A stretch of 64,000 bases of DNA. Source: Trileptium ribeirensis (lineage: Eukaryota; Nematoda; Enoplea; Enoplida; Thoracostomopsidae). Below are positions 1-64,000 of this stretch, in pieces; position 1 is the stretch's first letter, and the number at the start of each line of letters is the position of its first letter. The notes below the pieces were generated by a model, which saw only the letters and a program-made list of their open reading frames with translations, was not told where the DNA came from and searched no databases. Made by a program: the position numbers and the translations under genes. The DNA lies in assembly GCA_030248225.1 (NCBI GenBank), contig JASANE010029352.1, positions 1 through 64,000 on the forward strand, read 5' to 3'.

Positions 1-1195
1 TTTTACTGCCTGCTTGGTTCAGTTAGTATTGCTGGGATGGCATGTTGTAGACATATGCGGAACGCGCTTAACTAGATGCTCCGTTGGACTAGCAGGAGGT
101 CTCTCAATAAGTTGGTGAACGATATTATGGTTGCTACTCGTAGATATCAAGGGCTGAATATAGAGACATAACCTTGAACGGTACTATTTGAGGCCTTTGC
201 GAAAGCGTAAATATTTTCGTGTTGTATCTAGACTCAGAAATGGTCTGGAAATTATCATATTGAACAGGCATCTCGGAAGGCGATGAAGTTCTCTTTGCTA
301 TAAAGTTTGCAGTTGGTGTTAATTGGGGGCTACGGAACAAAGTCAATCCTACCTCTATTGCGGCAGTGCTTCCATCTCTAACTTATGGCTGTGATATGTG
401 GTGGCGCGACAATTGAAGACTTATTTCAGAAATTTTTAGAAGTTCATGGTGTTCGGCCTGTGGCATGGTACAGGTTCACTTCGTTCTGCTCCTGTCTGGA
501 TGGCCTAGGAAGCCATTATGGGAGATACAACCTATTGATCTCGTTCCATCAGTTGGCAGTTGAAAGCTAGTACCACTCGAACCACTACTGGGGCTATGGC
601 TTGCTCAGTGCGAGGATCATGATATTAGTTGCTAAAGATTAACGCGGCATATCTAGGTACAGTAGTAATTCCAACGGACAAGACTTAGTCCCAGTTGAAT
701 CAAATGGTGTGTTGCACGTGGGAAACCCGGTAACAGTGGCGATTTTGTGTGCTATACTAACGGTTCACTTAAGATCGTCACAGATGGTAAAGTTAGTCAA
801 GGCAGGAGCCGCTATTGATAATACACATGGGATTATACTTCGCACTAGGTTGCAAATGCAACAGTTTCCGCGAGAAATTGTTGCAATTATTAGATGTGTT
901 CGAAGTATACATAGAACATTATCAGAAGGATATTTGGAATTTGCAGTGACAGCCAGGCTGCACTTAAGGCTCTCAAAGTAGGATCATCTTTTTGTGGGCC
1001 CACTTTACTTGAATGCCATAAGAAATTGAGACTATGTGCTGAATATTGCTCTGTTTGTCGTGGGTATAGGAATACTCAGGCGTAGGGGTAACGAAGTGCC
1101 AGAACAGTCTTCCGAAGAATGGAGTTTTATTGAAGGCTTTTTTGGGCGGAACCTTGTGTTCCATTTTCCTCTTCCATGGTGAAGACGGCGCTGGT
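1..1195 (+). pseudogene. LINE (I/Jockey-type) relic: RT C-terminus and RNase H
   Basis: Decayed 3' half of a non-LTR retrotransposon pol gene. Around 240-345 the translation resembles the end of the RT domain (WSGNYHIEQASRKAMKFSLL). At 382-415 LTYGCDMWWRD matches the LTYGxxVWW motif typical of I/Jockey/R1-like RTs, and TTRTTTGAMACSV near 575-615 matches the following TGAMRT-like region. At about 738-770 CYTNGS resembles the first RNase H strand (YTDGS), with the catalytic Asp read as Asn, and at 930-985 FGICSDSQAALKALK is the second RNase H motif. The frame changes several times and stops are frequent, so it is not functional. The upstream RT palm lies outside the window. Clade assignment is inferred from motifs only. 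Confidence 0.72.
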
Positions 1196-2420
1196 GTGTT
1201 CTCTGTATTGGACAACATGCCAGACGAATGGAGAAGGGGATTACATTGAAAGCAGATAATGTTTTCTTCCTGAAGTCAATTCTTGGAGATCTCGCTTCTT
1301 CTGGAAGCTTCGCGAAGATGAGTACAATTGCTACTCATGCTTTAAATGGGCATGATCTTTAAATGCCCATTGTTTAGGTTTATGAAACTAGAGAAAAATG
1401 GTCTCTAGAAATATTGTAGCAGAGGCTGAAACGTTTGAACACTTTGGTTTCAAGTGTAAAAATCAAGTATCACTAGGCAAAGGTTCCTTAGATGCGCAAC
1501 TAGTTACGAAAGGTAACACTATGATCATAATAGCATTTGCGTTGCGGACTTAATCTGGTATAGAGTTAGAACATGGTGGTGCAAAGGGTTCTACTGTCAA
1601 ACCTGTGCAGGAACTATTGGTGCAGTTCTTAAAGTCTGATGTTAATCTGGGGCTACTGGCGTGTTGGGTGGCCTGGGGAAAAGCTGTTCCCATTTTCATA
1701 CTGCCGAAACTTCCTTCCTGGATCAAAGTTCACTAACAAAGTTTTTCTTCTTACAGATTCAAGTACCACAGTTGACAAAGACGTTCTGATGAATACATCT
1801 AATTGAAATAGCAATAAATCACATTTGAAATATGGTTTAAATTCTTTTTGATCCATATCCGGAAACGAGGTTCGGGGATGGGCTCCCCGCCACCCCCGAA
1901 GCCCTGTACCCCTGTCCCACGCGGCATCAACAACCGGTTTTCATCACAGCGCAAAAACCTTTTGCAAAAATTGGGCCGATTAGCCGGAGAAACTGCATAA
2001 GGGACGCCGTCAGGCTTGGCACCGTCCCTTTGACGACACCGCCGCCCATTTTGGCTATCCTGAGCCTTGCGGTTTCCGCATGTATGTTTCCTTTTCAGAA
2101 TTTAAGCATTACACTGGGCACCTATAGGCCTCTCTCTGGAGTATTTCGGTTTATTCTGAAAATTCCTGTAAAATGAAGACACAACTTTGCATACGTACGT
2201 ATTTCAGTACGATGCTGTGCAGCAATAATGTCTCTGCCGTCTTGCTTGGTTCAGTTCGGTGTGCTCGATTATATGAGTGATTCATTTTCTACGGTCTTCG
2301 CATTAGCACTCATCGCCGGCGGAGAATCACGAATACGTGCCCTGTAGTAGGAATCGTTATCAGCATCCTGGGCTAATCGTACAGAACCTCTCACTTCTTT
2401 CCGTTCCGCTGTTTTAACGT
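1196..2420. other. No recognisable gene; GC-richer patch
   Basis: No coding unit is recognised here. A patch at about 1860-2060 is clearly richer in G and C than its surroundings and may be a fragment of another repeat. A short string near 1-30 (TGCTTGGTTCAGTT) recurs at about 2240, hinting at a shared repeat end, but the match is too short to assign. Confidence 0.4.
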
Positions 2421-2421
2421 T

Positions 2422-3060
2422 TCAAGTAACCTTGTACATGTTTGATTCTACACTTCCACCTTCATTATGGATAACAATGAGTTCTACCAGCAAATCCAGT
2501 AGCGACCATGCATCAAGAAGAACAAGACTGACCCGTTGACACACATTCAATACAAAAAGTGCGCTTTCAACATCGTGCAATCTGCGGTCTAACTCGGTGA
2601 TTGCCTTAATCATAGCCATTAACGTTTGATTCCACCGTTTCACAAGACCGTTGCAATTATGTGATACAGTGTAGCAAACACCGTTCGACTAGTTTAGCTG
2701 CTTCAGACGTCAACAATTCCGACGTGAAAGCTGGTGCCTGATCAGACAATATTATACGTGGGACACCGTGTCTGGGTAACTATTCTATTTATTAACAAAT
2801 CAACAATGGTCTTAGCCGTTTGGCCAGGCGTGGCAAAGGCTTCTGGCCACTTCGTGAAATAGTCTATAAAATGTATTTGTTTCCAGAACGAGCGACGGGT
2901 AACTGCCTATTACATCTACGCCTACCAGGTGAAATGGGGCCGTCGCACGAATTGGTTGTAACGGTCACGACGATTGGGGACCAGGTTGAATAAGAGCACA
3001 AGGGACACGTGCTAGTTTAATATAGAAAGGTCCTTCAAGGTCTTTCTACATAGCTGACCC
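2422..3060 (-). pseudogene. Ty3/gypsy integrase relic
   Basis: Minus-strand remnant of a retroviral-type integrase that inserted retrotransposon cDNA. Reading leftwards, about 2800-2890 encodes IDYFTKWPEAFATPGQTAK, the core strand after the first catalytic Asp. About 2700-2765 encodes IILSDQAPAFTSELL with the second Asp. About 2600-2650 encodes KRWNQTLMAMIKAITE, where gypsy integrases have ERFNxTL, so the catalytic Glu appears to be replaced by Lys. Frames change between these blocks. It is the downstream end of the pol gene whose RNase H, RT and protease lie at 3.9-5.7 kb on the same strand. Confidence 0.8.
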
Positions 3061-3880
3061 AATAGCACTTCCGTTTAAGTTTAACGCTGGGTTATAACCC
3101 ACATGTTCCTCATCTAGCCGTGTTCACTTTGTTCCATTACAACTACTCGGAATTTCTTAATTAATTCCAGAAAATTTGTGACACGCTTCTCACGACAGGT
3201 CTTTGTTCCGACTTCATCGTCCGAGTACCATCTCGTATTATGAGACAATTCTTCTTCTTCAGTAGGGTCTGACACTGCAGTATCTTCACTAGGGTCCATT
3301 ACTAACATTAAGAAAACGAACCATTCCTTGTGTCTGAAACAATTGCAACGATTGGACTAGTAGTATTTCATCCGCTTCCATCGCAGATTCAATAGCAAAA
3401 TAGTAGTTGAAGTCACTTGCAATATGCGCTTCTACCTGTAGGCCACTTGGACCAGTTATCAATCCATTTATTTGGTGCGTTTTCTGTCCAATTTGGTGCA
3501 TTACGACTTTGCATAACTACACCTACAATCTGCAAGAGATTCACTTCTCTACTACGTTTTTCCAAGGCTTCATGGGATATTCTTCTAAGTTTTCATCTCT
3601 TTCAGAGTTATGAACTGATTCGTTATTCGATTTGAAGACTAAGATCAGCAGGCATCAACATCACTATCAGCATTAGATGCTTCCTACCCAGCTTGTGTGC
3701 TACTTGGTCTATGAGTTCCTGGATTGTCGTTACAAAACACAATAAATCATTGTCAAGCAAAATCAATGAACAGCATTAGTAAGAATCTGTCATAAGGATC
3801 ATGATCTGTAAGCAAGAATATCGTAAATACCCAACAAATATGGCAAAAATGCACCATCGTTGGTATCCGGCCCAGCATTC
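3061..3880 (-). pseudogene. Gypsy pol linker between RNase H and integrase (degenerate)
   Basis: This stretch lies between the RNase H and integrase blocks of the minus-strand gypsy relic. It should hold the end of RNase H and the zinc-binding integrase N-terminus. Short open stretches exist (3289-3501, 3114-3308), but no clear HHCC motif could be read. It is assigned by position in the pol order, not by domain evidence. Confidence 0.45.
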
Positions 3881-3899
3881 TTTTTATATTATTCCCACT

Positions 3900-4110
3900 A
3901 TATCTCGTTAGCAACATGAACTTTTCCACCTAAGTAATAAATCACTCACTATTTTCAATCATCGACGCCTTGCGTCAAATATAGAACCAACACCTTCGTT
4001 ACTCGCGTCAGTGTACAGCCGAAATGGTTTCAGTGGATTCCAATCACTACGATAGGCGCTGCAGTTAATGCCACCTTCAACTTATCAAAGGCAATTTGGC
4101 ACTGTTCGGT
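3900..4110 (-). pseudogene. Gypsy RNase H relic
   Basis: Minus-strand translation of about 3963-4032 gives PLKPFRLYTDASNEGVGSIF, the start of the gypsy-type RNase H domain with its catalytic Asp in the TDAS motif. It sits just downstream of RT, as expected in Ty3/gypsy pol. Only this first part is recognisable; the rest is broken by frameshifts. Confidence 0.78.
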
Positions 4111-4239
4111 CCAAGTCACGTTTTGACTCTACTGAATTGAACATCTAACACGTTTGTCAATTTGTTAAGAATATAACGAGACAGCAATAAGGTTATGTAC
4201 CTTCGATAAATTGACAACTAATAACCAGTAGAACCTAAA

Positions 4240-5090
4240 CTAAGAACGTACTTAGTAACGTTTTGAGGTCTTTCGCACTCTAATATTTTTTGGACTTTTG
4301 TTGTTCGAATCAAGGTTATACCATTTTCCGACACCACATGGCCTAGATGATTGCTTCCAGTAGTACGAAATCACATTTCTGCCTTAATTGACAAACCTGC
4401 ACCACGAAGCAGATTTGACGCACATTAGTACTACCACAGATGTTACTACGAATGTAAATTCAAAGAGACAATAACATCGTCTATATAGCACCAGCAATTC
4501 TAATAGATAGCCTGACAAAATAATTTACATAATCCTTTGGAACATAGCTAAGGTGCATTGATCAAACCAAAAGGCATCTTTTAAACTGAATAAGCCTTCG
4601 TGACAAATGAAGGCGGTCTTTTGAATATCTTCAAGGACTCCATTTCGCCTGCCATAACCAGATTTCAAATCCAATGTTGTGAAAATACTTGGCATCTTCA
4701 AGAGGCGTTAACATATTGTCAATAGTGGAATAAAAAGCTATCCCTTCTTCATTTCGTTCATCAAACATCAAATTAATCGTTCCAGTCTTTTCCTAACGAG
4801 GCAGCAGAAAATACCAAAGAACTCATCGATGGCTGAATGGCATCGTCATACGTCCAGCATCGCCTGGACTTGTTGGAAATTTCCTAGCGATGAACACAAG
4901 GAGCACGTCGCATTCGTTGTTGAATGGGTTGCGTATCTCCTGTATCAAAGAACGTAGTAAGACATTGCGTTCTACTAAAAGGTGTATGAAGCTCCAAAAA
5001 CTTCGTTGTACGTCTGATAACCTCGCTCAAATACGAATTTCGGTTTTGGTGGCGACAGCTTCCCTTTAACGACACACCTTCTGGTAATTC
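4240..5090 (-). pseudogene. Gypsy reverse transcriptase relic
   Basis: Minus-strand reverse transcriptase remnant. The catalytic palm motif YIDDVIV is read from the complement of 4467-4487, with both active-site Asp residues kept. Flanking blocks toward 5090 are open only in short stretches. The order protease (5.7 kb), RT, RNase H, integrase (2.4 kb) identifies a Ty3/gypsy element rather than copia, in which integrase precedes RT. Confidence 0.8.
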
Positions 5091-5098
5091 AGCTTCTT

Positions 5099-5703
5099 CT
5101 ATTGCGTTATTTCTGCTGCCAATTCTCTATATAGGCGCTTAGCTTCTTTTTGCCGAATCTGAGTTTTGTTGGTTACTACTTTAGAGTAGTCGACATCCGT
5201 TGTCGGTGGTTTTTCTGTCAAGGTGACCACTATCATATCTGCAATTTCTGTGATACGGGACATGGTATCGTCTACTTTTAGCTTATGTGCTCGATGTTCC
5301 AAATTTGTAACTGGTACCCAAACTATACCTTCTTGTACTTCAACAACAGCACTTGGACAAAGTATGGGTAGTTCGAATCGCGTCTTCACATCCGGTTCTA
5401 CCATTACGCTTTGTCGATTGAAATTGGCTATATTCAATATCATCTAAGTTCCGTATTTATGTTTAGTTAGAATATGCATATCACCAAATACTCTCCGCAC
5501 ATCGAAAGCACCCACTTGAAACGCCTTCTAAGTTCTTTCAGATACTGATCAAGGTTTTCTGTATCCGTCACCTCCAAAGTCATTGGTTTACATTGAATTA
5601 ACGACCAAGAACGTACTGGATATCGCCAACAAAGATTCGCGTCTCGTAAGTCAATCTGGTTGAATTTTGGTAACATGTCGTAACCAATGACAATCGTGAC
5701 CAT
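5099..5703 (-). pseudogene. Gypsy protease / pre-RT region relic
   Basis: Two adjacent minus-strand reading frames. 5467-5703 begins MVTIVIGYDMLPKFNQIDL, resembling the VIGxDxL stretch near the end of retropepsin-like proteases followed by the pre-RT linker. 5099-5443 continues the linker (for example ELPILCPSAVVEVQEGIVWV), of the kind found between protease and RT in gypsy elements. The catalytic DS/TG motif itself was not found. Just outside, at about 5711-5745, lie two near-copies of TTCGCGAACA, the palindrome described for the 19/24/48/55 kb elements. Confidence 0.6.
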
Positions 5704-5839
5704 GTCATGTGACTCGCGAACACAGTAAATGTTCGCGAATATGTACTATGTTAATCTGGCGAAAAGAAGCGGTACCCCGCACCATACCCACACTACGCAT
5801 TATAACAACGAAATAATATTGTATAAATTTAATATATAT

Positions 5840-6245
5840 TATAGATTTAAGGGGAATTCAGGGAAAAATGTGAAATGAAAAATTTTGAGGAATTGTGGTG
5901 GAGGAAGGTGGTGGAGTTTAAGAAAAGTAGGGGGAGATGGGAGTTAAAATTTTAATATGATGAAGGGGCAGGTAGGCGAATTGGAATTGGGAATTTGAGG
6001 GATGGGGGTTAAGTTTAGAATGAATGGGAGATGTTTGAAAGATATGAAAAATGGGGGAAAATGGAGATTTTTAAGAAAAGGAAAATTTATAGTGAGAGGG
6101 GAAAGGGGTAGTTAGAATATGTGAAGATATATAGTAGGGGGAAAAGGATATTAAAATTTAGGGGTATATATTGATTTAGTTTTCGGGAAGTGAGGGTAGT
6201 TTGAATTTTGATTGAAAAAATGAGAAATTGAGTAAATATGGAATT
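5840..6245 (+). other. Cytosine-depleted low-complexity tract
   Basis: About 400 bp made almost only of A, G and T on the plus strand. I see about half a dozen C residues, while G runs such as GGGGG and GGGAAAA are common. It is not a simple microsatellite, because no fixed unit repeats. No coding potential. Its borders are sharp, with ordinary base composition before 5840 and after 6250. Confidence 0.85.
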
Positions 6246-6284
6246 GGGTTTAATTATTATGGCTGAAAAAATTTATCACGAACT

Positions 6285-6625
6285 TATACAAATTGAGCAA
6301 ACTTGCAATAAGTTTTAATGGACCTAAATCAAATTTTGGGTGGCCAAATACGAAAAAAAAATTTGAGCTTCCGGAAAAGTCATTAGCCCCATGTAGGGGT
6401 ATATGCAGATCCGTAGGTAGTCAAAAATGGTGCTCGCAAAGTCACTATAGCGCCCAATTTGACGTACCTAAATGTTTACTCTTTAACGGACCTAAATCGC
6501 TAGCTACGAAAAAAATGAATTTTTGAGCCCCGGAAAAGTCATTTAAAGCCCAATTTTAGGGATACAAGAAGGCCTGTAGGTAGTCAAAGTGGTAGTAATA
6601 AAGTCGTACAGTGCCAATTTGATCA
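6285..6625 (+). repeat. Two diverged tandem copies of a ~180-bp unit
   Basis: The unit starting near 6305 (AATGGACCTAAATC, then TACGAAAAAAAAATTTGAGC, CCGGAAAAGTCATT, GTAGGTAGTCAAA) is repeated from about 6488 (AACGGACCTAAATC, TACGAAAAAAATGAATTTTTG, CCCCGGAAAAGTCATTT, GTAGGTAGTCAAA). Divergence is moderate. No protein is implied. Confidence 0.75.
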
Positions 6626-7267
6626 TGTTTACTCCTAGGCTAGCCTTATGATACTATTTGCCAGAAGTTTTAGTATATACTTTAAAGCTCATGCTCAGAT
6701 CCCGTTTGAAACTTAAGCAGTGCCATCAGAAACCCAAAACAAACTCGTATATGATACACTAAGTAAATTTAGGTCAACGTTCATTAATTCATCACTGTTG
6801 ATAGCGCAAGATAAGACGACCGAATTGTAATTCAACAGAACTCGAATGACAATGAAACAAAACAAAAACAATTTTAGTAAACAAAGCTAATATGCAAATT
6901 AGCTCTGATTGACAGTTTGTAAATAAATTTTAAAGTATAATAATTCACTATGTTATTAGATAATAATAAAATATCGCTATGACAACATGGCCCACAATAA
7001 ATTATATTTCGAAATGTTGGGCACATCAGTATTAGCTATGTCATTAAACGATGCCACCGTTCGGGCTCCTGTATTCAAGGTAAACATTAATTTACTAGAT
7101 GGGAGGCACTTAAGAAGACCGGTGTGTTACCACCGTCACATAACTTTTATATTTCTGTTATATCCGTCTATTGAAATTGAGATTAGGAAGATCCATTGTT
7201 TTAATATGCCTTAAATGAATGATTCCTTTGCGTACTTAATACTGTACGTATGCCAAAATACGACACA
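6626..7267. other. No recognisable feature
   Basis: AT-rich DNA without a recognisable gene. The only longer open stretch (6987-7214, plus) has no family resemblance. Confidence 0.4.
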
Positions 7268-8746
7268 TGTTACCCACGTGGTCCTAGGGCAGTTTAGTCC
7301 CACCGCAGATTACACATGAACTACGACAAGTTTTTATACAGCAATGCGAATACCGATGATAATTTATTTTATGAGCGTATTCCTAAGGCCTTAATTTCTA
7401 ACACCTCTTATTCAGACTGTTTATTTCACACACCACAACAAATTACAAATACAAACACTACATACATCAAACACATAACCTTTTAGTCACCGTACTCACC
7501 CTAATTGCGCAGCTTCTGAGGCTGATTGAGGTCCTGAACTAACCCAATTAAATACCCGAGCTATAAGTTTTTTACTCCCAATTTTCTCCCTATTGATTTG
7601 TCTAAGCGATCGAAATTACAAAATAAGTTTTCCAAGTTTTACTCTGATTCTACTATCGTAAAATGCTCTCTTAAACTTACGTGAATTTTAGTCGTTAGTG
7701 AATAAGTTTTTATGATTTTCTCCGAATTCTTAAGTATAAACAATTTTCAGAATTTTATTCGAAAATCCAGCAGATACACATACAGATATCCGCTAATGTA
7801 GGCCCAATGCTTAAGACGGCCAACCCTTACACTCAAACTCGATATATTTAAATTCTATACCGTCGGTACAAATGAAAGTCTTGCAAATTCGCTTCTCCTG
7901 TAAAACTCTCTCGAAATTAGCTAAGTCTTAAAATTTCTCCTGTACCCTGTACAAAAATTCTAGCACAATCTAAAATACATTAAATACACATACAGACACA
8001 TACACATGTACACAAGGTTCTGCCAACATAAATGTTCCAATGCATAATAAATTCATAAATATATTTATACATAATCACGCACCTCGTATAGATAGATACA
8101 CGTACAATACACATACATTTGCAACACATTTACAATAATCAACCATAGTGCCTAGTAAACAGTATATGCTTGGGACAAATGGTGAACAACAAACAATAAA
8201 CAATGGGAACAAATTTAGCTCATGTGAAGTGAAGTTTAGCGCTTCGGTTCATTGTGTTCAGGGTTCACGACTTTACGTCTCCCTGATTCACATGAGGGAA
8301 TTTATTTTCCAAGGCAATACCTCGTTACATTGCTCCCTCCGTCAGACAAAAATTTGTCTCCAAATTTTCCTAACTTTGTTATTCACATTGCACACAACAA
8401 TCATTCAAATGAAACCATTCACTCAATTGACAACAAATAAATCAAAGCAATCATTTATTATCCGGTAATTATTTATATCAGTCAGAGTCTACTTTTAACG
8501 GAATAGTTTTTACATTGTCATTGTCCATAGTCTGCCATGTTGAAACCAATCAACCACCGCACTGTTAGCTAATCCCGCCATGCTGCACCATAATAATCTG
8601 CAATCACACCAATCGTTTCTTATAAAAGTTTTACCTTCCGAATAAATATACCGTACCCACAATATACGCACGTAGTAATTGACCAAACCACCACGAATAT
8701 GAGATTATCGGAATATTATGTGGTGTAGATACGGGCCTATTAACTG
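7268..8746 (-). repeat. Left arm of a long inverted repeat; LTR-like, minus orientation
   Basis: This 1.48 kb segment is the reverse complement, with moderate divergence, of 12076-13415. Read on the minus strand it has LTR-like architecture: a TTTAA-type promoter stretch, a CTCAG-rich initiator-like region near 7520, an AATAAA-type signal near 7425, and an end ...GGTAACA. The outer similarity stops exactly after CA, as in an LTR 3' end; the inner end near AATAGGCCCGTATCTAC lacks the expected TG. No polyprotein accompanies it. It could be a solo LTR of one family present twice in opposite orientation, or the long terminal repeat of an unknown element. Confidence 0.7.
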
Positions 8747-9070
8747 ACGTATCTACCAATTGTCAAGCTCCTAAATACTGATTTCGCAACGAAATTTTGA
8801 AAGAAAATCGGGACGACGACATTACATTACAGTGGATAAGAGATTGCTAGCAATTTGTAAAACAATTTAACCTTGCAATTCAATAGTTTTTTCAAACCAA
8901 AGGATATGCTACGCAACTACATCCAGTGACAACATATGATTTCTGTATGTCTCCGTATACCATACCAAATATATTTGTCATATATTTCTTATGGGGCGTT
9001 CAAGCTATGCGTCTTTCACAAGGAAGGGCGTGCACGAACTGCACACCGCAGACACGTCGCGCAACGATTT

Positions 9071-9174
9071 CACGCAAAATAAAGACAACTTCTTTCCATT
9101 GCACGCAAAATGAAGACAACGGTTTTCCATTGCACGCAAAATGAAGAAAACGGTTTTCCATTGCCCGCAAAATC
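9071..9174 (+). repeat. 31-bp tandem repeat, about 3.3 copies
   Basis: CACGCAAAATGAAGACAACG followed by GTTTTCCATTG recurs at 9071, 9102, 9133 and (partially, CCCGCAAAAT) 9164, an exact 31-bp period with few substitutions. Confidence 0.9.
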
Positions 9175-9238
9175 CTAATACGCACTTCTGTTATCACATG
9201 TCGAGTTAAATATTGCTGATAATTACTATGCGGCTAGA

Positions 9239-9400
9239 GCAATGGTAGCTTCTATATTTGTAGCTTGCGTGCAATGGCTGATACCATATCTACAACAATG
9301 TGCAATCGCGTCAACTTTATCTGCATCTTTGTGCATTAGCAATGGTAGCTTCTATATTTATAGATTGCGTGCAATGGTTGATGCCATATGTACAAAAACG
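9239..9400 (+). repeat. Direct duplication, 100-bp period
   Basis: GCAATGGTAGCTTCTATATT at 9239 recurs at 9339, each followed by a similar GCGTGCAATGG and CCATAT string; about 62 bp are shared per copy with a few substitutions. Confidence 0.88.
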
Positions 9401-9613
9401 TCCACTGTAGGATTGGTGACTGCCAAGCACAAACATACCAATGTCATAACCAAGTACGCACTATGTAACTATTGTTGCAGCTAAAGAATAATCTCGTTGT
9501 ATTGTCGCAGCTTTGTACAATTGCTGTAAATATTGAAAACTAATAAGCGATGATTGTACATATGAAAAACCCAATTGGTTACAAATTAATTCACATGACC
9601 TGTATTAAGATGC

Positions 9614-9814
9614 GGCCAATGTAACCTTTAGGGGCGGAAATGAAATGCATGCTATGCCGTTCTCGACATACTAAGCCTAAGCCTTAGTATTAGCCTAAGC
9701 TAAGGTTTCTATTTGAGCCATGTACTAAGCTTACTACCGCCTCCCGAACCACCCGCTCTGAGCTGTTCTTTTTAGTAACGTTATAACGTCCGACCCCTAA
9801 AGGTGACATGGGCC
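9614..9814 (+). mobile_element. hAT-type MITE, copy 1
   Basis: A 201-bp non-coding element with terminal inverted repeats: the left end GGCCAATGTAACCTTTAGGG pairs with the complement of the right end (CCCTAAAGGTGACATGGGCC). The flanks AAGATGC (9607-9613) and AGGATGC (9815-9821) look like a decayed 7-8 bp target duplication, fitting hAT. The middle contains repeated AAGCCTAAGCC/TTAGCCTAAGC strings. A second copy in opposite orientation lies at 34767-34981. Confidence 0.85.
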
Positions 9815-12075
9815 AGGATGCTAAACCATGCATATAGCTGTACCGAACATTTTGTCTTTTTTTTCAATAATTTAATAAAGCCCAGCCAGTATCAACGGTA
9901 ATTTGGTGACCTAGATTTAGTATAAAACTAAGAAATTCGAAATAATAGAACGTGTGCATTATCGCCCCTATAAGTCACATTGTTCGGAACATGGACTGAT
10001 TTCCGGTAGCATGATGGGATGTTGCCGTAAACCTCATAGAACATACCATGTTCAGATTTTTTTGCTGTTCGTTGTCAAAGTAGATATGTTTACTGATATT
10101 TGTTTTTAGGATTAGTTATCTCACCTGTTAAAACTATAGCTTCGACTCGTATCTTCACCGGCTGCGGAATTTGGTTGATGTGTATGGCAGTAAAATCAGT
10201 GTTGTTTCATACAGATGAATAAAACCATGTCGTTTCTGTTGCTGCGATGTACATATTACTTCTATTGTTAGCGAACAATTATTTAGTCCGTAACATAGTA
10301 CCAAATTTCCGAACCGTATTTTGTAAGTTCACTGATGCTAAGCTAAAGGGAAGAAACGGTGTAGTAGAAATTTTTGTTTTCTATTGTTATGGTTAGGGAG
10401 TTAATATAGTAAAAAATAATTGAACAAATCGATCAGATCGAACGTATAATGTGTAGTAACCTTACATGAGCGAAGTTCGAAGTCCTAGGGATATAGCGGG
10501 TGCGACGGGTAGAGGTCGTCGCCAGGGGATTACCGGGTTGCTGTGATGTTTTTGGAGCTCAAATTTTTGTGCACTCATTCTACCAGTTTTCTCCTTGGTT
10601 CTGTCAATTTTATCTCAATTTATACAAATTTCGCCGAATTTTTGCTAATTTTTACCCGTTTTTAGAACATTTTTCCGAGGAAGGGGTAAGAATGCCGAGC
10701 ATGAGCAGGCTACCTCCCAGGCGGGATCGGCGAGGCCACGAGCCTCAGTGGGATAATCCCCCTGTCTCCCACTTTGGCCATGTATTCCAATATTACACCA
10801 AAAAGAAACTGTTCAGGAAATCTTACAGTAAAACGGTTGCGCGTTGCCTGGCTATTTAATAGGTACCACACTAATGTAAAATAAAATATGTGCCAAAATT
10901 ATAGAACTTGAATAAGCTGTTTTCTTGAATAAGCTGAAATTTTTCGCAGCACTATCTGGTTTTTAATTACAGTAGTAAAAACCTATACAGCAGTACAATG
11001 TTGGAAAGCTTTTTGTCAAATGAAAAATAAACAACTCTGTATCGCCTCTGCTGCGGAAATAAAAATAAACAAAAAATACGGTTATTTCTGCTAGAATTTA
11101 TAAAGTGTATACAATTTTATCCGCAATATGTATCATATGTGTAGGCATACTAATATGATATTTACTAAATATAGCCGGACCATTATGTAATGTATTGCAT
11201 AGAATTACATTAATTGCTCTAAATAGGAGTTTTTTCAAAATGTATTGAAAGAACGATCGCGTGTAGCTGATGTTTTGATGAACTTTTTTTACATCAAATG
11301 TGCTCGCATGTCGCTAAAAATTGCTGGCGGATAACTTTTCGCTCAAAAATATTGCACGCAAATATTGTTGATACTTGTCGCTCGGTATTACAAAAACTAA
11401 TTCGTGCATGATTGCCTACGTACCGCAAAAATTATAAGGCGTTAAACTAGTGATGAAGTACATGTTGTTCTTTCTGTGTATTTACAACTTTTAGCATATA
11501 CACAAACATCTATGTAAATGTATTACACTTAGAGGGATCATCAAAAAAATAAATATTCGGCTGCGTCCACTGAGGATTTTGACTTAATCTTCTTTATCGC
11601 GTTAACATATGCTCGGGGGATCTTTACGATATGGTGAAAGAAAATGTTTATATTTAGTTCGTATGTAAATGTGTAACGCTATTAAATTTTTAAATCATGG
11701 CAATCAAAGATTTATCTGATATCGAATCAGCCGTCACGTTTGTTGTTCCGAAGTGTCAAGCTACATATCCTAAATGCGGTTTAATGAATCTAATCTAAGA
11801 AATTAGTATCTAGGGACTTGACAACTGATAGATAAGTATATACAGTATTAATGGTTGCTTGTATTGTAAGTCCGTATGTAAAGGCTTATATATCTATTCG
11901 TATGCTTTATGGGACCTATACCGATTGTGAACCCCAAATGCGAACATATATTGATGCTGTTGTATTGTGTACAAACGATTGTTGTCTGTGAATGGTGATT
12001 GTACCTTCCGTCGAACAGTCAAGTATTTGCAAATGCGACTGTGGGCAAAATGGATTACTTTCCTTACGGTCACGC

Positions 12076-13415
12076 GTCAATAGGCCCGTATCTACACCAC
12101 ATAATATTCCGATAGTCTCATATTCGCGGTGGTTTGGTCAATTACTACGTGCGTATATTGTGGGCACGGTGTATTTATTAGGAAGGTTAAACTTTTATAA
12201 GAAACGATTGGTGTGATTCCGGATTATTATGGTGCAGCTTCGCGGGGTTGGTTAACAGTGCGGTGGTTGATTGGTTTCAACGAGGTAGACTATGGACAAT
12301 GTAAAAAACTATTTCGTTAAAAGAAGACTCTGACTGATATAAATAATTGCCGAATAATGAATCATTGCTTTGATTTATTTGTTGTCGATTGAATGAATGG
12401 TTTCATTAGAATGATTGTTGCATGCAATGTAAGTAACAAAGTTAGGAAAATTTGGGGACAAATTTTTGTGTGACAGAGGGGTAATGTAACGAGGTATTGC
12501 CTTGGAAAATAAATTCCCACATGTGAAGCAGGGGGACGTACTAAGTCGTGAACCCCAAACATGACGGGCCGAAGCCCTTAACTTTACTTCACATGAGCCA
12601 ATTTGTTTCCCTTATTTACTGTATTTTTATGAATTTATTATGCATTGGAACTTAGTATATGTTGGCAGAATCTTGTGTACACGTGTTTGTGTCTGTATGT
12701 GTATTTAATGTATTTAGATTGTGTTAGAATTTTTGTACAGGGTATAGGAGAAATTTTAAGACTTAGCTAATTTCGAGAGAGTTTTACAGGAGAAACGAAT
12801 TTACAAGACTTTATTTGAACAGAAGGTACAGAATTTAAACATATCGAGTTTGAGTGTAAGGGTTGGCCGCCTTAAGCATTAGGCCTACATTAGCGGATAT
12901 GTGTATGTGTATCTGCTGGATTTTCGAATAAAATCCTAAAATTTGTTTATGCTTGAGAATTCGGAGGAAATCATAGAAACTTATTCTCTAACGACTAAAA
13001 TTCACGTAGGTTTAAGAGAGAATTTTACGGGAGTGGAATCAGAGTAAAACTTAGAGAACTTATTATGTAATTTCGATCGCTTAGAGAAATCAATAGGGGG
13101 GAGTAAAAAACTTATAGCTCGGGTATTTAAGTGGTTGCTCAATTAGTTCAGGGCCTCAGTCGGCCTCAGAAGCTGCGCAATCAGGGTGAGTACTGTGAGT
13201 TAGGTTATGTGTTTGATGTATGTAGAGTTTGTAAGTGTAATTTGTTGTGATGTGTGAAATAAACTGTCTGAATTAGAGGTGTTAAGAATTAAGGCCTTAG
13301 GAATAAACTCATAAAATAAATAATCATTGGTGCTCGCATTGCTGTATAAAAACTTGTAGTAGTTCATGTGTACTCTGCGGCGGGACTAAACTCCCCTAGG
13401 ACCACGTAGGTTACA
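12076..13415 (+). repeat. Right arm of the long inverted repeat; LTR-like, plus orientation
   Basis: Inverted partner of 7268-8746. On the plus strand it reads as an LTR-like unit: a TATTTAAG stretch near 13123, a TTCAGGGCCTCAG initiator-like sequence near 13147, GAAATAAACTG (polyadenylation-like AATAAA) near 13256, and a terminus ...GTAGGTTACA at 13415. Similarity to the left arm starts near AATAGGCCCGTATCTAC (about 12076). No primer-binding site or polyprotein could be confirmed next to it. Confidence 0.7.
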
Positions 13416-13560
13416 GACATATATGGTAAATATTTGTCCTTATTCATAGTTGTCGTTTCCAAGTAATAGATAATAAGAGGCAAAATTTACGTCGAATTTG
13501 ATCAGACGAAAAGCTACAGGCTATTCTTCGTTGGCAAGCAGGATGTGCTATTTATACACT

Positions 13561-13648
13561 TTTGTGAGCTTTCTATCTAAATGGAACATGCTCAAATAAA
13601 ATGTTAGCCAAATTGTGTAACAAACCACTGTCACGTTACAGGTGGCAT
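13561..13648 (+). repeat. Dispersed direct repeat, copy 1
   Basis: TTTGTGAGCTTTCTATCTAA and, further on, AATTGTGTAACAAACCACTG followed by ACAGGTGGCA are repeated at 14193-14279. The copies differ at several positions, so this is an old duplication or two fragments of one repeat family. Confidence 0.8.
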
Positions 13649-14192
13649 CCCCAACTGTATGCGGGAAGGTCCGTCATTGGAGTGCACAATCTGCTCCTTA
13701 TCGTCGCGGTATCTAACAGTACCTGCATTATCACGTTTATATAATAAATTATTGTTATTAAAAACCAGAGATATATCTCCTTGATGCTTTTCGATACATG
13801 TAATCTGTGAATCCGGCTGCTGCTAAATCTATATTTGATTCCTCATGGGAAAACAGCATCGTTGGCGGATTTCTTGTACTGTCGGCAAAGTTCGCAGCAT
13901 CCTGGTTTTTCACAATTACTGTAATTCGCCTAAACTACTATGAGATGATGTTATAGTTCTTGCAACGATCCGGTGTTAATTGCGACAGCCATACAATTCT
14001 GTTGAAATAGCGTATTGCTATTCGAATATAACACAATTCGCATCACAATAACGCCCCACTGCACGTCATGGAAATATTTGACCCGATTAAAACCTTACGT
14101 GCAGAAGCCTGGATTTTAGGTTTTGGTTTGAAAATATTTTTCTTTACACCGAGTATTAAGCAACCATCGTGGTTGCCGTCGCATTTACGTAT

Positions 14193-14279
14193 TTTGTAAG
14201 CTTTTTATCTAAATGAAAGTGCTCTGGTAAAATTTTAATCAAATTGTGTAACAAACCACTGTCAAGCTACAGGTGGCAC
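14193..14279 (+). repeat. Dispersed direct repeat, copy 2
   Basis: Second copy of the repeat at 13561-13648 (TTTGTAAGCTTTTTATCTAA; AATTGTGTAACAAACCACTG; ACAGGTGGCACC). Confidence 0.8.
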
Positions 14280-15869
14280 CAATATTTATATGCACGGTGT
14301 TGGCCCGACATAAGTGGTTTTGACCCAATCATTGTATTATAAAATCTTCGCCGGCTTATATTATTGTTACATGTAAGTTGAATTATCCCACCAACACGAA
14401 CATATTAACCCACTAAAGTGAATTCCTCTATAAAGTTACTGATGATAACAGCATAAAATCTGGTCAGCTATTGGCCGGAACTTGGGTGTTATGCAATCTT
14501 GCTTCCAAGCGAGAAGTGATGCAAGTAAATTTATTTTACCCATATACGAAGTGCGATGACAGCATTCAATGGTAAAAAATTTACTAGCCTTCGTATTTCT
14601 GTTCTTGACTTATAGATATTGTAATAAAAATTACGTTTCAGTGCTGTATATCGCCGGCAACATGAAGATCCATCTTTTACGGTAAATGGAAAAAAATGCC
14701 GGAAAATTGGCAAAACATTTTTGCTAAATTTAAGAAAACTTTTGAGTCACAAATAATTTCGCAAATATGCCCACCCCGACCCACCTACCGGATGATCTCT
14801 CCACCGGAACTTCGGACCTCGCTTCATGTATGCTTTATGTTTTTATATCGAAGACCGAGCCAATAATGTCCAGCTTTACGATTTAGTAAAAACCAAATTC
14901 TGCACATTAGAAACAATTTTCCCTACAGCAATCAACGGTGGTAATATACCAATCTTTACAATTGAGCCTTTTCAGCCATAAATCACCGAAAACAATCTTT
15001 ATTTTGGTCTTGTTTTCCAGGGGCGTCGCAAGCTATTCAAAAATAGACCTGAACAGCAAGACATTGAAGAGGGCTGACCATTCACATTCATTTAACCGCA
15101 TTAGTTTTTTTCACCGTTTGTCAGTAAATAATGAGGGGGCGCTTACCCTGCCCTCTCTCTCTTGCAATGCAGCATGATATTGGCACAGAATTTCCAAGAA
15201 TTTCTATAGATTTGGACTACAGAACACAGACGAAGCGACGGAAATGACGTGTTTGCAACAGAATTTAAATGTGGAATAAATTTACCTATTTCGTTTGACG
15301 GCGATAAATTGTTATAGTACGACATACGCTGTGATTTTATTTTATGCTATATGATGTATAATTATATTTTGGCAGTATTTCAAAGCTGGAAATTCAAAGT
15401 TTATCAGCTATCCAAAGCCAAAAATCTTGTTAATCAGCTCAATTAACTCAGCGAATACGAAATAGAACTGTAATCTTTGGTTTGTTTTTATATATTAATA
15501 GAAAACAATCAAGAATTTAAGGTTCAATCTCATGTGAGCGAGTAAAACTGTATGTGTAGAGAGATTATTTGACCAGCTTCAAATTTTTAAAATTCGCTAA
15601 ATCGCGACTTGGGCTTCAAAATTAATTTACACCAGGATTTGTAGTATATTAGCAACAACTGTTTGGCTTTGTTACATATACAATTTTCAACATTTTAATA
15701 TATGAGATTTTATGATTTCCGGTGACATAGAATTTTAGTGTGTAATTTTTATAGTTTTTGAACTTGCACACTTTTACAGAAGCTATTTCGGAACAATACA
15801 TAACAAATTCACTTTTAGTATTGTATTGCTTATGTTCTGTGCCCACAGATAAAATTATCTCAGTAATTT

Positions 15870-17510
15870 CAAAAAATTCATTAGGTGTTCAACTTCAAAA
15901 CGAAAAAAGGGGAATAAGGTTTGTCCCATATGGGGATGCGACTGTGCCTAACAGTGTTCAAATCGTTTGTGGTGGAAAGGCCCCAATTTGCTCAATCAAA
16001 TGACCAGTGTCTGGTTATTGTTCAAAGCTTTTGCGCCTCCTCCTATAAATGAGCAAAGTCTTGTCGTTAAAGACGAACCTCCAGCTCCACATGAAATCAT
16101 TGACGAGTCTAAATTTTCAACGTTCTTCAACGTTATCAACTGCATATGTTCCTCTTTTTGTGAACAATCTGGGAAACCACAAGAATCGTTTGGCAGGACT
16201 TCTTAAATCAAATCAGCTAAAAAAATGCTAAACTATTTTGGAACCGAACAATTGAACAAAAGTTATTCCCGGAATTGATTTCGTTTCGTGGCCCAACGTG
16301 GTCAAGCGGTGTCGGCTGACAGTTAAACTTGCTTAAAGATCTTGATGGTCTTCTGCGTTGCTCGGGGCGCATTTCTGAAGCGGACCTTTCTTATGCAGCA
16401 ACCTACCCTATTTTTATACCTAAACGATACTATTTTACTGATCTGGTGATCCAAGATCATATCCGGATTCTTCATTCTGGCACCACGGACACCCTTACGA
16501 ATGTGCGACAACCATATTGAGTAAACAACAAACGAAGCGTTGTCTATCGTTTGTCTGCAGCTGTCGCGTCTGTTGCCGCGCGGAGGGTGGACCGTTTCGT
16601 ATACTTCGACCGCCATCTCTTCCAAAAACTCGCGTCACGGAAAAACCTGCTTTCACCAACACTGGAGTAGTATATTTGAACCCAATTTATGGTCAAAAAT
16701 AAAGACAAATCTGCTCAAAAAGTGTAGGTCGTTTTGTTCACTTGCATGGTTGTGCGTGCTATTCATTTGGAGGTCGCTGATGAGTTGTCCGCCGAGCAAT
16801 TTTTATTGTGTTTGCGTCGTTTATGCACGTCGTATGGTGTACCCTAATTGGATGTGTCTGAAAATGCACCTCAATTTCATTCGGCTGATAAAGCATCGGG
16901 AAAACAAGCGGAGGACATTGTGTTTTCTGAAGAAGTACAAGGCTTCGCAAGCAACAACGGCATTGAATGGCAGTTCAGTGTAAGCGGATTTTACGAGAGG
17001 TTAATAGGGGTGTTGAAGCGATGTCTAAAAAGTCTTTGATCAGCGTGCTGGCGACGTCTGCTGGGCAACTCACTCTTGTCACTGAGATTGCCACCTCCCT
17101 CAACTATCGGCCCATTGTTTATGTTAAAAATGAAGTTGGCTCTTTGCCATTGACTCCAGCTGCCTTTGTGATGAAAGCATCGATGCGTCCTCTGCTTCGC
17201 GTTGACTTTTCGAGTGGCGATTATCCCTACAAAACACCAGCCTTGGTTGCTAGATGGCGCCGTTTGCAAGTAATTGTTGATCGTTTCTAGAGCCACTGGC
17301 AGAACCAGTACTTACTCAGTCTTCGACAGCGATTGTCGTCACATTACAAGCGTAACTGCAGTTCTAGTGTTCCAAAGGTCGATTCCGTGGTTTTAATCAA
17401 AGACAATCTGCCGAGTATGCACTGGAAGCTTGTTAGGATTAGCCATGTACATGCCAGCAACGATGGTCAAGTGCGCTTTTGCACCCTGACACTCAGCAAT
17501 GGGAAGTAGT
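15870..17510 (+). pseudogene. BEL/Pao retrotransposon integrase region (relic)
   Basis: Plus-strand BEL/Pao pol remnant. 16030-16320 resembles the RNase H-to-integrase linker. 16329-16520 encodes LLRCSGRISEADLSYAATYP then HIRILHSGTTDTLTNVRQPY, the zinc-binding integrase N-terminus of BEL elements. 16740-16860 encodes MVVRAIHLEVADELSAEQFL and LRRLCTSYGVP. The second catalytic site reads SENAPQF where SDNA is usual. SGFYERLIGVLKRCL near 16985 carries the catalytic Glu. 17085-17290 (LNYRPIVYVKNEV, LPLTPAAF) and 17310-17505 (QNQYLLSLRQRL, VVLIKDNLPSMHWKLVRI) are the BEL-specific C-terminal region (DUF5641-like). Frameshifts occur between all blocks, so it is inactive. Confidence 0.88.
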
Positions 17511-17890
17511 CTCGTCGCCCTACCAAGCTACTCTTTTCTTTGGAGTTTGATTCGGGAACCGATATTGACTCTACTGATGCTAAACCGTTGCAGGGTTACT
17601 ACATCCATCATTGCGTGCGGGTGGGGCAATACGTGCAACATCCATCGAAGAGGATTGCTGCTTCATCACCCTACTTTTAGTGTATGCAATTTCGTCTTTC
17701 GGAGGAGGAGCTGAGTGACGAAGCCGCTTGCGTCAAACACGCCATCTGCTCAACGTGGGTCGAGCAATGTGGAGTCTATCCCAAGGACGGCCTTATCACT
17801 AACGCCCAAACGATATACCGAGAAATCCTCCTTGACCAGCTAGATCAACAAGCTGGATATTGTTGCGACAATAGTTGTTTTGCAGCATGA
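17511..17890 (+). pseudogene. Unassigned ORFs directly after the BEL pol
   Basis: Open stretches 17499-17714 and 17684-17890 follow the BEL integrase with no gap. An alternative frame reads LFSLEFDSGTDIDSTDA. They may be the end of the BEL polyprotein or a flanking ORF. No family is recognised. Confidence 0.3.
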
Positions 17891-19062
17891 TGATGGCAAA
17901 GAGAAGAAAAATTCAGTTGGAGGTTTCAAAAAGTCGGCGAGATAATGGGGAATGTCGACTGTATTAGCAGATGTATTTAATCTTAATCTATGATATTTCG
18001 TTGCTGCTGAATACATCTTGTTTAATGTAGATGCCGGACACAATACGATTGTTTTCTGACAGATCATAACTTCAGTATTTCTGAGATCTTTTTGTTCATT
18101 TGAATAAAGCAAAATTCGTAAAAAAAAATTTTTCAACATAAATCGTTTCCCGCGGTTACTACAGTTATATTATGCATTGTTCACAAAGAAATGTGTACAC
18201 TTACTCGACATCGTCAGCACATGCACACGTGTGTATGGAAACATTACGTTTGATATGTATGTAATATTCTTCGTGAGTTGTTACGCAGAGCGCGTGCTGT
18301 GCAATATCTTTGGTGCATTGTAAAGCATAAGCGCTTTCATGTGTTGTTATGTGCAATCGCAGCATTATATCACCAATAGAAACTTGTTCCGAACTGTCTT
18401 AACTACACATACTGAAGGTCCGATGTCTCACGAGATGGTAGACGTGCCATGAGAGCGCAAGGCCAGTATTCGGCCTCCAAGACGGTACGCAGATAGACGG
18501 TGGTTGCGGCTACTACTTAATAAATCATACCATACCACGTACATTGCGTATGGTACAATGAGTCTAGAGTCATAGCCATGTCTGCCAAAATAATCGTAAC
18601 CGCAAACACTTAACGAGGACCAAAAACTGAATAGTATGTTGCTTGTTGAGCAGTGGCGGATTACGCCAAAACGTTAGTGTTCGGAACACGATATTCACAT
18701 GCTCCAGCGTTTATGTCATCGCTTTTGAAAATACGTCCTGAGAATTTTGCTACAGTGAAACCTTCTAAACAGTTCAACGTTTTCGTCATTTTTAGGTTAT
18801 CTATTTTGGAACAATCATTAGAATAGGTGTCCATAGACGGTACGGATAACTTCCTTATGGTCGGACTCATCATAAGGAATCAAGAGGCTATAATCGATGG
18901 GCCGAATGCCATATCTCATCTGCTATATTACTAATTTACCATAAACCCGGCTTCTCGGAAGGTCATAGTTGTCGCTAGTAATATTATAGCAAAGCTATGT
19001 TGCCGATCCAACGTGCAAGGCGTGGAACTGAATATTTGTTCGAGCCCAGTAAAAACAACACG
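17891..19062. other. No recognisable feature
   Basis: AT-rich DNA without a recognised gene or repeat. Confidence 0.4.
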
Positions 19063-19552
19063 TTATGCATGAATAAACCTAAGGTGACCCCGCCAACCAT
19101 CCTGTTCTGTCATTACAGATATCGAATCGCAAACCCTTGTTACGAAAAACAGGCTTAATTTCATTCGGTTTTTCGTTAATCGAAAATTGGCAAAATCAAA
19201 TTGAAGTGCCACAAATTAGACATTGTGTTCGAACAGAATTTTGGCAATTTCAGTTTTCAGAAATTCTGTTCCATAATGTATTATAATTTAAATTTGGGTC
19301 ATACAGTGTTCGCGAACATATTTAATGCAAAAGTGACGTCACAATCAAATCGACAAATTTTCGTTCTCAAACATTTAGGTAATTGTACTTCAATTTTTGC
19401 GAACACAAAATTGTTAGATTTCAATCGCAAACGCTGTGTTCGCGAACAGTTTTACGCCGAATTTCAATTGACCAAAAAACGTTCCATACAAATTTTGTCC
19501 AAAAATACAAATAGGATAGTTGCCGGGGTCATTTGAGGTTTACTCGCGCGTT
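19063..19552 (+). mobile_element. Palindrome-bearing TIR element, copy 1
   Basis: 490-bp non-autonomous element. The left end (TTATGCATGAATAAACCTAA, then GGTGACCCCGCCAACCATCC) pairs with the reverse complement of the right end (AACGCGCGAGTAAACCTCAA, then ATGACCCCGGCAACTATCC). It contains exact TTCGCGAACA at about 19308 and 19438 plus decayed versions. Three relatives are at 24319-25968, 47927-48902 and 55028-55464. There is no coding sequence and no convincing target duplication. Unit limits are inferred from where the inverted match ends. Confidence 0.75.
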
Positions 19553-19843
19553 ACAGCAGCGGTGGGATTTTTAAAAAGGGAATCCAAGTTATCAGGGTTG
19601 GTAGTTTTGCCGCTAATGCTCCACCTAATGGGACAAACTTGCGTTATTGCAACGCCTTCCTCGGTCGTTTGGGAGAGACGGTAAACCATCAGGTAGGCAC
19701 TCTAATTGAGCCACCAAGGCTGGTAATAACAATTTCACAACCCATTTTTCTGCCAATCATTTTATGGTTATCCTTAGATGGCTTACAACCAAGTAGACAA
19801 GCGACAGGAAGACATGGTGTGTATACACTCCTCGAGATAAACC
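19553..19843. other. Leader of the env-like ORF
   Basis: About 290 bp between the TIR element and the env-like reading frame, open in part (19639-19851), with no recognisable motif. Confidence 0.3.
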
Positions 19844-21293
19844 GTGTCTGAGAAACTGCTGTCCCAACCCAGTTGTATTATCATGCCGGATTTACAACAG
19901 AATGTTCAAGAATTAGAAGGAGAACTAAGGAGCACACACCAAGGTGTACTAGACGCGAGTTACTACATGGCACTAAGGCGCGAGTATTGCGAAGCGAATG
20001 TCTATTTTTACGATAAACCTAAGGCTAAAAAGAAGCAATTTCTCGCAGCATTAGCCGGAATCGCTGTCGTAGTCACTGGATTTCTAAGAGTTGGAGTAGC
20101 TTTCACAAATGCGGTACACCTAAAAAATTTTAACAAACAGGTGCTCATGCTGGCCAAAGAAACAAGAAAAATACGCGAGCGATTACGAAACTGACGCATG
20201 CCAATGAGGAGCTCACTCATACCTGCATCATGAGACGAAGGAGGTGGTTAGCATGATCGATCAAGTAAGGTGCCAGGAGCAGCGATAAGTTGCAGAGGTC
20301 CATCGTGAACTGGTAAATAACATGACTCGTACCAGCCTTCGGTCGTCGGTTGACGCGGTCATGGAAGCCATGATGAGTGTCCAACTACCACCAAAAGTAG
20401 TTGACGCCTCAATATTAAAGAACTTATTCCAGAAGGACTCTCTAATATCGCAAACCACACTAATACGCGAAACAGCGCTGGCCTACCAATGTGGGCAAAT
20501 TTATCCAGTGCATAATTGTCTAGTATCGTTTAAATTTGCATTTATTCTGAGAGTGCTATTGGGTACATCTGACGCCGTCCTACTATATTTTCTTATGTAT
20601 AACGTCGGCTGGAATATTCCGGAACGTAATGCAAACATGAAGCTACCGCTGCCGGACTACGCCACTCGAGTCGAACGAGCACGGTGCAAAGTACTAAAAT
20701 TGCACACATGCAATACGCGACCGGGTATTGATTTCTGCGAAGTTCATCCACTGGTAACATCTGGGTGCTTGATCTGGTTCATCATGGGTGAGGAAGCTCT
20801 GGATGACACACGCCAACTCTGTAAGAATAGTGCATTGGTCGTACTAATATCCAGCCATACCGACGTCTATACCACGGTTCAGGGAATCCCAATCCACACA
20901 GCAGAATGCAAACCCGTTGTCTCTAAGAAAAAACATCTTGCTCACGTAACCCGAGCAGAGACAATAAATATCGCGGAAAATAGAGTTTTCTGGCAGTCGA
21001 ATGAAAACTATATCCAGCTAGAGGTCGGGCCACTAATGTTGGCTAACACGCTAGAGGCTCTGAAGTCACCATTCATGTTGGATCCAATATCACAATACAC
21101 AACTAGCCAGATATACCTCTTAAGCCTACTGCCTGGAGCTCATTAGAGCACGTCAAGGCGACCAACTTACAGGTTCAGCAAATCGCCGACGAACAGTTGA
21201 AGAAAGTGATCGATCTCCCGTATATAACTACAACAGGAATGGCTACATACCTATGGATACTTATCATCAGGGCACTGGTTAGCGCAGGCCAGT
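19844..21293 (+). pseudogene. env: Retroelement envelope-like (class I fusion type) relic
   Basis: A broken reading frame resembling an insect retroelement envelope protein. In the first ORF (19844-20194) a basic, furin-like stretch (KPKAKKKQ, near residue 63) is followed by a strongly hydrophobic, Ala/Gly-rich segment resembling a fusion peptide and then a heptad-like amphipathic helix. After a frameshift, 20322-21146 is a long Cys-containing ectodomain-like region. A further frame change leads to a C-terminal hydrophobic segment (about 21235-21285), fitting a membrane anchor, then a stop. This layout matches baculovirus-F or paramyxovirus-like envelopes of errantiviruses in plan only. It lies upstream of the protease, an odd position unless it belongs to a neighbouring insertion. 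Not functional. Confidence 0.5.
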
Positions 21294-21629
21294 AATTTAC
21301 TTAATAAGGAAATCCGGTATTCGACCCAAGTGTGTAAAAGGACGACTTCAACGCTGGCAGCAACAACGGTCATGTGGCGGAACGGAGCCGAAGCGACTTG
21401 AATTAAGCATCAAGACCGAAAATGAGTACGACACTACTGGCAGGCCGAGACCAATGGTTTCTGCCCCAGCTGGTTCTACGGAACACTTGCAATTACGAAC
21501 ACTGAGCCGTCCTGGATCTGTTCGAATAAATCCTACCATAGCTAGCAGGTGTCGTTTTGCTAAAACCCACTGAACTGTTTCTGTGCTTGAGCGAGCCCAA
21601 CGTAGAGGGCATAGCACGGTAGCATACCA

Positions 21630-21965
21630 ATGGCAAGTCAAAACATTACGCCAAATGGATGGACTGTTGCTGATCAACGCTTCCATATATCGAACATCAG
21701 TGCTCACATTGATGGATACCGTACAGATGTCTCTATTCTGTCACAATACTTAGCCAGCAAATTAGGTCTCCAACCGCGTCCCGATGACCCAACTAAAATA
21801 GTATCAGGCACAAACACTAGCATTAGATGGTAGCATCAGCGTGCAATTATCAATCGGGTCCATAAAGGTACAAACAGATTTCTTTGTTACCAAGACAGCA
21901 CCATATCATTGAATTATAGGAACAAATTTCATGTCCAGTTACCAAAATGCATTATAAATTTCCGA
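21630..21965 (+). pseudogene. Retropepsin-like protease relic (gypsy)
   Basis: 21630-21833 encodes ISNISAHIDGYRTDVSILSQ, aligning with the DTGAxxSxIS active-site loop of retroviral aspartic proteases but without a clear DTG. It continues in another frame as GSISVQLSIGSIKVQTDFFV and IIGTNFM, the flap-side strands and the ILGxDF-like end. The order before the RT at 22.5 kb fits a Ty3/gypsy pol. Loss of the catalytic triad and internal stops show it is dead. Confidence 0.6.
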
Positions 21966-22540
21966 GAGCGTTGCTTAAAAATTGCGGTGGACGAGTAAGA
22001 GGTTAAAATACCGTTCGCAAGGTTAGAACGTTATGATAATCCGTAATTGCAGTAATGTGCAGGAAGCTTACCATCATCGAGCGAAATACAGTAACTTTTA
22101 TCAACGGTACTCCAGAAATTGCCGGGCTAGGTGTAGGACCTGAACTATTCGTACCTGTACCGGAAATTACTGATATCACAATAGCACACGCGTTAGTGCT
22201 AAGAAGTAACAGAACTATACCAATTGCGATAATTAATTTCGGCATCTATTCAGCGCAGACCATAAAAAATATCGAGACTATGGTTAACCCATAGGTGCAG
22301 TTTTTAAAAGACACAAATCAAAATTTAATCACATATGAACAACATAAAGAGGCTAAACAACTGAATCACATAAGGCGCATCCTGAAAGGATCATTCAACG
22401 CATCGAAGCAAGTAAACGCTCTATTGACTACGAAGGAGCTCAAACTGTACTCAGTAAAATTGACTTCGATAGGACATTATTATCCCCGTTTAAGTTAAAA
22501 CAATTGAAAACTACAATCGCTGGAAATGCTGCCGTATTCA
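21966..22540 (+). pseudogene. Gypsy pre-RT linker
   Basis: Open stretches 22055-22294 and 22295-22498 link protease and RT in the same polyprotein order. The text (for example TIPIAIINFG) resembles the beta-rich NxTxxxxxIxxG segments that precede RT in several gypsy lineages. No catalytic function is seen. Confidence 0.45.
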
Positions 22541-22544
22541 GCAC

Positions 22545-23470
22545 GCACGACCTCGACCTACGGCGTTACACTGAACACCGACACCGCATCGAGACCTGAG
22601 ATGCTAAGCCAATAAACCGTGCACCGTATCGATTAGCACACTTCTTGCGTGAACCGCGTAGGAAGGAACTATACAGTATACTAGATGCAGGTCTTATATA
22701 GCCATCGAGCTCATCTTGGGCTTCACCCATCGTATACGTAAGCAAGAGCAACGGCTCACTCAGGCTCTGTGTAGACTTTCGGATGGTAAATACAGTAGCA
22801 GAACAAGATGCATACCCATTGCCCTGAATAGATGACATTTTAGGGTACCTCCGAAATACAAAGTTAATGTTGAGTTTAGATCTAAATAAAGATTTCTGGG
22901 ATCTAGAAATATATACCCGGAAACAAAAGATAAAACATCTTTCGTAACGCTTCATGGGCAGTATGAATACAACGTCCCACCATTCGGATTAAATTCATCC
23001 CCAGAATCCCTCCAACGTTGTGTCAATGATTTTGAAAGGACTCGAGTGAGAGAAATGCTTGATGTATATAAACGACATACTAGTATTTTCACCAACGTTT
23101 GAGGCGCATTTAGCAGATTTAATTCGAGTTTTTGGTCGCTCCCGTAAGGCAAATTTAAAGTAAAAAACATCTAAATGACATTTTGACCGAGGTAGCTTAA
23201 AATAATTTGGTCACATAATTAGTACCGAAAGGTGTCAAATTTGATGCAGAAAAGGCAACAGCAATATAGGAATTTGAACGTCCAGAGACTTTAAAGCAGC
23301 TCTAACGTTTTCTCGAACTCGTAGGATATTACCATAAATTTATACCAAATTATTCAGACATATGCGAACAATTGAAAGAACTGAAACGTAAGGACGCAGA
23401 ATTAAAATGGACACCTAGGTGCGTGGAAGAATTTAAGAAACTTGGACAATCATTACTAGATGAACCGGTA
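22545..23470 (+). pseudogene. Gypsy reverse transcriptase relic
   Basis: Well recognisable RT across three frames. The start APYRLAHFLREPRRKELYSI is near 22622, WASPIVYVSKSNGSLRLCVD with the fingers motif near 22720-22775, and PPFGLNSSPESLQR with the conserved PFG near 22978-23015. The catalytic palm reads YINDILVF near 23066-23092 where YxDD is required, so one active-site Asp is Asn. The connection region follows to about 23470. The RNase H is next, on the same strand. Confidence 0.88.
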
Positions 23471-23479
23471 TTGATTCAT

Positions 23480-23915
23480 CCAGATTTCACGTAGTCATTT
23501 ATATTACAAAATGATGTGTCAGGATATGCGGGAGCAGTATTATCACAGAACCATTCAAAGACTTAAACCTATCGCCTATTCCAGTAAGACCCTTCTCGAT
23601 TATTAATGCAGGTACCCCGCAATTGAGATTGAGGCACTAGCGATTCGACGGGCCGCGCTACACTTGAGCAATCACTTGGTAGGACATAAATTTCATGTTT
23701 TAACCGACAATAAGCCGTTAAAGGCTTATTAATAAATTATAAATTATCAATAAATCATCTAGGAATTCACGTTACTACGAAGGCGAAGCAGATTACTGCT
23801 TGAATTGGGGGGTTTCGAAATACAATACAGACCAGGTAAAGAAAATGGCAATGTGGACGATCTGTTACGGAATCCTAGATATGACCCGTTCGTAAATGAG
23901 GAGCAAGGAAAATCC
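23480..23915 (+). pseudogene. Gypsy RNase H relic
   Basis: After the RT thumb, about 23510-23560 encodes a gypsy RNase H start (GYAGAVLSQ); the frame later drifts. Near 23690 HKFHVLTDNKPL, and at 23800-23860 a LLELGGFEIQYRPGKENGNV-like string, are standard RNase H C-terminal motifs. Several stops and frameshifts are present. Confidence 0.8.
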
Positions 23916-23917
23916 TA

Positions 23918-24310
23918 ATGATACCTAGATATACCTACGAAGTCCTAATGATGGGGCGAGGACGACCTACGGGAGCCCGCCCACCATCGTGCATTCCAAG
24001 AGATCGATCGCATTCTCCATATCCAGTAGGTAATGTAGCTCCACTCGGTAGTGGTGCACCGACCGCCCTTGCATGTCCCACGGTAGCTCAGCCCAACCCT
24101 GAAGCAATCCTATCGCAATTAGTTGCCGACACACTGTTAACCGTGCTCCCTGCTATGCTGAGACAACAAGCAGCTACGTTAAAGTGCAGTCAAATCAGAA
24201 TGAATCCGAACGAAACACCAGTCATGGCAGTATGTACAACAACTATCTCTGGTTATGGAGTCGGACCTCAGGCTCGAAGACCTAAAAGAGCATTTCGAAC
24301 AGAATCATAA
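23918..24310 (+). pseudogene. Pol linker ORF between RNase H and integrase
   Basis: A 130-residue open frame rich in Pro, Ala and Arg, immediately after the RNase H end. By position it is the linker to the integrase, which resumes at 25.98 kb after the inserted TIR element. No domain is recognised. Confidence 0.4.
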
Positions 24311-24318
24311 ACCATAGG

Positions 24319-25968
24319 TTTATGCATGAGTAAGCTTAAGCTGCGCCGCGTAATATCCTCTTTTGACATTATGTACAAAATGTTGTTAGAGAACAAACTA
24401 ATAGTTACAATAGCCTAACGCCATTTGTATACTTTTCCGTTCTGCGAACGCTTAGTATCTAATTACAAAAACGTTAAGCTACGTTAGCTAACACAATGCA
24501 CCTTTTTACACTTTCACCATAACTGCGTTCCGAAACACTAAATTAGGTTATTTGAATTTTTAATTTTTCGCTATGCAAACACAATTCTTGATATGCGAAC
24601 AGTTCTATGATGTATACAATTATATGAATTTTCTGTGCGAACACACCGAGCTTTCTTATGCAAAAAATTGTTCGCGAACACAAAGTACTGTTGAGATCAA
24701 GTTGTTCGCGAACACAGATATATGTCCTAACACTGCGTTAATACTAAAAAGAATATTAACTATTTTTGTTCGCGAACGTGTGTCCGTAACTAAAATATGT
24801 TAAAATAATAATGTGAAACATCTTAATGAAATTTTAACTGGAAATCCGGGAGCCGAATACAGTATATCGTTAAATCCGTATGTTTTGTTCGCGAACATGA
24901 CATCGTTCGACCATCGACGTGCAAGAGTATTTTGGTGAAAATTACAAGTCAACGCTTTAATATTATCCCTGTCATGCCTGAATTAATTTGTGTATCGTGC
25001 AATGTTTGACAAACCCAAGCCTGCGCCAGGGATCGAACTCGAAACGTACGGGTGAAACTTGTGTACGCAAACTACTGAGCTATTTGATAGCTGTTGCTCT
25101 GCTCCTTAAGGAACCTCACAATTCGAGCGAATAACAACGCACGTTCAAACGTACGATATACGGCAAACTCAGTAAACACAACGAGTCGCAATGTGCGTTG
25201 AGTCCATTTGGACCTAGTGGGCTTAAGAAAATTAACATTTCTTAGTTAAAGGTGTTCGTGAACGTCACAAATTTTTTGCACGATAAATAGGTGCGTTTGC
25301 CTTTACACATAAAACCCTGTTCGCGAACATTGATATGGTGATATAATACGGGGTAGCGAACACTGAGCCAATACTTAAATTAAATAATTCTCGAGTAAAA
25401 TTTCGAAAATATCAAAAGTAATGCAAAGAAAAATGTTTACGCATGAAACCCAAGACGACCGCGAACGTCATATTAGTACATTCATTGTTTTAATACTTGT
25501 TTTTCCAGCGTATATATTAAACTGAAGACGTCCGCGAACATCATACATGAACGTTTCATGTCTATATACTGGTATCACAGTTCAGTCAAAATAGCCATTT
25601 CCAAAATTTGCACTTTTGTTATAAAGCATATGGAGTGAGGGAACGTCTTGCATATATGTATATGTATTGCAATATATTTTCGCGAACCAAGTTATGAAAC
25701 TAAAAAGTAGCCCGTTTACGTTCACTAACAAAATCACAAATGCAGAACTTTAAACTCCAAATGGCCAGTAAGATGTTCGGTAACATTTTTAAGTAATCAA
25801 TAAATGGGCAATTTGTTGTTCGTTAACGTTTTGGAACTGTTGACCAAAAGCCATTATTTCTGTTCTCAGAGGATTTTACCGATTGCTTGTACACCGAACA
25901 AGCTTTTGCCAATCGCATAATTTAAAATAGGATGGTAGGCGACGCAGGTTAAGTTTACTCATGCATTA
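24319..25968 (+). mobile_element. Palindrome-bearing TIR element, copy 2 (1.65 kb)
   Basis: Left end TTTATGCATGAGTAAGCTTA with TAATATCCTC further in; right end, reverse-complemented, TAATGCATGAGTAAACTTAA with TACCATCCTA further in. It carries TTCGCGAACA or TTCGCGAACG at about 24670, 24702, 24768, 24887 and 25319, and many decayed forms (CCGCGAAC, TTCGTGAAC). It interrupts a gypsy pol between RNase H and integrase, so it is younger than that element. No protein of its own is seen; a tRNA-like sequence is embedded at about 25010-25100. No clean target duplication. Confidence 0.78.
25010..25100 (-). tRNA. tRNA-like sequence (pseudogene or SINE head)
   Basis: On the minus strand AATAGCTCAGTAGTTTGCGT resembles a tRNA A-box/D-arm and GTTCGATCCCTGGC matches a B-box/T-arm, at about normal spacing. 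The acceptor stem does not close well, so a tRNA-derived SINE head or tRNA pseudogene is more likely than a working tRNA. No downstream SINE body was recognised. Confidence 0.45.
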
Positions 25969-25974
25969 GACGCG

Positions 25975-26600
25975 ACCACATTACCTACAGAGCATGAATT
26001 TGACAAGCTCATGAAACTAATGATGCATTGCGAAACAGAAATATTACCAACAATTATTAGAATTGAGGAGGCACAGGATACACATGACAACATCTACCTA
26101 CCGTTCTTTTCAGATCTCCTAGACATCAACTTAGTACAACTTTTGCCGTTCATTCAACGAAACGATTCGGAACTAGGGTCTATTTGGTGGTATTTGTATA
26201 ACAAAACGCGTCCTACGGCTGAGTTAGGTGCTCTAAGGCAAGACATGAAGGCACATTATTTCGAGCTAGCCCAAGACACTAACATATTATACATGCATCC
26301 GTTACAACCAGGAGACCAAAATTATAAGTTATGCGTCCCTATTACGTCAGTAGAACAGGTACTCAAACATGGGCATTACACCTTATACATAGGGTATCCT
26401 GGTCGCGACTGATTACTAGAAAACTTAAAACTATCTATTACTGGAAGGGTATGTCCAAGCACGCGCAGTAAAGGATCAAACGGTGCTCTCTGCGCCGATC
26501 CACTAAAGAACAGATTTCGAGGATAACCACGGTATTGGGGAGAGTTCCGTTGGCAAATCAACCTATGTCTAGTCTATTCGTAGACATACCCGACATTCAA
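25975..26600 (+). pseudogene. Gypsy integrase, N-terminal part (relic)
   Basis: 26011-26412 is a 133-residue open frame ending with HGHYTLYIGYPGRD. After a frame change there is a YYWKGMSKH-like string and Cys-containing remnants, as in the zinc-binding HHCC N-terminus of gypsy integrases (LGHxGxxxT, YYWxxM). Near 26560 the core begins (MSSLFVDI), including the likely first catalytic Asp. The frame is then cut by the element at 26609-27024. Confidence 0.7.
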
Positions 26601-26608
26601 GTTATACG

Positions 26609-27024
26609 GCGTTTACGTTAAAGGACCCCAATGTGAAAGTTTTGTCCCCCTATGGTCAAGACCACACCATCCAGTGGCATACGGTATATACCCACACTAC
26701 GTAATGCAAATGATAGTGTATGAGGCAGCATCAACGTAGCTATAGTGTCTTCATCTACCTACTGTTTTTTACTGATGGTGTCAAGGACACCATACACAGA
26801 CCCATTATATATTACGTGTAAATAACAGCATGGTGTAGCTAACACCATATAAAATTTATCGTGTTGTCTACACCATACTATTACAGACAGTACACTGCCT
26901 ATGTATACCATCTGAAAATACCATCAGAAACACCATGGTGTCCAAGACACCATATAATTGATGGTGGAAGAGACATCCAGGGTGAACAAAACTTTCACAT
27001 GGGGGTCCTTTATAACATAAACGC
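26609..27024 (+). mobile_element. ACACCAT/ATGGTGT foldback MITE, copy 1
   Basis: 416-bp element with about 46-bp terminal inverted repeats. The left end is GCGTTTACGTTAAAGGACCC then GTGAAAGTTTTGTCCCCCT; the right end, complemented, is GCGTTTATGTTATAAAGGAC then GTGAAAGTTTTGTTCACCCT. The interior is a string of ACACCAT and ATGGTGT motifs in both orientations, so either strand can fold. It sits inside the integrase core of a gypsy relic. A second copy in the opposite sense is at 38494-38900. No clear target duplication. Confidence 0.85.
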
Positions 27025-27029
27025 TGCAT

Positions 27030-27835
27030 TAGGTTCCAGGACAGACACCGCTACGTTATTGCATTTACAGAGCAATTTACATTTGCAATAGCAGTACCAA
27101 TAAGACATCAAGATACGCTTACAGTTGCACACATATTCATATATGAGGTAGTAAACCAATATAAAGCACCTAGGGAATTATTTTCTGACTGAGGAGGTGC
27201 TTTTACGGCACACATGATGGAAGAGTTGTGCCAAGAAATGCAGGTATTCAGGCACATGATTCTAGCCTACCATCCACAGTCAAATAGTGAGATTGAAAGT
27301 TTCAATAGGACCTTATTATACCTATTACAGGTGAGCGTACTAGAGATGATCATCACTCTTGAGACGTTTGATTACCATTTTGTGCAATCGTATATAATTC
27401 TTCGATATTCACAGCAACAAAATATGCACCATTTTTGCTGATGCATGGATTCTATTCTAGGCTACCTTTACAGTTTGACACGCATAGTGCTGCAACGAGA
27501 TAAACTGGAGCTCACTCCGATAGGGCCAGCGTGCAGCGCTGCATGGCTTCTATCAGGAAGTGTGCATATCAGTCAATGGAAGCAGCACAAGAAATGAATC
27601 GGGTAAGATACGGTAGGCGAGCTCACGAAACTCACCAAACAGACGAATTAGTCTGGGTTTATAGGTACGATACCACACCAGGAACATCTAGAAAACTGAC
27701 AGCACGTCTGTGTGGACCAGACGAAATACTAGGGATTACCTCGCATGCGAGTAAGAATGCTTTCTAATCCGAAAGCATTGGCACATGTGATACACATAAA
27801 TAGAACTAAGCTATGCTTTAGGGCATTAGATCTTA
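27030..27835 (+). pseudogene. Gypsy integrase, core and C-terminus (relic)
   Basis: Continuation of the integrase after the inserted MITE. 27034-27110 encodes RFQDRHRYVIAFTEQFTFAI in a frame other than the longest ORF. 27165-27260 carries KAPRELFSD then a stop, then GGAFTAHMMEELCQEM (second catalytic Asp). 27250-27340 carries LAYHPQSNSEIESFNRTLLY with the catalytic Glu in IESFNRT. 27531-27767 resembles the C-terminal DNA-binding segment (LVWVYRYDT, RKLTARLCGPDEIL). One internal TGA and several frameshifts are present. Confidence 0.85.
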
Positions 27836-28716
27836 CATAATGTAGGAGATTGGCTAAGTAATATACACACTTCGGTATTGGAAGAGTCTTAAGCGAGCCG
27901 ACTCAACGAATCATCGCAAATAGGAATTTCGTCACCGAAACAGAAAGTGCAGACAAGGTAGCAGTACGTACAGTAGGAAAAGCGATTAGCGATAGTTCCG
28001 ATGCAAAAAGCGTAGAGATGGGTGACCCTAATGACTCCATTCTATATCGCCGAACGTACGCTGAGATTGAAGCCAAACAAGCTTCCATGGCATAGAATAT
28101 CTGATCGACGAGTACTGACCACAGAACACACGGACGGTCAGTAATCGGATTCAATTGACTGATACATATAGGTAAATAGAACTATCTTGGCCACCAATAA
28201 CGCAGAAGCAAGTCACGCATCAAGAGCTCTTCTCATACATACCTGAACCTGGCAATCGTAATACGTAAACGAAATATGGGCAAGATACAGTACTAGTGAC
28301 TACATTATAAAGCATAGTAGTAACCAACGAGGAGACTCCATTTGGCACACCTACAGTAAGTGTAGGGATACTCGAAGGACAACATTTCTATCCAGCAGTT
28401 ATTGTCTACGCCATGAGGAGCCTCTGTCGGAATCGTTGCAATTGGACCATATACTTCAGGAGATCTGCGTTATGCTATCATGCTTGCCGCTCAGGACCAC
28501 CAATTGTTCCAGTCGCGACCAGCTGAACATATCACGGCATCACGGTTACGAGTACCAATGGAAATGCCAACTTAAGCCATCGGAGACTTCATCGAAACAA
28601 TGCGTCCTTTAGTGCTCCACTTGCCTCTGCCGGCATGCATATCTGAGCCAATAACTGGGCTTACCGTGAAATAGCGTATATAGCACCACCTCCTGGAAGA
28701 TACACACCACAGTCTA
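27836..28716 (+). other. Post-integrase region, unassigned
   Basis: Follows the integrase. One frame (about 27900-28095) is open on the plus strand (VTETESADKVAVRTVGKAIS) and may be the end of the polyprotein. The rest has no recognised domain. Confidence 0.3.
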
Positions 28717-29620
28717 ATGCAATATCGCAAACCACTTCTGAAGAAGAGACGGACTACGATGAGAAATCAGCTGAAGCCGACGATGAGAGAACCAGTCAAA
28801 CCTCAACAGAACCATCGTCCGCCGAGCGGCTCGGTAGCGAAAGACAGGAAACATCTAGCAGCGGTTCGGGAACGACCGGCACTCAGCAAACAACCCCTAA
28901 ACTGCGACTGATTCGAGCAGTGAGGTCTCAACACCGCAAGCGGACATTGATCGTCCGGTAGTATTCGCCAGTCTTCCCCGTACACAAGCACCTGCGCAAG
29001 AGCGAGGGAAATCCTTTATCGGACCAGCTACTGAACGAAAACGAGCTAGCGTTGTAGGAGGAGTTTAAACCGCTCAAGTCGCGTTTACTACACAACATGG
29101 AGCGTCCACAATAGAGTTCGCGGAGAAAATACGCATTACCACTACTACACCATCAGGGATAATTCGATCAAACACCACTCAGAGGACTGCAACAGTCCCG
29201 ACTAGGCACCTTCACCACCGACAAGTCAGGGATCGGATCTTTAGTCCATACGGTGTGACATCTGATGAGGAACTGAGAGAGGCTATACGCGGGGAAAAGC
29301 GTGTTAGGTTTCAGGAACCAAAAATAACTACTGTCGAGTTTGCCGGAACGTCAACTAGGCTAGCCCCTACCACGCGTACGTCCACCAGTGTTAACACGTC
29401 GATGACCAGCGCTATATCATCAACTCAGCAAGCACCCCTTCCACGAGAACGTGCACAAAGCGAAACTTTACCACATACCATGATTCTACGATACCCATCT
29501 AGTCAAAAACAACATTCTGCAGCCTGGCGACGACGAACACCCTGACCGCCGCCCTATGAGGAGTCCGATTTGGACGATCTCGACCTTCGAGTAGACTAAA
29601 CCCCAACCCATGCTAGCACG
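28717..29620 (+). pseudogene. Ser/Thr/Pro/Arg-rich disordered ORF remnants
   Basis: Open stretches 28717-28911 and 29255-29545 and connecting frames encode low-complexity, Ser/Thr/Arg/Pro-rich text (for example STRLAPTTRTSTSVNTSMTS, LPRERAQSETLPH). This resembles an intrinsically disordered linker or Gag-like region in the retroelement, but no zinc knuckle was found. Function unknown. Confidence 0.35.
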
Positions 29621-29734
29621 TCCCCAAAAACAACATTCCAGCAAAATCAAAAGCTAGGGCACGGGAAATAAGACACAAAACAATCTGTGAATAAAACCAT
29701 CTTTAAACACGGACTTATTGCTTTTATCACCATT

Positions 29735-30585
29735 ACAGATGCGACGAAGCAACAGCATGGGAGACAATGCACCTATAATCCCAAAGGGCGTCCAGTACGT
29801 CCGGCGGTGAATAGTGGGTACTAATGCCCTCCCGTTCCAGATGTCCTATCGCCCACCCCTGGAGAAGTTCAGCATGATCTAGTACACTGCGGAACTCGAG
29901 GAAATCGGCAGCCGGCAACGCCTCAACGTTTCCTGGGACGATTTCTAGGGCAGTGGCACCGCCAATCGCCAATGGTGCTACTAGAAGGTATGCCACAACG
30001 TCATCGGACGACTACAGGACGAAATCCGCGCCTGCCACAGGGATGACCTAGTGCAATGGCCCTGAGTCGTCATCGTAGGTGCTGCAATGCCACTGCTCAA
30101 GGTCGCTGACGAGTATAACTGTCTCGTCTTCGCTTGGCCACGTATGGATATTCCGGATCTGCTGCAAATGCTCAACGCATTTATCGCGCCACAGACAAAT
30201 TGCGTGGTCGGTCTTGGCGGATACAGTAGAAAATGGCACGAGGACCCGGAGGCCTATTCGCCACGCGCCTTATTGAAACGGGTCAACCGCCATTTAGCGG
30301 TGCTCGACTGACGCCTCTGTGAAGACGCCGCCATTTTTATTTTCCAACCTGCTCCACATTGGAACACCAATAATTATTCCAGCGAGGTGTGGACCGAGCA
30401 GCTGCGGACCCGAAAGACAAACTACACGCGACAACGCCAGGTTCTGCGCAGCGTCATTCTGCCGACCTGGCCGACGTCGTTAATAGGACCTGAAGCCTGC
30501 GACGCGGTCGGACCATTCAACCCGGGTGAGGATCGACTACAGAGGGTCGAGCCAGTGGTGGCCCGGACTTTAAGCCTGATTTAAT
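29735..30585 (+). pseudogene. Unknown retroelement ORF, copy 1 (weakly SGNH-hydrolase-like)
   Basis: Best read at 30087-30311: CLVFAWPRMDIPDLLQMLNA, then VVGLGGYSRKW and ALLKRVNRHLAVL, followed after a frameshift by LPTWPTSLIGPEACDAVGPF. These blocks align in the same order with a second copy at 31250-32106 (RWPGSTLTRLIQVVNAVL, IILLDSFN, FKKINRHSGVL, YVPGWPVTFNAAEAWEQDE). The upstream VVIVGAA and the W-P-G, hydrophobic strand and G-G/D-S order are faintly reminiscent of SGNH hydrolases, but a catalytic Ser-His pair cannot be shown. The host is the surrounding retroelement assembly or its flank. Confidence 0.45.
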
Positions 30586-30589
30586 CGCT

Positions 30590-31249
30590 TGGGTCCACCA
30601 CCATATTCAAACCACTGAACTTTTTCGTCGTTTCGGTAAAAGATCGTTCTTCGAAGAGAGCAATTAACTCAGTGGTAACTACAATTTATTAGGTACCTCG
30701 AACAGGATAAAGCACTGAAGGGAAGAGAGAGTGTCCAAAAGGGTAAAACATTCTTAAAGTGGTAAATAGACCGTAGTAAGAAAGAAAAAAGTCATCAACA
30801 TATATATAACAGCAAAGCGGTAAGAACTAATGAGCGAACATAGGCGATGCTAGTACTAATTAAACAGCGCGTCGAAGCTAATACTTATCTAAGCAATTTT
30901 TATAGATAGATAACAACGCGGCATGACAGCAACGGTGACGAACAAGCCGAGAATAGATCGGGCAGGCGGCTATTAGCGGTCGGACCGTTCGCTCCGCCGG
31001 AAACAGTCTTGTGTCAATTATCAACGATCTCAGTATATCAAGTCGACCTCAACAAACCTTATGCGGCATTACTGTCCCACGGGACTCATTGGCCGGTGCT
31101 TTCAAACGTGAGCGAAACTACAGCCCCCCTTCAAGAATGACGGCTTCCTGGCAACGACGGTAGAAAAAAATTACCACGTCCAGGTACCCTCCCTCTGGAA
31201 CTTCATGGCGCCGCAAGGGATATTCTGCGAATGACTGACACGCCTCTAT
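30590..31249. other. Between the two ORF copies, nothing recognised
   Basis: Non-coding stretch between the two homologous ORF remnants. No repeat or gene recognised. The gap suggests an element boundary or a decayed 5' region of the second copy. Confidence 0.35.
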
Positions 31250-32106
31250 AAGTCAAAACCTGGGCGCGGGAGCTGAAGGACAAGCTCATAGACTACGTCA
31301 CAAGGGCTCGCCTCAAGCATCTGCTGGAGCATAACATGTGGCCGATATAGCTTAACAAATTTGCTATGCCGGAGTACGCTCGCATTCTCCGGCTTACCGA
31401 CGACAAACAGCTAATCGAAGCATGCACGAACGTTTTCGGGGGGTTTTTTGACGCTCCAATCAGCAACTGCAACGAAGTGAGGCGCCGGCACATTTCCACA
31501 ATATCATGGGACGCTTGCTGAAAGAGATTCGTGAATATCGCACCACTGGACCCGTGAGGTGGCCCCCAATGGTTGTTTTAGTGGACGCATTGGCCTTGCC
31601 GTTACCAGAGACGGCAGCCGGCAACAACTGGCTGGTCGATAGATGGCCAGGTTCCACGCTGACCCGACTAATCCAAGTTGTCAACGCCGTTTTAACACCA
31701 CAGTTCAAGTGTATCATCCTGCTAGACAGCTTCAACTGTATCTACAGACATGCGCCTCTGGAGCAGCTACTTGCGACCAAGCCGAATGCCGCATTTAAAA
31801 AGATCAACCGCCACTCGGGGGTCTTATCGCGACGGATATTACCGACGACGTCCATCATCATCGTGCCGCCGATGGACTGTGACCAACCAGGAAGCAGCGT
31901 TCTGGACGGTCGAGCTCGAGCAAATAATCTCTAACCACCAGCAACAACATAAGGCACTTCATAACGTGTATGTCCCGGGCTGGCCGGTTACCTTTAACGC
32001 CGCTGAAGCTTGGGAGCAGGACGAATCTTCTATGGAGTGGCATGAACGACCACAATTCGACGAGCCGATCGTGTCCAACTACTGGCGCCGAAACCTGACT
32101 GGATAA
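31250..32106 (+). pseudogene. Unknown retroelement ORF, copy 2 (weakly SGNH-hydrolase-like)
   Basis: Better preserved copy. About 31260-31500 encodes LKDKLIDYVTRARLKHLLEH and FAMPEYARILRLTDD. 31506-31934 encodes VRWPPMVVLVDALALPLPET, then RWPGSTLTRLIQVVNAVL, KCIILLDSFNCIYR, FKKINRHSGVLSRR and TSIIIVPPMD. After a +1 shift, 31836-32106 continues QQHKALHNVYVPGWPVTFNA to a stop. A beta-alpha-beta pattern (VVLVDA, then PG-containing turn, then IILLDS) suggests an alpha/beta fold such as SGNH hydrolase, but the active-site Ser and His are not evident, so function is not assigned. Homologous to 29735-30585. Confidence 0.45.
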
Positions 32107-34261
32107 GCTATCTGGAACGCGATGCTGAGTTGGAACGTCTTATACAATGAGCGATTGCGAGTATAAAGCGTAGCGTTAGCAGCTAACGTTAACAAAAATA
32201 AGGTAAGAATAGAAGAATTATAGAATAAACAAAATAAGGTAGGAATTTCATAACTTATTAAGAAGAGCACCAACAAGAATAAAGGTGAGCAAGAGGCATG
32301 CAGGCAAGGAAAACGAGCGACAGCGAGATATACTTATGATGAAGACCCAAGGCACCATTTGCGAGTATCTCACACATCTGAAAATAAGATAGCGAAAATA
32401 CCGATATAATATCGACAAATCAAATATACCGAGCGAATTTGACCGATTCTAGGCAGGAGCACACCAATAGTATTAAGTACTATTTCGTAGCGAACCTAGG
32501 GCAAACCTAAGGGGAACTGATTCCAAATCGCTGAATGAATCCTTTTCTACGGAAACTCTCTGGTTTAAGCACACCGGCAGCCGGATCTTCTTCTATGGAT
32601 GATGAAACCAAAAGCATTTTGGAGGACGTGCCAGGGTAAATATGATATGAACATTATCGTTATAAAATATAATACAGTTGTTTATTGTAAAATGTAATAT
32701 AAATATTTATGATATATAGGCGTGAACTGGCAAAAAGCCACAATCAGAACAAGTCCAGACGAAAATATTGTAAGCCATAAGGCAAAACTTGCAAAATCAC
32801 CGAATAAAGGAAGAAGGGATGATTCGATGCAATTCATAAAGGGTTTGTGATCCTTCGATGTTTTTTTGAACGAATTTCACAAACCACTAATTTAATCTTA
32901 AGTATTCGGGAGAATTTTCACAAATTTGCCCAACGTATCACAAATGTATCCAAATAAAGTTAGGGAAAATTTTAAAATCTCAACTCAATTGATTTCATGG
33001 GCTGTACATCATAAAAAATTAAGGTCTAAATCTTCCGCACAAATTTTACATTTCATCTTCTCTTTTTCAGACTTCTCCCCAAAATTAATTTCCACCCTAA
33101 GTAAAGAGTCCAATAAATCCAAAAATATAGAAGAGATTGTAACAGCCCTAGTTTTTATATCTTTTACCAACATTTAGAATACCACAAAAAGGGACAAAGG
33201 ACGGAAATTTAACCTGATGGGCGACCGGATATCGGTGAGCGTGATCCGAATATTGTGTGACTTGCATTGTTTTAAATAAACGATACATATTCTTGTTATA
33301 CTGATCATTGGTAATGACGCGCCAAGCCCCCTCGAATTGCGCGCTATGACTTTCGCACTACAATGGTACCTTAATAAAACCAAGTTGCAGGTATCCGATC
33401 GGCCCTAAAGTAATGAAGCATAAAATGTGATTGCTTATTATATTGAAACATGATTGTATTGTGTGGAGGATAGCATTCGTTCTCGAATGGGTCGGGAAAA
33501 CTGACCAGAACTCTCGACGATCCCCGCGCGATTTTGAATTTGTGATGCTCTAGGGCCGATCCCCATGCGCATGCCGAGCCAATCTATAATGCTCGTCATA
33601 TTACATTGCCAAATGTTGTGTTGCGTGTCCGGACGGGTCGGCGCGCGGTGCAGAATCATTATCAATTGAGGCGGGCACTTTTGTATCGGTTTAGACCACA
33701 AACGCTTGTCCTGACACGCAGAAGTAATTGATTATGCTAGTTATTTTGTTGTGTTAGTGGAATCGAAACTAAAGGAAAAAATTGATAGCTTCCGAAAGGA
33801 ACATTATTTATGGAAACCAATTTAAATCAGGGAATTTTAAAATTTTCTTGCAACCAGGGCCAACCAGGGTTACCGAACTATTATTAGATCGTACCAGGCC
33901 CTTTCACATCGTGCAGTTGGCCATCACCCAACCCACACCCATAAGTAATTAGGGACCCTCATTTAGGCGCTTAAACACCCATTTTTCTAAGCCTTAAAGT
34001 ATACTCCAAATTATCAAAAGTCCGCGATTTTTGAGAATCCACACATCTAAGGGTCTTATCAAACACATTTTATCTAAACTCGAGGTCATCGACCCCCTCT
34101 GGCTCGCATCAGCTCCTAATAACCCGCGCGGGTAACCTAAATTTTCTACCTTTTCCAGTTAAAACGGCCTCTAACGGGCCACCTTTCGTATATACAGCAA
34201 AAGCTATTTCTTTTCATCAGTAGGCACCTGCGATCCCTCCCCGACCGCCTAGGACCCCCCG
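32107..34261. other. No gene recognised; flank of the Penelope element
   Basis: Mostly AT-rich DNA. About 33480-33660 and 33840-34260 are richer in GC. The latter, read on the minus strand, follows the stop of the inverted Penelope 3' fragment and may be its untranslated region. No tRNA, repeat array or gene was recognised. Confidence 0.4.
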
Positions 34262-34670
34262 TTAACCTAAAATGGCTGAAAACGTCCAAAAATCTAATAA
34301 TCTCCGAGCGCCCTGTGCGCTAGTGTATTTCGACTTGTTGAAAACCTCGTGCCGACCAGCGCGAGGACTAGGTTGTTTTTCTGCAACCTTTTCCCCATAG
34401 GCCTCCATATTCCTCTTTTGGTAGTCACAACTTACATAAGTAATAAGCGTATAGCTGGCCAGCCGTTGGTATAAGCTTGTAGTGTTGCAATTTGTTTTGC
34501 TCGAGTTTTCTTTATTTGAATTTTCAAATATATTGTACATATTACGAAGTACAAAAATACGCCAATAATAATGCAAACATTAATCGGAAAACAATAAAAG
34601 AGACTTGGATGAACTGATGTCGTTCAACTTTGGGTTTTTATGTCTAATGATCAGGTTTTCCAGAACCTAA
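34262..34670 (-). mobile_element. Inverted 3'-end fragment of a Penelope-like element
   Basis: The minus strand of about 34545-34665 (LENLIIRHKNPKLNDISSSK, then LLLFSD) matches the plus-strand end of the same element at about 37906-38020 (LENLIIRHNNPKLTSISALK, then PLLLFSD). A 104-residue open frame (34262-34576) continues it. An inverted partial copy in front of the main copy is a known arrangement for Penelope-like elements, whose terminal repeats may be in direct or inverted orientation. The junction with the plus-strand body is near 34665, at TTTTCCAGAACC. Confidence 0.8.
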
Positions 34671-35476
34671 CTTCGGCATTATTCATCAAGAAATTCGTTT
34701 CCTTCGAAAATCCCTCAGCAATAACGATTTTCTAGCTAAAGTTCTAAATAAAGCTACTGCTACCTTGGCCCATGTCACCTTTTGGGGCCGCACATTATAA
34801 CGTTAGACAAAAGAAAAATTTAGAGCAGGGGGTTGGAAGTGGCAGCCCCCCGACTTAGACTTAGGCTTAGTACATGGTTCATATAGGGACCTTAGCTTAG
34901 GCTAGGACTAAGGGTTAGGCTTAGTATATCGAGAACGGTATAGCATGAATTTCACTGCCGCCACTAAAGGTTACATTGGCCGCCACCTTTATGAATAAAT
35001 GGATAACCTACCGTGATCATCTTCAAACCCAACAACCAACTTCTAATACTGTTCACGAAAACTTAACCCAATCTGAAGACGTTCGTCAAAAAGCTTTCGT
35101 TCTTAAGGTTCCATTCTTTGGTGAATTTTCGAACAAATTAAAAACATCATTAATAACAAGCCTGAAAGAAGCCTTTCCCGATAATGACTTTCATATTGTT
35201 TTCGTGACCGGTGGAAAATTGCGTCATCGGTTTGGTTTCAAAGACATGATCTCGGATGCTCTCAGGTCCTGTGTTGTGTACATGTACTCCTGTTCCGCTT
35301 GTAAAGCGGACTACGTCGGTAGTTCATACCGTCACTTAGCAGGAAGATTCTCTGAGCATACTGCAGTGTCGGCCAAAAACCTCAACAATGCACAATTAAA
35401 CAACTCAGCCATATACAGACATATAGCTTACTTTCCGAAATCAACGACTTTTCTATGCTTGCGCAGATAAACAATG
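34671..35476 (+). pseudogene. Penelope-like retroelement: end of RT and GIY-YIG endonuclease
   Basis: Plus-strand body of the element, entered near 34671 by FGIIHQEIRFLRKSLSNNDF and FLAKVLNKATATL (end of RT), interrupted by a MITE at 34767-34981, and resuming with MNKWITYRDHLQTQQP. 34976-35470 then gives the linker (FVLKVPFFGEFSNKLKTSLI) and a GIY-YIG nuclease: VVYMYSCSACKADYVGSSYR, HLAGRFSEHT, i.e. the VYxxxC...YVGxSxRxLxxRxxEH signature with conserved Arg and His. The frame is cut by the Ginger element at 35481 and resumes at 37881. The main RT palm is missing upstream, so the copy is 5'-truncated. Confidence 0.88.
34767..34981 (-). mobile_element. hAT-type MITE, copy 2
   Basis: Inverted copy of the element at 9614-9814 (same terminal inverted repeat GGCCAATGTAACCT, same AAGCCTAA-type core). 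Target duplication GCTACCTT (34759-34766) versus GCCACCTT (34982-34989): 8 bp with one mismatch, the size typical of hAT. It is inserted in the Penelope reading frame between ATATL and ATF/MNKW. Confidence 0.92.
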
Positions 35477-35480
35477 CCGG

Positions 35481-35665
35481 TGTGGCGTGAAAATCGGTCC
35501 CCCATAAAAATCTGTCCCCAGGACCGATTTTTATGAAAAATGTCATTAAAATCGGTCCCCCGGACCATTTTTAATGGTCCTATTCTATGAAAATCGGTCC
35601 CCTCTATGAAAATCGGTCCCCTCTATGAAAATCGGTCCCCCATAAGAATTGGTCTCCCAGTGAGT
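35481..35665 (+). repeat. Left terminal iterons of the Ginger-like element
   Basis: Repeats of AAAATCGGTCCCC occur at 35490, 35550, 35588, 35608 and 35628 with variants between, five to seven in all, spaced irregularly (about 20 bp in the last three). They are the likely transposase-binding sites and mirror those at the right end. Confidence 0.9.
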
Positions 35666-36086
35666 TCAATTTCATAGCGATGAGCACTTAGCCATACAGA
35701 TGTCAGTATGTTTCCAGGATGCGGGACGTGGACCCGGCTCATTAAGCATCCCACCTCCACACCCCAACCTCTACACCCGGGCATGGAGTAAATTTTTATG
35801 ACACTACCGAAGTGACGACTTCATAATGATCGTGACGATTCTTTATGTATACTGACGTATCACTTTTATTTGTGACACCGCAAAAGTCGCAACCGTATGT
35901 TTGCCATGAATATGGAGTTGCCCAAAGCAGAAAATATAGAAATATTCAATTTTAGCACGCTTGCCATTGCAAATATTTCGGCATCCGTTGCCCATGTTCC
36001 AAAGTCGCACATTTTTGATTAATTTAGATATTCATTTACATTTTGATCCATGTAATTCTGTAGTTGTTCTGATACACTGGGCTTTC

Positions 36087-36520
36087 TCATTTCGTCTTCA
36101 ACCCATCAGGGATGTTCAGTGTCGGACAAGGCTTCATGATTGGGGGCTTAACATTTTTTAATCCCAGACTAACAACAACTTGGCGCCGCGATTTGACTGA
36201 TGGCGGATTAAACGACTTCTCCGCTGCTTCGGCTGTTTTACCAATTTCACATTCATCATCAGTTGCTCTGGCTGTTTCAACAGCTTCATCGTTGCGCTCA
36301 AAGTATTCTTTAAGAAGTGTAGCATTCACAGCCTCTTTCATAACATTTCCAGTGCTATCCTTCAGCTTGTATAAGTCCTTTGGCAGAATTTCGTGAACAG
36401 TATAAGGTCCCAACCACGAAGGTGTCATTTTTGAACCTTTGCGCACTGCTTTTCGAGCATTGAAGACAAGTACACCCTTTCCGATGTCAAAAGATGGCTT
36501 TAGTTTTCTTTTTTCGCATA
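36087..36520 (-). pseudogene. C-terminal GPY/F-type domain of the Ginger transposase
   Basis: Second part of the transposase in a shifted frame. Reading minus from about 36515, KPSFDIGKGVLVFNARKAVR then SKMTPSWLGPYTVHEILPKD, YKLKDSTGNVM and NATLLKEYF form a GPY/F module, as found at the C-terminus of gypsy and Ginger1 integrases. An acidic tail (ERNDEAVETARATDDECEIG) follows. It is out of frame with the main ORF by one base at an A run near 36510, so a single deletion probably split one protein. Confidence 0.82.
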
Positions 36521-37528
36521 TTGAACCTTTTGCAACGTTTGCGCCTTTTGAACATTGGTTCGCACAATTTGGTTAATGGACTCTCGATTTTTGCGCAAAA
36601 GGTCGATAGTTTCTTCAACAGTGGTCCCACATTCTGTCATTGGCAATATTTGACGTCCATACATAACTGTAAAAGGAGTAAGTTTCGTCGAACTTTGAAC
36701 CATGGTATTATAGCAGAAGACAGCTTCGCATAGATAAGTATCCCATTTGTCATGGTCGTTGTCATCTATCATTTTTAACAGCAGTTGCTGAAGAGTTTGG
36801 TTGAATCGCTCGACTAAACCTTGTGATTGTGGGTGATACGACGAGGACACACGTAATTCTACCTTGTTGATTTTTGCAAGTTCGGTCATTGTGCTATTGA
36901 CGAATTCTCTTCCGCGATCTGATGAAATAATACTAGGGAAACCTTTGATGAGAAATATTTTGTACATTGACGTTGCGATGGTGATTGCTGTCTTATCAGG
37001 CACAAGTATCGCCTCCGCCCATTTGCTGAAAAGATCGATGACGGTTAAGATAAATTTATTACCATTGTTGCTCATAGGCATTGAAACCAAGTCAATCTCA
37101 ATGGGATACCATGTTGAGGTAATTGGCAGAGGATGAAGCACGGAATTTTGTTTGTCAAAACCCTGTGGGTTTATTTTTTGGCAGCGTGGACAACACTGAA
37201 TGTAACGCTGTACATCTGTTGTCAAACCATCCCAGTAATCGGCTTCGGCGATGTAACTAACCACCTTATTAATACCCATATGGGCGTGGTCATCATGGGC
37301 GCTTTTGACGATGCTCTCACGCTCCGATTGTTCCATTATAACCCGTTGCGTCCCTGACTTTCCCTTATGGTGCAACACACCACCAACAAGTTTAAACTTT
37401 TCAGCAGCTCGTCGCAACGCCCGCTTTTTGTCTTTAATTTTATGATCGCAGGCCCCATCTTTCATCCAGCTCTGAACTGGATAGTGATTATTCTTCAGGA
37501 ATTCAATAATGTCGTTATATTCCCTCAT
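36500..37528 (-). CDS. Ginger-like transposase (retroviral-type integrase core)
   Basis: A 342-residue open frame on the minus strand starting at the ATG at 37528. Residues about 60-120 are an H2C2 zinc-binding region (HHKGKSGTQRVI, HDDHAHMGINKVV, CCPRCQKIN). Residues about 135-290 are the catalytic core, with IEIDLVS and LTVIDLFSKWAEA (first Asp), SSDRGREFVN (second Asp) and YHPQSQGLVERFNQTLQQLL (Glu), so the DDE triad is intact. The end KKEN and stop come from a one-base shift in an A run; the GPY/F domain continues in the next frame. No RT, RNase H or LTR is linked to it, and it lies between Ginger-type ends, so this is a transposase, not a gypsy fragment. Likely inactive only through the C-terminal shift. 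Confidence 0.9.
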   Translation of the reverse strand: MREYNDIIEFLKNNHYPVQSWMKDGACDHKIKDKKRALRRAAEKFKLVGGVLHHKGKSGTQRVIMEQSERESIVKSAHDDHAHMGINKVVSYIAEADYWDGLTTDVQRYIQCCPRCQKINPQGFDKQNSVLHPLPITSTWYPIEIDLVSMPMSNNGNKFILTVIDLFSKWAEAILVPDKTAITIATSMYKIFLIKGFPSIISSDRGREFVNSTMTELAKINKVELRVSSSYHPQSQGLVERFNQTLQQLLLKMIDDNDHDKWDTYLCEAVFCYNTMVQSSTKLTPFTVMYGRQILPMTECGTTVEETIDLLRKNRESINQIVRTNVQKAQTLQKVQYAKKEN

Positions 37529-37679
37529 ATTGCAATATATATAGTTGGTAATAGTAATGAAACTAAAATAACAAAAAATACGTTAATTATAAAGAAATTG
37601 TCTATAACTGTGGATTTGGACGGCTTACCTCGCGGTATTTGTGTTAGTACAGATGTGCTATCACTTATTATGTAGCTTA

Positions 37680-37876
37680 TGGGGGACAGATTTTACTAGA
37701 GGGGGCCGAGGATGGATTTTACTGGGGGGACCGATTTCTATGGGGGGACCGATTTTTATATGGCAGGGGGACCAAATCTCACAAGGGGGACTGATTTTCA
37801 TAGAGGGGGACCGAATTTTATGGATGAATTTTACTGGGGGACCGATTTCTATGGGGGGACCGATTTTTATATGACA
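37680..37876 (+). repeat. Right terminal iterons of the Ginger-like element
   Basis: GGGGGACCGATTTYTAT-type units recur about seven times between 37680 and 37870 (for example 37735, 37745, 37808, 37838, 37854). They are the inverted counterpart of the left iterons, ending in TATGACA at 37876. Confidence 0.9.
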
Positions 37877-37880
37877 CCGG

Positions 37881-38030
37881 TCCCAATAGTGAATCGTTAC
37901 TCTGCATTCTGGAAAACCTGATCATTAGACATAACAACCCAAAATTGACCAGTATCAGTGCACTAAAGCCTCTTTTATTGTTTTCCGATTTAATGTTTGA
38001 ATTATTATTGGCGTATTTTTAAGCGGAGCG
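37881..38030 (+). pseudogene. Penelope-like element: C-terminal end of the ORF
   Basis: Continuation after the Ginger insertion. ESLLCILENLIIRHNNPKLT then ISALKPLLLFSD is the usual EAxxIxxxKPxLN-type end of Penelope-like proteins. The same text occurs inverted at 34545-34665. The 3' flank after 38020 (AAGCGGAGCGAAGCGAAGC) is simple-sequence-like. Confidence 0.8.
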
Positions 38031-38493
38031 AAGCGAAGCATTTCTGTTTTCGTCAGAGGGGAAAAATTCGGCACCGTCTGTGGGTCCGTTGAACTCCTCA
38101 ATAACTACTGGGCCGATTAAAAAATTTTTTTGTTTGAAAGGTCTAACATCGCACAGGTGCAAGACATATAGATTTTGTCAAAATTTGCTTAAGTTATGCA
38201 TCATTTACTATATGATGCATGCGCATGGTCCTAATTATGTCACGTGTTCAAATGGGCTAGCTACTATGTCACGCGTACAGTCCAGCTCGACTATTAAAGT
38301 TTTGCTAGCTAGGCTATGCATTTGTCATCGAGTGTCGAGCCGAACTGCGCTTTTGTCACGAGGCGTTCAGCTGAGCCCTATAACTTAAGCCCGAGACTAT
38401 TTAGTCCGCCAAAATTACGTTTTACTATACGTGTTTAAATAATGCCCCAATAGCGGCATACAGCTTAAAACGTTAATTGTATATATTACGCTA
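38031..38493. other. No recognisable feature
   Basis: Short unassigned stretch between the Penelope end and the second foldback MITE. Confidence 0.4.
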
Positions 38494-38900
38494 GCGTTTA
38501 CGTTATAAAGGAACCCCGTGTGAAAGTTTTGTCCACCCTGAGTGTCTTTTCCACCATCAATTGTATGGTGTCTTAGACACCATGGTGTTCCTGATGGTCT
38601 TTTCAGATAGTATACATAGGCAGTGTACTGTCGGCGATAGTATGGTGTAGACTACACCATAAATTTTATATATATTTTATATTGTTAGTTACACCATGCT
38701 GTTATTTACACGCAATATATAATGGATTGGTGTATTGTGTCCTTTACACCGTAAGTAAAAATCAATACGTAGATTAAGACACTATAGCTACGTCAATGGT
38801 GTCTCATACACCATCTTTTGCATTACATACTGGGGATGGTGTTGTCTAGACCATAGGGGGACAAGTCTTTCACATGGGGAGTACTTTATAACGTAAACGC
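38494..38900 (-). mobile_element. ACACCAT/ATGGTGT foldback MITE, copy 2
   Basis: 407-bp relative of 26609-27024 in inverted orientation. Terminal repeats: GCGTTTACGTTATAAAGGAA with GTGAAAGTTTTGTCCACCCT, and on the complement of the right end GCGTTTACGTTATAAAGTAC with GTGAAAGACTTGTCCCCCT. The interior carries about ten ATGGTGT or ACACCAT strings. Confidence 0.85.
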
Positions 38901-40800
38901 CGCATCATAGCCAAGTGATGTGAATAGGATTTGTGGCAGTAACAAAAGAAAAGTTGAGGGGGAAGTTTTGCAGGCACGCGGGATAGAGAACTTACTAGAG
39001 AATCAATGTTGACGAGAAGGCAGCCGCGATCTCGACCAGTAATTAGGTTATAGTGGAAAATCGTCCATGAGGCCAACCAAAAATTTACAGTGTGCCCTGT
39101 GAAATTTCGGTTTATTTAGTAGCAGACAACTCAAACTTTAAGCGGGTTCTTCCATGCCTTGCAGAAATGGTAGGGAATTCCGCATGTTGCTAATCAAAAC
39201 AGTTTAGGGCCTCCGCGGTTCGAGCGGGAATCCCAGCCAGCTATTGAACCACGGACTGCCCTATTCCCACTCAAATTTTTCTTCGTCGGCTTCACTGGAG
39301 AATGTCAAATATATTTTTGGAACCCTAAACCGCTCTGACGTGCATCATAGCTCGGTAACGCGCGGGTGGCTCCATGTTAGAAAAGCAATTATTGTGCAAA
39401 TTGAAGAACGGAGAAGCGCTCAAGAAACAAGGACGGACGTAATCATTTGCAAACTATTTTGATAAAATTTTGATTGCGTATCGAAAAAAGGAGACCTCTC
39501 GTGAAACTACCGAAATTCAAGTTCGTAACCTTGTGAGCTTTCCTCATGACTGTGCAAGACCCGATATCTATAAAATTTCGACGAGCACCCCGCTGTTCAG
39601 ACACGGTGGAGAGCCTCGTTACTTTTGGATAACTGATTATTACCCTCGGGTGGATCGGAGCATTTCAATGCGGAGTGACTCGTCATAACCACTCGTGCGT
39701 TATTTCTTCCCCAGCCCTCACTCAAGCTTCCTCGTGAAAGGCAATTTTCACGGTACTTTAAATACCAAGTCTATTGTTCAAGATTTTTCCCACTAAAATC
39801 TTTAGTTAAAAAGCGGCAGGGGTACTCGACGGAACTATTTTATATGCCTAATATGTAGGCAGGCATGCACCGTCGTCCTGTACCCAAGAGATGTCGCATT
39901 AGCTTCCGAGCTTCAGTAGTCCCCTTAGCTCCACTCCCAGTCTCGGTATCAGGTATTTTGCCTATGCCAGAGCAGCAAATTGTCACATAGGTCCACAACG
40001 TGTAACTATGTGAGTAGAGAGAAAATTCTGGTTTTACCCCCCCACAAGTGGGGGTGAGTGGGGTAGATATACGCGCCTCCACATGAACATGTGGTGGCGA
40101 GGTTTCTACAACGCTTCTATATGGCGCTAAGCAGAAATTACGACTAAGAAACCTATAACCATACAAAAGTGTGGTGCTTGATTAATGAGCCCTACCCAAG
40201 TATGAGGTATATATTCCATATTTCAGTTACCATAGCAATCGTTGCGTGTGTCGCGCTATCGCTGCTCATGACGCATTTATATTGTGGTCGCATAAGAAAC
40301 AAAATTTTGCCATACTGATATTTTGCAACACTAACATCGATGTCAATAAAGTGACATCATTCTGAACAGATGTCGTCCGACCAAAATTGGAACTCTAGTA
40401 GAGAATTATGATGCCAACAAAGTGACATCATGCTAGAGATAGTTAGTGGGAAGCACGTATCATTTTAGTTTTCATAAATCTGATATGTGTGGTTTAAGTA
40501 CCATTTTCAACAAATATAATTTAGTATATTGTAAATGCGACTCTAACATCGCTAAATACAGCATGGACGGACTATATAAAAGCATTGATGCTTTGATTTA
40601 ATATTCATTTCGCGCTTCGCTTGATCTGGTTTTACTCACCCCCATAAGTGGGTATGAGTGGGGTGTAAGATTAGTGACCTCCACACAAGGACGAATTCAG
40701 TGGGGGTATATATTGGAATATTGGTTTTTCTCTCTCTCACATTTGGACTCAGCGACCAATTTGCATAACCAGAAGGTAGCTCTTATTTAGACACCTAGAT
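38901..40800. other. No gene; short repeated strings
   Basis: No recognisable gene. TCTGGTTTTACYCMCCCMMA-type sequence followed by AGTGGG...GAGTGGGGT occurs twice (about 40028-40065 and 40628-40662), and AAAGTGACATCAT occurs twice (about 40350 and 40419). These suggest fragments of a repeat family. Two open stretches (39244-39462, 39470-39688) show no family resemblance. Confidence 0.45.
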
Positions 40801-40883
40801 TTATATATATATTGAAATACATATCACACACAACAAACATCACATTACGTGTATAATTAACACGACACACACATACAAATTCG

Positions 40884-41260
40884 TATTTATAGACTATTAA
40901 CTATGTAGATTATGATTATGCATATAATGTTATTTTAAGTATATAGCTACTATTTTAGTTACATAGCTAATAGTTTAGATTATTTAATTTAATAACTTTT
41001 TAGTTATTTGTAATAAAGTTACCAAACTTGATATTTATAGAGTATCAACAATGTAGATTATCAATATAATGTTGTTTTAAGTATACAGCAACTATTTCAG
41101 TTACATAGTTAATAGTTCAGATTATTTAATTTAATAACTTTTTTAGCTATTTATAATAAATTTACCAACCTTGGTATTTATAGGTTATCAACTATGTAGA
41201 TTAGGAATATAATGTTATTTTAAGTACATAGTTACGGAAGCTTGTAGAAATTAATAGCTA
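40884..41260 (+). repeat. AT-rich tandem repeat, ~145-bp unit, ~2.5 copies
   Basis: TATTTATAGACTATTAACTA at 40884 recurs as TATTTATAGAGTATCAACAA at 41032 and TATTTATAGGTTATCAACTA at 41175, each followed by ATGTAGATTA, ATATAATGTT and TTTAATAACTTTTT strings. The period is 143-148 bp. It lies just upstream of the Polinton polymerase gene and may be part of the element's terminal or regulatory region. Confidence 0.8.
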
Positions 41261-41626
41261 CAGGTTTTCAACTACGCTGATTTCGTTTTTTGCTATTTAA
41301 ATAAACCTAGGTTACATAGCTAATATGTAATGGTTACGTAGCTAATAATTTACAAACTAAAAGTAGAAGTTACCGAAATATATATCTATAGGTTTTTCTG
41401 ATACGCTTATTTCATTTTGTTACTTAAATAAAGTAATATTACAAAGTTAATAATTTATACTTCAATAATTTTTCAACTATAAGTTGAAAGGTTGCAAAAT
41501 TAGCATCATTGGATTTTCTACTACTGTGTTTCATTTTCTTTCCTTTATAAAAAATTAAAACCCTTATTGGACTTTGCGGAACTGTGTGTTCGTTTATAAT
41601 TCCTTTTAAGACATTGTTTCAGAATC

Positions 41627-41635
41627 TCTTAAAAG
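41627..41635 (+). promoter_or_regulatory. TCTTAAAAG box upstream of the PolB gene
   Basis: TCTTAAAAG lies 11 nt (first T to A of ATG) before the ATG at 41638. The same 11-nt spacing is seen at 51310/51321. Functional role inferred from recurrence. Confidence 0.5.
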
Positions 41636-41637
41636 CA

Positions 41638-44600
41638 ATGGCATTTACGTGCAATAAATGTAATAAAATATTCTCACGACGTGATCATCTAAAGTGTCCT
41701 ATTAACAATGTCCATAGTATACAGTTGAATTGGTGTGAAAGTTGTGGTAAATTATTTTAGCGACAAGACCCTCTCACCAGGCATCAGATAAAGTACTATT
41801 GGACCTCAACGACTCCGGAAAATCCAAGTGTTATGAATGCATCAACAGCACAAAAATCGAGCATCATGAAACAGTCTCCATCGTCAGAGCTGACGCATCA
41901 ACCATCAACATCGATCAATGCTGCCAACCAACCGACGTTGGACGCTGCTCATCAACCATCGACATCTGCTGCTCACCAACCGTCGACCGAAGCTGACGAT
42001 CTCGATAAATTATGCCAGATGGCGCAGGAGATTGTCGACGATCAACACCAACAATCATCAATTGTTGAGTAATGTGATTCCATCACGCTACGACAATGGA
42101 TCAATGAGCTAAAAGTCTATCTATGCAGCTACTACTCGATACCCAAGCAGCACGTCAGCGATCTTTCCGTTTTACTGGCGCAATCGCGTCAGATGTTGGA
42201 GCGATTCATCGAAAGTCAGCTCAACCGTGGAATCAAGCTCTGGATCTCCGTCAAATGTGTACTATACAAGCTCGATGGTACACACTTGACTGCACACTTC
42301 AAAAGCAAATCGCGTGCAATCCTTCGCGGGAACAACATCGATGTCGAGCTGACCGAATTTTTCAACGAATTGACGAAGAAATTGGACGATTTTCAACGCT
42401 TAGGATCCGGATGGGTCCTACAAGACGTGCAACATGCTGATGTACATATCAACAAGTATCGACCGCTGTATGCGTCTTCCTATATCGAACTCCCAACGTC
42501 GATTCGCAACAAGCATGCGGTGCTCAAAATCCAGAAGCGCGATAATAAATACATTTTATGGTCGATATTGACGGCGCTGCACCCTCTCAATTACAATCAA
42601 CATGCTGAGAGAGTATCAAACTAGGAACCATATGTTAATGAGCTTAATATGAATGGCATTGAATACCCCGTCAAGATTAAAGATGTACCCCGATTCGAGC
42701 GTCAGAAGAATATTGCTATTAATAGATACGGACTGGAAGATGGTGTTATTTACCCCTGTATATAACTAAATCCCTTCATCAGCAATACATCCATCTGCTC
42801 CTGTATAAAGAACATTATTTCTCGGTTCGAAATTTGGATTCACTATTCAACCGTCAACGACGTAGAACTAATAAATTATATTTCTGTGATAAATGTTTGA
42901 TCCCATGTTATATTGCAGCTAAGCGGGACGAACATATGCAATGTTGTCGACATGATCAACCGTCCCGAATTCAAATATCACCACGAAAGTCAACCCTTCA
43001 ATTCGCAAACATTCACCGTATGCAACGATCCCCTTACGTTATATATGCAGATTTCGAGATTTGTATACTCGAAAAGGTTTCAACGTGTGAACCTTCAACA
43101 TCCACCTCGTATACAAATCCCTATCAACGTCACACCCCATGCGGTTATGGACTTATTGACTGTTTTGGATGTTGCAACTATAAAGTCCAAATTAGTGAAT
43201 CAACAATATATCGTGCAAACGATACGATTAAACATTTTCTTAATAATGCAATGGAACTTTCTGAACAATATCAATATATTCCAACTAAACCTCTTAATCT
43301 AACTAATAATAAATAATTCGATTTCGATAATACCGAACAAATTGTTATATACGTAATAATTCCATCGATTCCGATGATAAAGCGCGCGACCACTGTCACT
43401 TTTATGAACGATATCGAGGCGCTGCTCACCCACAATGTAATATTGGATTCAGACTTAATCGTGATGTAATTGTTCTATTTCATAATTTACGTCGGTACGA
43501 TGGGCATCTCATAATGTAAGATCTTGGTGTAATATGTAAACAAAAGGGACTAGAGATTGAATGCATCGCGAAAGGTATGGAGGATTATATGACATTCTCC
43601 ATTAAAAGGAAGACAAAGAGGTGTAGCACTCAGACAAGAGATGGAAGTTGTAGTAATCCGTTTATAATGGATGAAGCAGATGTGGAGTATGGTGATGATG
43701 ATGAACCGTGGAACGAAAACGTTGATGGTATCGACTTCATATTGGGCAACGACGATACCGACGACAATGAGGAGATTGGATGGAAGATCCGCTTTATCGA
43801 TACCATCCAATTTCTACCATCATCTCTTCAAACGTTAGTCGACAATTTGAAAAAAACGGGTGTCGATCGGTTCCAAGCGATGCAGCATGTATTTAGATAT
43901 AAACTCAATTTAATGCTGCGTAAAGGTGTATACCCTTACGTATATGTGGACTCCATCGACCGATTCACAGAAATACGCTACGCCATCAACGAGACTTTTA
44001 CTCCAGTCCCACCGATAGTGGTATAGGCGGCGAAGATTATCAACAAGCGCAAGCTGTTTGGCAGGAAATGGACGTTGAGAACCTAGATCAATATCACGAC
44101 ATATACCTGAAAACCGGCGTCCTGCGGCTTCGCGACGTCTTTGAAAACTTTCGATTGTTTTGTCTAGACAAATTTCGTCTAGACCTTGCTCATTACATTA
44201 CACTTCCTAGCTTCGCGTGGGATGCTTGTCTTATGTGTCTTATGAAGACATGCGTCAAGTTGGATCTCATCTCCGACCCCGACATGTACGCATTCTTCGA
44301 GGATGGAATTCGAGGTGGCGTCTCCGTAATATCCCACCGATATGCGAAAGCAAACAGCCCATACTTTCATGGTTACAACGCAGCAGAACTCATCAGCTAT
44401 ATAATGTACCTCGACGCAAGCAATTTATACGCCTGGTCAATGGTACAAAAACTCCCCTGTAATAATTTCAACTGACATTCCCAAACCCAAATCAATTCAA
44501 TTGACTGGTATTCAGTGAACGCAAATGGAGATACTGGATATATACTGGAGGTTGATTTAAATTATCCATATCATCTCCACAACCTTCATCACGATTACCC

Positions 44601-45735
44601 GTTGGCTCCGATCCCCGATGCGATATTGTCCACATACTGCAGTGAGATCAAACAAGATCGTTCTGCACCAGTTGAAAAACTGGTCCCCAATCTAAATGAT
44701 AAACAACATTACAAGGTTCATATCCGGAACCTTCACCAATACCTTGCACTTGGGTTGGAACTCAAAAAGTACTTTCAATCAATGTGTCCTTCAATTCAAT
44801 GTGCATGGATGGAACCATATATTAGTTTTAATACCGAAATGCGAAAGAACGCAAACAGTGATTTCGAGAAAGACTTGTATAAACTGCTTAATAACGCTGT
44901 ACTCGGCAAAACTATGGAGAACGTACGAGCTTATGTTGATATTAAACTTATAACCAACGAACGGAAATTTGAAAAGTTGGTGCCGAACCCCCGATACTCC
45001 ATGTCCTCCATCTTCAACGAGAACCTGGTTGCGATTAAAATGCACCGCAAAACTGTCAAACTGTGTAAACCCATATACCTTGGGTTTACAGTTTTGGAAC
45101 TATCAAAGTCGCTAATGTACAACTTCCATTACAATCATATGAAAGCAATGCATGGTAATAAATGTAAACTGTTATTTACGGATACTGACTCTTTGTGTTA
45201 TTCTGTGGAAACCAAAGACATTTACGACGATATGGCAGCAAATTCATCTTTCTTCGATACCAGCGATTACCCCACAGATCACCCCCTCTTTTCAACTACT
45301 AACAAAAAGGTGCTTGGAAAGATGAAAGACGAGACAGCTGGTAAACCAATCGAGGAATTTGTTGGACTGCGCTCAAAGATGTACAGTATATAGTGTGGCG
45401 CTGTGGAAAAGAAACGGGCAAAGGGTATAAAGAAGGGTGTTGTGAACAAAGACATTCATCACCGGGACTATTACAACATTTTGTTCAGTGGTAGTAACAT
45501 GAAACATAAAATGAATATGATTCGCAGTGATAAACGTTAGCTGAATACAGTGACACTTAATAAGACGAGCTTATCTGCATATAACGATAAACGGTATATA
45601 TCGAACGACGGTATTTCTTCGTATGCGTATGGACATTGCAAAACGTATACTGTTAGTGATGAAGACTTTATTGAATTGTTACACGATTTGTCTAATAGTA
45701 ATGATGATGATTTGCTTATGAATATTGATGTTTAA
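41638..45735 (+). pseudogene. polB: Polinton protein-primed DNA polymerase B with N-terminal zinc finger
   Basis: Replicative polymerase of the element. ATG at 41638 opens MAFTCNKCNKIFSRRDHLKC, a C2H2-like finger with a second pair (WCESCGKLF) broken by TAG near 41758. A Gln/Pro/Ser/Thr-rich linker ends at a TAA at 42070, and the same frame runs on as the PolB N-terminus (SYIELPTSIRNKHAVLKIQK) to a TAG at 42622. Then come 42834-43315 (Zn-binding YFCDKCLIPCY; Exo I YVIYADFEICI), 43376-44026 (Exo II FHNLRRYDGHLI; DHCHFYERYRGAAH) and 44068-45393 (GIRGGVS; motif A YLDASNLYAWSM; motif [17 protein letters not shown]; motif [10 protein letters not shown]). The C-terminus continues past a TAG at 45391 (KGIKKGVVNKDIHHRDYYNI) to 45735. 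About 1,300 codons in all; at least four stops and several frameshifts make it inactive. Confidence 0.93.
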
Positions 45736-45740
45736 TAAAG

Positions 45741-45749
45741 TCTTAAAAA
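45741..45749 (+). promoter_or_regulatory. TCTTAAAAA box upstream of the integrase
   Basis: TCTTAAAAA lies 37 nt before an in-frame ATA at 45778 that begins IDSKLKDIYYS; a decayed ATG is likely there. The spacing agrees with the 34-38 nt class at the ATPase, basic, penton-like and capsid-like ORFs. Confidence 0.45.
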
Positions 45750-45768
45750 CAAACGTGTTTATTGATAG

Positions 45769-46826
45769 GGTTTAAGAATAGATTCTAAACTTAAAGATAT
45801 ATACTACAGCCTTACAAGCATTGCAGGTTTTTCAACTGCTCCTAAACTTTATAGAGAAGCTAAACAACGAGGTGATAACATAAAGTTTAAGGAAGTACAA
45901 GATTGGTTACGTAGTCAGGAAACATATACTTTACATAAACCTAGAAGATTAAGATTTAAGCGTAGACGTACAGTTGTTAAAGGTTAAAATGATTTATTTC
46001 AGGCCTATTTAGCTGATATGAGTAACTTGTCATCATATAACAATGCTATAAAATATTTACTTGTTGTTATTGACTGCTTTTCCAAATATTCTTGGGTTGT
46101 GTCTGCTAAGAACAAGACAGCTTCTACTATTTTAAATGCATTAAAATCAGTCTCTGAGCAAGTTAAACCTCAAAATTTTCAAACAGATAATGGTAAAGAG
46201 TCTGTAAATAACCTGTTATTGCAAGGAAAATGGTATAAATGTTTATGCTGCTAAGAATAAGGAAACAAAAGCAAGTATTGCCGATCGTTTTATACACACT
46301 TTGAAATCAAAAATATATAAATATTGAACAGCAACCAATTCCCGTAGATATATTTATAATCTTCAATCTCTTGTAGAAAGTTATAATAATACTGAAAGAA
46401 GTTATGGTTTCACACCTTCAAATGTGGATAATGAGGACGAAATTCGGGAAAAGTTATTTCCAGTGGAAGATGTGGATGTTCGATATAAATTTCACCTAGG
46501 CGATATTGTACGTGTTTCCATTGAACGACTTCCTTTCTAACGTGGATTTAACCAGTTGTGGTCGCGTGAAGTGTTTACAATAAGTAAACAGCTGCCATTC
46601 AATCCTCCAGTTTACGAGCTTGAAGATGCAAATAAGGAAACTATATTGGAAAAAATTTTATAAGCAAGAGCTGCAAAATGTTAAAGTAGTGGGTGACTCG
46701 TATAAAATTGAGAAAATTATACGCAAACGCAAGACCAAAATTGGTATAGAGTACCTTGTAAAGTGGCTTGGATACCCTAAATCAATGAATTCATGGGTAC
46801 ATGAAGAGGATTTACAACCGCTGTAG
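45769..46826 (+). pseudogene. int: Polinton retroviral-type integrase with chromodomain
   Basis: Integrase (c-integrase) of the element. It starts near 45778 (IDSKLKDIYYSLTSIAGFST), then KEVQDWLRSQETYTLHKPRR, the N-terminal Polinton pattern. 46018-46254 has FQAYLADMSNL (first Asp), YLLVVIDCFSKYSWVV, and QTDNGKESVNN (second Asp). After a frameshift, ASIADRFIHTLKSKIYKY follows, where family members carry Glu in ERF; here it is Asp. 46430-46620 (RVSIERLPF, YELEDANKETI) is the SH3-like region. 46690-46826 is a chromodomain: YKIEKIIRKRKTKIGIEYLV, KWLGYPKSMNSWVHEEDL, with the aromatic Y/W positions kept. Internal stops at 45985 and 46252 and frameshifts make it inactive. Confidence 0.9.
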
Positions 46827-47105
46827 GGGTACAATACGTACACGTAGGGGTACACAATAGGGGTAAAAATGTGTACAACATACGGCTACATAGTGGTAAA
46901 TGTAAATTATATACGGGTACAATACGTACCCGTATGCTACAGAATATAGGTACACAGTGGTACATGTAGGGGATATATGGGTACAATACGTACCCATAGG
47001 GGTATAGAATAGGGGTACACATTGATAAATGTAGGGGATATAGCGGTACAATACGTACCCGTAGGGGTACTGAATAGGGATACACAGGGTTACAAAAAGG
47101 AAACA
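46826..47105 (+). repeat. GGGTACAATACGTACCC minisatellite, ~65-bp unit
   Basis: Units begin GGGTACAATACGTAC at 46826, 46915, 46978 and 47044 and continue with TAGGGGTACA and AATAGGGG strings. GGGTAC...GTACCC is itself an inverted repeat. It fills the gap between integrase and ATPase genes and ends just before the TCTTAAAAA box of the ATPase gene. Confidence 0.88.
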
Positions 47106-47133
47106 CAGGGGTAAAAATGGTGGTGTTAAAAGT

Positions 47134-47169
47134 TCTTAAAAAGGTTTAATCATGTAATCCACGATAATT
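47134..47169 (+). promoter_or_regulatory. Promoter-like block of the ATPase gene
   Basis: TCTTAAAAAGG (47134), TTTAAT (47145) and ATGTAATCCACGATAATT lead into ATG at 47170; the box lies 36 nt before the ATG. The same order TCTT(T)AAAA, TTTAAT, ATGTAAT, ATG is found at 47880-47914 and 50660-50696. Confidence 0.6.
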
Positions 47170-47860
47170 ATGGATCATGTATGTAACAAGTGTGAACGAT
47201 CTTATACTTGTCGTCAACATTTACATAGACATAAGAAAACTTGTACAGCTCAAACAATGTCAAGCTGTGATAAAATACTTTTACCTTTGGAATTACCGTT
47301 CACATGTGTTGTGAGTGGTCAAACTGAAAGTGGAAAAACACTTTAGATTTACAAATTACTTAAACACATGTACTTTAATGAAAAGGTGGAGAAAATTTTA
47401 TACTGTTACAGTATTGTTCAAGATATCTACAGTACAATGTTGAGAGGAATACCCAACTACATGAAGGTATACCTTCTGAATTTCCCAATACCACAAGACA
47501 CGTTTTATGCGTATTGGACGATTTAATGATTGAGGCCTCAAATGATGAAATGCTTGCAGCAGCATTTTCCCGTATGCGTCATAATAAGTTAAGCAGAATT
47601 TTTGTTACACAGAATTTGTATCATGAAGGCAAATACATGCGAACAATAACTTGGAACGCACAGTATATGGTTTTGTTCCCGACTTTAGAGATCAGCCCAT
47701 AATACATACTCTGGGAAGGCAAATGTGGCCTTCAAAACCAGACTTTCTCTCAAGCGCATTTGAGCAAGCAACAAGGGAACTGTATGGTTATTTATTTCTT
47801 GATCTGAAACCAGCTACCAGCAGTATACTAAGGGTAAGACAATGTATTTTTCCTGAATGA
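47170..47860 (+). pseudogene. Polinton packaging ATPase (FtsK/HerA-like) with N-terminal zinc finger
   Basis: DNA-packaging ATPase. It begins MDHVCNKCERSYTCRQHLHR, a C2H2-type finger like that on PolB, then LPFTCVVSGQTESGKTL with a full Walker A (GQTESGKT) and a TAG right after it at 47344. It continues KILYCYSIVQDIYSTM. After a frameshift HVLCVLDDLMIEASNDEMLA carries Walker B (VLDD), followed by MRHNKLSRIFVTQNLY (sensor-like), NAQYMVLF and, after another shift, RDQPIIHTLGRQMWP and GYLFLDLKPATSSILRVRQC. Order and spacing match Polinton ATPases (about 230 residues). Inactive through one stop and two shifts. Confidence 0.9.
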
Positions 47861-47879
47861 TAGTCAGATGTGTGTGTAT

Positions 47880-47913
47880 TCTTAAAATAGTTTAATTTTT
47901 AGATGTAATAAAT
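47880..47913 (+). promoter_or_regulatory. Promoter-like block of the basic ORF
   Basis: TCTTAAAATAG (47880), TTTAAT (47891) and ATGTAATAAAT lead to ATG at 47914, 34 nt from the box; same layout as 47134-47170. Confidence 0.55.
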
Positions 47914-49161
47914 ATGTATCGAAACGTTTATGCGAGACTAAACTTTGTATGCGCCCAGCAATAATCCTCTTTTGTCATTTCCAAAAAAAATTGGTAATCG
48001 AACGTTTTTTGGCGATCCCATATCCATCTTGAAACTGTTTAAAAACATTTTTGCCACGAGCTCCAAAGCGTATGAATTATGTTACCGAACATTTTATAGA
48101 AATTGTTAGGTTGTTGTTGAACATACATTTAGAGAATTTTAATTCGAGACTTGTCATTCGGGAACAGTATATATAGCACCCGACCTCAAATTTTGTTAGC
48201 GAACAAACATGCAGACTCAGTTGCGCAGCGCGTATCCATGGCTGTTCGCGAACATGAATGAGGTATGAACATTTATTCTAATTTAATTCGAATAATGCAA
48301 CACACTCACTGTTCGCGAACAAACGACCCTGTTTTGTTGTTCGCGAAGACTTATGCGAGATTTTATTAGAATATTAAACGTGATTGTTCGCGAACAGAAG
48401 AGCGTGTTTTGTTGTTCGCGAACACATTATCTGAGAGTTTTGAATTTATATCCAAATCCGTTTTTGCAACAAAATTTCTGGTTTTGTTAAAAATTGTATT
48501 TGTTATTTGCTTTCGCGATGACGAATGTTATTGTGCGCGAACCAATTTGTGCAAGGGTATAGTTGAGGTTCGCGAACATGTCCGCTTACATGTTGACGAA
48601 CGAGCAAATGTGTTTTGGAACGTCAAACTGACTAGGTCGATGTATTTCAAGAACGTTGGCTAGTGCAAAGACACCTTTTCGAAAAGTTATTGAACCATTC
48701 GGCTATGAAGTAAAACAGGTGAGTATTTAGTTCGGCCACAAAATTGAATTTTGCGACATGAAATCGAAATCCGACTAAATATCGTTCGCGAAAAATCGAT
48801 GGCAAAACCGCATTTTGTTTCATAACAACGGATAGCGGTCCTCGATCGCTTTTTGCATAATAGGATTATGACTGGGCGCATTTTAAGTTTACTGGCGCAT
48901 TAACGTAATCTAGCGGCACTGCAATTTCTGGCGAGATCAGCAGCTAAAGTTATATCTGCTGTAATTAAAGTTGCACCGCAGTCTTTACTTAACGCATTTG
49001 CAGAAATTGCTTATAATATCATAAAAAACACCAAAACCAAGAGGAAAGTTCTTAAAAGTATTGCAAGCAAACGTATTTCAAGTTCTAAAAAGAAAAAGTT
49101 ACTTAAACCTACTGTGGTCAAGCATTTGATTAATTATTTTAATAAACATTATGGCACGTAA
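47914..49161 (+). pseudogene. Small basic Polinton ORF, split by a TIR element
   Basis: ATG at 47914 starts MYRNVYAR and is cut by the inserted element 47927-48902. After it, from about 48905, the frame reads RNLAALQFLARSAAKVISAV, then QSLLNAFAEIAYNIIKNTKT and a Lys/Arg-rich tail (RKVLKSIASKRISSSKKKKL) to TAA at 49159. A short, hydrophobic then strongly basic protein suits a minor structural or DNA-condensing component, but no named family is claimed. The next ORF starts at 49151, overlapping the stop. Confidence 0.6.
47927..48902 (+). mobile_element. Palindrome-bearing TIR element, copy 3
   Basis: 976-bp element inserted in the Polinton. Left end TTTATGCGAGACTAAACTTT with ATGCGCCCAGCAATAATCCT; right end complemented TAATGCGCCAGTAAACTTAA with ATGCGCCCAGTCATAATCCT. 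Flanking ACG on both sides may be a short target duplication. TTCGCGAACA-type palindromes occur at about 48243, 48311, 48340, 48385, 48414 and 48568. No meaningful coding. Confidence 0.82.
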
Positions 49162-49566
49162 GATGGCAGTGGTACCGGTTAGTTGGTTGGATATAATTAA
49201 GAGTGGAGGAATACAAGATAAAAACCAATAAGAAATGAAATGACTGTTTATGAAACTGGAGAAAAACCAGATTTATCACTCATGTTTCCTAAAAATTTAC
49301 GATCTAAAGCTAAATTAATGCTAAACAATATTAAAGATTTAAAACTAAATAATAATAATGTAATTTATTCGGATAAGACTGTGGGTTCGAATATTTTTGA
49401 TTTAATAAAGTATTTTGTCTCAGATGTCAACTTTTCACCTCCAAGACCTCTTGACTCTGATAAATTTGAATCTCTTCTTAGAGGAGTTCCTTTGTCAGCT
49501 TTTGGAAGAGGTAGAAAAGGTAAAGTAGCTGAGCAGAAAACTAAATGGAGAACTTTGTGGGGGTAA
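49151..49566 (+). pseudogene. Polinton core-like ORF
   Basis: MARKMAVVPVSWLDIIKSGG from 49151, then after a frame change 49240-49566: PDLSLMFPKNLRSKAKLMLN, VIYSDKTVGSNIFDLIKYFV, SPPRPLDSDKFESLL and a basic end KVAEQKTKWRTLWG. Conserved ORFs of this plan (MxVVP start, lysine-rich WRxLW-like tail) occur in insect Polintons/adintoviruses beside capsid genes, but I do not assign a function. One frameshift separates the two parts. Confidence 0.6.
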
Positions 49567-49599
49567 ACCAACCAATCATATTCATGTGGGGTATTTACT

Positions 49600-49612
49600 A
49601 ATATATATAAAG
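49600..49612 (+). promoter_or_regulatory. TATA-like box before the NADAR gene
   Basis: ATATATATAAAGG at about 49600-49612 is a good TATA box, about 35 nt before the NADAR start at 49645. It is distinct from the TCTTAAAA boxes of the other genes. Confidence 0.5.
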
Positions 49613-49644
49613 GTTCACAAACATGGATATCATCATTACCGAAA

Positions 49645-50154
49645 ATGAATCATACAAAGTATTGTGTTAGCACTGATGGGAAACCACTTGTTTTGTTCCG
49701 ATCTGGATGGAGTTTATTTAGTAACTTTAATATTGCTAAAATAACTATTAATGGAGTAACCTACAACTGCGTTGAACAATGGTATCAAAGCGAAAAGGCT
49801 CGTTACTTCAACGATGAAATCACATATCATCATATTATGAACTCTTATAAACCATCAATACACAAGCGACTTGGACAACAGGTCGCAAATTTCGATATTG
49901 CGGAATGCATAGCAAACGACCGCGCTGTAAACGTGATGAAAGTGGGGATGAAAGCAGAATTTCATCAACTACCTCACGTACGAGCTGCAGTAATGGGAAC
50001 CGAAAACGGGATAATAGCGGAAGCGTCGGAATGGGACTCCTAGGGGAAAATTAGAAAAAACCTGGTCGATGTAAAAACTCGAGACACGAGCGAATGGAAG
50101 GGACTAAACAAGTTGGGTGGCTTATGGATGGAAATTCGAGACGAAAACAAATGA
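49645..50154 (+). pseudogene. NADAR-domain protein (YbiA/DUF1768-like)
   Basis: Member of the NADAR (NAD and ADP-ribose associated) family. Known members hydrolyse N-glycosidic bonds; some remove ADP-ribose from guanine in DNA, reversing DarT-type toxins, and others act in riboflavin-intermediate disposal. Visible signature: WSLFSNFNIAKITINGVTYN, CVEQWYQSEKARYF, KRLGQQVANFD, MKVGMKAEF and GIIAEASEWD, then a TAG at 50041 in frame, then EWKGLNKLGGLWMEIRDENK to TGA at 50152. The NKLGxLWMxIR end and the Glu of EASEWD are hallmark residues. About 169 residues, normal for the family. The single TAG is the only visible defect. The TGA overlaps the next gene's ATG (ATGA at 50151). A NADAR gene is not a standard Polinton component as far as I know. 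Confidence 0.9.
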
Positions 50155-50676
50155 CAACAAATATGACAATAACATCACACATTGGATGCAACGTTGATTT
50201 GTTATATCTATCTTGTGTACTTAACAATTTTGACTTTGATATTTTACGATTTAATTGTGAAATATGGAAATTCAAACCTAGGGGAACGATTTTACGGTTT
50301 TCCAATGGAAAGCTAGGAGTAGTGGGGGTGAGGTCAGAGGATGAAGCAAAACTAATTTTATATATAGTTTACGAAAAATTAAACGAGTTTGTATATTCAT
50401 GCATTCTGCATTCGAAAATTTGATGTACAACTTAAAAATGTTGTTGGAATGTTGAAATGTGGATTTAACTTAAATTTACCTTTCGTCTATGAAAGTCTGA
50501 AATCCAAATACACTGTCATGTATGAAACTGAGTTGCATAATAGTATGAAACTTAAGATTGAGAAGGGTGTGAGTTTGATTTATGGGAGTGGGAATGTAGT
50601 TATAACTGGTTGTAAGTGTATAAATGATTTCTATTTGTCTTGCAATACTGTATATAATTTCTTTAAAAGACTTTAA
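50151..50676 (+). pseudogene. TBP-like protein with two saddle repeats
   Basis: Resembles the TATA-binding protein core. Repeat 1 (50160-50385): ITSHIGCNVDLLYLSCVLNN, FDILRFNCEIWKFKPRGTIL, RFSNGKLGVVGVRSEDEAKL, matching the TBP order NxVSxxxLGCxLDL, RFxAVIMRIxxPRTTxLIF and SGKxxxTGAKSE. Repeat 2 (50405-50676): FDVQLKNVVGMLKCGFNLNL, YETELHNSMKLKIEKGVSLI, YGSGNVVITGCKCINDF, matching FKIQNxVGSxDVKF and LIFVSGKVVLTGAK. The two halves also resemble each other (GTILRFSNGK versus GVSLIYGSGN). The DNA-kinking Phe before SGK is kept in repeat 1 and is Tyr in repeat 2. About 175 residues, TBP core length. A one-base shift near 50410 separates the halves. Start ATG at 50151 overlaps the NADAR stop. Confidence 0.78.
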
Positions 50677-50695
50677 TATTATGTAATCAACAATC
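50660..50695 (+). promoter_or_regulatory. Promoter-like block of the penton-like gene
   Basis: TCTTTAAAAG (50660), TTTAATATT (50672) and ATGTAATCAACAATC lead to ATG at 50696, 36 nt from the box. It lies within the 3' end of the TBP-like gene. Confidence 0.55.
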
Positions 50696-51315
50696 ATGGA
50701 AGTTGTAGTGGTTTGCAATCTGAGCGAACCGGTTGTTGAGTTACCGACAGCATTTTGTGCTACAAAAGTTAAAGTACTGGATGTTCAATTTCCCACCAAA
50801 TACAAAAATATTGAGGGTGGTATTGTTGAATATTTCACAAATAAATCTTGGAAACGGTTTACTGTTGATAAAGGCTACTACAGTATCAACAATTTGTTAT
50901 CTTACCTAAACACATTCAGTCAAGACACTGAGTTTACAGTTGACCCCATCTGTGATCGTGTCCGTGTATATATCTTAGGTAAGCCAGAAATTAAGATATT
51001 TCCGGAAATACAACAATTATTTAGATTCAACGCTTTACACCTGAAACACGGTAAACATGTTGGAAACAAATGTGTCAACATGCAACATAACAAACCCACG
51101 TTTATAATGAGTTCTTTTGTGAAAGAACGAATAGTAAACGGAAGATATAAACCACTACTACACGTAATTTCATCTAATGTGAAAAATACAGTGAACCTAG
51201 AGTTAAAAAGTTGCATGTTAAAGTTTTCCGATTTGATGTGCATGATTCAGAATTTCAAACTGTTGAGTTTTTTCCAAACGCAAAGATGATATTGAGGTTA
51301 TGGTTTAGTTCTTAA
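50696..51315 (+). pseudogene. Polinton penton-like minor capsid protein
   Basis: Likely minor capsid (single jelly-roll) protein. 50696-51210: KVKVLDVQFPTKYKNIEGGI, RFTVDKGYYSINNLLSYLNT, FTVDPICDRVRVYILG, NGRYKPLLHVISSNVKNTVN. The order WxVALxxxxYPxxxxNI, then PGYYSxxxLIxxLN, then a short KVxI strand is the typical N-terminal pattern of Polinton/adintovirus pentons. After a frameshift near 51210 the C-terminus reads LHVKVFRFDVHDSEFQTVEF and FPNAKMILRLWFSS, ending at TAA 51313. About 205 residues. Assignment rests on pattern and position before the major capsid gene. Confidence 0.65.
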
Positions 51316-51318
51316 AAA
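51310..51318 (+). promoter_or_regulatory. TCTTAAAAA box upstream of a 28-codon ORF
   Basis: TCTTAAAAA overlaps the stop of the penton-like ORF and lies 11 nt before ATG at 51321, the same spacing as at 41627/41638. Confidence 0.45.
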
Positions 51319-51320
51319 GG

Positions 51321-51407
51321 ATGAATAAATTTAATAAATCTAAGTTTAAAAATGCTACCTCTATGTTTTATTTCGAGAAAGCTTGTAAAAGCTATTCCAA
51401 TTGTTGA
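51321..51407 (+). CDS. Small ORF, 28 codons, unknown
   Basis: MNKFNKSKFKNATSMFYFEK followed by 8 codons and TGA. Included because it is preceded by the shared TCTTAAAAA box at 11 nt and is followed by a second box at 51417. It could be the start of a longer broken gene. No family is recognised. Confidence 0.3.
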   Translation: MNKFNKSKFKNATSMFYFEKACKSYSNC

Positions 51408-51416
51408 AAAGAAAAG

Positions 51417-51425
51417 TCTTAAAAA
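51417..51425 (+). promoter_or_regulatory. TCTTAAAAA box upstream of the capsid gene
   Basis: TCTTAAAAAGG at 51417 lies 38 nt before ATG at 51455, in the 34-38 nt class. Confidence 0.5.
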
Positions 51426-51454
51426 GGATCGCAAGTCAACAAAGAAATAGAAAA

Positions 51455-52288
51455 ATGTCTACCGTATGCGACGTCGAAACACTTAATTGGCAGGGTGATA
51501 AGACCCTGTTTAAGACTCAATCATGTCAACACAAATGATCGAAGTCGCTTGTGAAACAACTTTACCAAGCATTGATACAGATGACTCGTTTCGTTTTAAA
51601 ATTGGTGAAAGTGCATTTCATTTGATTGATTAATATGTTCGGGTATGGACTCTTTTCATCGCTTGGGATGAAAATAAACGGAGAACCAATAACGTACAAC
51701 CAAAAACACTACCCCTGGATGACATACATATTATATATGCTACATATGAGTGAGGAACAAAGAAAACAATATTTAGAAGGATGTCTTTACAAACCTGATC
51801 ATACCATATGTTTGATGATCTTGAAGATAATGAAGGTTCCATTTATAGAAAAGCGTTGACTGCGGTGTCTCAAAAATGTGAGCTTTGATTATTGATGCAC
51901 ATTTAACTCCTAAATACCTACCACCAAAAACAAGGTTAGAATTTAAATTTACGCGAAGTACCATCTTTAATACTGTTGCATGAACCAGCTAATAAATTTC
52001 ACATTCGTATCAATGATTTCAAACTCTATATACCTAAAGCACGATTAACAAAAGAAGCTCTTGAAATTCAAAATAGAATTGGAGCAGATAAGATATAAAG
52101 TATATACATTGTCTTTAAATAAAGGTCTGCAAAATGTAGATTGGACAATTTTTGATGGTGTGTTACCCCGTAGAATATACATTTGGGGAATCACGCAGGA
52201 AGCGTACACAGGTGCAGCAAAATCAAACTTGTTTAAACTAAGTCTATTAGATATGAATAGCTTTACAGTATTTATATTTTATTATTAA
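51455..52288 (+). pseudogene. Polinton major capsid-like protein (double jelly-roll), fragment
   Basis: ATG at 51455 (MSTVCDVETLNWQGD). After frame changes: 51530-51632 TLPSIDTDDSFRFKIGESAF, the N-terminal strand region; 51640-51790 LFSSLGMKINGEPITYNQKH, YPWMTYILYMLHMSEEQRKQ, the characteristic hSLFxxVxVxINGxxI...YPYxxYLxxLL block of Polinton capsids; 51980-52080 LLHEPANKFHIRINDFKLYI, PKARLTKEALEI; 52100-52288 VDWTIFDGVLPRRIYIWGIT, GAAKSNLFKLSLLDMNSF. These keep the family order. The C-terminal jelly-roll is short or missing, so the gene is truncated at about 52288, which may be the end of the preserved element. Confidence 0.8.
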
Positions 52289-52290
52289 TA

Positions 52291-53566
52291 TTTTTAATCA
52301 ACTTAATATAATTAGTATAATATACTAATCTACCAGTAAACATTTTATTTTTAAGTTTTCAAGTCAAATCCAGGCAGATGTTTAACATAGTACCATTAAG
52401 AAATATAATCGTTAATAACTAAATCAATCAAATTCACAGTAGAGGTTAATATGAAAAGTAGCTATACTATCTAGGCACTCTGATGAACCTGCTAGGTTTA
52501 TTTTTAAATAAACGTTTGTCTGAATGTGCGCTGCGATATATTACACAAAGGGCAATGCGGCAAGAGGTTATATCCGTTGTGTAATTCCTAACACAGCACG
52601 GTATACTCTTTCTGTAATTCAAGCACTACAGTGTTTGCCGTGATATGGCAAAAAGCACAACTAAATTTCGTTTCACTTCGCAATTATTTATTTTTTACTG
52701 ATTTCAGTGTTGGTATCTGCTTTTATTTTAAATTCGCCAAAATGAGTTTGACTCTAGATAATTTAAATTCGTATCAACTGAAATCAAATGGAACGGAAAC
52801 AATTTGACTTATTGCAGAATTTAAAATCACTTTATTCAAATCTTATAACTTAAACCAGCCGAAACCGAATTAAAAATAAGTTTGATATTGATTTGATTTG
52901 GTATTCTACTGTTTCTTTGATATACGGCTTTGACGAATACACTTCATTTGTATGAAGTCGAAATCGTTTCGGTGGACTTCATTATGCCCCATGGCACCAA
53001 AAAACGAAATCAAATCGAGTCACTCAGAAACAAAACTTTTTAGTTTAACCTTTTCGTAGCCAGTGTCCTGTACACTGAACACAAGTATTAATTACGCGTT
53101 GTTATTTATCCAATCAAATAACAACTCCGAAGTTAAAAGAATTTCATACTATTGGTTGTTCTAATTATATTTTGTTTGTTGGCTCCTAGCGGCATTGCGG
53201 CTCAGCTAGTTAGAAGTATCTAAACTTGATGTATATAATAACAAGAACCACCGGAAGGTAATTACGCTATATTCACGATACATTTACTGTATTACTTGTA
53301 TATATATGAGGTAAGTAAAATTTGTAGAGCGTGGAAAGGCTATTCGATTTTACTAGTATTCAACTAAGTTTTGCAGGCTTTTACCTATCTATCCTTGTAG
53401 CTGGACAGCGGTTGTCTATGATAGCAATAGCTTAACTGAGCCGTATCTATAGAATTAAAAGAACTTGGTGCTATTATATCAATTGTGGTGAAAACATTTT
53501 ATTAACTAAATATTGGGTGAAACTTTTTGTTCTTGGACTTCAGTACACAAGCAAAAATCTATGCGT
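52291..53566. other. No recognisable feature
   Basis: AT-rich flank of the Polinton. No inverted match to the left side of the element was found by eye. Confidence 0.4.
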
Positions 53567-53574
53567 GCGTGATT

Positions 53575-54030
53575 CAGGGTTGGGCACGGGAAAGAACCAA
53601 CGGAAAAAAGTGTTTTTTCCGTCTTCCTAGCCCCCTCCGGAAAAAATGGAAAAAAACTATTTCAGGATTTCGGAGCCGAAAATAGTTGGCAAACCGTTAT
53701 GCAACAAGGCATTATTTACGCTCATTTAAACAACCCTTACATTTCGTGCGTATGATTTATATGGTAAAATTGTACAACACTGTCTTGCAAGCATCGACTA
53801 AATATATAATCTTTGCATAAGCATAGCTTGCTTCCTCATCAGAAACATTGCAGTTTTAGACCTTTTTAGAGAATTATGACATTAATAATCATTAACGGTA
53901 TTCAATTTCGCGTAAAACTGTGTTTGCTGCTATTTTTCGCCGAACAATAAAGATTTGAATTTTTTCCGTATTTTTCCGGAAAAACACGGTTTATTTCCGG
54001 TCCGACTTTTTTCGGAAAAAACCAACCTTG
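53575..54030 (+). mobile_element. hAT-type non-autonomous element, 456 bp
   Basis: The left end CAGGGTTGGGCACGG and the complement of the right end CAAGGTTGGTTTTTTCCG share GGTTGG. Subterminal GGAAAAAA/TTTTTTCC strings occur at both sides. Flanks GCGTGATT (53567-53574) and GTGTGATC (54031-54038) agree at 6 of 8 positions, fitting a decayed 8-bp hAT duplication. The CAGGG start is typical for hAT. Confidence 0.72.
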
Positions 54031-54038
54031 GTGTGATC

Positions 54039-54940
54039 CTACCCCTTACAGAAGGGTGGCGAGTGGGCCTTCCAGCAAACACACCGTACCAGCTAGATCG
54101 CGGCAGCATTTATAACCCCCGAGCACCGCATATTTTCTGCATTGGCCCTTTATGCCTAATTTTTTCACTTGGTGTATTTAAGGGCCTTCCCCTCTGCCTT
54201 ACCTTAAGTGTGTACAGCCAAAATTCTGTGTGCACTTTTTTCAGTTCGTTCGTTTACATCCATTCCCGTTCGCCCTGTGAACTATTAACTGGTCATTAGT
54301 CGAACTATACTCAAATCAAAGAGTCATGCAAGTAAATGCTTTTAACTACAAGTTTAGGCTAATGTCAAAACTACTATCACGAGTGTATTTTACAAAACGT
54401 ATACAGGTGAAATCTATACTTATAATCTTTGGACTCTTAGATGACATGAACGTTTAGTTTATCATTTGATACGAGGTCAGCATGCAAAAGTGAAAAATCT
54501 TTCATCCCTATCTGGTAGAAATTAAAACTTTTTAAAGGTTTATGACAATTCAATTAGCCAGCTCTAAGCCTACGTTTAACAGCCAGTGTCTAGTATGCTA
54601 GACACTATCGCATTTCACTGCCCAACTATTTTTGACATTTATTTGATGTTCATTTCTTTCACTGAGGTACACATCTTTCGTTTTCTGTAAATATTTTTTC
54701 TGTGTTGTGTTTCACATTGCCGTAATAAACGAAAGGGTTAAATTATGTAGAAAAAATGACTCGAATTTTGGCAGAATACGACTTTTGTGCTACTTCCGGC
54801 GAATTCTGTCTGTTACAATGCAAGCTAAGTACAATGCCACTATTGCCGATAAAGAATCAAACATATAATGTAGGTGTTGTGGTGATGTCATGATCGATCC
54901 CAATTATACTGCTATGTTAAGGTAAATGTTCGCACCGGCG
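54039..54940. other. No recognisable feature
   Basis: No gene or repeat recognised. Confidence 0.4.
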
Positions 54941-55570
54941 TTGAAAAGTTTGCAATTTTTGATGTCCGTCAATTTTTGAAATGTTTTACAATTTTTGATG
55001 TTCGCCAATTTTTCAATTCGCTAATTATTAATGCGCAACTAAACTTAAAATGACCCCGCTGACCATCCTATTTTGCTTTTTGTAAAAATTTTCGTCACTG
55101 AACATTTTGTCGGTCAGAAAATGCCACTTATTGTTCGAGATTGTCAAATATGTTCGCGAACAGAATTTTGTCGTATTTGTATTAACAAAGGGCTTGTTCG
55201 CGAACAGTAACTGATAAATAATATGACTGTCCCGTTTATGTCATCAAAATTACATTAAATTTGTTCGCGAACAAAGCCGAATCCTGTTTCAACGCTATGA
55301 AATGTTACGGAACTGTCATAACCCAGATGAGAACCATTAAGTCTGCGCGAGCAGAGAATCGTCTCGAATATCCTATTTGTTCCGTAACAATGGTTGTGGA
55401 TCCGACATCGGAAACTGCAAAATTGCATGGTAAACCTGGTCACTTTAAGTTAAGTCGCGCATAATGTTCGCCAATTTTTGAAATGTTTGGCAATTTTTGT
55501 TCTTCGCTAATTTTAGACGTTCGACAATTTTTGAGATGTCTGCCAATTTTTGATATTCGCTGAAGCACAA
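54941..55570 (+). repeat. TTCGCCAATTTTTGA-type short repeats around copy 4
   Basis: CAATTTTTGATGTTCGC-like units recur at about 54953, 54990 and 55008, and again at 55468, 55490 and 55520-55560, on both sides of the TIR element at 55028-55464. The element seems to have inserted in, or captured, a small degenerate repeat. Confidence 0.65.
55028..55464 (+). mobile_element. Palindrome-bearing TIR element, copy 4
   Basis: 437-bp relative of the copies at 19, 24 and 48 kb. Left end TTAATGCGCAACTAAACTTA then AAATGACCCCGCTGACCATC; right end complemented TTATGCGCGACTTAACTTAA then AGTGACCAGG. Palindromes TGTTCGCGAACA-type at 55150, 55195 and 55262. Confidence 0.75.
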
Positions 55571-55989
55571 ATCAATAAGAAGTTAACGCACGCTCCAAGT
55601 GGAATAATGAAATATCAAGGCATCATGCTATTGTTTTATTGCAGTTGCAATGCATAGTATTTACCCGGTAGTACCATACTTTTGTGTATATACGTGTATT
55701 GATATTTTTAAACTATTTCAAATTACTAAGATATTTGTTAAAAACATTAGCAAAATATAATAGAAAGTTTAGCAAAATTAAATACGAACTCGATAAGTTC
55801 AAAATTTAATTGCATCAAAGCCGAAAAACGTTAGGGAAAGAATAATATTTGAACGCACTAAAACTGTTCAGAAGCTAAGTTTTCTTAACGCTAAAACTGT
55901 TCAAAAGTTAACTTTTTCTTAGCTCTGTGTCTGAATTGCGCATATCATGATAGGGTCGCAAGGCGAAAAATATATCTGTGTACCACAAG

Positions 55990-57045
55990 TAGTGTTGGGT
56001 GCCGGCAGAAAAAGCCAGCGCCGGGCTGGTAGACCGTGAACCACAGATCGAAAAATCCCAAATGCTGCGCAAACGCGGCTACCAGCCGGCCGGTAGGACA
56101 GTATTCCAGCCGCTTTTCCAGTCTTCCAGTATACTGAACAGGATATAAAATAGTGCTCTGGCGGCCTTATTACGTACAACTTGATTTTGTTATGTAACAT
56201 ATAAACTATAGATTTTGTTTAAATTTTACTAAACCTTGATTCAATACACATAAAAGTTTAAAGCTTACTTTGTTGTAATCAATATTAAATCCGTGCGTAC
56301 ACAAAAATGTATTGGGATCGCGTGATACTCCTGTTCGGCATCAATGCTACTGATCACTATTTTAGTAGGCAATAAAACTTTTTCACGTGAATTTTTTATA
56401 GTCACATAATTTCCGCTTGTTGTCAGCCTTTGTATTTATGCCATGAGCAGCGTTACAGTGTCCCGCGTGAATATATTGGAACACATATTGGAACGCAACC
56501 CCTTGACTGAAAAGAGTGCCAGCAGAAATCTTGAATTCGACTTACCATATTTAGGGCAAAACTAAAAAATTGCAATTAAGGCAGTGTAACGATATCAATA
56601 ATTTATGTGGATCCCGTAATCGTTCAAGACCTCCTCACTATGGTCACTAATAGCCTCGTTCTAAAAAGGAAGCTGCTTTTCAAAGCTGGTTGGCATAGAT
56701 TTATAGATTAAATATTTGTTCTAGTATAACTGCAAACTGCCGCGCAAAGAGCGTTGCGGTTTTACACTCAACTGTGTAGTGATTAGATGCATGTTGAATA
56801 AAAAGCATGCTGCATAACTAAATGACATGTGTACACGTAAAATGAGTAATAAAAAATTTCGAGCATAAGCACGTGCACGCCATACCAAGAATTAGACCAT
56901 TTAAAAAATATCACAGAAATATTTTCCCAACTCAATTTTTGAAAGGCCCGCATTACTATTTAGATATCAGACGTAAAAGTGCCTGGCGGCCGGCAGCCAA
57001 ACAACCCGGACGATTTTCCAGGTTATCGGCCGATGCCCAACACTA
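55990..57045 (+). mobile_element. hAT-type element, 1,056 bp, next to the RetSat-like gene
   Basis: Ends TAGTGTTGGGTGCCGGC and, complemented, TAGTGTTGGGCATCGGC. Target duplication ACCACAAG (55982-55989) versus ACCTCAAG (57046-57053), 7 of 8. GC-rich subterminal parts with GCCGGC strings lie at both ends. The internal part is AT-rich and lacks a transposase, so it is non-autonomous. It lies 45 bp beyond the stop of the RetSat-like gene, hence probably in its 3' untranslated region. Confidence 0.88.
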
Positions 57046-57089
57046 ACCTCAAGTGCACAGATAGAACAAATGTTGTTAACCGAAGCAAG

Positions 57090-57271
57090 TTATTTGAATT
57101 TAGTTTTTGCACACATATTGTCGCCATCAGGATAAATTTTTTTATTCAATGCTGCCAAATGATTAGCTAGGTTCCATCGAAAGCCAAGCACTGCCGAAGC
57201 AGTAAGCAGTCCTCCCCACAAACCTCCGACAAACCCACATGACAATATATCTTGACCGGTCAGGTAGAGCC
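57090..57271 (-). CDS. RETSAT-like: RetSat-like gene, terminal exon
   Basis: Acceptor TTTCAG at 57272-57277, then the exon encoding LYLTGQDILSCGFVGGLWGG and LLTASAVLG, the FAD-proximal C-terminal motif of the family, a short tail and TGA or equivalent stop at 57090. Tail length agrees with the vertebrate protein. A hAT-type element begins 45 bp further. Confidence 0.92.
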
Positions 57272-60200
57272 CTGAAATTATCAAAAAAGATTATATATGA
57301 CGTGATAAGTATATATAGGTAAGTCTTTTTTATACAATACAGATATTTATTGTATATACAACTCGATCGAGCTTGAACTAACAATTCCTAATGACAAATC
57401 AACACGTCAAACATAAAAAATAGCACGCGCAGATGTCAGCAGCATTCATCAGAAGAACAGCTCAGTTATTTTTAAACACGTTCGCCTATCACAAGGATTA
57501 GCACTGTTGAGAACCAAGTGCTGCTTGTTCAACCTCCTTTAGAATAATGATCAAACCAATAAAACCGTATACTGTGTTTTCTGGCTTTGAAAATGGAAAT
57601 TTTTAAGTTACAGTTTCAATTTTTGCTTGTAAAATAGAGTTTTTCATCATTAAAGAACCCCAAAGTTTGTTCATAATTTTTCATTTTTGCCATATTATGA
57701 CATTTTTAATCTATTTGTCACTAAAAATTGTTGATGCCATTTATTCAACATTTTGATGGCATTTAACAACATAAGAAGACCGCTACTTATTTTGCAATTC
57801 TGTTTTTGAATGATAAACTAATGTTAGCTAATGTTATTAACACTTGAAAGGTTAGAAATTGCTTGCTAAAAATTAAAAAATCTAAATTTAGATTGTATGA
57901 TGTAGTTTTGACCGTAAATGGTATAATTTAAAACTTCATTGCGATATGTGAATTAGCTGCCTAGCGCTATGGCGGTATCAACATATGAGACACCGATAAG
58001 GCATTTTTCCAAAAGCGTCACTAGCCTAGATTAATTAATACATACAATATTTTATACTAAACGCCGGGTCGGCGAATTCTAAACTACCGTAAAAATTGTT
58101 GAACATCAATGATAATTAAAAAAGGAGAAACAAAAAGAAAAACAACTAACAATACCAGAAAAAGATTTTTCAGACCTAGCTGCGTAATAAATTACCATTA
58201 TACTACTTGCCACAAGATTATTATGCAGTAACAAGCAAGAAAACTTTCGGACTGTCGGCGAAAGCTTCAGCTTGGACATAACCAAAAATAGTAAAAGGCA
58301 CAAATATGTGACTATATCTTTGCAGTAAAATAGCATAATGCGTTATGGTTCTTTTCTGTCAAGCTGTGGATTTTGTACTAAAATTGCATAATTTTCTCCA
58401 ATAAATGTGTACTAAAAACTCAACGGCTGTTGAGAATAACGTAAACAATTTTCGACTAACATGCTAATGGCAGGCAATCCGTAAACAGCGAAGGCACCGC
58501 AACTCCTCGCCGACCGGGTGACACCCCCTTGGAGGCCGAAAGCCAACCACTCCGGCCTCCCCCCCCCCCCGAATCCGACCACTCCTGAGACCTCAGATCT
58601 CGAATATGTACGAATTTTAGATTAGTTCTCAGCATATTCATTCCTAACAACATCGTCTGTTGGCAGTAGAATTATATTACTTCATATATTACATATATGC
58701 GTTAACTCCGGAATACCTATTACATCTGGTGCATAAATGGTAGTGATTTTTTTTACATTTAGCAGTATATTATCAGCTAAAATTTCACCAGCACAATCCA
58801 TGGAAACTAATTATACATCAAAAGTTTTTCAGATGGACAAGTCCACACATTTTTGTTAATAATAATATACCCAATTCTCCAAAGCTTAATATTGATTTAG
58901 CGATATATGTAAAGAAGCACTATCATTATTAACGTTGTTTTAATTAGCGAACCTGGAATGCCACTATCAGGCCTAAGTTTCGCCGTCCATTCTGGTCCAA
59001 ATCTTTGTTGAACATGGTCCAAACCATAAACTTCACCTTTCGGACTTCCCAGATAGTAATTATTTGAAACTGGCGATCCTACTTCAATGAAGTAAATTTT
59101 GTCCTAAAAATGTGCATTTTACTTTAGTTTAGATAAGCAACTTTCAACATATATACGTGCAGCGATTGGTCGTATCTAGGAAGATACAACGGTAAATTAT
59201 TGCAGCAGTAGAAAGTTTTAGTTCCTAGTAAAACTGCTACTTTCTTGACATAAAGTACAGTTGTTTGAAAGAACTTTAGTTTGCAAAAAATTTAAAGTGA
59301 GAATTTGTTTGAAACTCACAGCATTTACCGGCATACGAATAAACAATAAAGAAGGGTATCCGGTGTTATCAGTGAACGTGCTGGCAATAACAAACCTTGC
59401 TGCAAACATTCAACATTCAGATAGTAAGGTCTTAATTACTATCTGTTGGCGCATATATCAGAATCATGTTTAGCTATTACAGGCAGAATATGTATCACAA
59501 TTTTATCACGTAATTATGAATTTCAAACAAATTCAAATGTCGTAAAATTATTTATACACTGAAAACCACTGAGTCAAAGTTGGCCCGATGTCATCGGTCT
59601 CAAAATGTTTCGGTAAATGGGTCAAATTTAACTTAATTTGAACCCATTTTGACTCAGAGTGAGGCAGATATTACACGCACTGAGGCGAAGATTGATTCAT
59701 TGATTCAAAAATAATTGGTTCAGACGTAGTAGAAATCTCCTTCATTGGCCATCAGTGAGTTTGGGGCCTAGTCAACGGAGTCAAAATTGACTCAGCCGTT
59801 TTGCTGTTTATATTTGTATGTTATTATAAATATAATGCATATGAAAAAAGCATCAAATTGCCTTTATCTGTGGGAACATAGCTTCGGTTTGAGCAAGCAT
59901 TTGTTGACCAATAGCGTTTTTCAATGAGTTATACTCGATACCGCGTTTCTTGACCGCCTTTTTATCCCATTCGGCAAACCATTCATAGTTTGCCAATGTG
60001 ATGATGGCAAGAGTTGATTTACCTAATAGATTAGACAAATTTATCCATACAAAACTTAACCCGAAATTCTAACAGATGTTCCTAAGGCGACAGTTACGAC
60101 AATGAATTGCAATTTATAACGTTACATCTTTGCACCTTGAGTACGATTTCAGAGGCCGGAAGTCCGTAAACTTAAGATTTGGTTATCACAGATTAGAATA

Positions 60201-63200
60201 TAGAACAAGGCTAACGCCTTCTCAATTGCAGGCACACCTACGTACTTTAGTATACGAAATAGCAGTTAAGTTTAAGAAATCGCAGCGCTTTACCTATGTG
60301 CTTAATAATCGTGGAAACCATATGAGAAAAATAAAAGTTTACTTAAACAGTAGTTGTACCACTTTAGGTTATTTAGCCATGAAAGTAAAATTTCGATTAC
60401 AGCTCAAAAAAACAAACTTAAAGAGTAATCCAGAATTTCTAAGCTAGATTATTCAACCAACTGATCGTGGAAAGAGAAAAAAATAAAAGTTTACTTAAAC
60501 AGTAGTTGTATCACTTTAGGTTATTTAGCCATGAAGATAAAATTTCGGTTGCAGCTCAGAAAAAACAGACTTCACGAATAATCCAGTATTTCTAAGCTAG
60601 ATTATTCAACCAACTGATCGTGGAAACCATGAGAAAAAATAAAAGTTTACTTAAACAGTAGTTGTACCACTTTAGGTTATTTAGCCATGAAGATAAAATT
60701 TCGATTACAGCTCAGAAAAAACAAACTTCACAAGTAATTCAGTATTTCTAAGCTAGATTATTCAACCAACTGATCGTGGAAACCACATGAGAAAAAAATA
60801 AAAGTTTACTTAAACAGTAGTTGTACCACTTTAGGTTATTTAGCCATGAAAGTAAAATTTCAGTTGCAGCTCAGAAAAAACAAACTTCACAAGTAATTCA
60901 GTATTTCTAAGCTAGATTATTCAACCAACTGATCGTGGAAACCACATGAAAAAAATAAAAGTTTACTTAAACAGTAGTTGTACCACTTTAGGTTATTTAG
61001 CCATGAAAGTAAAATTTCGATTACAGCTAAGAAAAAACAAACTTCACAAGTAATTCAGTATTTCTAAGCTAGATTATTCAACCAACTGATCGTGGAAACC
61101 ACATGAGAAAAAAATAAAAGTTCACTTAAACAGTAGTTGTACCACTTTAGGTTATTTAGCCATGAAGATAAAATTTCGGTTGCAGCTCAGAAAAAACAGA
61201 CTTCACGAATAATCCAGTATTTCTAAGCTAGATTATTCAACCAACTGATCGTGGAAACCATGAGAAAAAATAAAAGTTTACTTAAACAGTAGTTGTACCA
61301 CTTTAGGTTATTTAGCCATGAAGATAAAATTTCGATTACAGCTCAGAAAAAACAAACTTCACAAGTAATTCAGTATTTCTAAGCTAGATTATTCAACCAA
61401 CTGATCGTGGAAACCACATGAGAAAAAAATAAAAGTTTACTTAAACAGTAGTTGTGCGACTTTAGGTTATTTAGCCATGAAAGTAAAATTTCAGTTGCAG
61501 CTCAGAAAAAACAAACTTCACAAGTAATTCAGTATTTCTAAGCTAGATTATTCAACCAACTGATCGTGGAAACCACATGAAAAAAATAAAAGTTTACTTA
61601 AACAGTAGTTGTACCACTTTAGGTTATTTAGCCATGAAAGTAAAATTTCGATTACAGCTAAGAAAAAACAAACTTCACAAGTAATTCAGTATTTCTAAGC
61701 GATTATTCAACCAACTGATCGTGGAAACCACATGAGAAAAAAATAAAAGTTCACTTAAACAGTAGTTGTACCACTTTAGGTTATTTAGCCATGAAAGTAA
61801 AATTTCGGTTACAGCTCAGAAACATCAAAACTTCACGAGTAATCCAATATTTATAAGCTAGATTATTCAACCAACTGTCGAAAACTTGTTGTAGGAAATT
61901 TGTTTTAGAAGAAAGACCTGAAACGTGGTGTAAATCTGTAAAACAGATTATATCTTAATTTGACGGGTTGAAGTTTTTCTATATATGATGAGCTATTTTA
62001 GATATTTGATGCTCTGTTCCAATTCCCAGATATATCCAATACTATGTCATCATTATAATGTTAGTAAGATAAACGTGTGTACAGCACACAAAACATATTG
62101 TAACCATGCTGACTGATTAAAATAGAAAGATATTCATAAATCATAAATAATAGAAGAGTTGATAAACATGTGTCTATTCTAAAGTCATACTCAACTTCAA
62201 TGCCACCGATATCAGCGTATTTCGTAGATATTCGCTGCGTTTAATATACGAGCTGTTATTCTGGAAAACTTAATTTATTAATAAAAATGTTATCAGCGTT
62301 AAAGTGGCATCGAGTGATTTAGCCCAAGTTTTGTAATGCGTGTTCGTTCTAAAAATTTAAAGACATTCAAACTGAAATAACTTTAGTCCAGTTAATAATA
62401 CGTCATTTAGAACTTCAATTCTAAACTCGTTAAATATATCTTGCCGTACAGAAAGCATTAAACACATCAGTTTCATAGCATGACGCACGAAATTTTCACG
62501 ATTAACGAAAACATGTTCACAACAGATGTCACGACAGCAATAAAGTCTATTGGAATAATTTATTAGACAATAAATGTTTTAAAACTGAAACAATTCTACA
62601 AATGCAATTTGGTAATTTCACCTGGATATCTTGAGTTCCATGAAGGGTCTTTTTTCGAGGGAAATGATACGAATAGTACTGGCACTTCGGCGTCAGCTGC
62701 TTCTTCCGCGCTCAATGATAAATAATTTTGCACCAACTGAAACAACTTCCATGACCGCAATATAGTTGGTATGTCAAAGAAATGCGTAGATATATTTGTT
62801 TCAGATATAGCACCGTTTTGTTCTCAAAAGCATACTGTGTATTTAGTATGCTGGTGTCTACTACCCGTTTAGAGAAAAAATTAGTGGGGATTTGTTTTAG
62901 AAAGACTATTAGATAAGTCAATAGGAAATGCTGTGTGTTTGAACAAAAATGTTTCACGAATTGGACAAATTCAAAACATCTAACCTATTTAATAATATGT
63001 CGACTTTATTGAAGATTATTTTTCTACTATATTGCGAATGTTACTTCTTTAAGTGTAAATACCGTTGAAAAATTTAGATATTATAAAGAAACTACTCTTT
63101 TACGATAATCGGATTATTAACCTCACAACCGGGTAAACTGGAGCTAATTGTTTCTTTGTTTTACACAATATTTTGTATCTTCGCAGTTTAGGTGCTATAA

Positions 63201-63677
63201 TTATGTGCTAAAACGAGACAATACATGTTTATTTTGTCAAATATAAATAACGGGAATGGGTTAACCTATCTCGGCGTTACACGTATCCTAAATTTTTGAT
63301 GTAGCTGGAATGACAAGTAAGAATCAGGATTTATATACATATATTTAAAACAACACATATTTCTTGCAGCAGCCTAGCCAGGACTCTCTGATGGAGGAAA
63401 ACTCACTATATTATAGACTTGAGATGTTAACGTTAAATTAAAAGCGTTTGCAATAGGTTGTTTCAAAATGATTTCATTTCTTTTACCTCGTCAAGTTGCG
63501 TGTTAGAAAACGCCCAAATATTTTGTGCTTTCACGTCTAAATCGTTGTTGTCAATATTAAGACCAACAAACATTGACATTAACGGCACGCCATGCTTCAT
63601 ATCGGACACATATTGATAAAGATGTGATTTTTCGGCTGTGGAACTAGGCAATAAGCGATTGAATGTATTGTATAGAC
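57090..63677 (-). CDS. RETSAT-like: Retinol saturase (all-trans-retinol 13,14-reductase)-like gene, last five exons
   Basis: FAD-dependent oxidoreductase of the retinol saturase/carotenoid isomerase family; the vertebrate enzyme saturates the 13,14 double bond of retinol at the endoplasmic reticulum. Exons (minus): 63487-63677, 62622-62736, 59862-60022, 58953-59103, 57090-57271. Phases fit at all junctions (2+63 codons, 38+1, 2+53, 50+1, 2+59 codons plus stop). Signatures: GLYNTFNRLLP; VLFVSFPSKKDPSWNSRYPG; GKSTLAIITLANYEWFAEWD; IEVGSPVSNNYYLGSPKGEV; GLYLTGQDILSCGFVGGLWG. The FAD-binding N-terminal GxGxxG part lies beyond 64000. No stop interrupts the frame, so it looks like a working host gene. 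The intron after 59862 has a GC donor. Confidence 0.92.
58559..58570 (+). repeat. 12-bp poly-C run in a GC-rich patch (intron)
   Basis: A C12 run lies in a GC-rich island (about 58490-58600) within the last intron of the RetSat-like gene. The open minus frame there (58456-58653) has no family resemblance. Confidence 0.8.
58953..59103 (-). CDS. RETSAT-like: RetSat-like gene, penultimate exon
   Basis: Acceptor TTTTTAG before GACAAAATT, donor CCAG|GTTCGC. Encodes DKIYFIEVGSPVSNNYYLGS and PKGEVYGLDHVQQRFGPEWT, matching the GSPLTNQxYLxxPRGxxYGxDH block of retinol saturases. 151 nt, phase 0 to 1. Confidence 0.92.
59569..59795 (+). mobile_element. MITE-like inverted repeat in a RetSat intron
   Basis: CTGAGTCAAAGTTGGC at the left and, complemented, CTGAGTCAATTTTGACTCCG at the right frame a 227-bp segment with further TGAGTCA/TGACTCA strings inside. 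Target duplication not resolved. It lies in the intron with the GC donor. Confidence 0.5.
59862..60022 (-). CDS. RETSAT-like: RetSat-like gene, exon followed by a GC donor
   Basis: Acceptor TATTAG before GTAAATCAACTC. Encodes GKSTLAIITLANYEWFAEWD, KKAVKKRGIEYNSLKNAIG and AMFPQIK, as in the family (YEWFEEW, FPQL). The exon must end at AAG|GCAATT, a GC donor, since the next exon begins DKIYF at phase 0 and no GT is near. 161 nt, phase 1 to 0. Confidence 0.9.
60304..61876 (+). repeat. 157-bp satellite, ~10 units with a 4-unit higher-order repeat
   Basis: The unit starts near ACTGATCGTGGAAACCA and includes AAAAGTTTACTTAAACAGTA, CCACTTTAGGTTATTTAGCC and TTCTAAGCTAGATTATTCAA. Ten units lie between 60304 and 61876 in the largest intron of the RetSat-like gene. 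Variant sites (ATTTCGGTTGCAG/CAGACTTCACGAATAATCC; ATTTCAGTTGCAG; ATTACAGCTAAG) return every fourth unit: units 2-5 match units 6-9 in order. Confidence 0.93.
61877..62621. other. RetSat-like gene, remainder of the large intron
   Basis: Intronic, AT-rich, nothing recognised. Confidence 0.5.
62622..62736 (-). CDS. RETSAT-like: RetSat-like gene, internal exon
   Basis: Acceptor GTTTCAG before TTGGTGCAA, donor CCAG|GTGAAA. Encodes LVQNYLSLSAEEAADAEVPV and LFVSFPSKKDPSWNSRYPG, with the FPSxKDPxW motif typical of retinol saturases. 115 nt, phase 0 to 1. Confidence 0.92.
63487..63677 (-). CDS. RETSAT-like: RetSat-like gene, first exon visible in the window
   Basis: Acceptor TTTAG before GTCTATAC, donor GACGAG|GTAAAA. 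Encodes LYNTFNRLLPSSTAEKSHLY, VSDMKHGVPLMSMFVGLNID and NDLDVKAQNIWAF, matching NAGLFNTYxxLLP and the following substrate-side region. 191 nt, phase 1 to 0. Exons further upstream are beyond, or close to, the window end. Confidence 0.88.
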
Positions 63678-64000
63678 CTAAACGCATATGAATTACCGTT
63701 TAAATATTTAATTATTTCGTTTAATAATGCACGTCGGGAATAAATAAAAAGAGAACTACAATATTCATGTATTTACAGCCAACACATGTGTTACCGTTTT
63801 TCCATAAGACGCTCCGGTTTTTGCTGAAAGCATTTATATTTTTCCTAAAAATAATTAAACCTACTCCATACCATGAATATTCGGACATTTAAAATTGCAG
63901 TTTTAAAAAATTCAAACACGCTTACAAAAAAAGAGCAAACGATGACTTAAACATTAATAAACATGAAAAAAGACTTTAATACCGCCGAGCGTTCGTTCTG
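63678..64000. other. Upstream intron of the RetSat-like gene
   Basis: Intronic sequence. A 50-nt stretch (63797-63846) has AG and GT at its ends and an open frame, but its translation does not match the family, so it is not called an exon. Confidence 0.4.

Follow-up and report, generated by a model that had tools for sequence, protein, structure and literature searches.

The question raised by this locus is whether a Polinton can carry its own TATA-binding protein (TBP) and, if so, what such a protein would do for the element. The window, i.e., the whole stretch of 64,000 nucleotides that was analysed, comes from the nematode Trileptium ribeirensis, and a preliminary description had recognised in it two successive TBP repeats, with a frameshift near 50410, flanked within a Polinton by NADAR and the capsid-side genes. 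The two halves are the following:

50151..50420, forward strand: TBP-like gene, N-terminal lobe (Pfam TBP 35.5 bits; TBPs of the PDB at E 9e-12)
50428..50676, forward strand: TBP-like gene, C-terminal lobe, in another frame (Pfam TBP 47.1 bits; pLDDT 91; TBPs in Foldseek)

Searched apart, each half exceeds by itself the cut-off of Pfam TBP (PF00352; 50154-50420 and 50428-50673, cut-off 22.9 bits), neither half matches another Pfam family at E<=1, and TBPs of the PDB are found by each half alone, the best E being 9e-12 for the first and 4e-7 for the second. In a profile scan of the window, in which 1237 six-frame segments of at least 30 aa were compared with a profile of seven virus-contig TBPs, the two halves alone score better than the inclusion threshold, with E 4e-7 and 4e-6, the next segment being at 0.37. 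The half-saddle fold of a TBP lobe is predicted for both: the second half is modelled with a pLDDT of 91 as strand-helix-four strands-helix and its top Foldseek matches in the PDB are TBPs (query TM-scores near 0.8); in the first half the elements follow one another in the same way, at a pLDDT of only 70. The open frame of the first half runs as far as 50420, and that of the second, a different one, from 50383 onwards. The repeats, the frame switch and the placement of the gene all stand as first described, with the fold better predicted for the second lobe than for the first, and it is confirmed that 50151-50676 holds two TBP lobes inside a Polinton, in a copy broken into two frames.

The genes of the element lie on one strand in the order PolB, integrase (INT), ATPase, U1, U2, NADAR, TBP, penton-like and MCP-like; those other than TBP are the following:

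41638..45537, forward strand: DNA polymerase B (PolB), broken, in several frames; two pieces resemble an ORF of an IMG/VR contig, and the start is the authors' own reading
42073-42621, 42726-43313, 43520-44023, 43924-44472, 44476-45390 and 45394-45537, forward strand: the pieces of this DNA polymerase B
45769..46823, forward strand: integrase with rve core and C-terminal chromodomain, broken (Pfam rve 37.1 bits and Chromo 47.2 bits, above cut-off)
47158..47857, forward strand: A32-like packaging ATPase, broken (Pox_A32 19.5 bits, below the cut-off of 22.8)
48904..49158, forward strand: U1, a small gene conserved in the elements (phmmer to other copies)
49222..49563, forward strand: U2, a gene conserved in the elements (phmmer to other copies)
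49645..50040, forward strand: NADAR-domain gene (Pfam NADAR 67.5 bits, above cut-off)
50699..51312, forward strand: penton-like (minor capsid) gene with a frame switch near its end, a neighbour of TBP in most loci (see below)
51455..52285, forward strand: major-capsid-like (MCP) gene, in several frames, an ORF conserved in four open copies; the start is the authors' own reading

The window copy is broken not only in TBP but also in PolB, INT, ATPase and MCP. Its classification as a Polinton rests on genes, among them the RVE integrase with a chromodomain in the window and the A32-like packaging ATPase, which in the open copy L052 reaches 28.1 bits in Pfam, above the cut-off; terminal repeats and target duplication do not contribute to this assignment, and no terminal inverted repeats were found at the ends of the broken window copy. 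Two of the PolB pieces match a long ORF (1313 aa) on a 15-kb contig of IMG/VR, at 46% identity over 294 residues and 45% over 171; no Pfam polymerase family is matched by the window pieces or by this ORF, a window piece has no match in the PDB, and the name PolB rests on motifs that are presumed to be those of this polymerase. The MCP-like ORF of 415-431 aa and the penton-like ORF of about 205-226 aa are conserved where the double and single jelly-roll capsid genes of a Polinton would be expected, and searches of the PDB, NCBIfam and Pfam gave them no convincing match, the names penton, MCP and membrane protein (TM) being assumed or judged by eye. In the window, NADAR apparently continues in a different frame as far as about 50153, on the authors' own reading; in an open copy the NADAR protein matches the NCBIfam riboflavin-intermediates N-glycosidase above the cut-off and, more weakly and under the cut-off, the NADAR anti-phage protein. 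No gene for TFIIB or RNA polymerase was found among those element proteins of L052 and L054 and those window pieces that were scanned with Pfam. As to the surrounding DNA, the interval from integrase to ATPase contains a GTAC-rich tandem repeat (window 46873-47117), and GGGTACA is the commonest 7-mer of the four longer copies (L052-L055) pooled; a second integrase, on the minus strand at window 36500-37579, has an H2C2 zinc finger and an rve core above the Pfam cut-offs and probably belongs to a retroelement.

A search of the host genome (687 Mb) gave 975 PF00352 candidates, of which 150 were scored, every one of them above the TBP cut-off, one row of this search representing one lobe, and a gene possibly giving two rows. 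Two of the 150 rows, on contig C9496, are read here as exons of the host's own TBP. Among 30 loci that were fetched, two are the host TBP and 28 are non-host; in all the latter, other element genes adjoin TBP, in particular penton in 26/28 and, directly before TBP, NADAR in 23/28, three of the five loci without NADAR running into a contig end. Both lobes lie in one open frame of at least 176 aa in 19 of the 28 loci, the others being broken or cut off, and three open copies give 104.6-111.2 bits with Pfam TBP, in two lobes. The order INT-ATPase-U1-U2-NADAR-TBP-penton-MCP is seen in three of four longer copies and from U2 to MCP in the fourth, with TBP in one frame in all four. Compared with the window, the DNA of L054 is 94-96% identical in the TBP halves and penton and 80% identical in NADAR. 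TBP is thus one of the conserved genes of a large Polinton family, of which the window contains a broken copy: intact homologues between NADAR and the capsid genes, which the preliminary description had proposed to seek, exist in other copies of the same genome, and its statement that the gene is now decayed holds for the window copy but not for the family, since many copies have TBP as one open frame. Some copies depart from this layout: on contig C13935 (L045, L066) pieces of integrase precede TBP in place of NADAR, in a rearranged copy, and the NADAR frame is split in two in L025 and L053 and single in L034.

In the search of the host genome with penton, 150 of 762 candidates were scored and all of them matched. 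TBP is at least partly upstream in 28 of the best 30 penton loci, several of which overlap the 28 TBP loci, and it is nearly whole and in one frame in 16; one of the two TBP-less loci (L079) starts at a contig end. For 20 further pentons, picked by eye down the list on contigs without a TBP row in the PF00352 search, TBP is at least partly upstream in 17 and nearly whole, in one frame, in 13, contigs C14059 and C13086 being counted in both sets. Contigs C11188, C11779, C11168, C2767 and C10697 have U2 directly before penton, with NADAR and TBP both missing; the last three are all of the three near relatives that were looked at. The penton of C11188 is 86-89% identical to those of C11168, C2767 and C10697, 84% to that of the TBP-carrying C3311 and 80% to that of the TBP-less C11779. 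By penton identity the TBP-less copies therefore stand among TBP carriers, which suggests loss, and NADAR and TBP were likely lost as a pair, as judged from these identities rather than from a tree.

The gene appears to be under constraint in the family. By the Nei-Gojobori method, applied to 17 open copies and 136 pairs that are not independent, dN/dS is 0.12-0.29 in 14 pairs with dS 0.14-0.27 and 0.15-0.40 in 47 pairs with dS 1.2-2.3; two closer pairs give 0.55 and 0.27, one further pair is near identical and 72 pairs are saturated. TBP and penton distances are correlated, as would be expected of a long-term resident gene, with an r of 0.989 over 15 rows, a value inflated because L029 and L052 are the same copy and other rows are near-copies.

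In a tree of 58 rows, 13 Polinton TBPs group in a single clade (100/98), separate from the TBPs of eukaryotes, archaea and viruses, and the nearest rows are the long-branched P0110, P0119, P0116 and P0103 (97/89), a join flagged by the tree program as possibly false. A profile of the open copies finds 226 proteins among 2025 candidates, and the relatives are 24-35% identical to the first query sequence among the 120 matches listed. P0110, P0116, P0117, P0119 and P0103 form a second group of short two-lobe TBPs, which may be mobile-element TBPs of other hosts; two proteins of the group stand in clusters of 12 and 17 sequences, and at two of the DNA-contact sites discussed below P0116 and P0103 have N at P191 like the Polinton TBPs, P0116 having also H at F190. 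Scans of virus contigs with either TBP half, NADAR, a PolB piece, a penton piece or the alignment of the open TBP copies, as well as protein searches with the first TBP half and with penton, gave no relative. When virus contigs were scanned with cellular TBP patterns, 11 of them had a TBP, and the five placed in the tree join the archaeal TBPs (98/93), in some cases on long branches, and not the Polintons. No TBP was found in the 15-kb contig with a related PolB (L012/G001), of which the first 7.6 kb were read; its ORF adjoining PolB is penton-like by eye and has no significant match to penton, and the contig is unmatched by the MCP profile, in a search without a positive control. In another IMG/VR contig, of 17.4 kb (L007, G002), an in-frame TAG parts the two lobes of a virus-record TBP.

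The residues of the Polinton TBPs were examined in 30 copies, with counts inflated by the near-copies among them; the yeast numbering and the contact roles are assumed here as they are generally given. N69, F99, L114, F116, N159, E186, E188, L205 and T215 are kept in 30/30 copies, F207 is F in 26/30, and at V161 19 copies have V and 11 have A. Four DNA-contact sites are replaced in all 30 copies, V71 by T, T124 by V, P191 by N and F190 by H (20 copies), Y (6), N (2) or Q (2), F itself occurring in none. F99, F116, F190 and F207 are taken to be the two pairs of DNA-kinking phenylalanines, and the Polinton protein is thus a TBP by homology and fold whose classical set of four is incomplete, F190 being absent throughout. 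E186 and E188 are presumably the glutamates that contact TFIIB, and their retention would fit the use of host TFIIB. As far as can be gathered from the accessible part of PMC7221094, virus TBPs mostly keep the DNA face and often do not keep the TFIIB contacts, one TFIIB-contact site being kept in about 40% of them, and they are nearly always accompanied by their own TFIIB, except in poxviruses.

A candidate target of the Polinton TBP is the motif CTTAAAA(A/G)G, which recurs upstream of the element genes and which, in its core form, is found in the window together with a canonical TATA-like site:

47135..47141, forward strand: CTTAAAA before the ATPase gene (for its position across the family, see below)
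51418..51424, forward strand: CTTAAAA, 37 nt before the likely MCP start codon
41628, 45742, 47881, 49051, 50431 and 51311, forward strand: further sense CTTAAAA of the window element
41604, 48881 and 52349, reverse strand: antisense CTTAAAA of the window element
49604..49610, forward strand: TATATAA, a canonical TATA-like site that lies 41 nt ahead of the start codon of NADAR

The window copy has 8 sense and 3 antisense CTTAAAA in 11,100 nt, and the rest of the window 6 and 5 in 49,000 nt. In four copies, totalling 19,280 nt, CTTAAAA occurs 32 times in sense and 2 times in antisense, against a first-order Markov expectation (200 runs) with a mean of 4.8 and a maximum of 11. Among 35 distinct upstreams of the ATPase, U1, penton, MCP and membrane-protein genes, 31 have it between -50 and -20 relative to the start codon, against a maximum of 4 in 500 shuffles that kept base composition only, and most of the distances to the start codon are 30-49 nt. 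In the wider interval from -90 to -15, CTTAAAA precedes ATPase in 3/3, U1 in 5/5, penton in 9/11, MCP in 13/13 and the membrane-protein gene in 3/3 upstreams, and it is mostly absent before U2 (1/8), NADAR (3/10) and TBP (3/13), the antisense word being found there for U1 only (2/5). Since the penton upstreams overlap the coding end of TBP, part of the penton motif could be kept as codons. U2 has seven more CTTAAAA sites 99-100 nt before its start. For INT, the distance from CTTAAAA to the first Met is 35 and 40 nt in two copies, and one of them has in addition TATATAA at a distance of 96 nt; in a third copy CTTAAAA precedes the frame, in which no Met is seen. The ordinary box TATAWAA is upstream of NADAR in 4/10 (antisense 0) and of penton in 2/11 (antisense 4). 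One PolB start has TATATAA 63 nt before the first Met and CTTAAAA at -10; the stretch L111, fetched for a second PolB start, has no recognisable gene. In L034 and L053, TBP itself is preceded by CTTAAAAGG, and L025 too has this word upstream of TBP. Within the first 7.6 kb of the 15-kb contig L012/G001, CTTAAAA is found once on each strand. In the TBP-less C11188 and C11779 there are five sense CTTAAAA each and no antisense one; the motif hence does not need a TBP in the same copy, and the idea of such a dependence was dropped.

The interpretation preferred here, which is judged rather probable, is that the element-encoded TBP directs host RNA polymerase II (Pol II) to the element promoters. 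The protein would bind core promoters of the form CTTAAAA(A/G)G, which lie some 30-45 nt ahead of the coding start in INT, ATPase, U1, penton, MCP and the membrane-protein gene, and would recruit host TFIIB and Pol II to them; these steps are suggested because the TFIIB-contact residues and phenylalanines are kept and no gene for RNA polymerase or TFIIB was found among the element genes examined. The motif and its TATA-like spacing are observed directly, and TBP is its putative reader: of the earlier proposal that the element brought its own promoter-recognition factor, the identity and conservation of the gene and a promoter-like motif in the elements are borne out, and the recognition of that motif by TBP is the conjectural step. 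NADAR and TBP adjoin and an ordinary TATA box is present in 4/10 distinct NADAR upstreams; host TBP may therefore drive early expression of both genes, after which the element TBP would switch on the late, virion-side genes. Copies lacking TBP may be served by the TBP of other copies. A more specific version, held tentatively and with somewhat less than even confidence, describes an orthogonal core-promoter system, in which a re-tuned TBP would read CTTAAAA(A/G)G and not TATA, dock host TFIIB and turn Pol II to the virion genes after the early NADAR-TBP unit. The C-terminal lobe of TBP holds the 5' half of the box, and therefore the altered C-terminal lobe (F190, P191) would match the altered 5' half (CTT for TAT).

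The main rival holds that the TBP is real and conserved and reads ordinary TATA or boosts transcription generally, CTTAAAA being read by host TBP or another factor. Its strength lies in the two TBP-less copies examined, which retain CTTAAAA, in the ordinary TATA box of some NADAR upstreams and in the closeness of CTTAAAA to TATA variants; the replacement of the same four DNA-contact sites in every copy points instead to a changed target, and the exact seven-base word in 31/35 upstreams also speaks against it, so that this explanation is regarded as unlikely. The kept TFIIB-contact glutamates (30/30) would equally suit a weapon against the host, i.e., a TBP that sequesters TFIIB or further general factors and depresses transcription of the host, but a pure decoy would not need the DNA-binding face that is largely kept here, and the elements have a promoter-like signal of their own; such a role is quite improbable. 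More doubtful still is a use of the fold outside transcription, e.g., in bending DNA at the element ends for replication, integration or packaging, to which the two-lobe form, the kept TFIIB contacts and the TATA-like motif at gene starts are opposed, even if TBP lobes do occur in proteins with other jobs such as RNase HIII and rnlA, according to the portion of the source available (PMC7221094). That the gene is a stray pseudogene of the host TBP, or was captured by chance in a single copy, as the broken window copy might have suggested, has a negligible probability: many copies are open and have the same neighbours, their clade is separate from the host TBP exons and from other eukaryotic TBPs, and the relatives are at most 35% identical to an open copy among the matches listed. 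A host pseudogene, chance and a single capture are in fact refuted by the many copies.

This Polinton family carries its own TATA-binding protein, the factor that marks gene starts in eukaryotes, and if the preferred reading is correct, namely that the Polinton TBP turns host Pol II to the element promoters, it may run its own gene-start system inside the host, which would reveal how such a transposon-virus controls the timing of its late genes within the nucleus. Polintons are some 15-20 kb in size, and a Polinton with a TBP that apparently relies on host TFIIB and Pol II would form a much smaller system than the larger viruses from which virus TBPs were known before, e.g., African swine fever virus with its own RNA polymerase. 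It also provides a TBP and a promoter that can be tested as a pair and in which changes may have occurred on both sides, in the protein contacts and in the DNA box, and NADAR-TBP plus CTTAAAA could serve as a marker for finding such Polintons in other genomes.

With respect to known systems, the Polinton TBP is like the cellular TBPs of eukaryotes and archaea (PF00352) in its two lobes, its fold, N69, F99, F116, N159, T215 and the TFIIB-contact glutamates, and differs from them in its low identity (24-35% among the 120 matches listed) and in V71T, T124V, F190H/Y/N/Q and P191N in 30/30 copies. The TBP-related factors of animals (TRF) are also divergent TBPs, and insect TRFs are among the matches listed; in the tree these group with the eukaryotic TBPs, apart from the Polinton clade. 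With Polintons/Mavericks and adintoviruses the elements have in common an integrase with a chromodomain, the A32-like ATPase and, going by presumptive names, PolB and capsid-like genes; unlike those described in the literature searched, they have the NADAR-TBP pair and the shared CTTAAAA motif. In that literature, which omits most subscription papers and was available in part, there is no report of a TBP in a Polinton, adintovirus or Maverick, nor of a NADAR-TBP pair or shared CTTAAAA motif in Polintons, in agreement with the doubt expressed in the preliminary description that Polintons usually carry a TBP. In particular, a term search for TATA, TBP, TFIID and NADAR found none of them in the searchable portions of PMC10120064, PMC8097293, PMC11071308, PMC11071296, PMC3671162 and PMC4028283; TBP appears only in other contexts in the accessible text of PMC7786948, and for one alga TBPs are mentioned in mirusvirus-like elements and not in its Polinton-like viruses, within the sections available (PMC10675990).

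TBPs of giant or algal viruses are described in the available parts of PMC12085832 and PMC11464507. In the former, the TBP of Chrysochromulina parva virus BQ1, which also has two TFIIB proteins, is already proposed to redirect host RNA polymerase, and TBP is given for 59% of mirusvirus genomes, one of which measures 431.5 kb, in the accessible part of PMC10132985; both have a TBP as here, but neither is a Polinton. Compared with virus TBPs generally, in which one TFIIB-contact site is kept in the minority cited above, both glutamates are kept in 30/30 Polinton TBPs. The mavirus-like EMALEs are likewise integrated Polinton relatives with upstream promoter motifs, predicted and taken to point to different giant viruses as far as the available text goes (PMC8547959), whereas the element described here carries its own TBP. 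The closest known plan is that of African swine fever virus, whose TBP homologue B263R is expressed early and proposed to act at late promoters, as stated in the part of the source at hand (PMC7458399); it is a virus-encoded TBP as in the Polinton family, but the virus carries its own RNA polymerase and TFIIB homologue.
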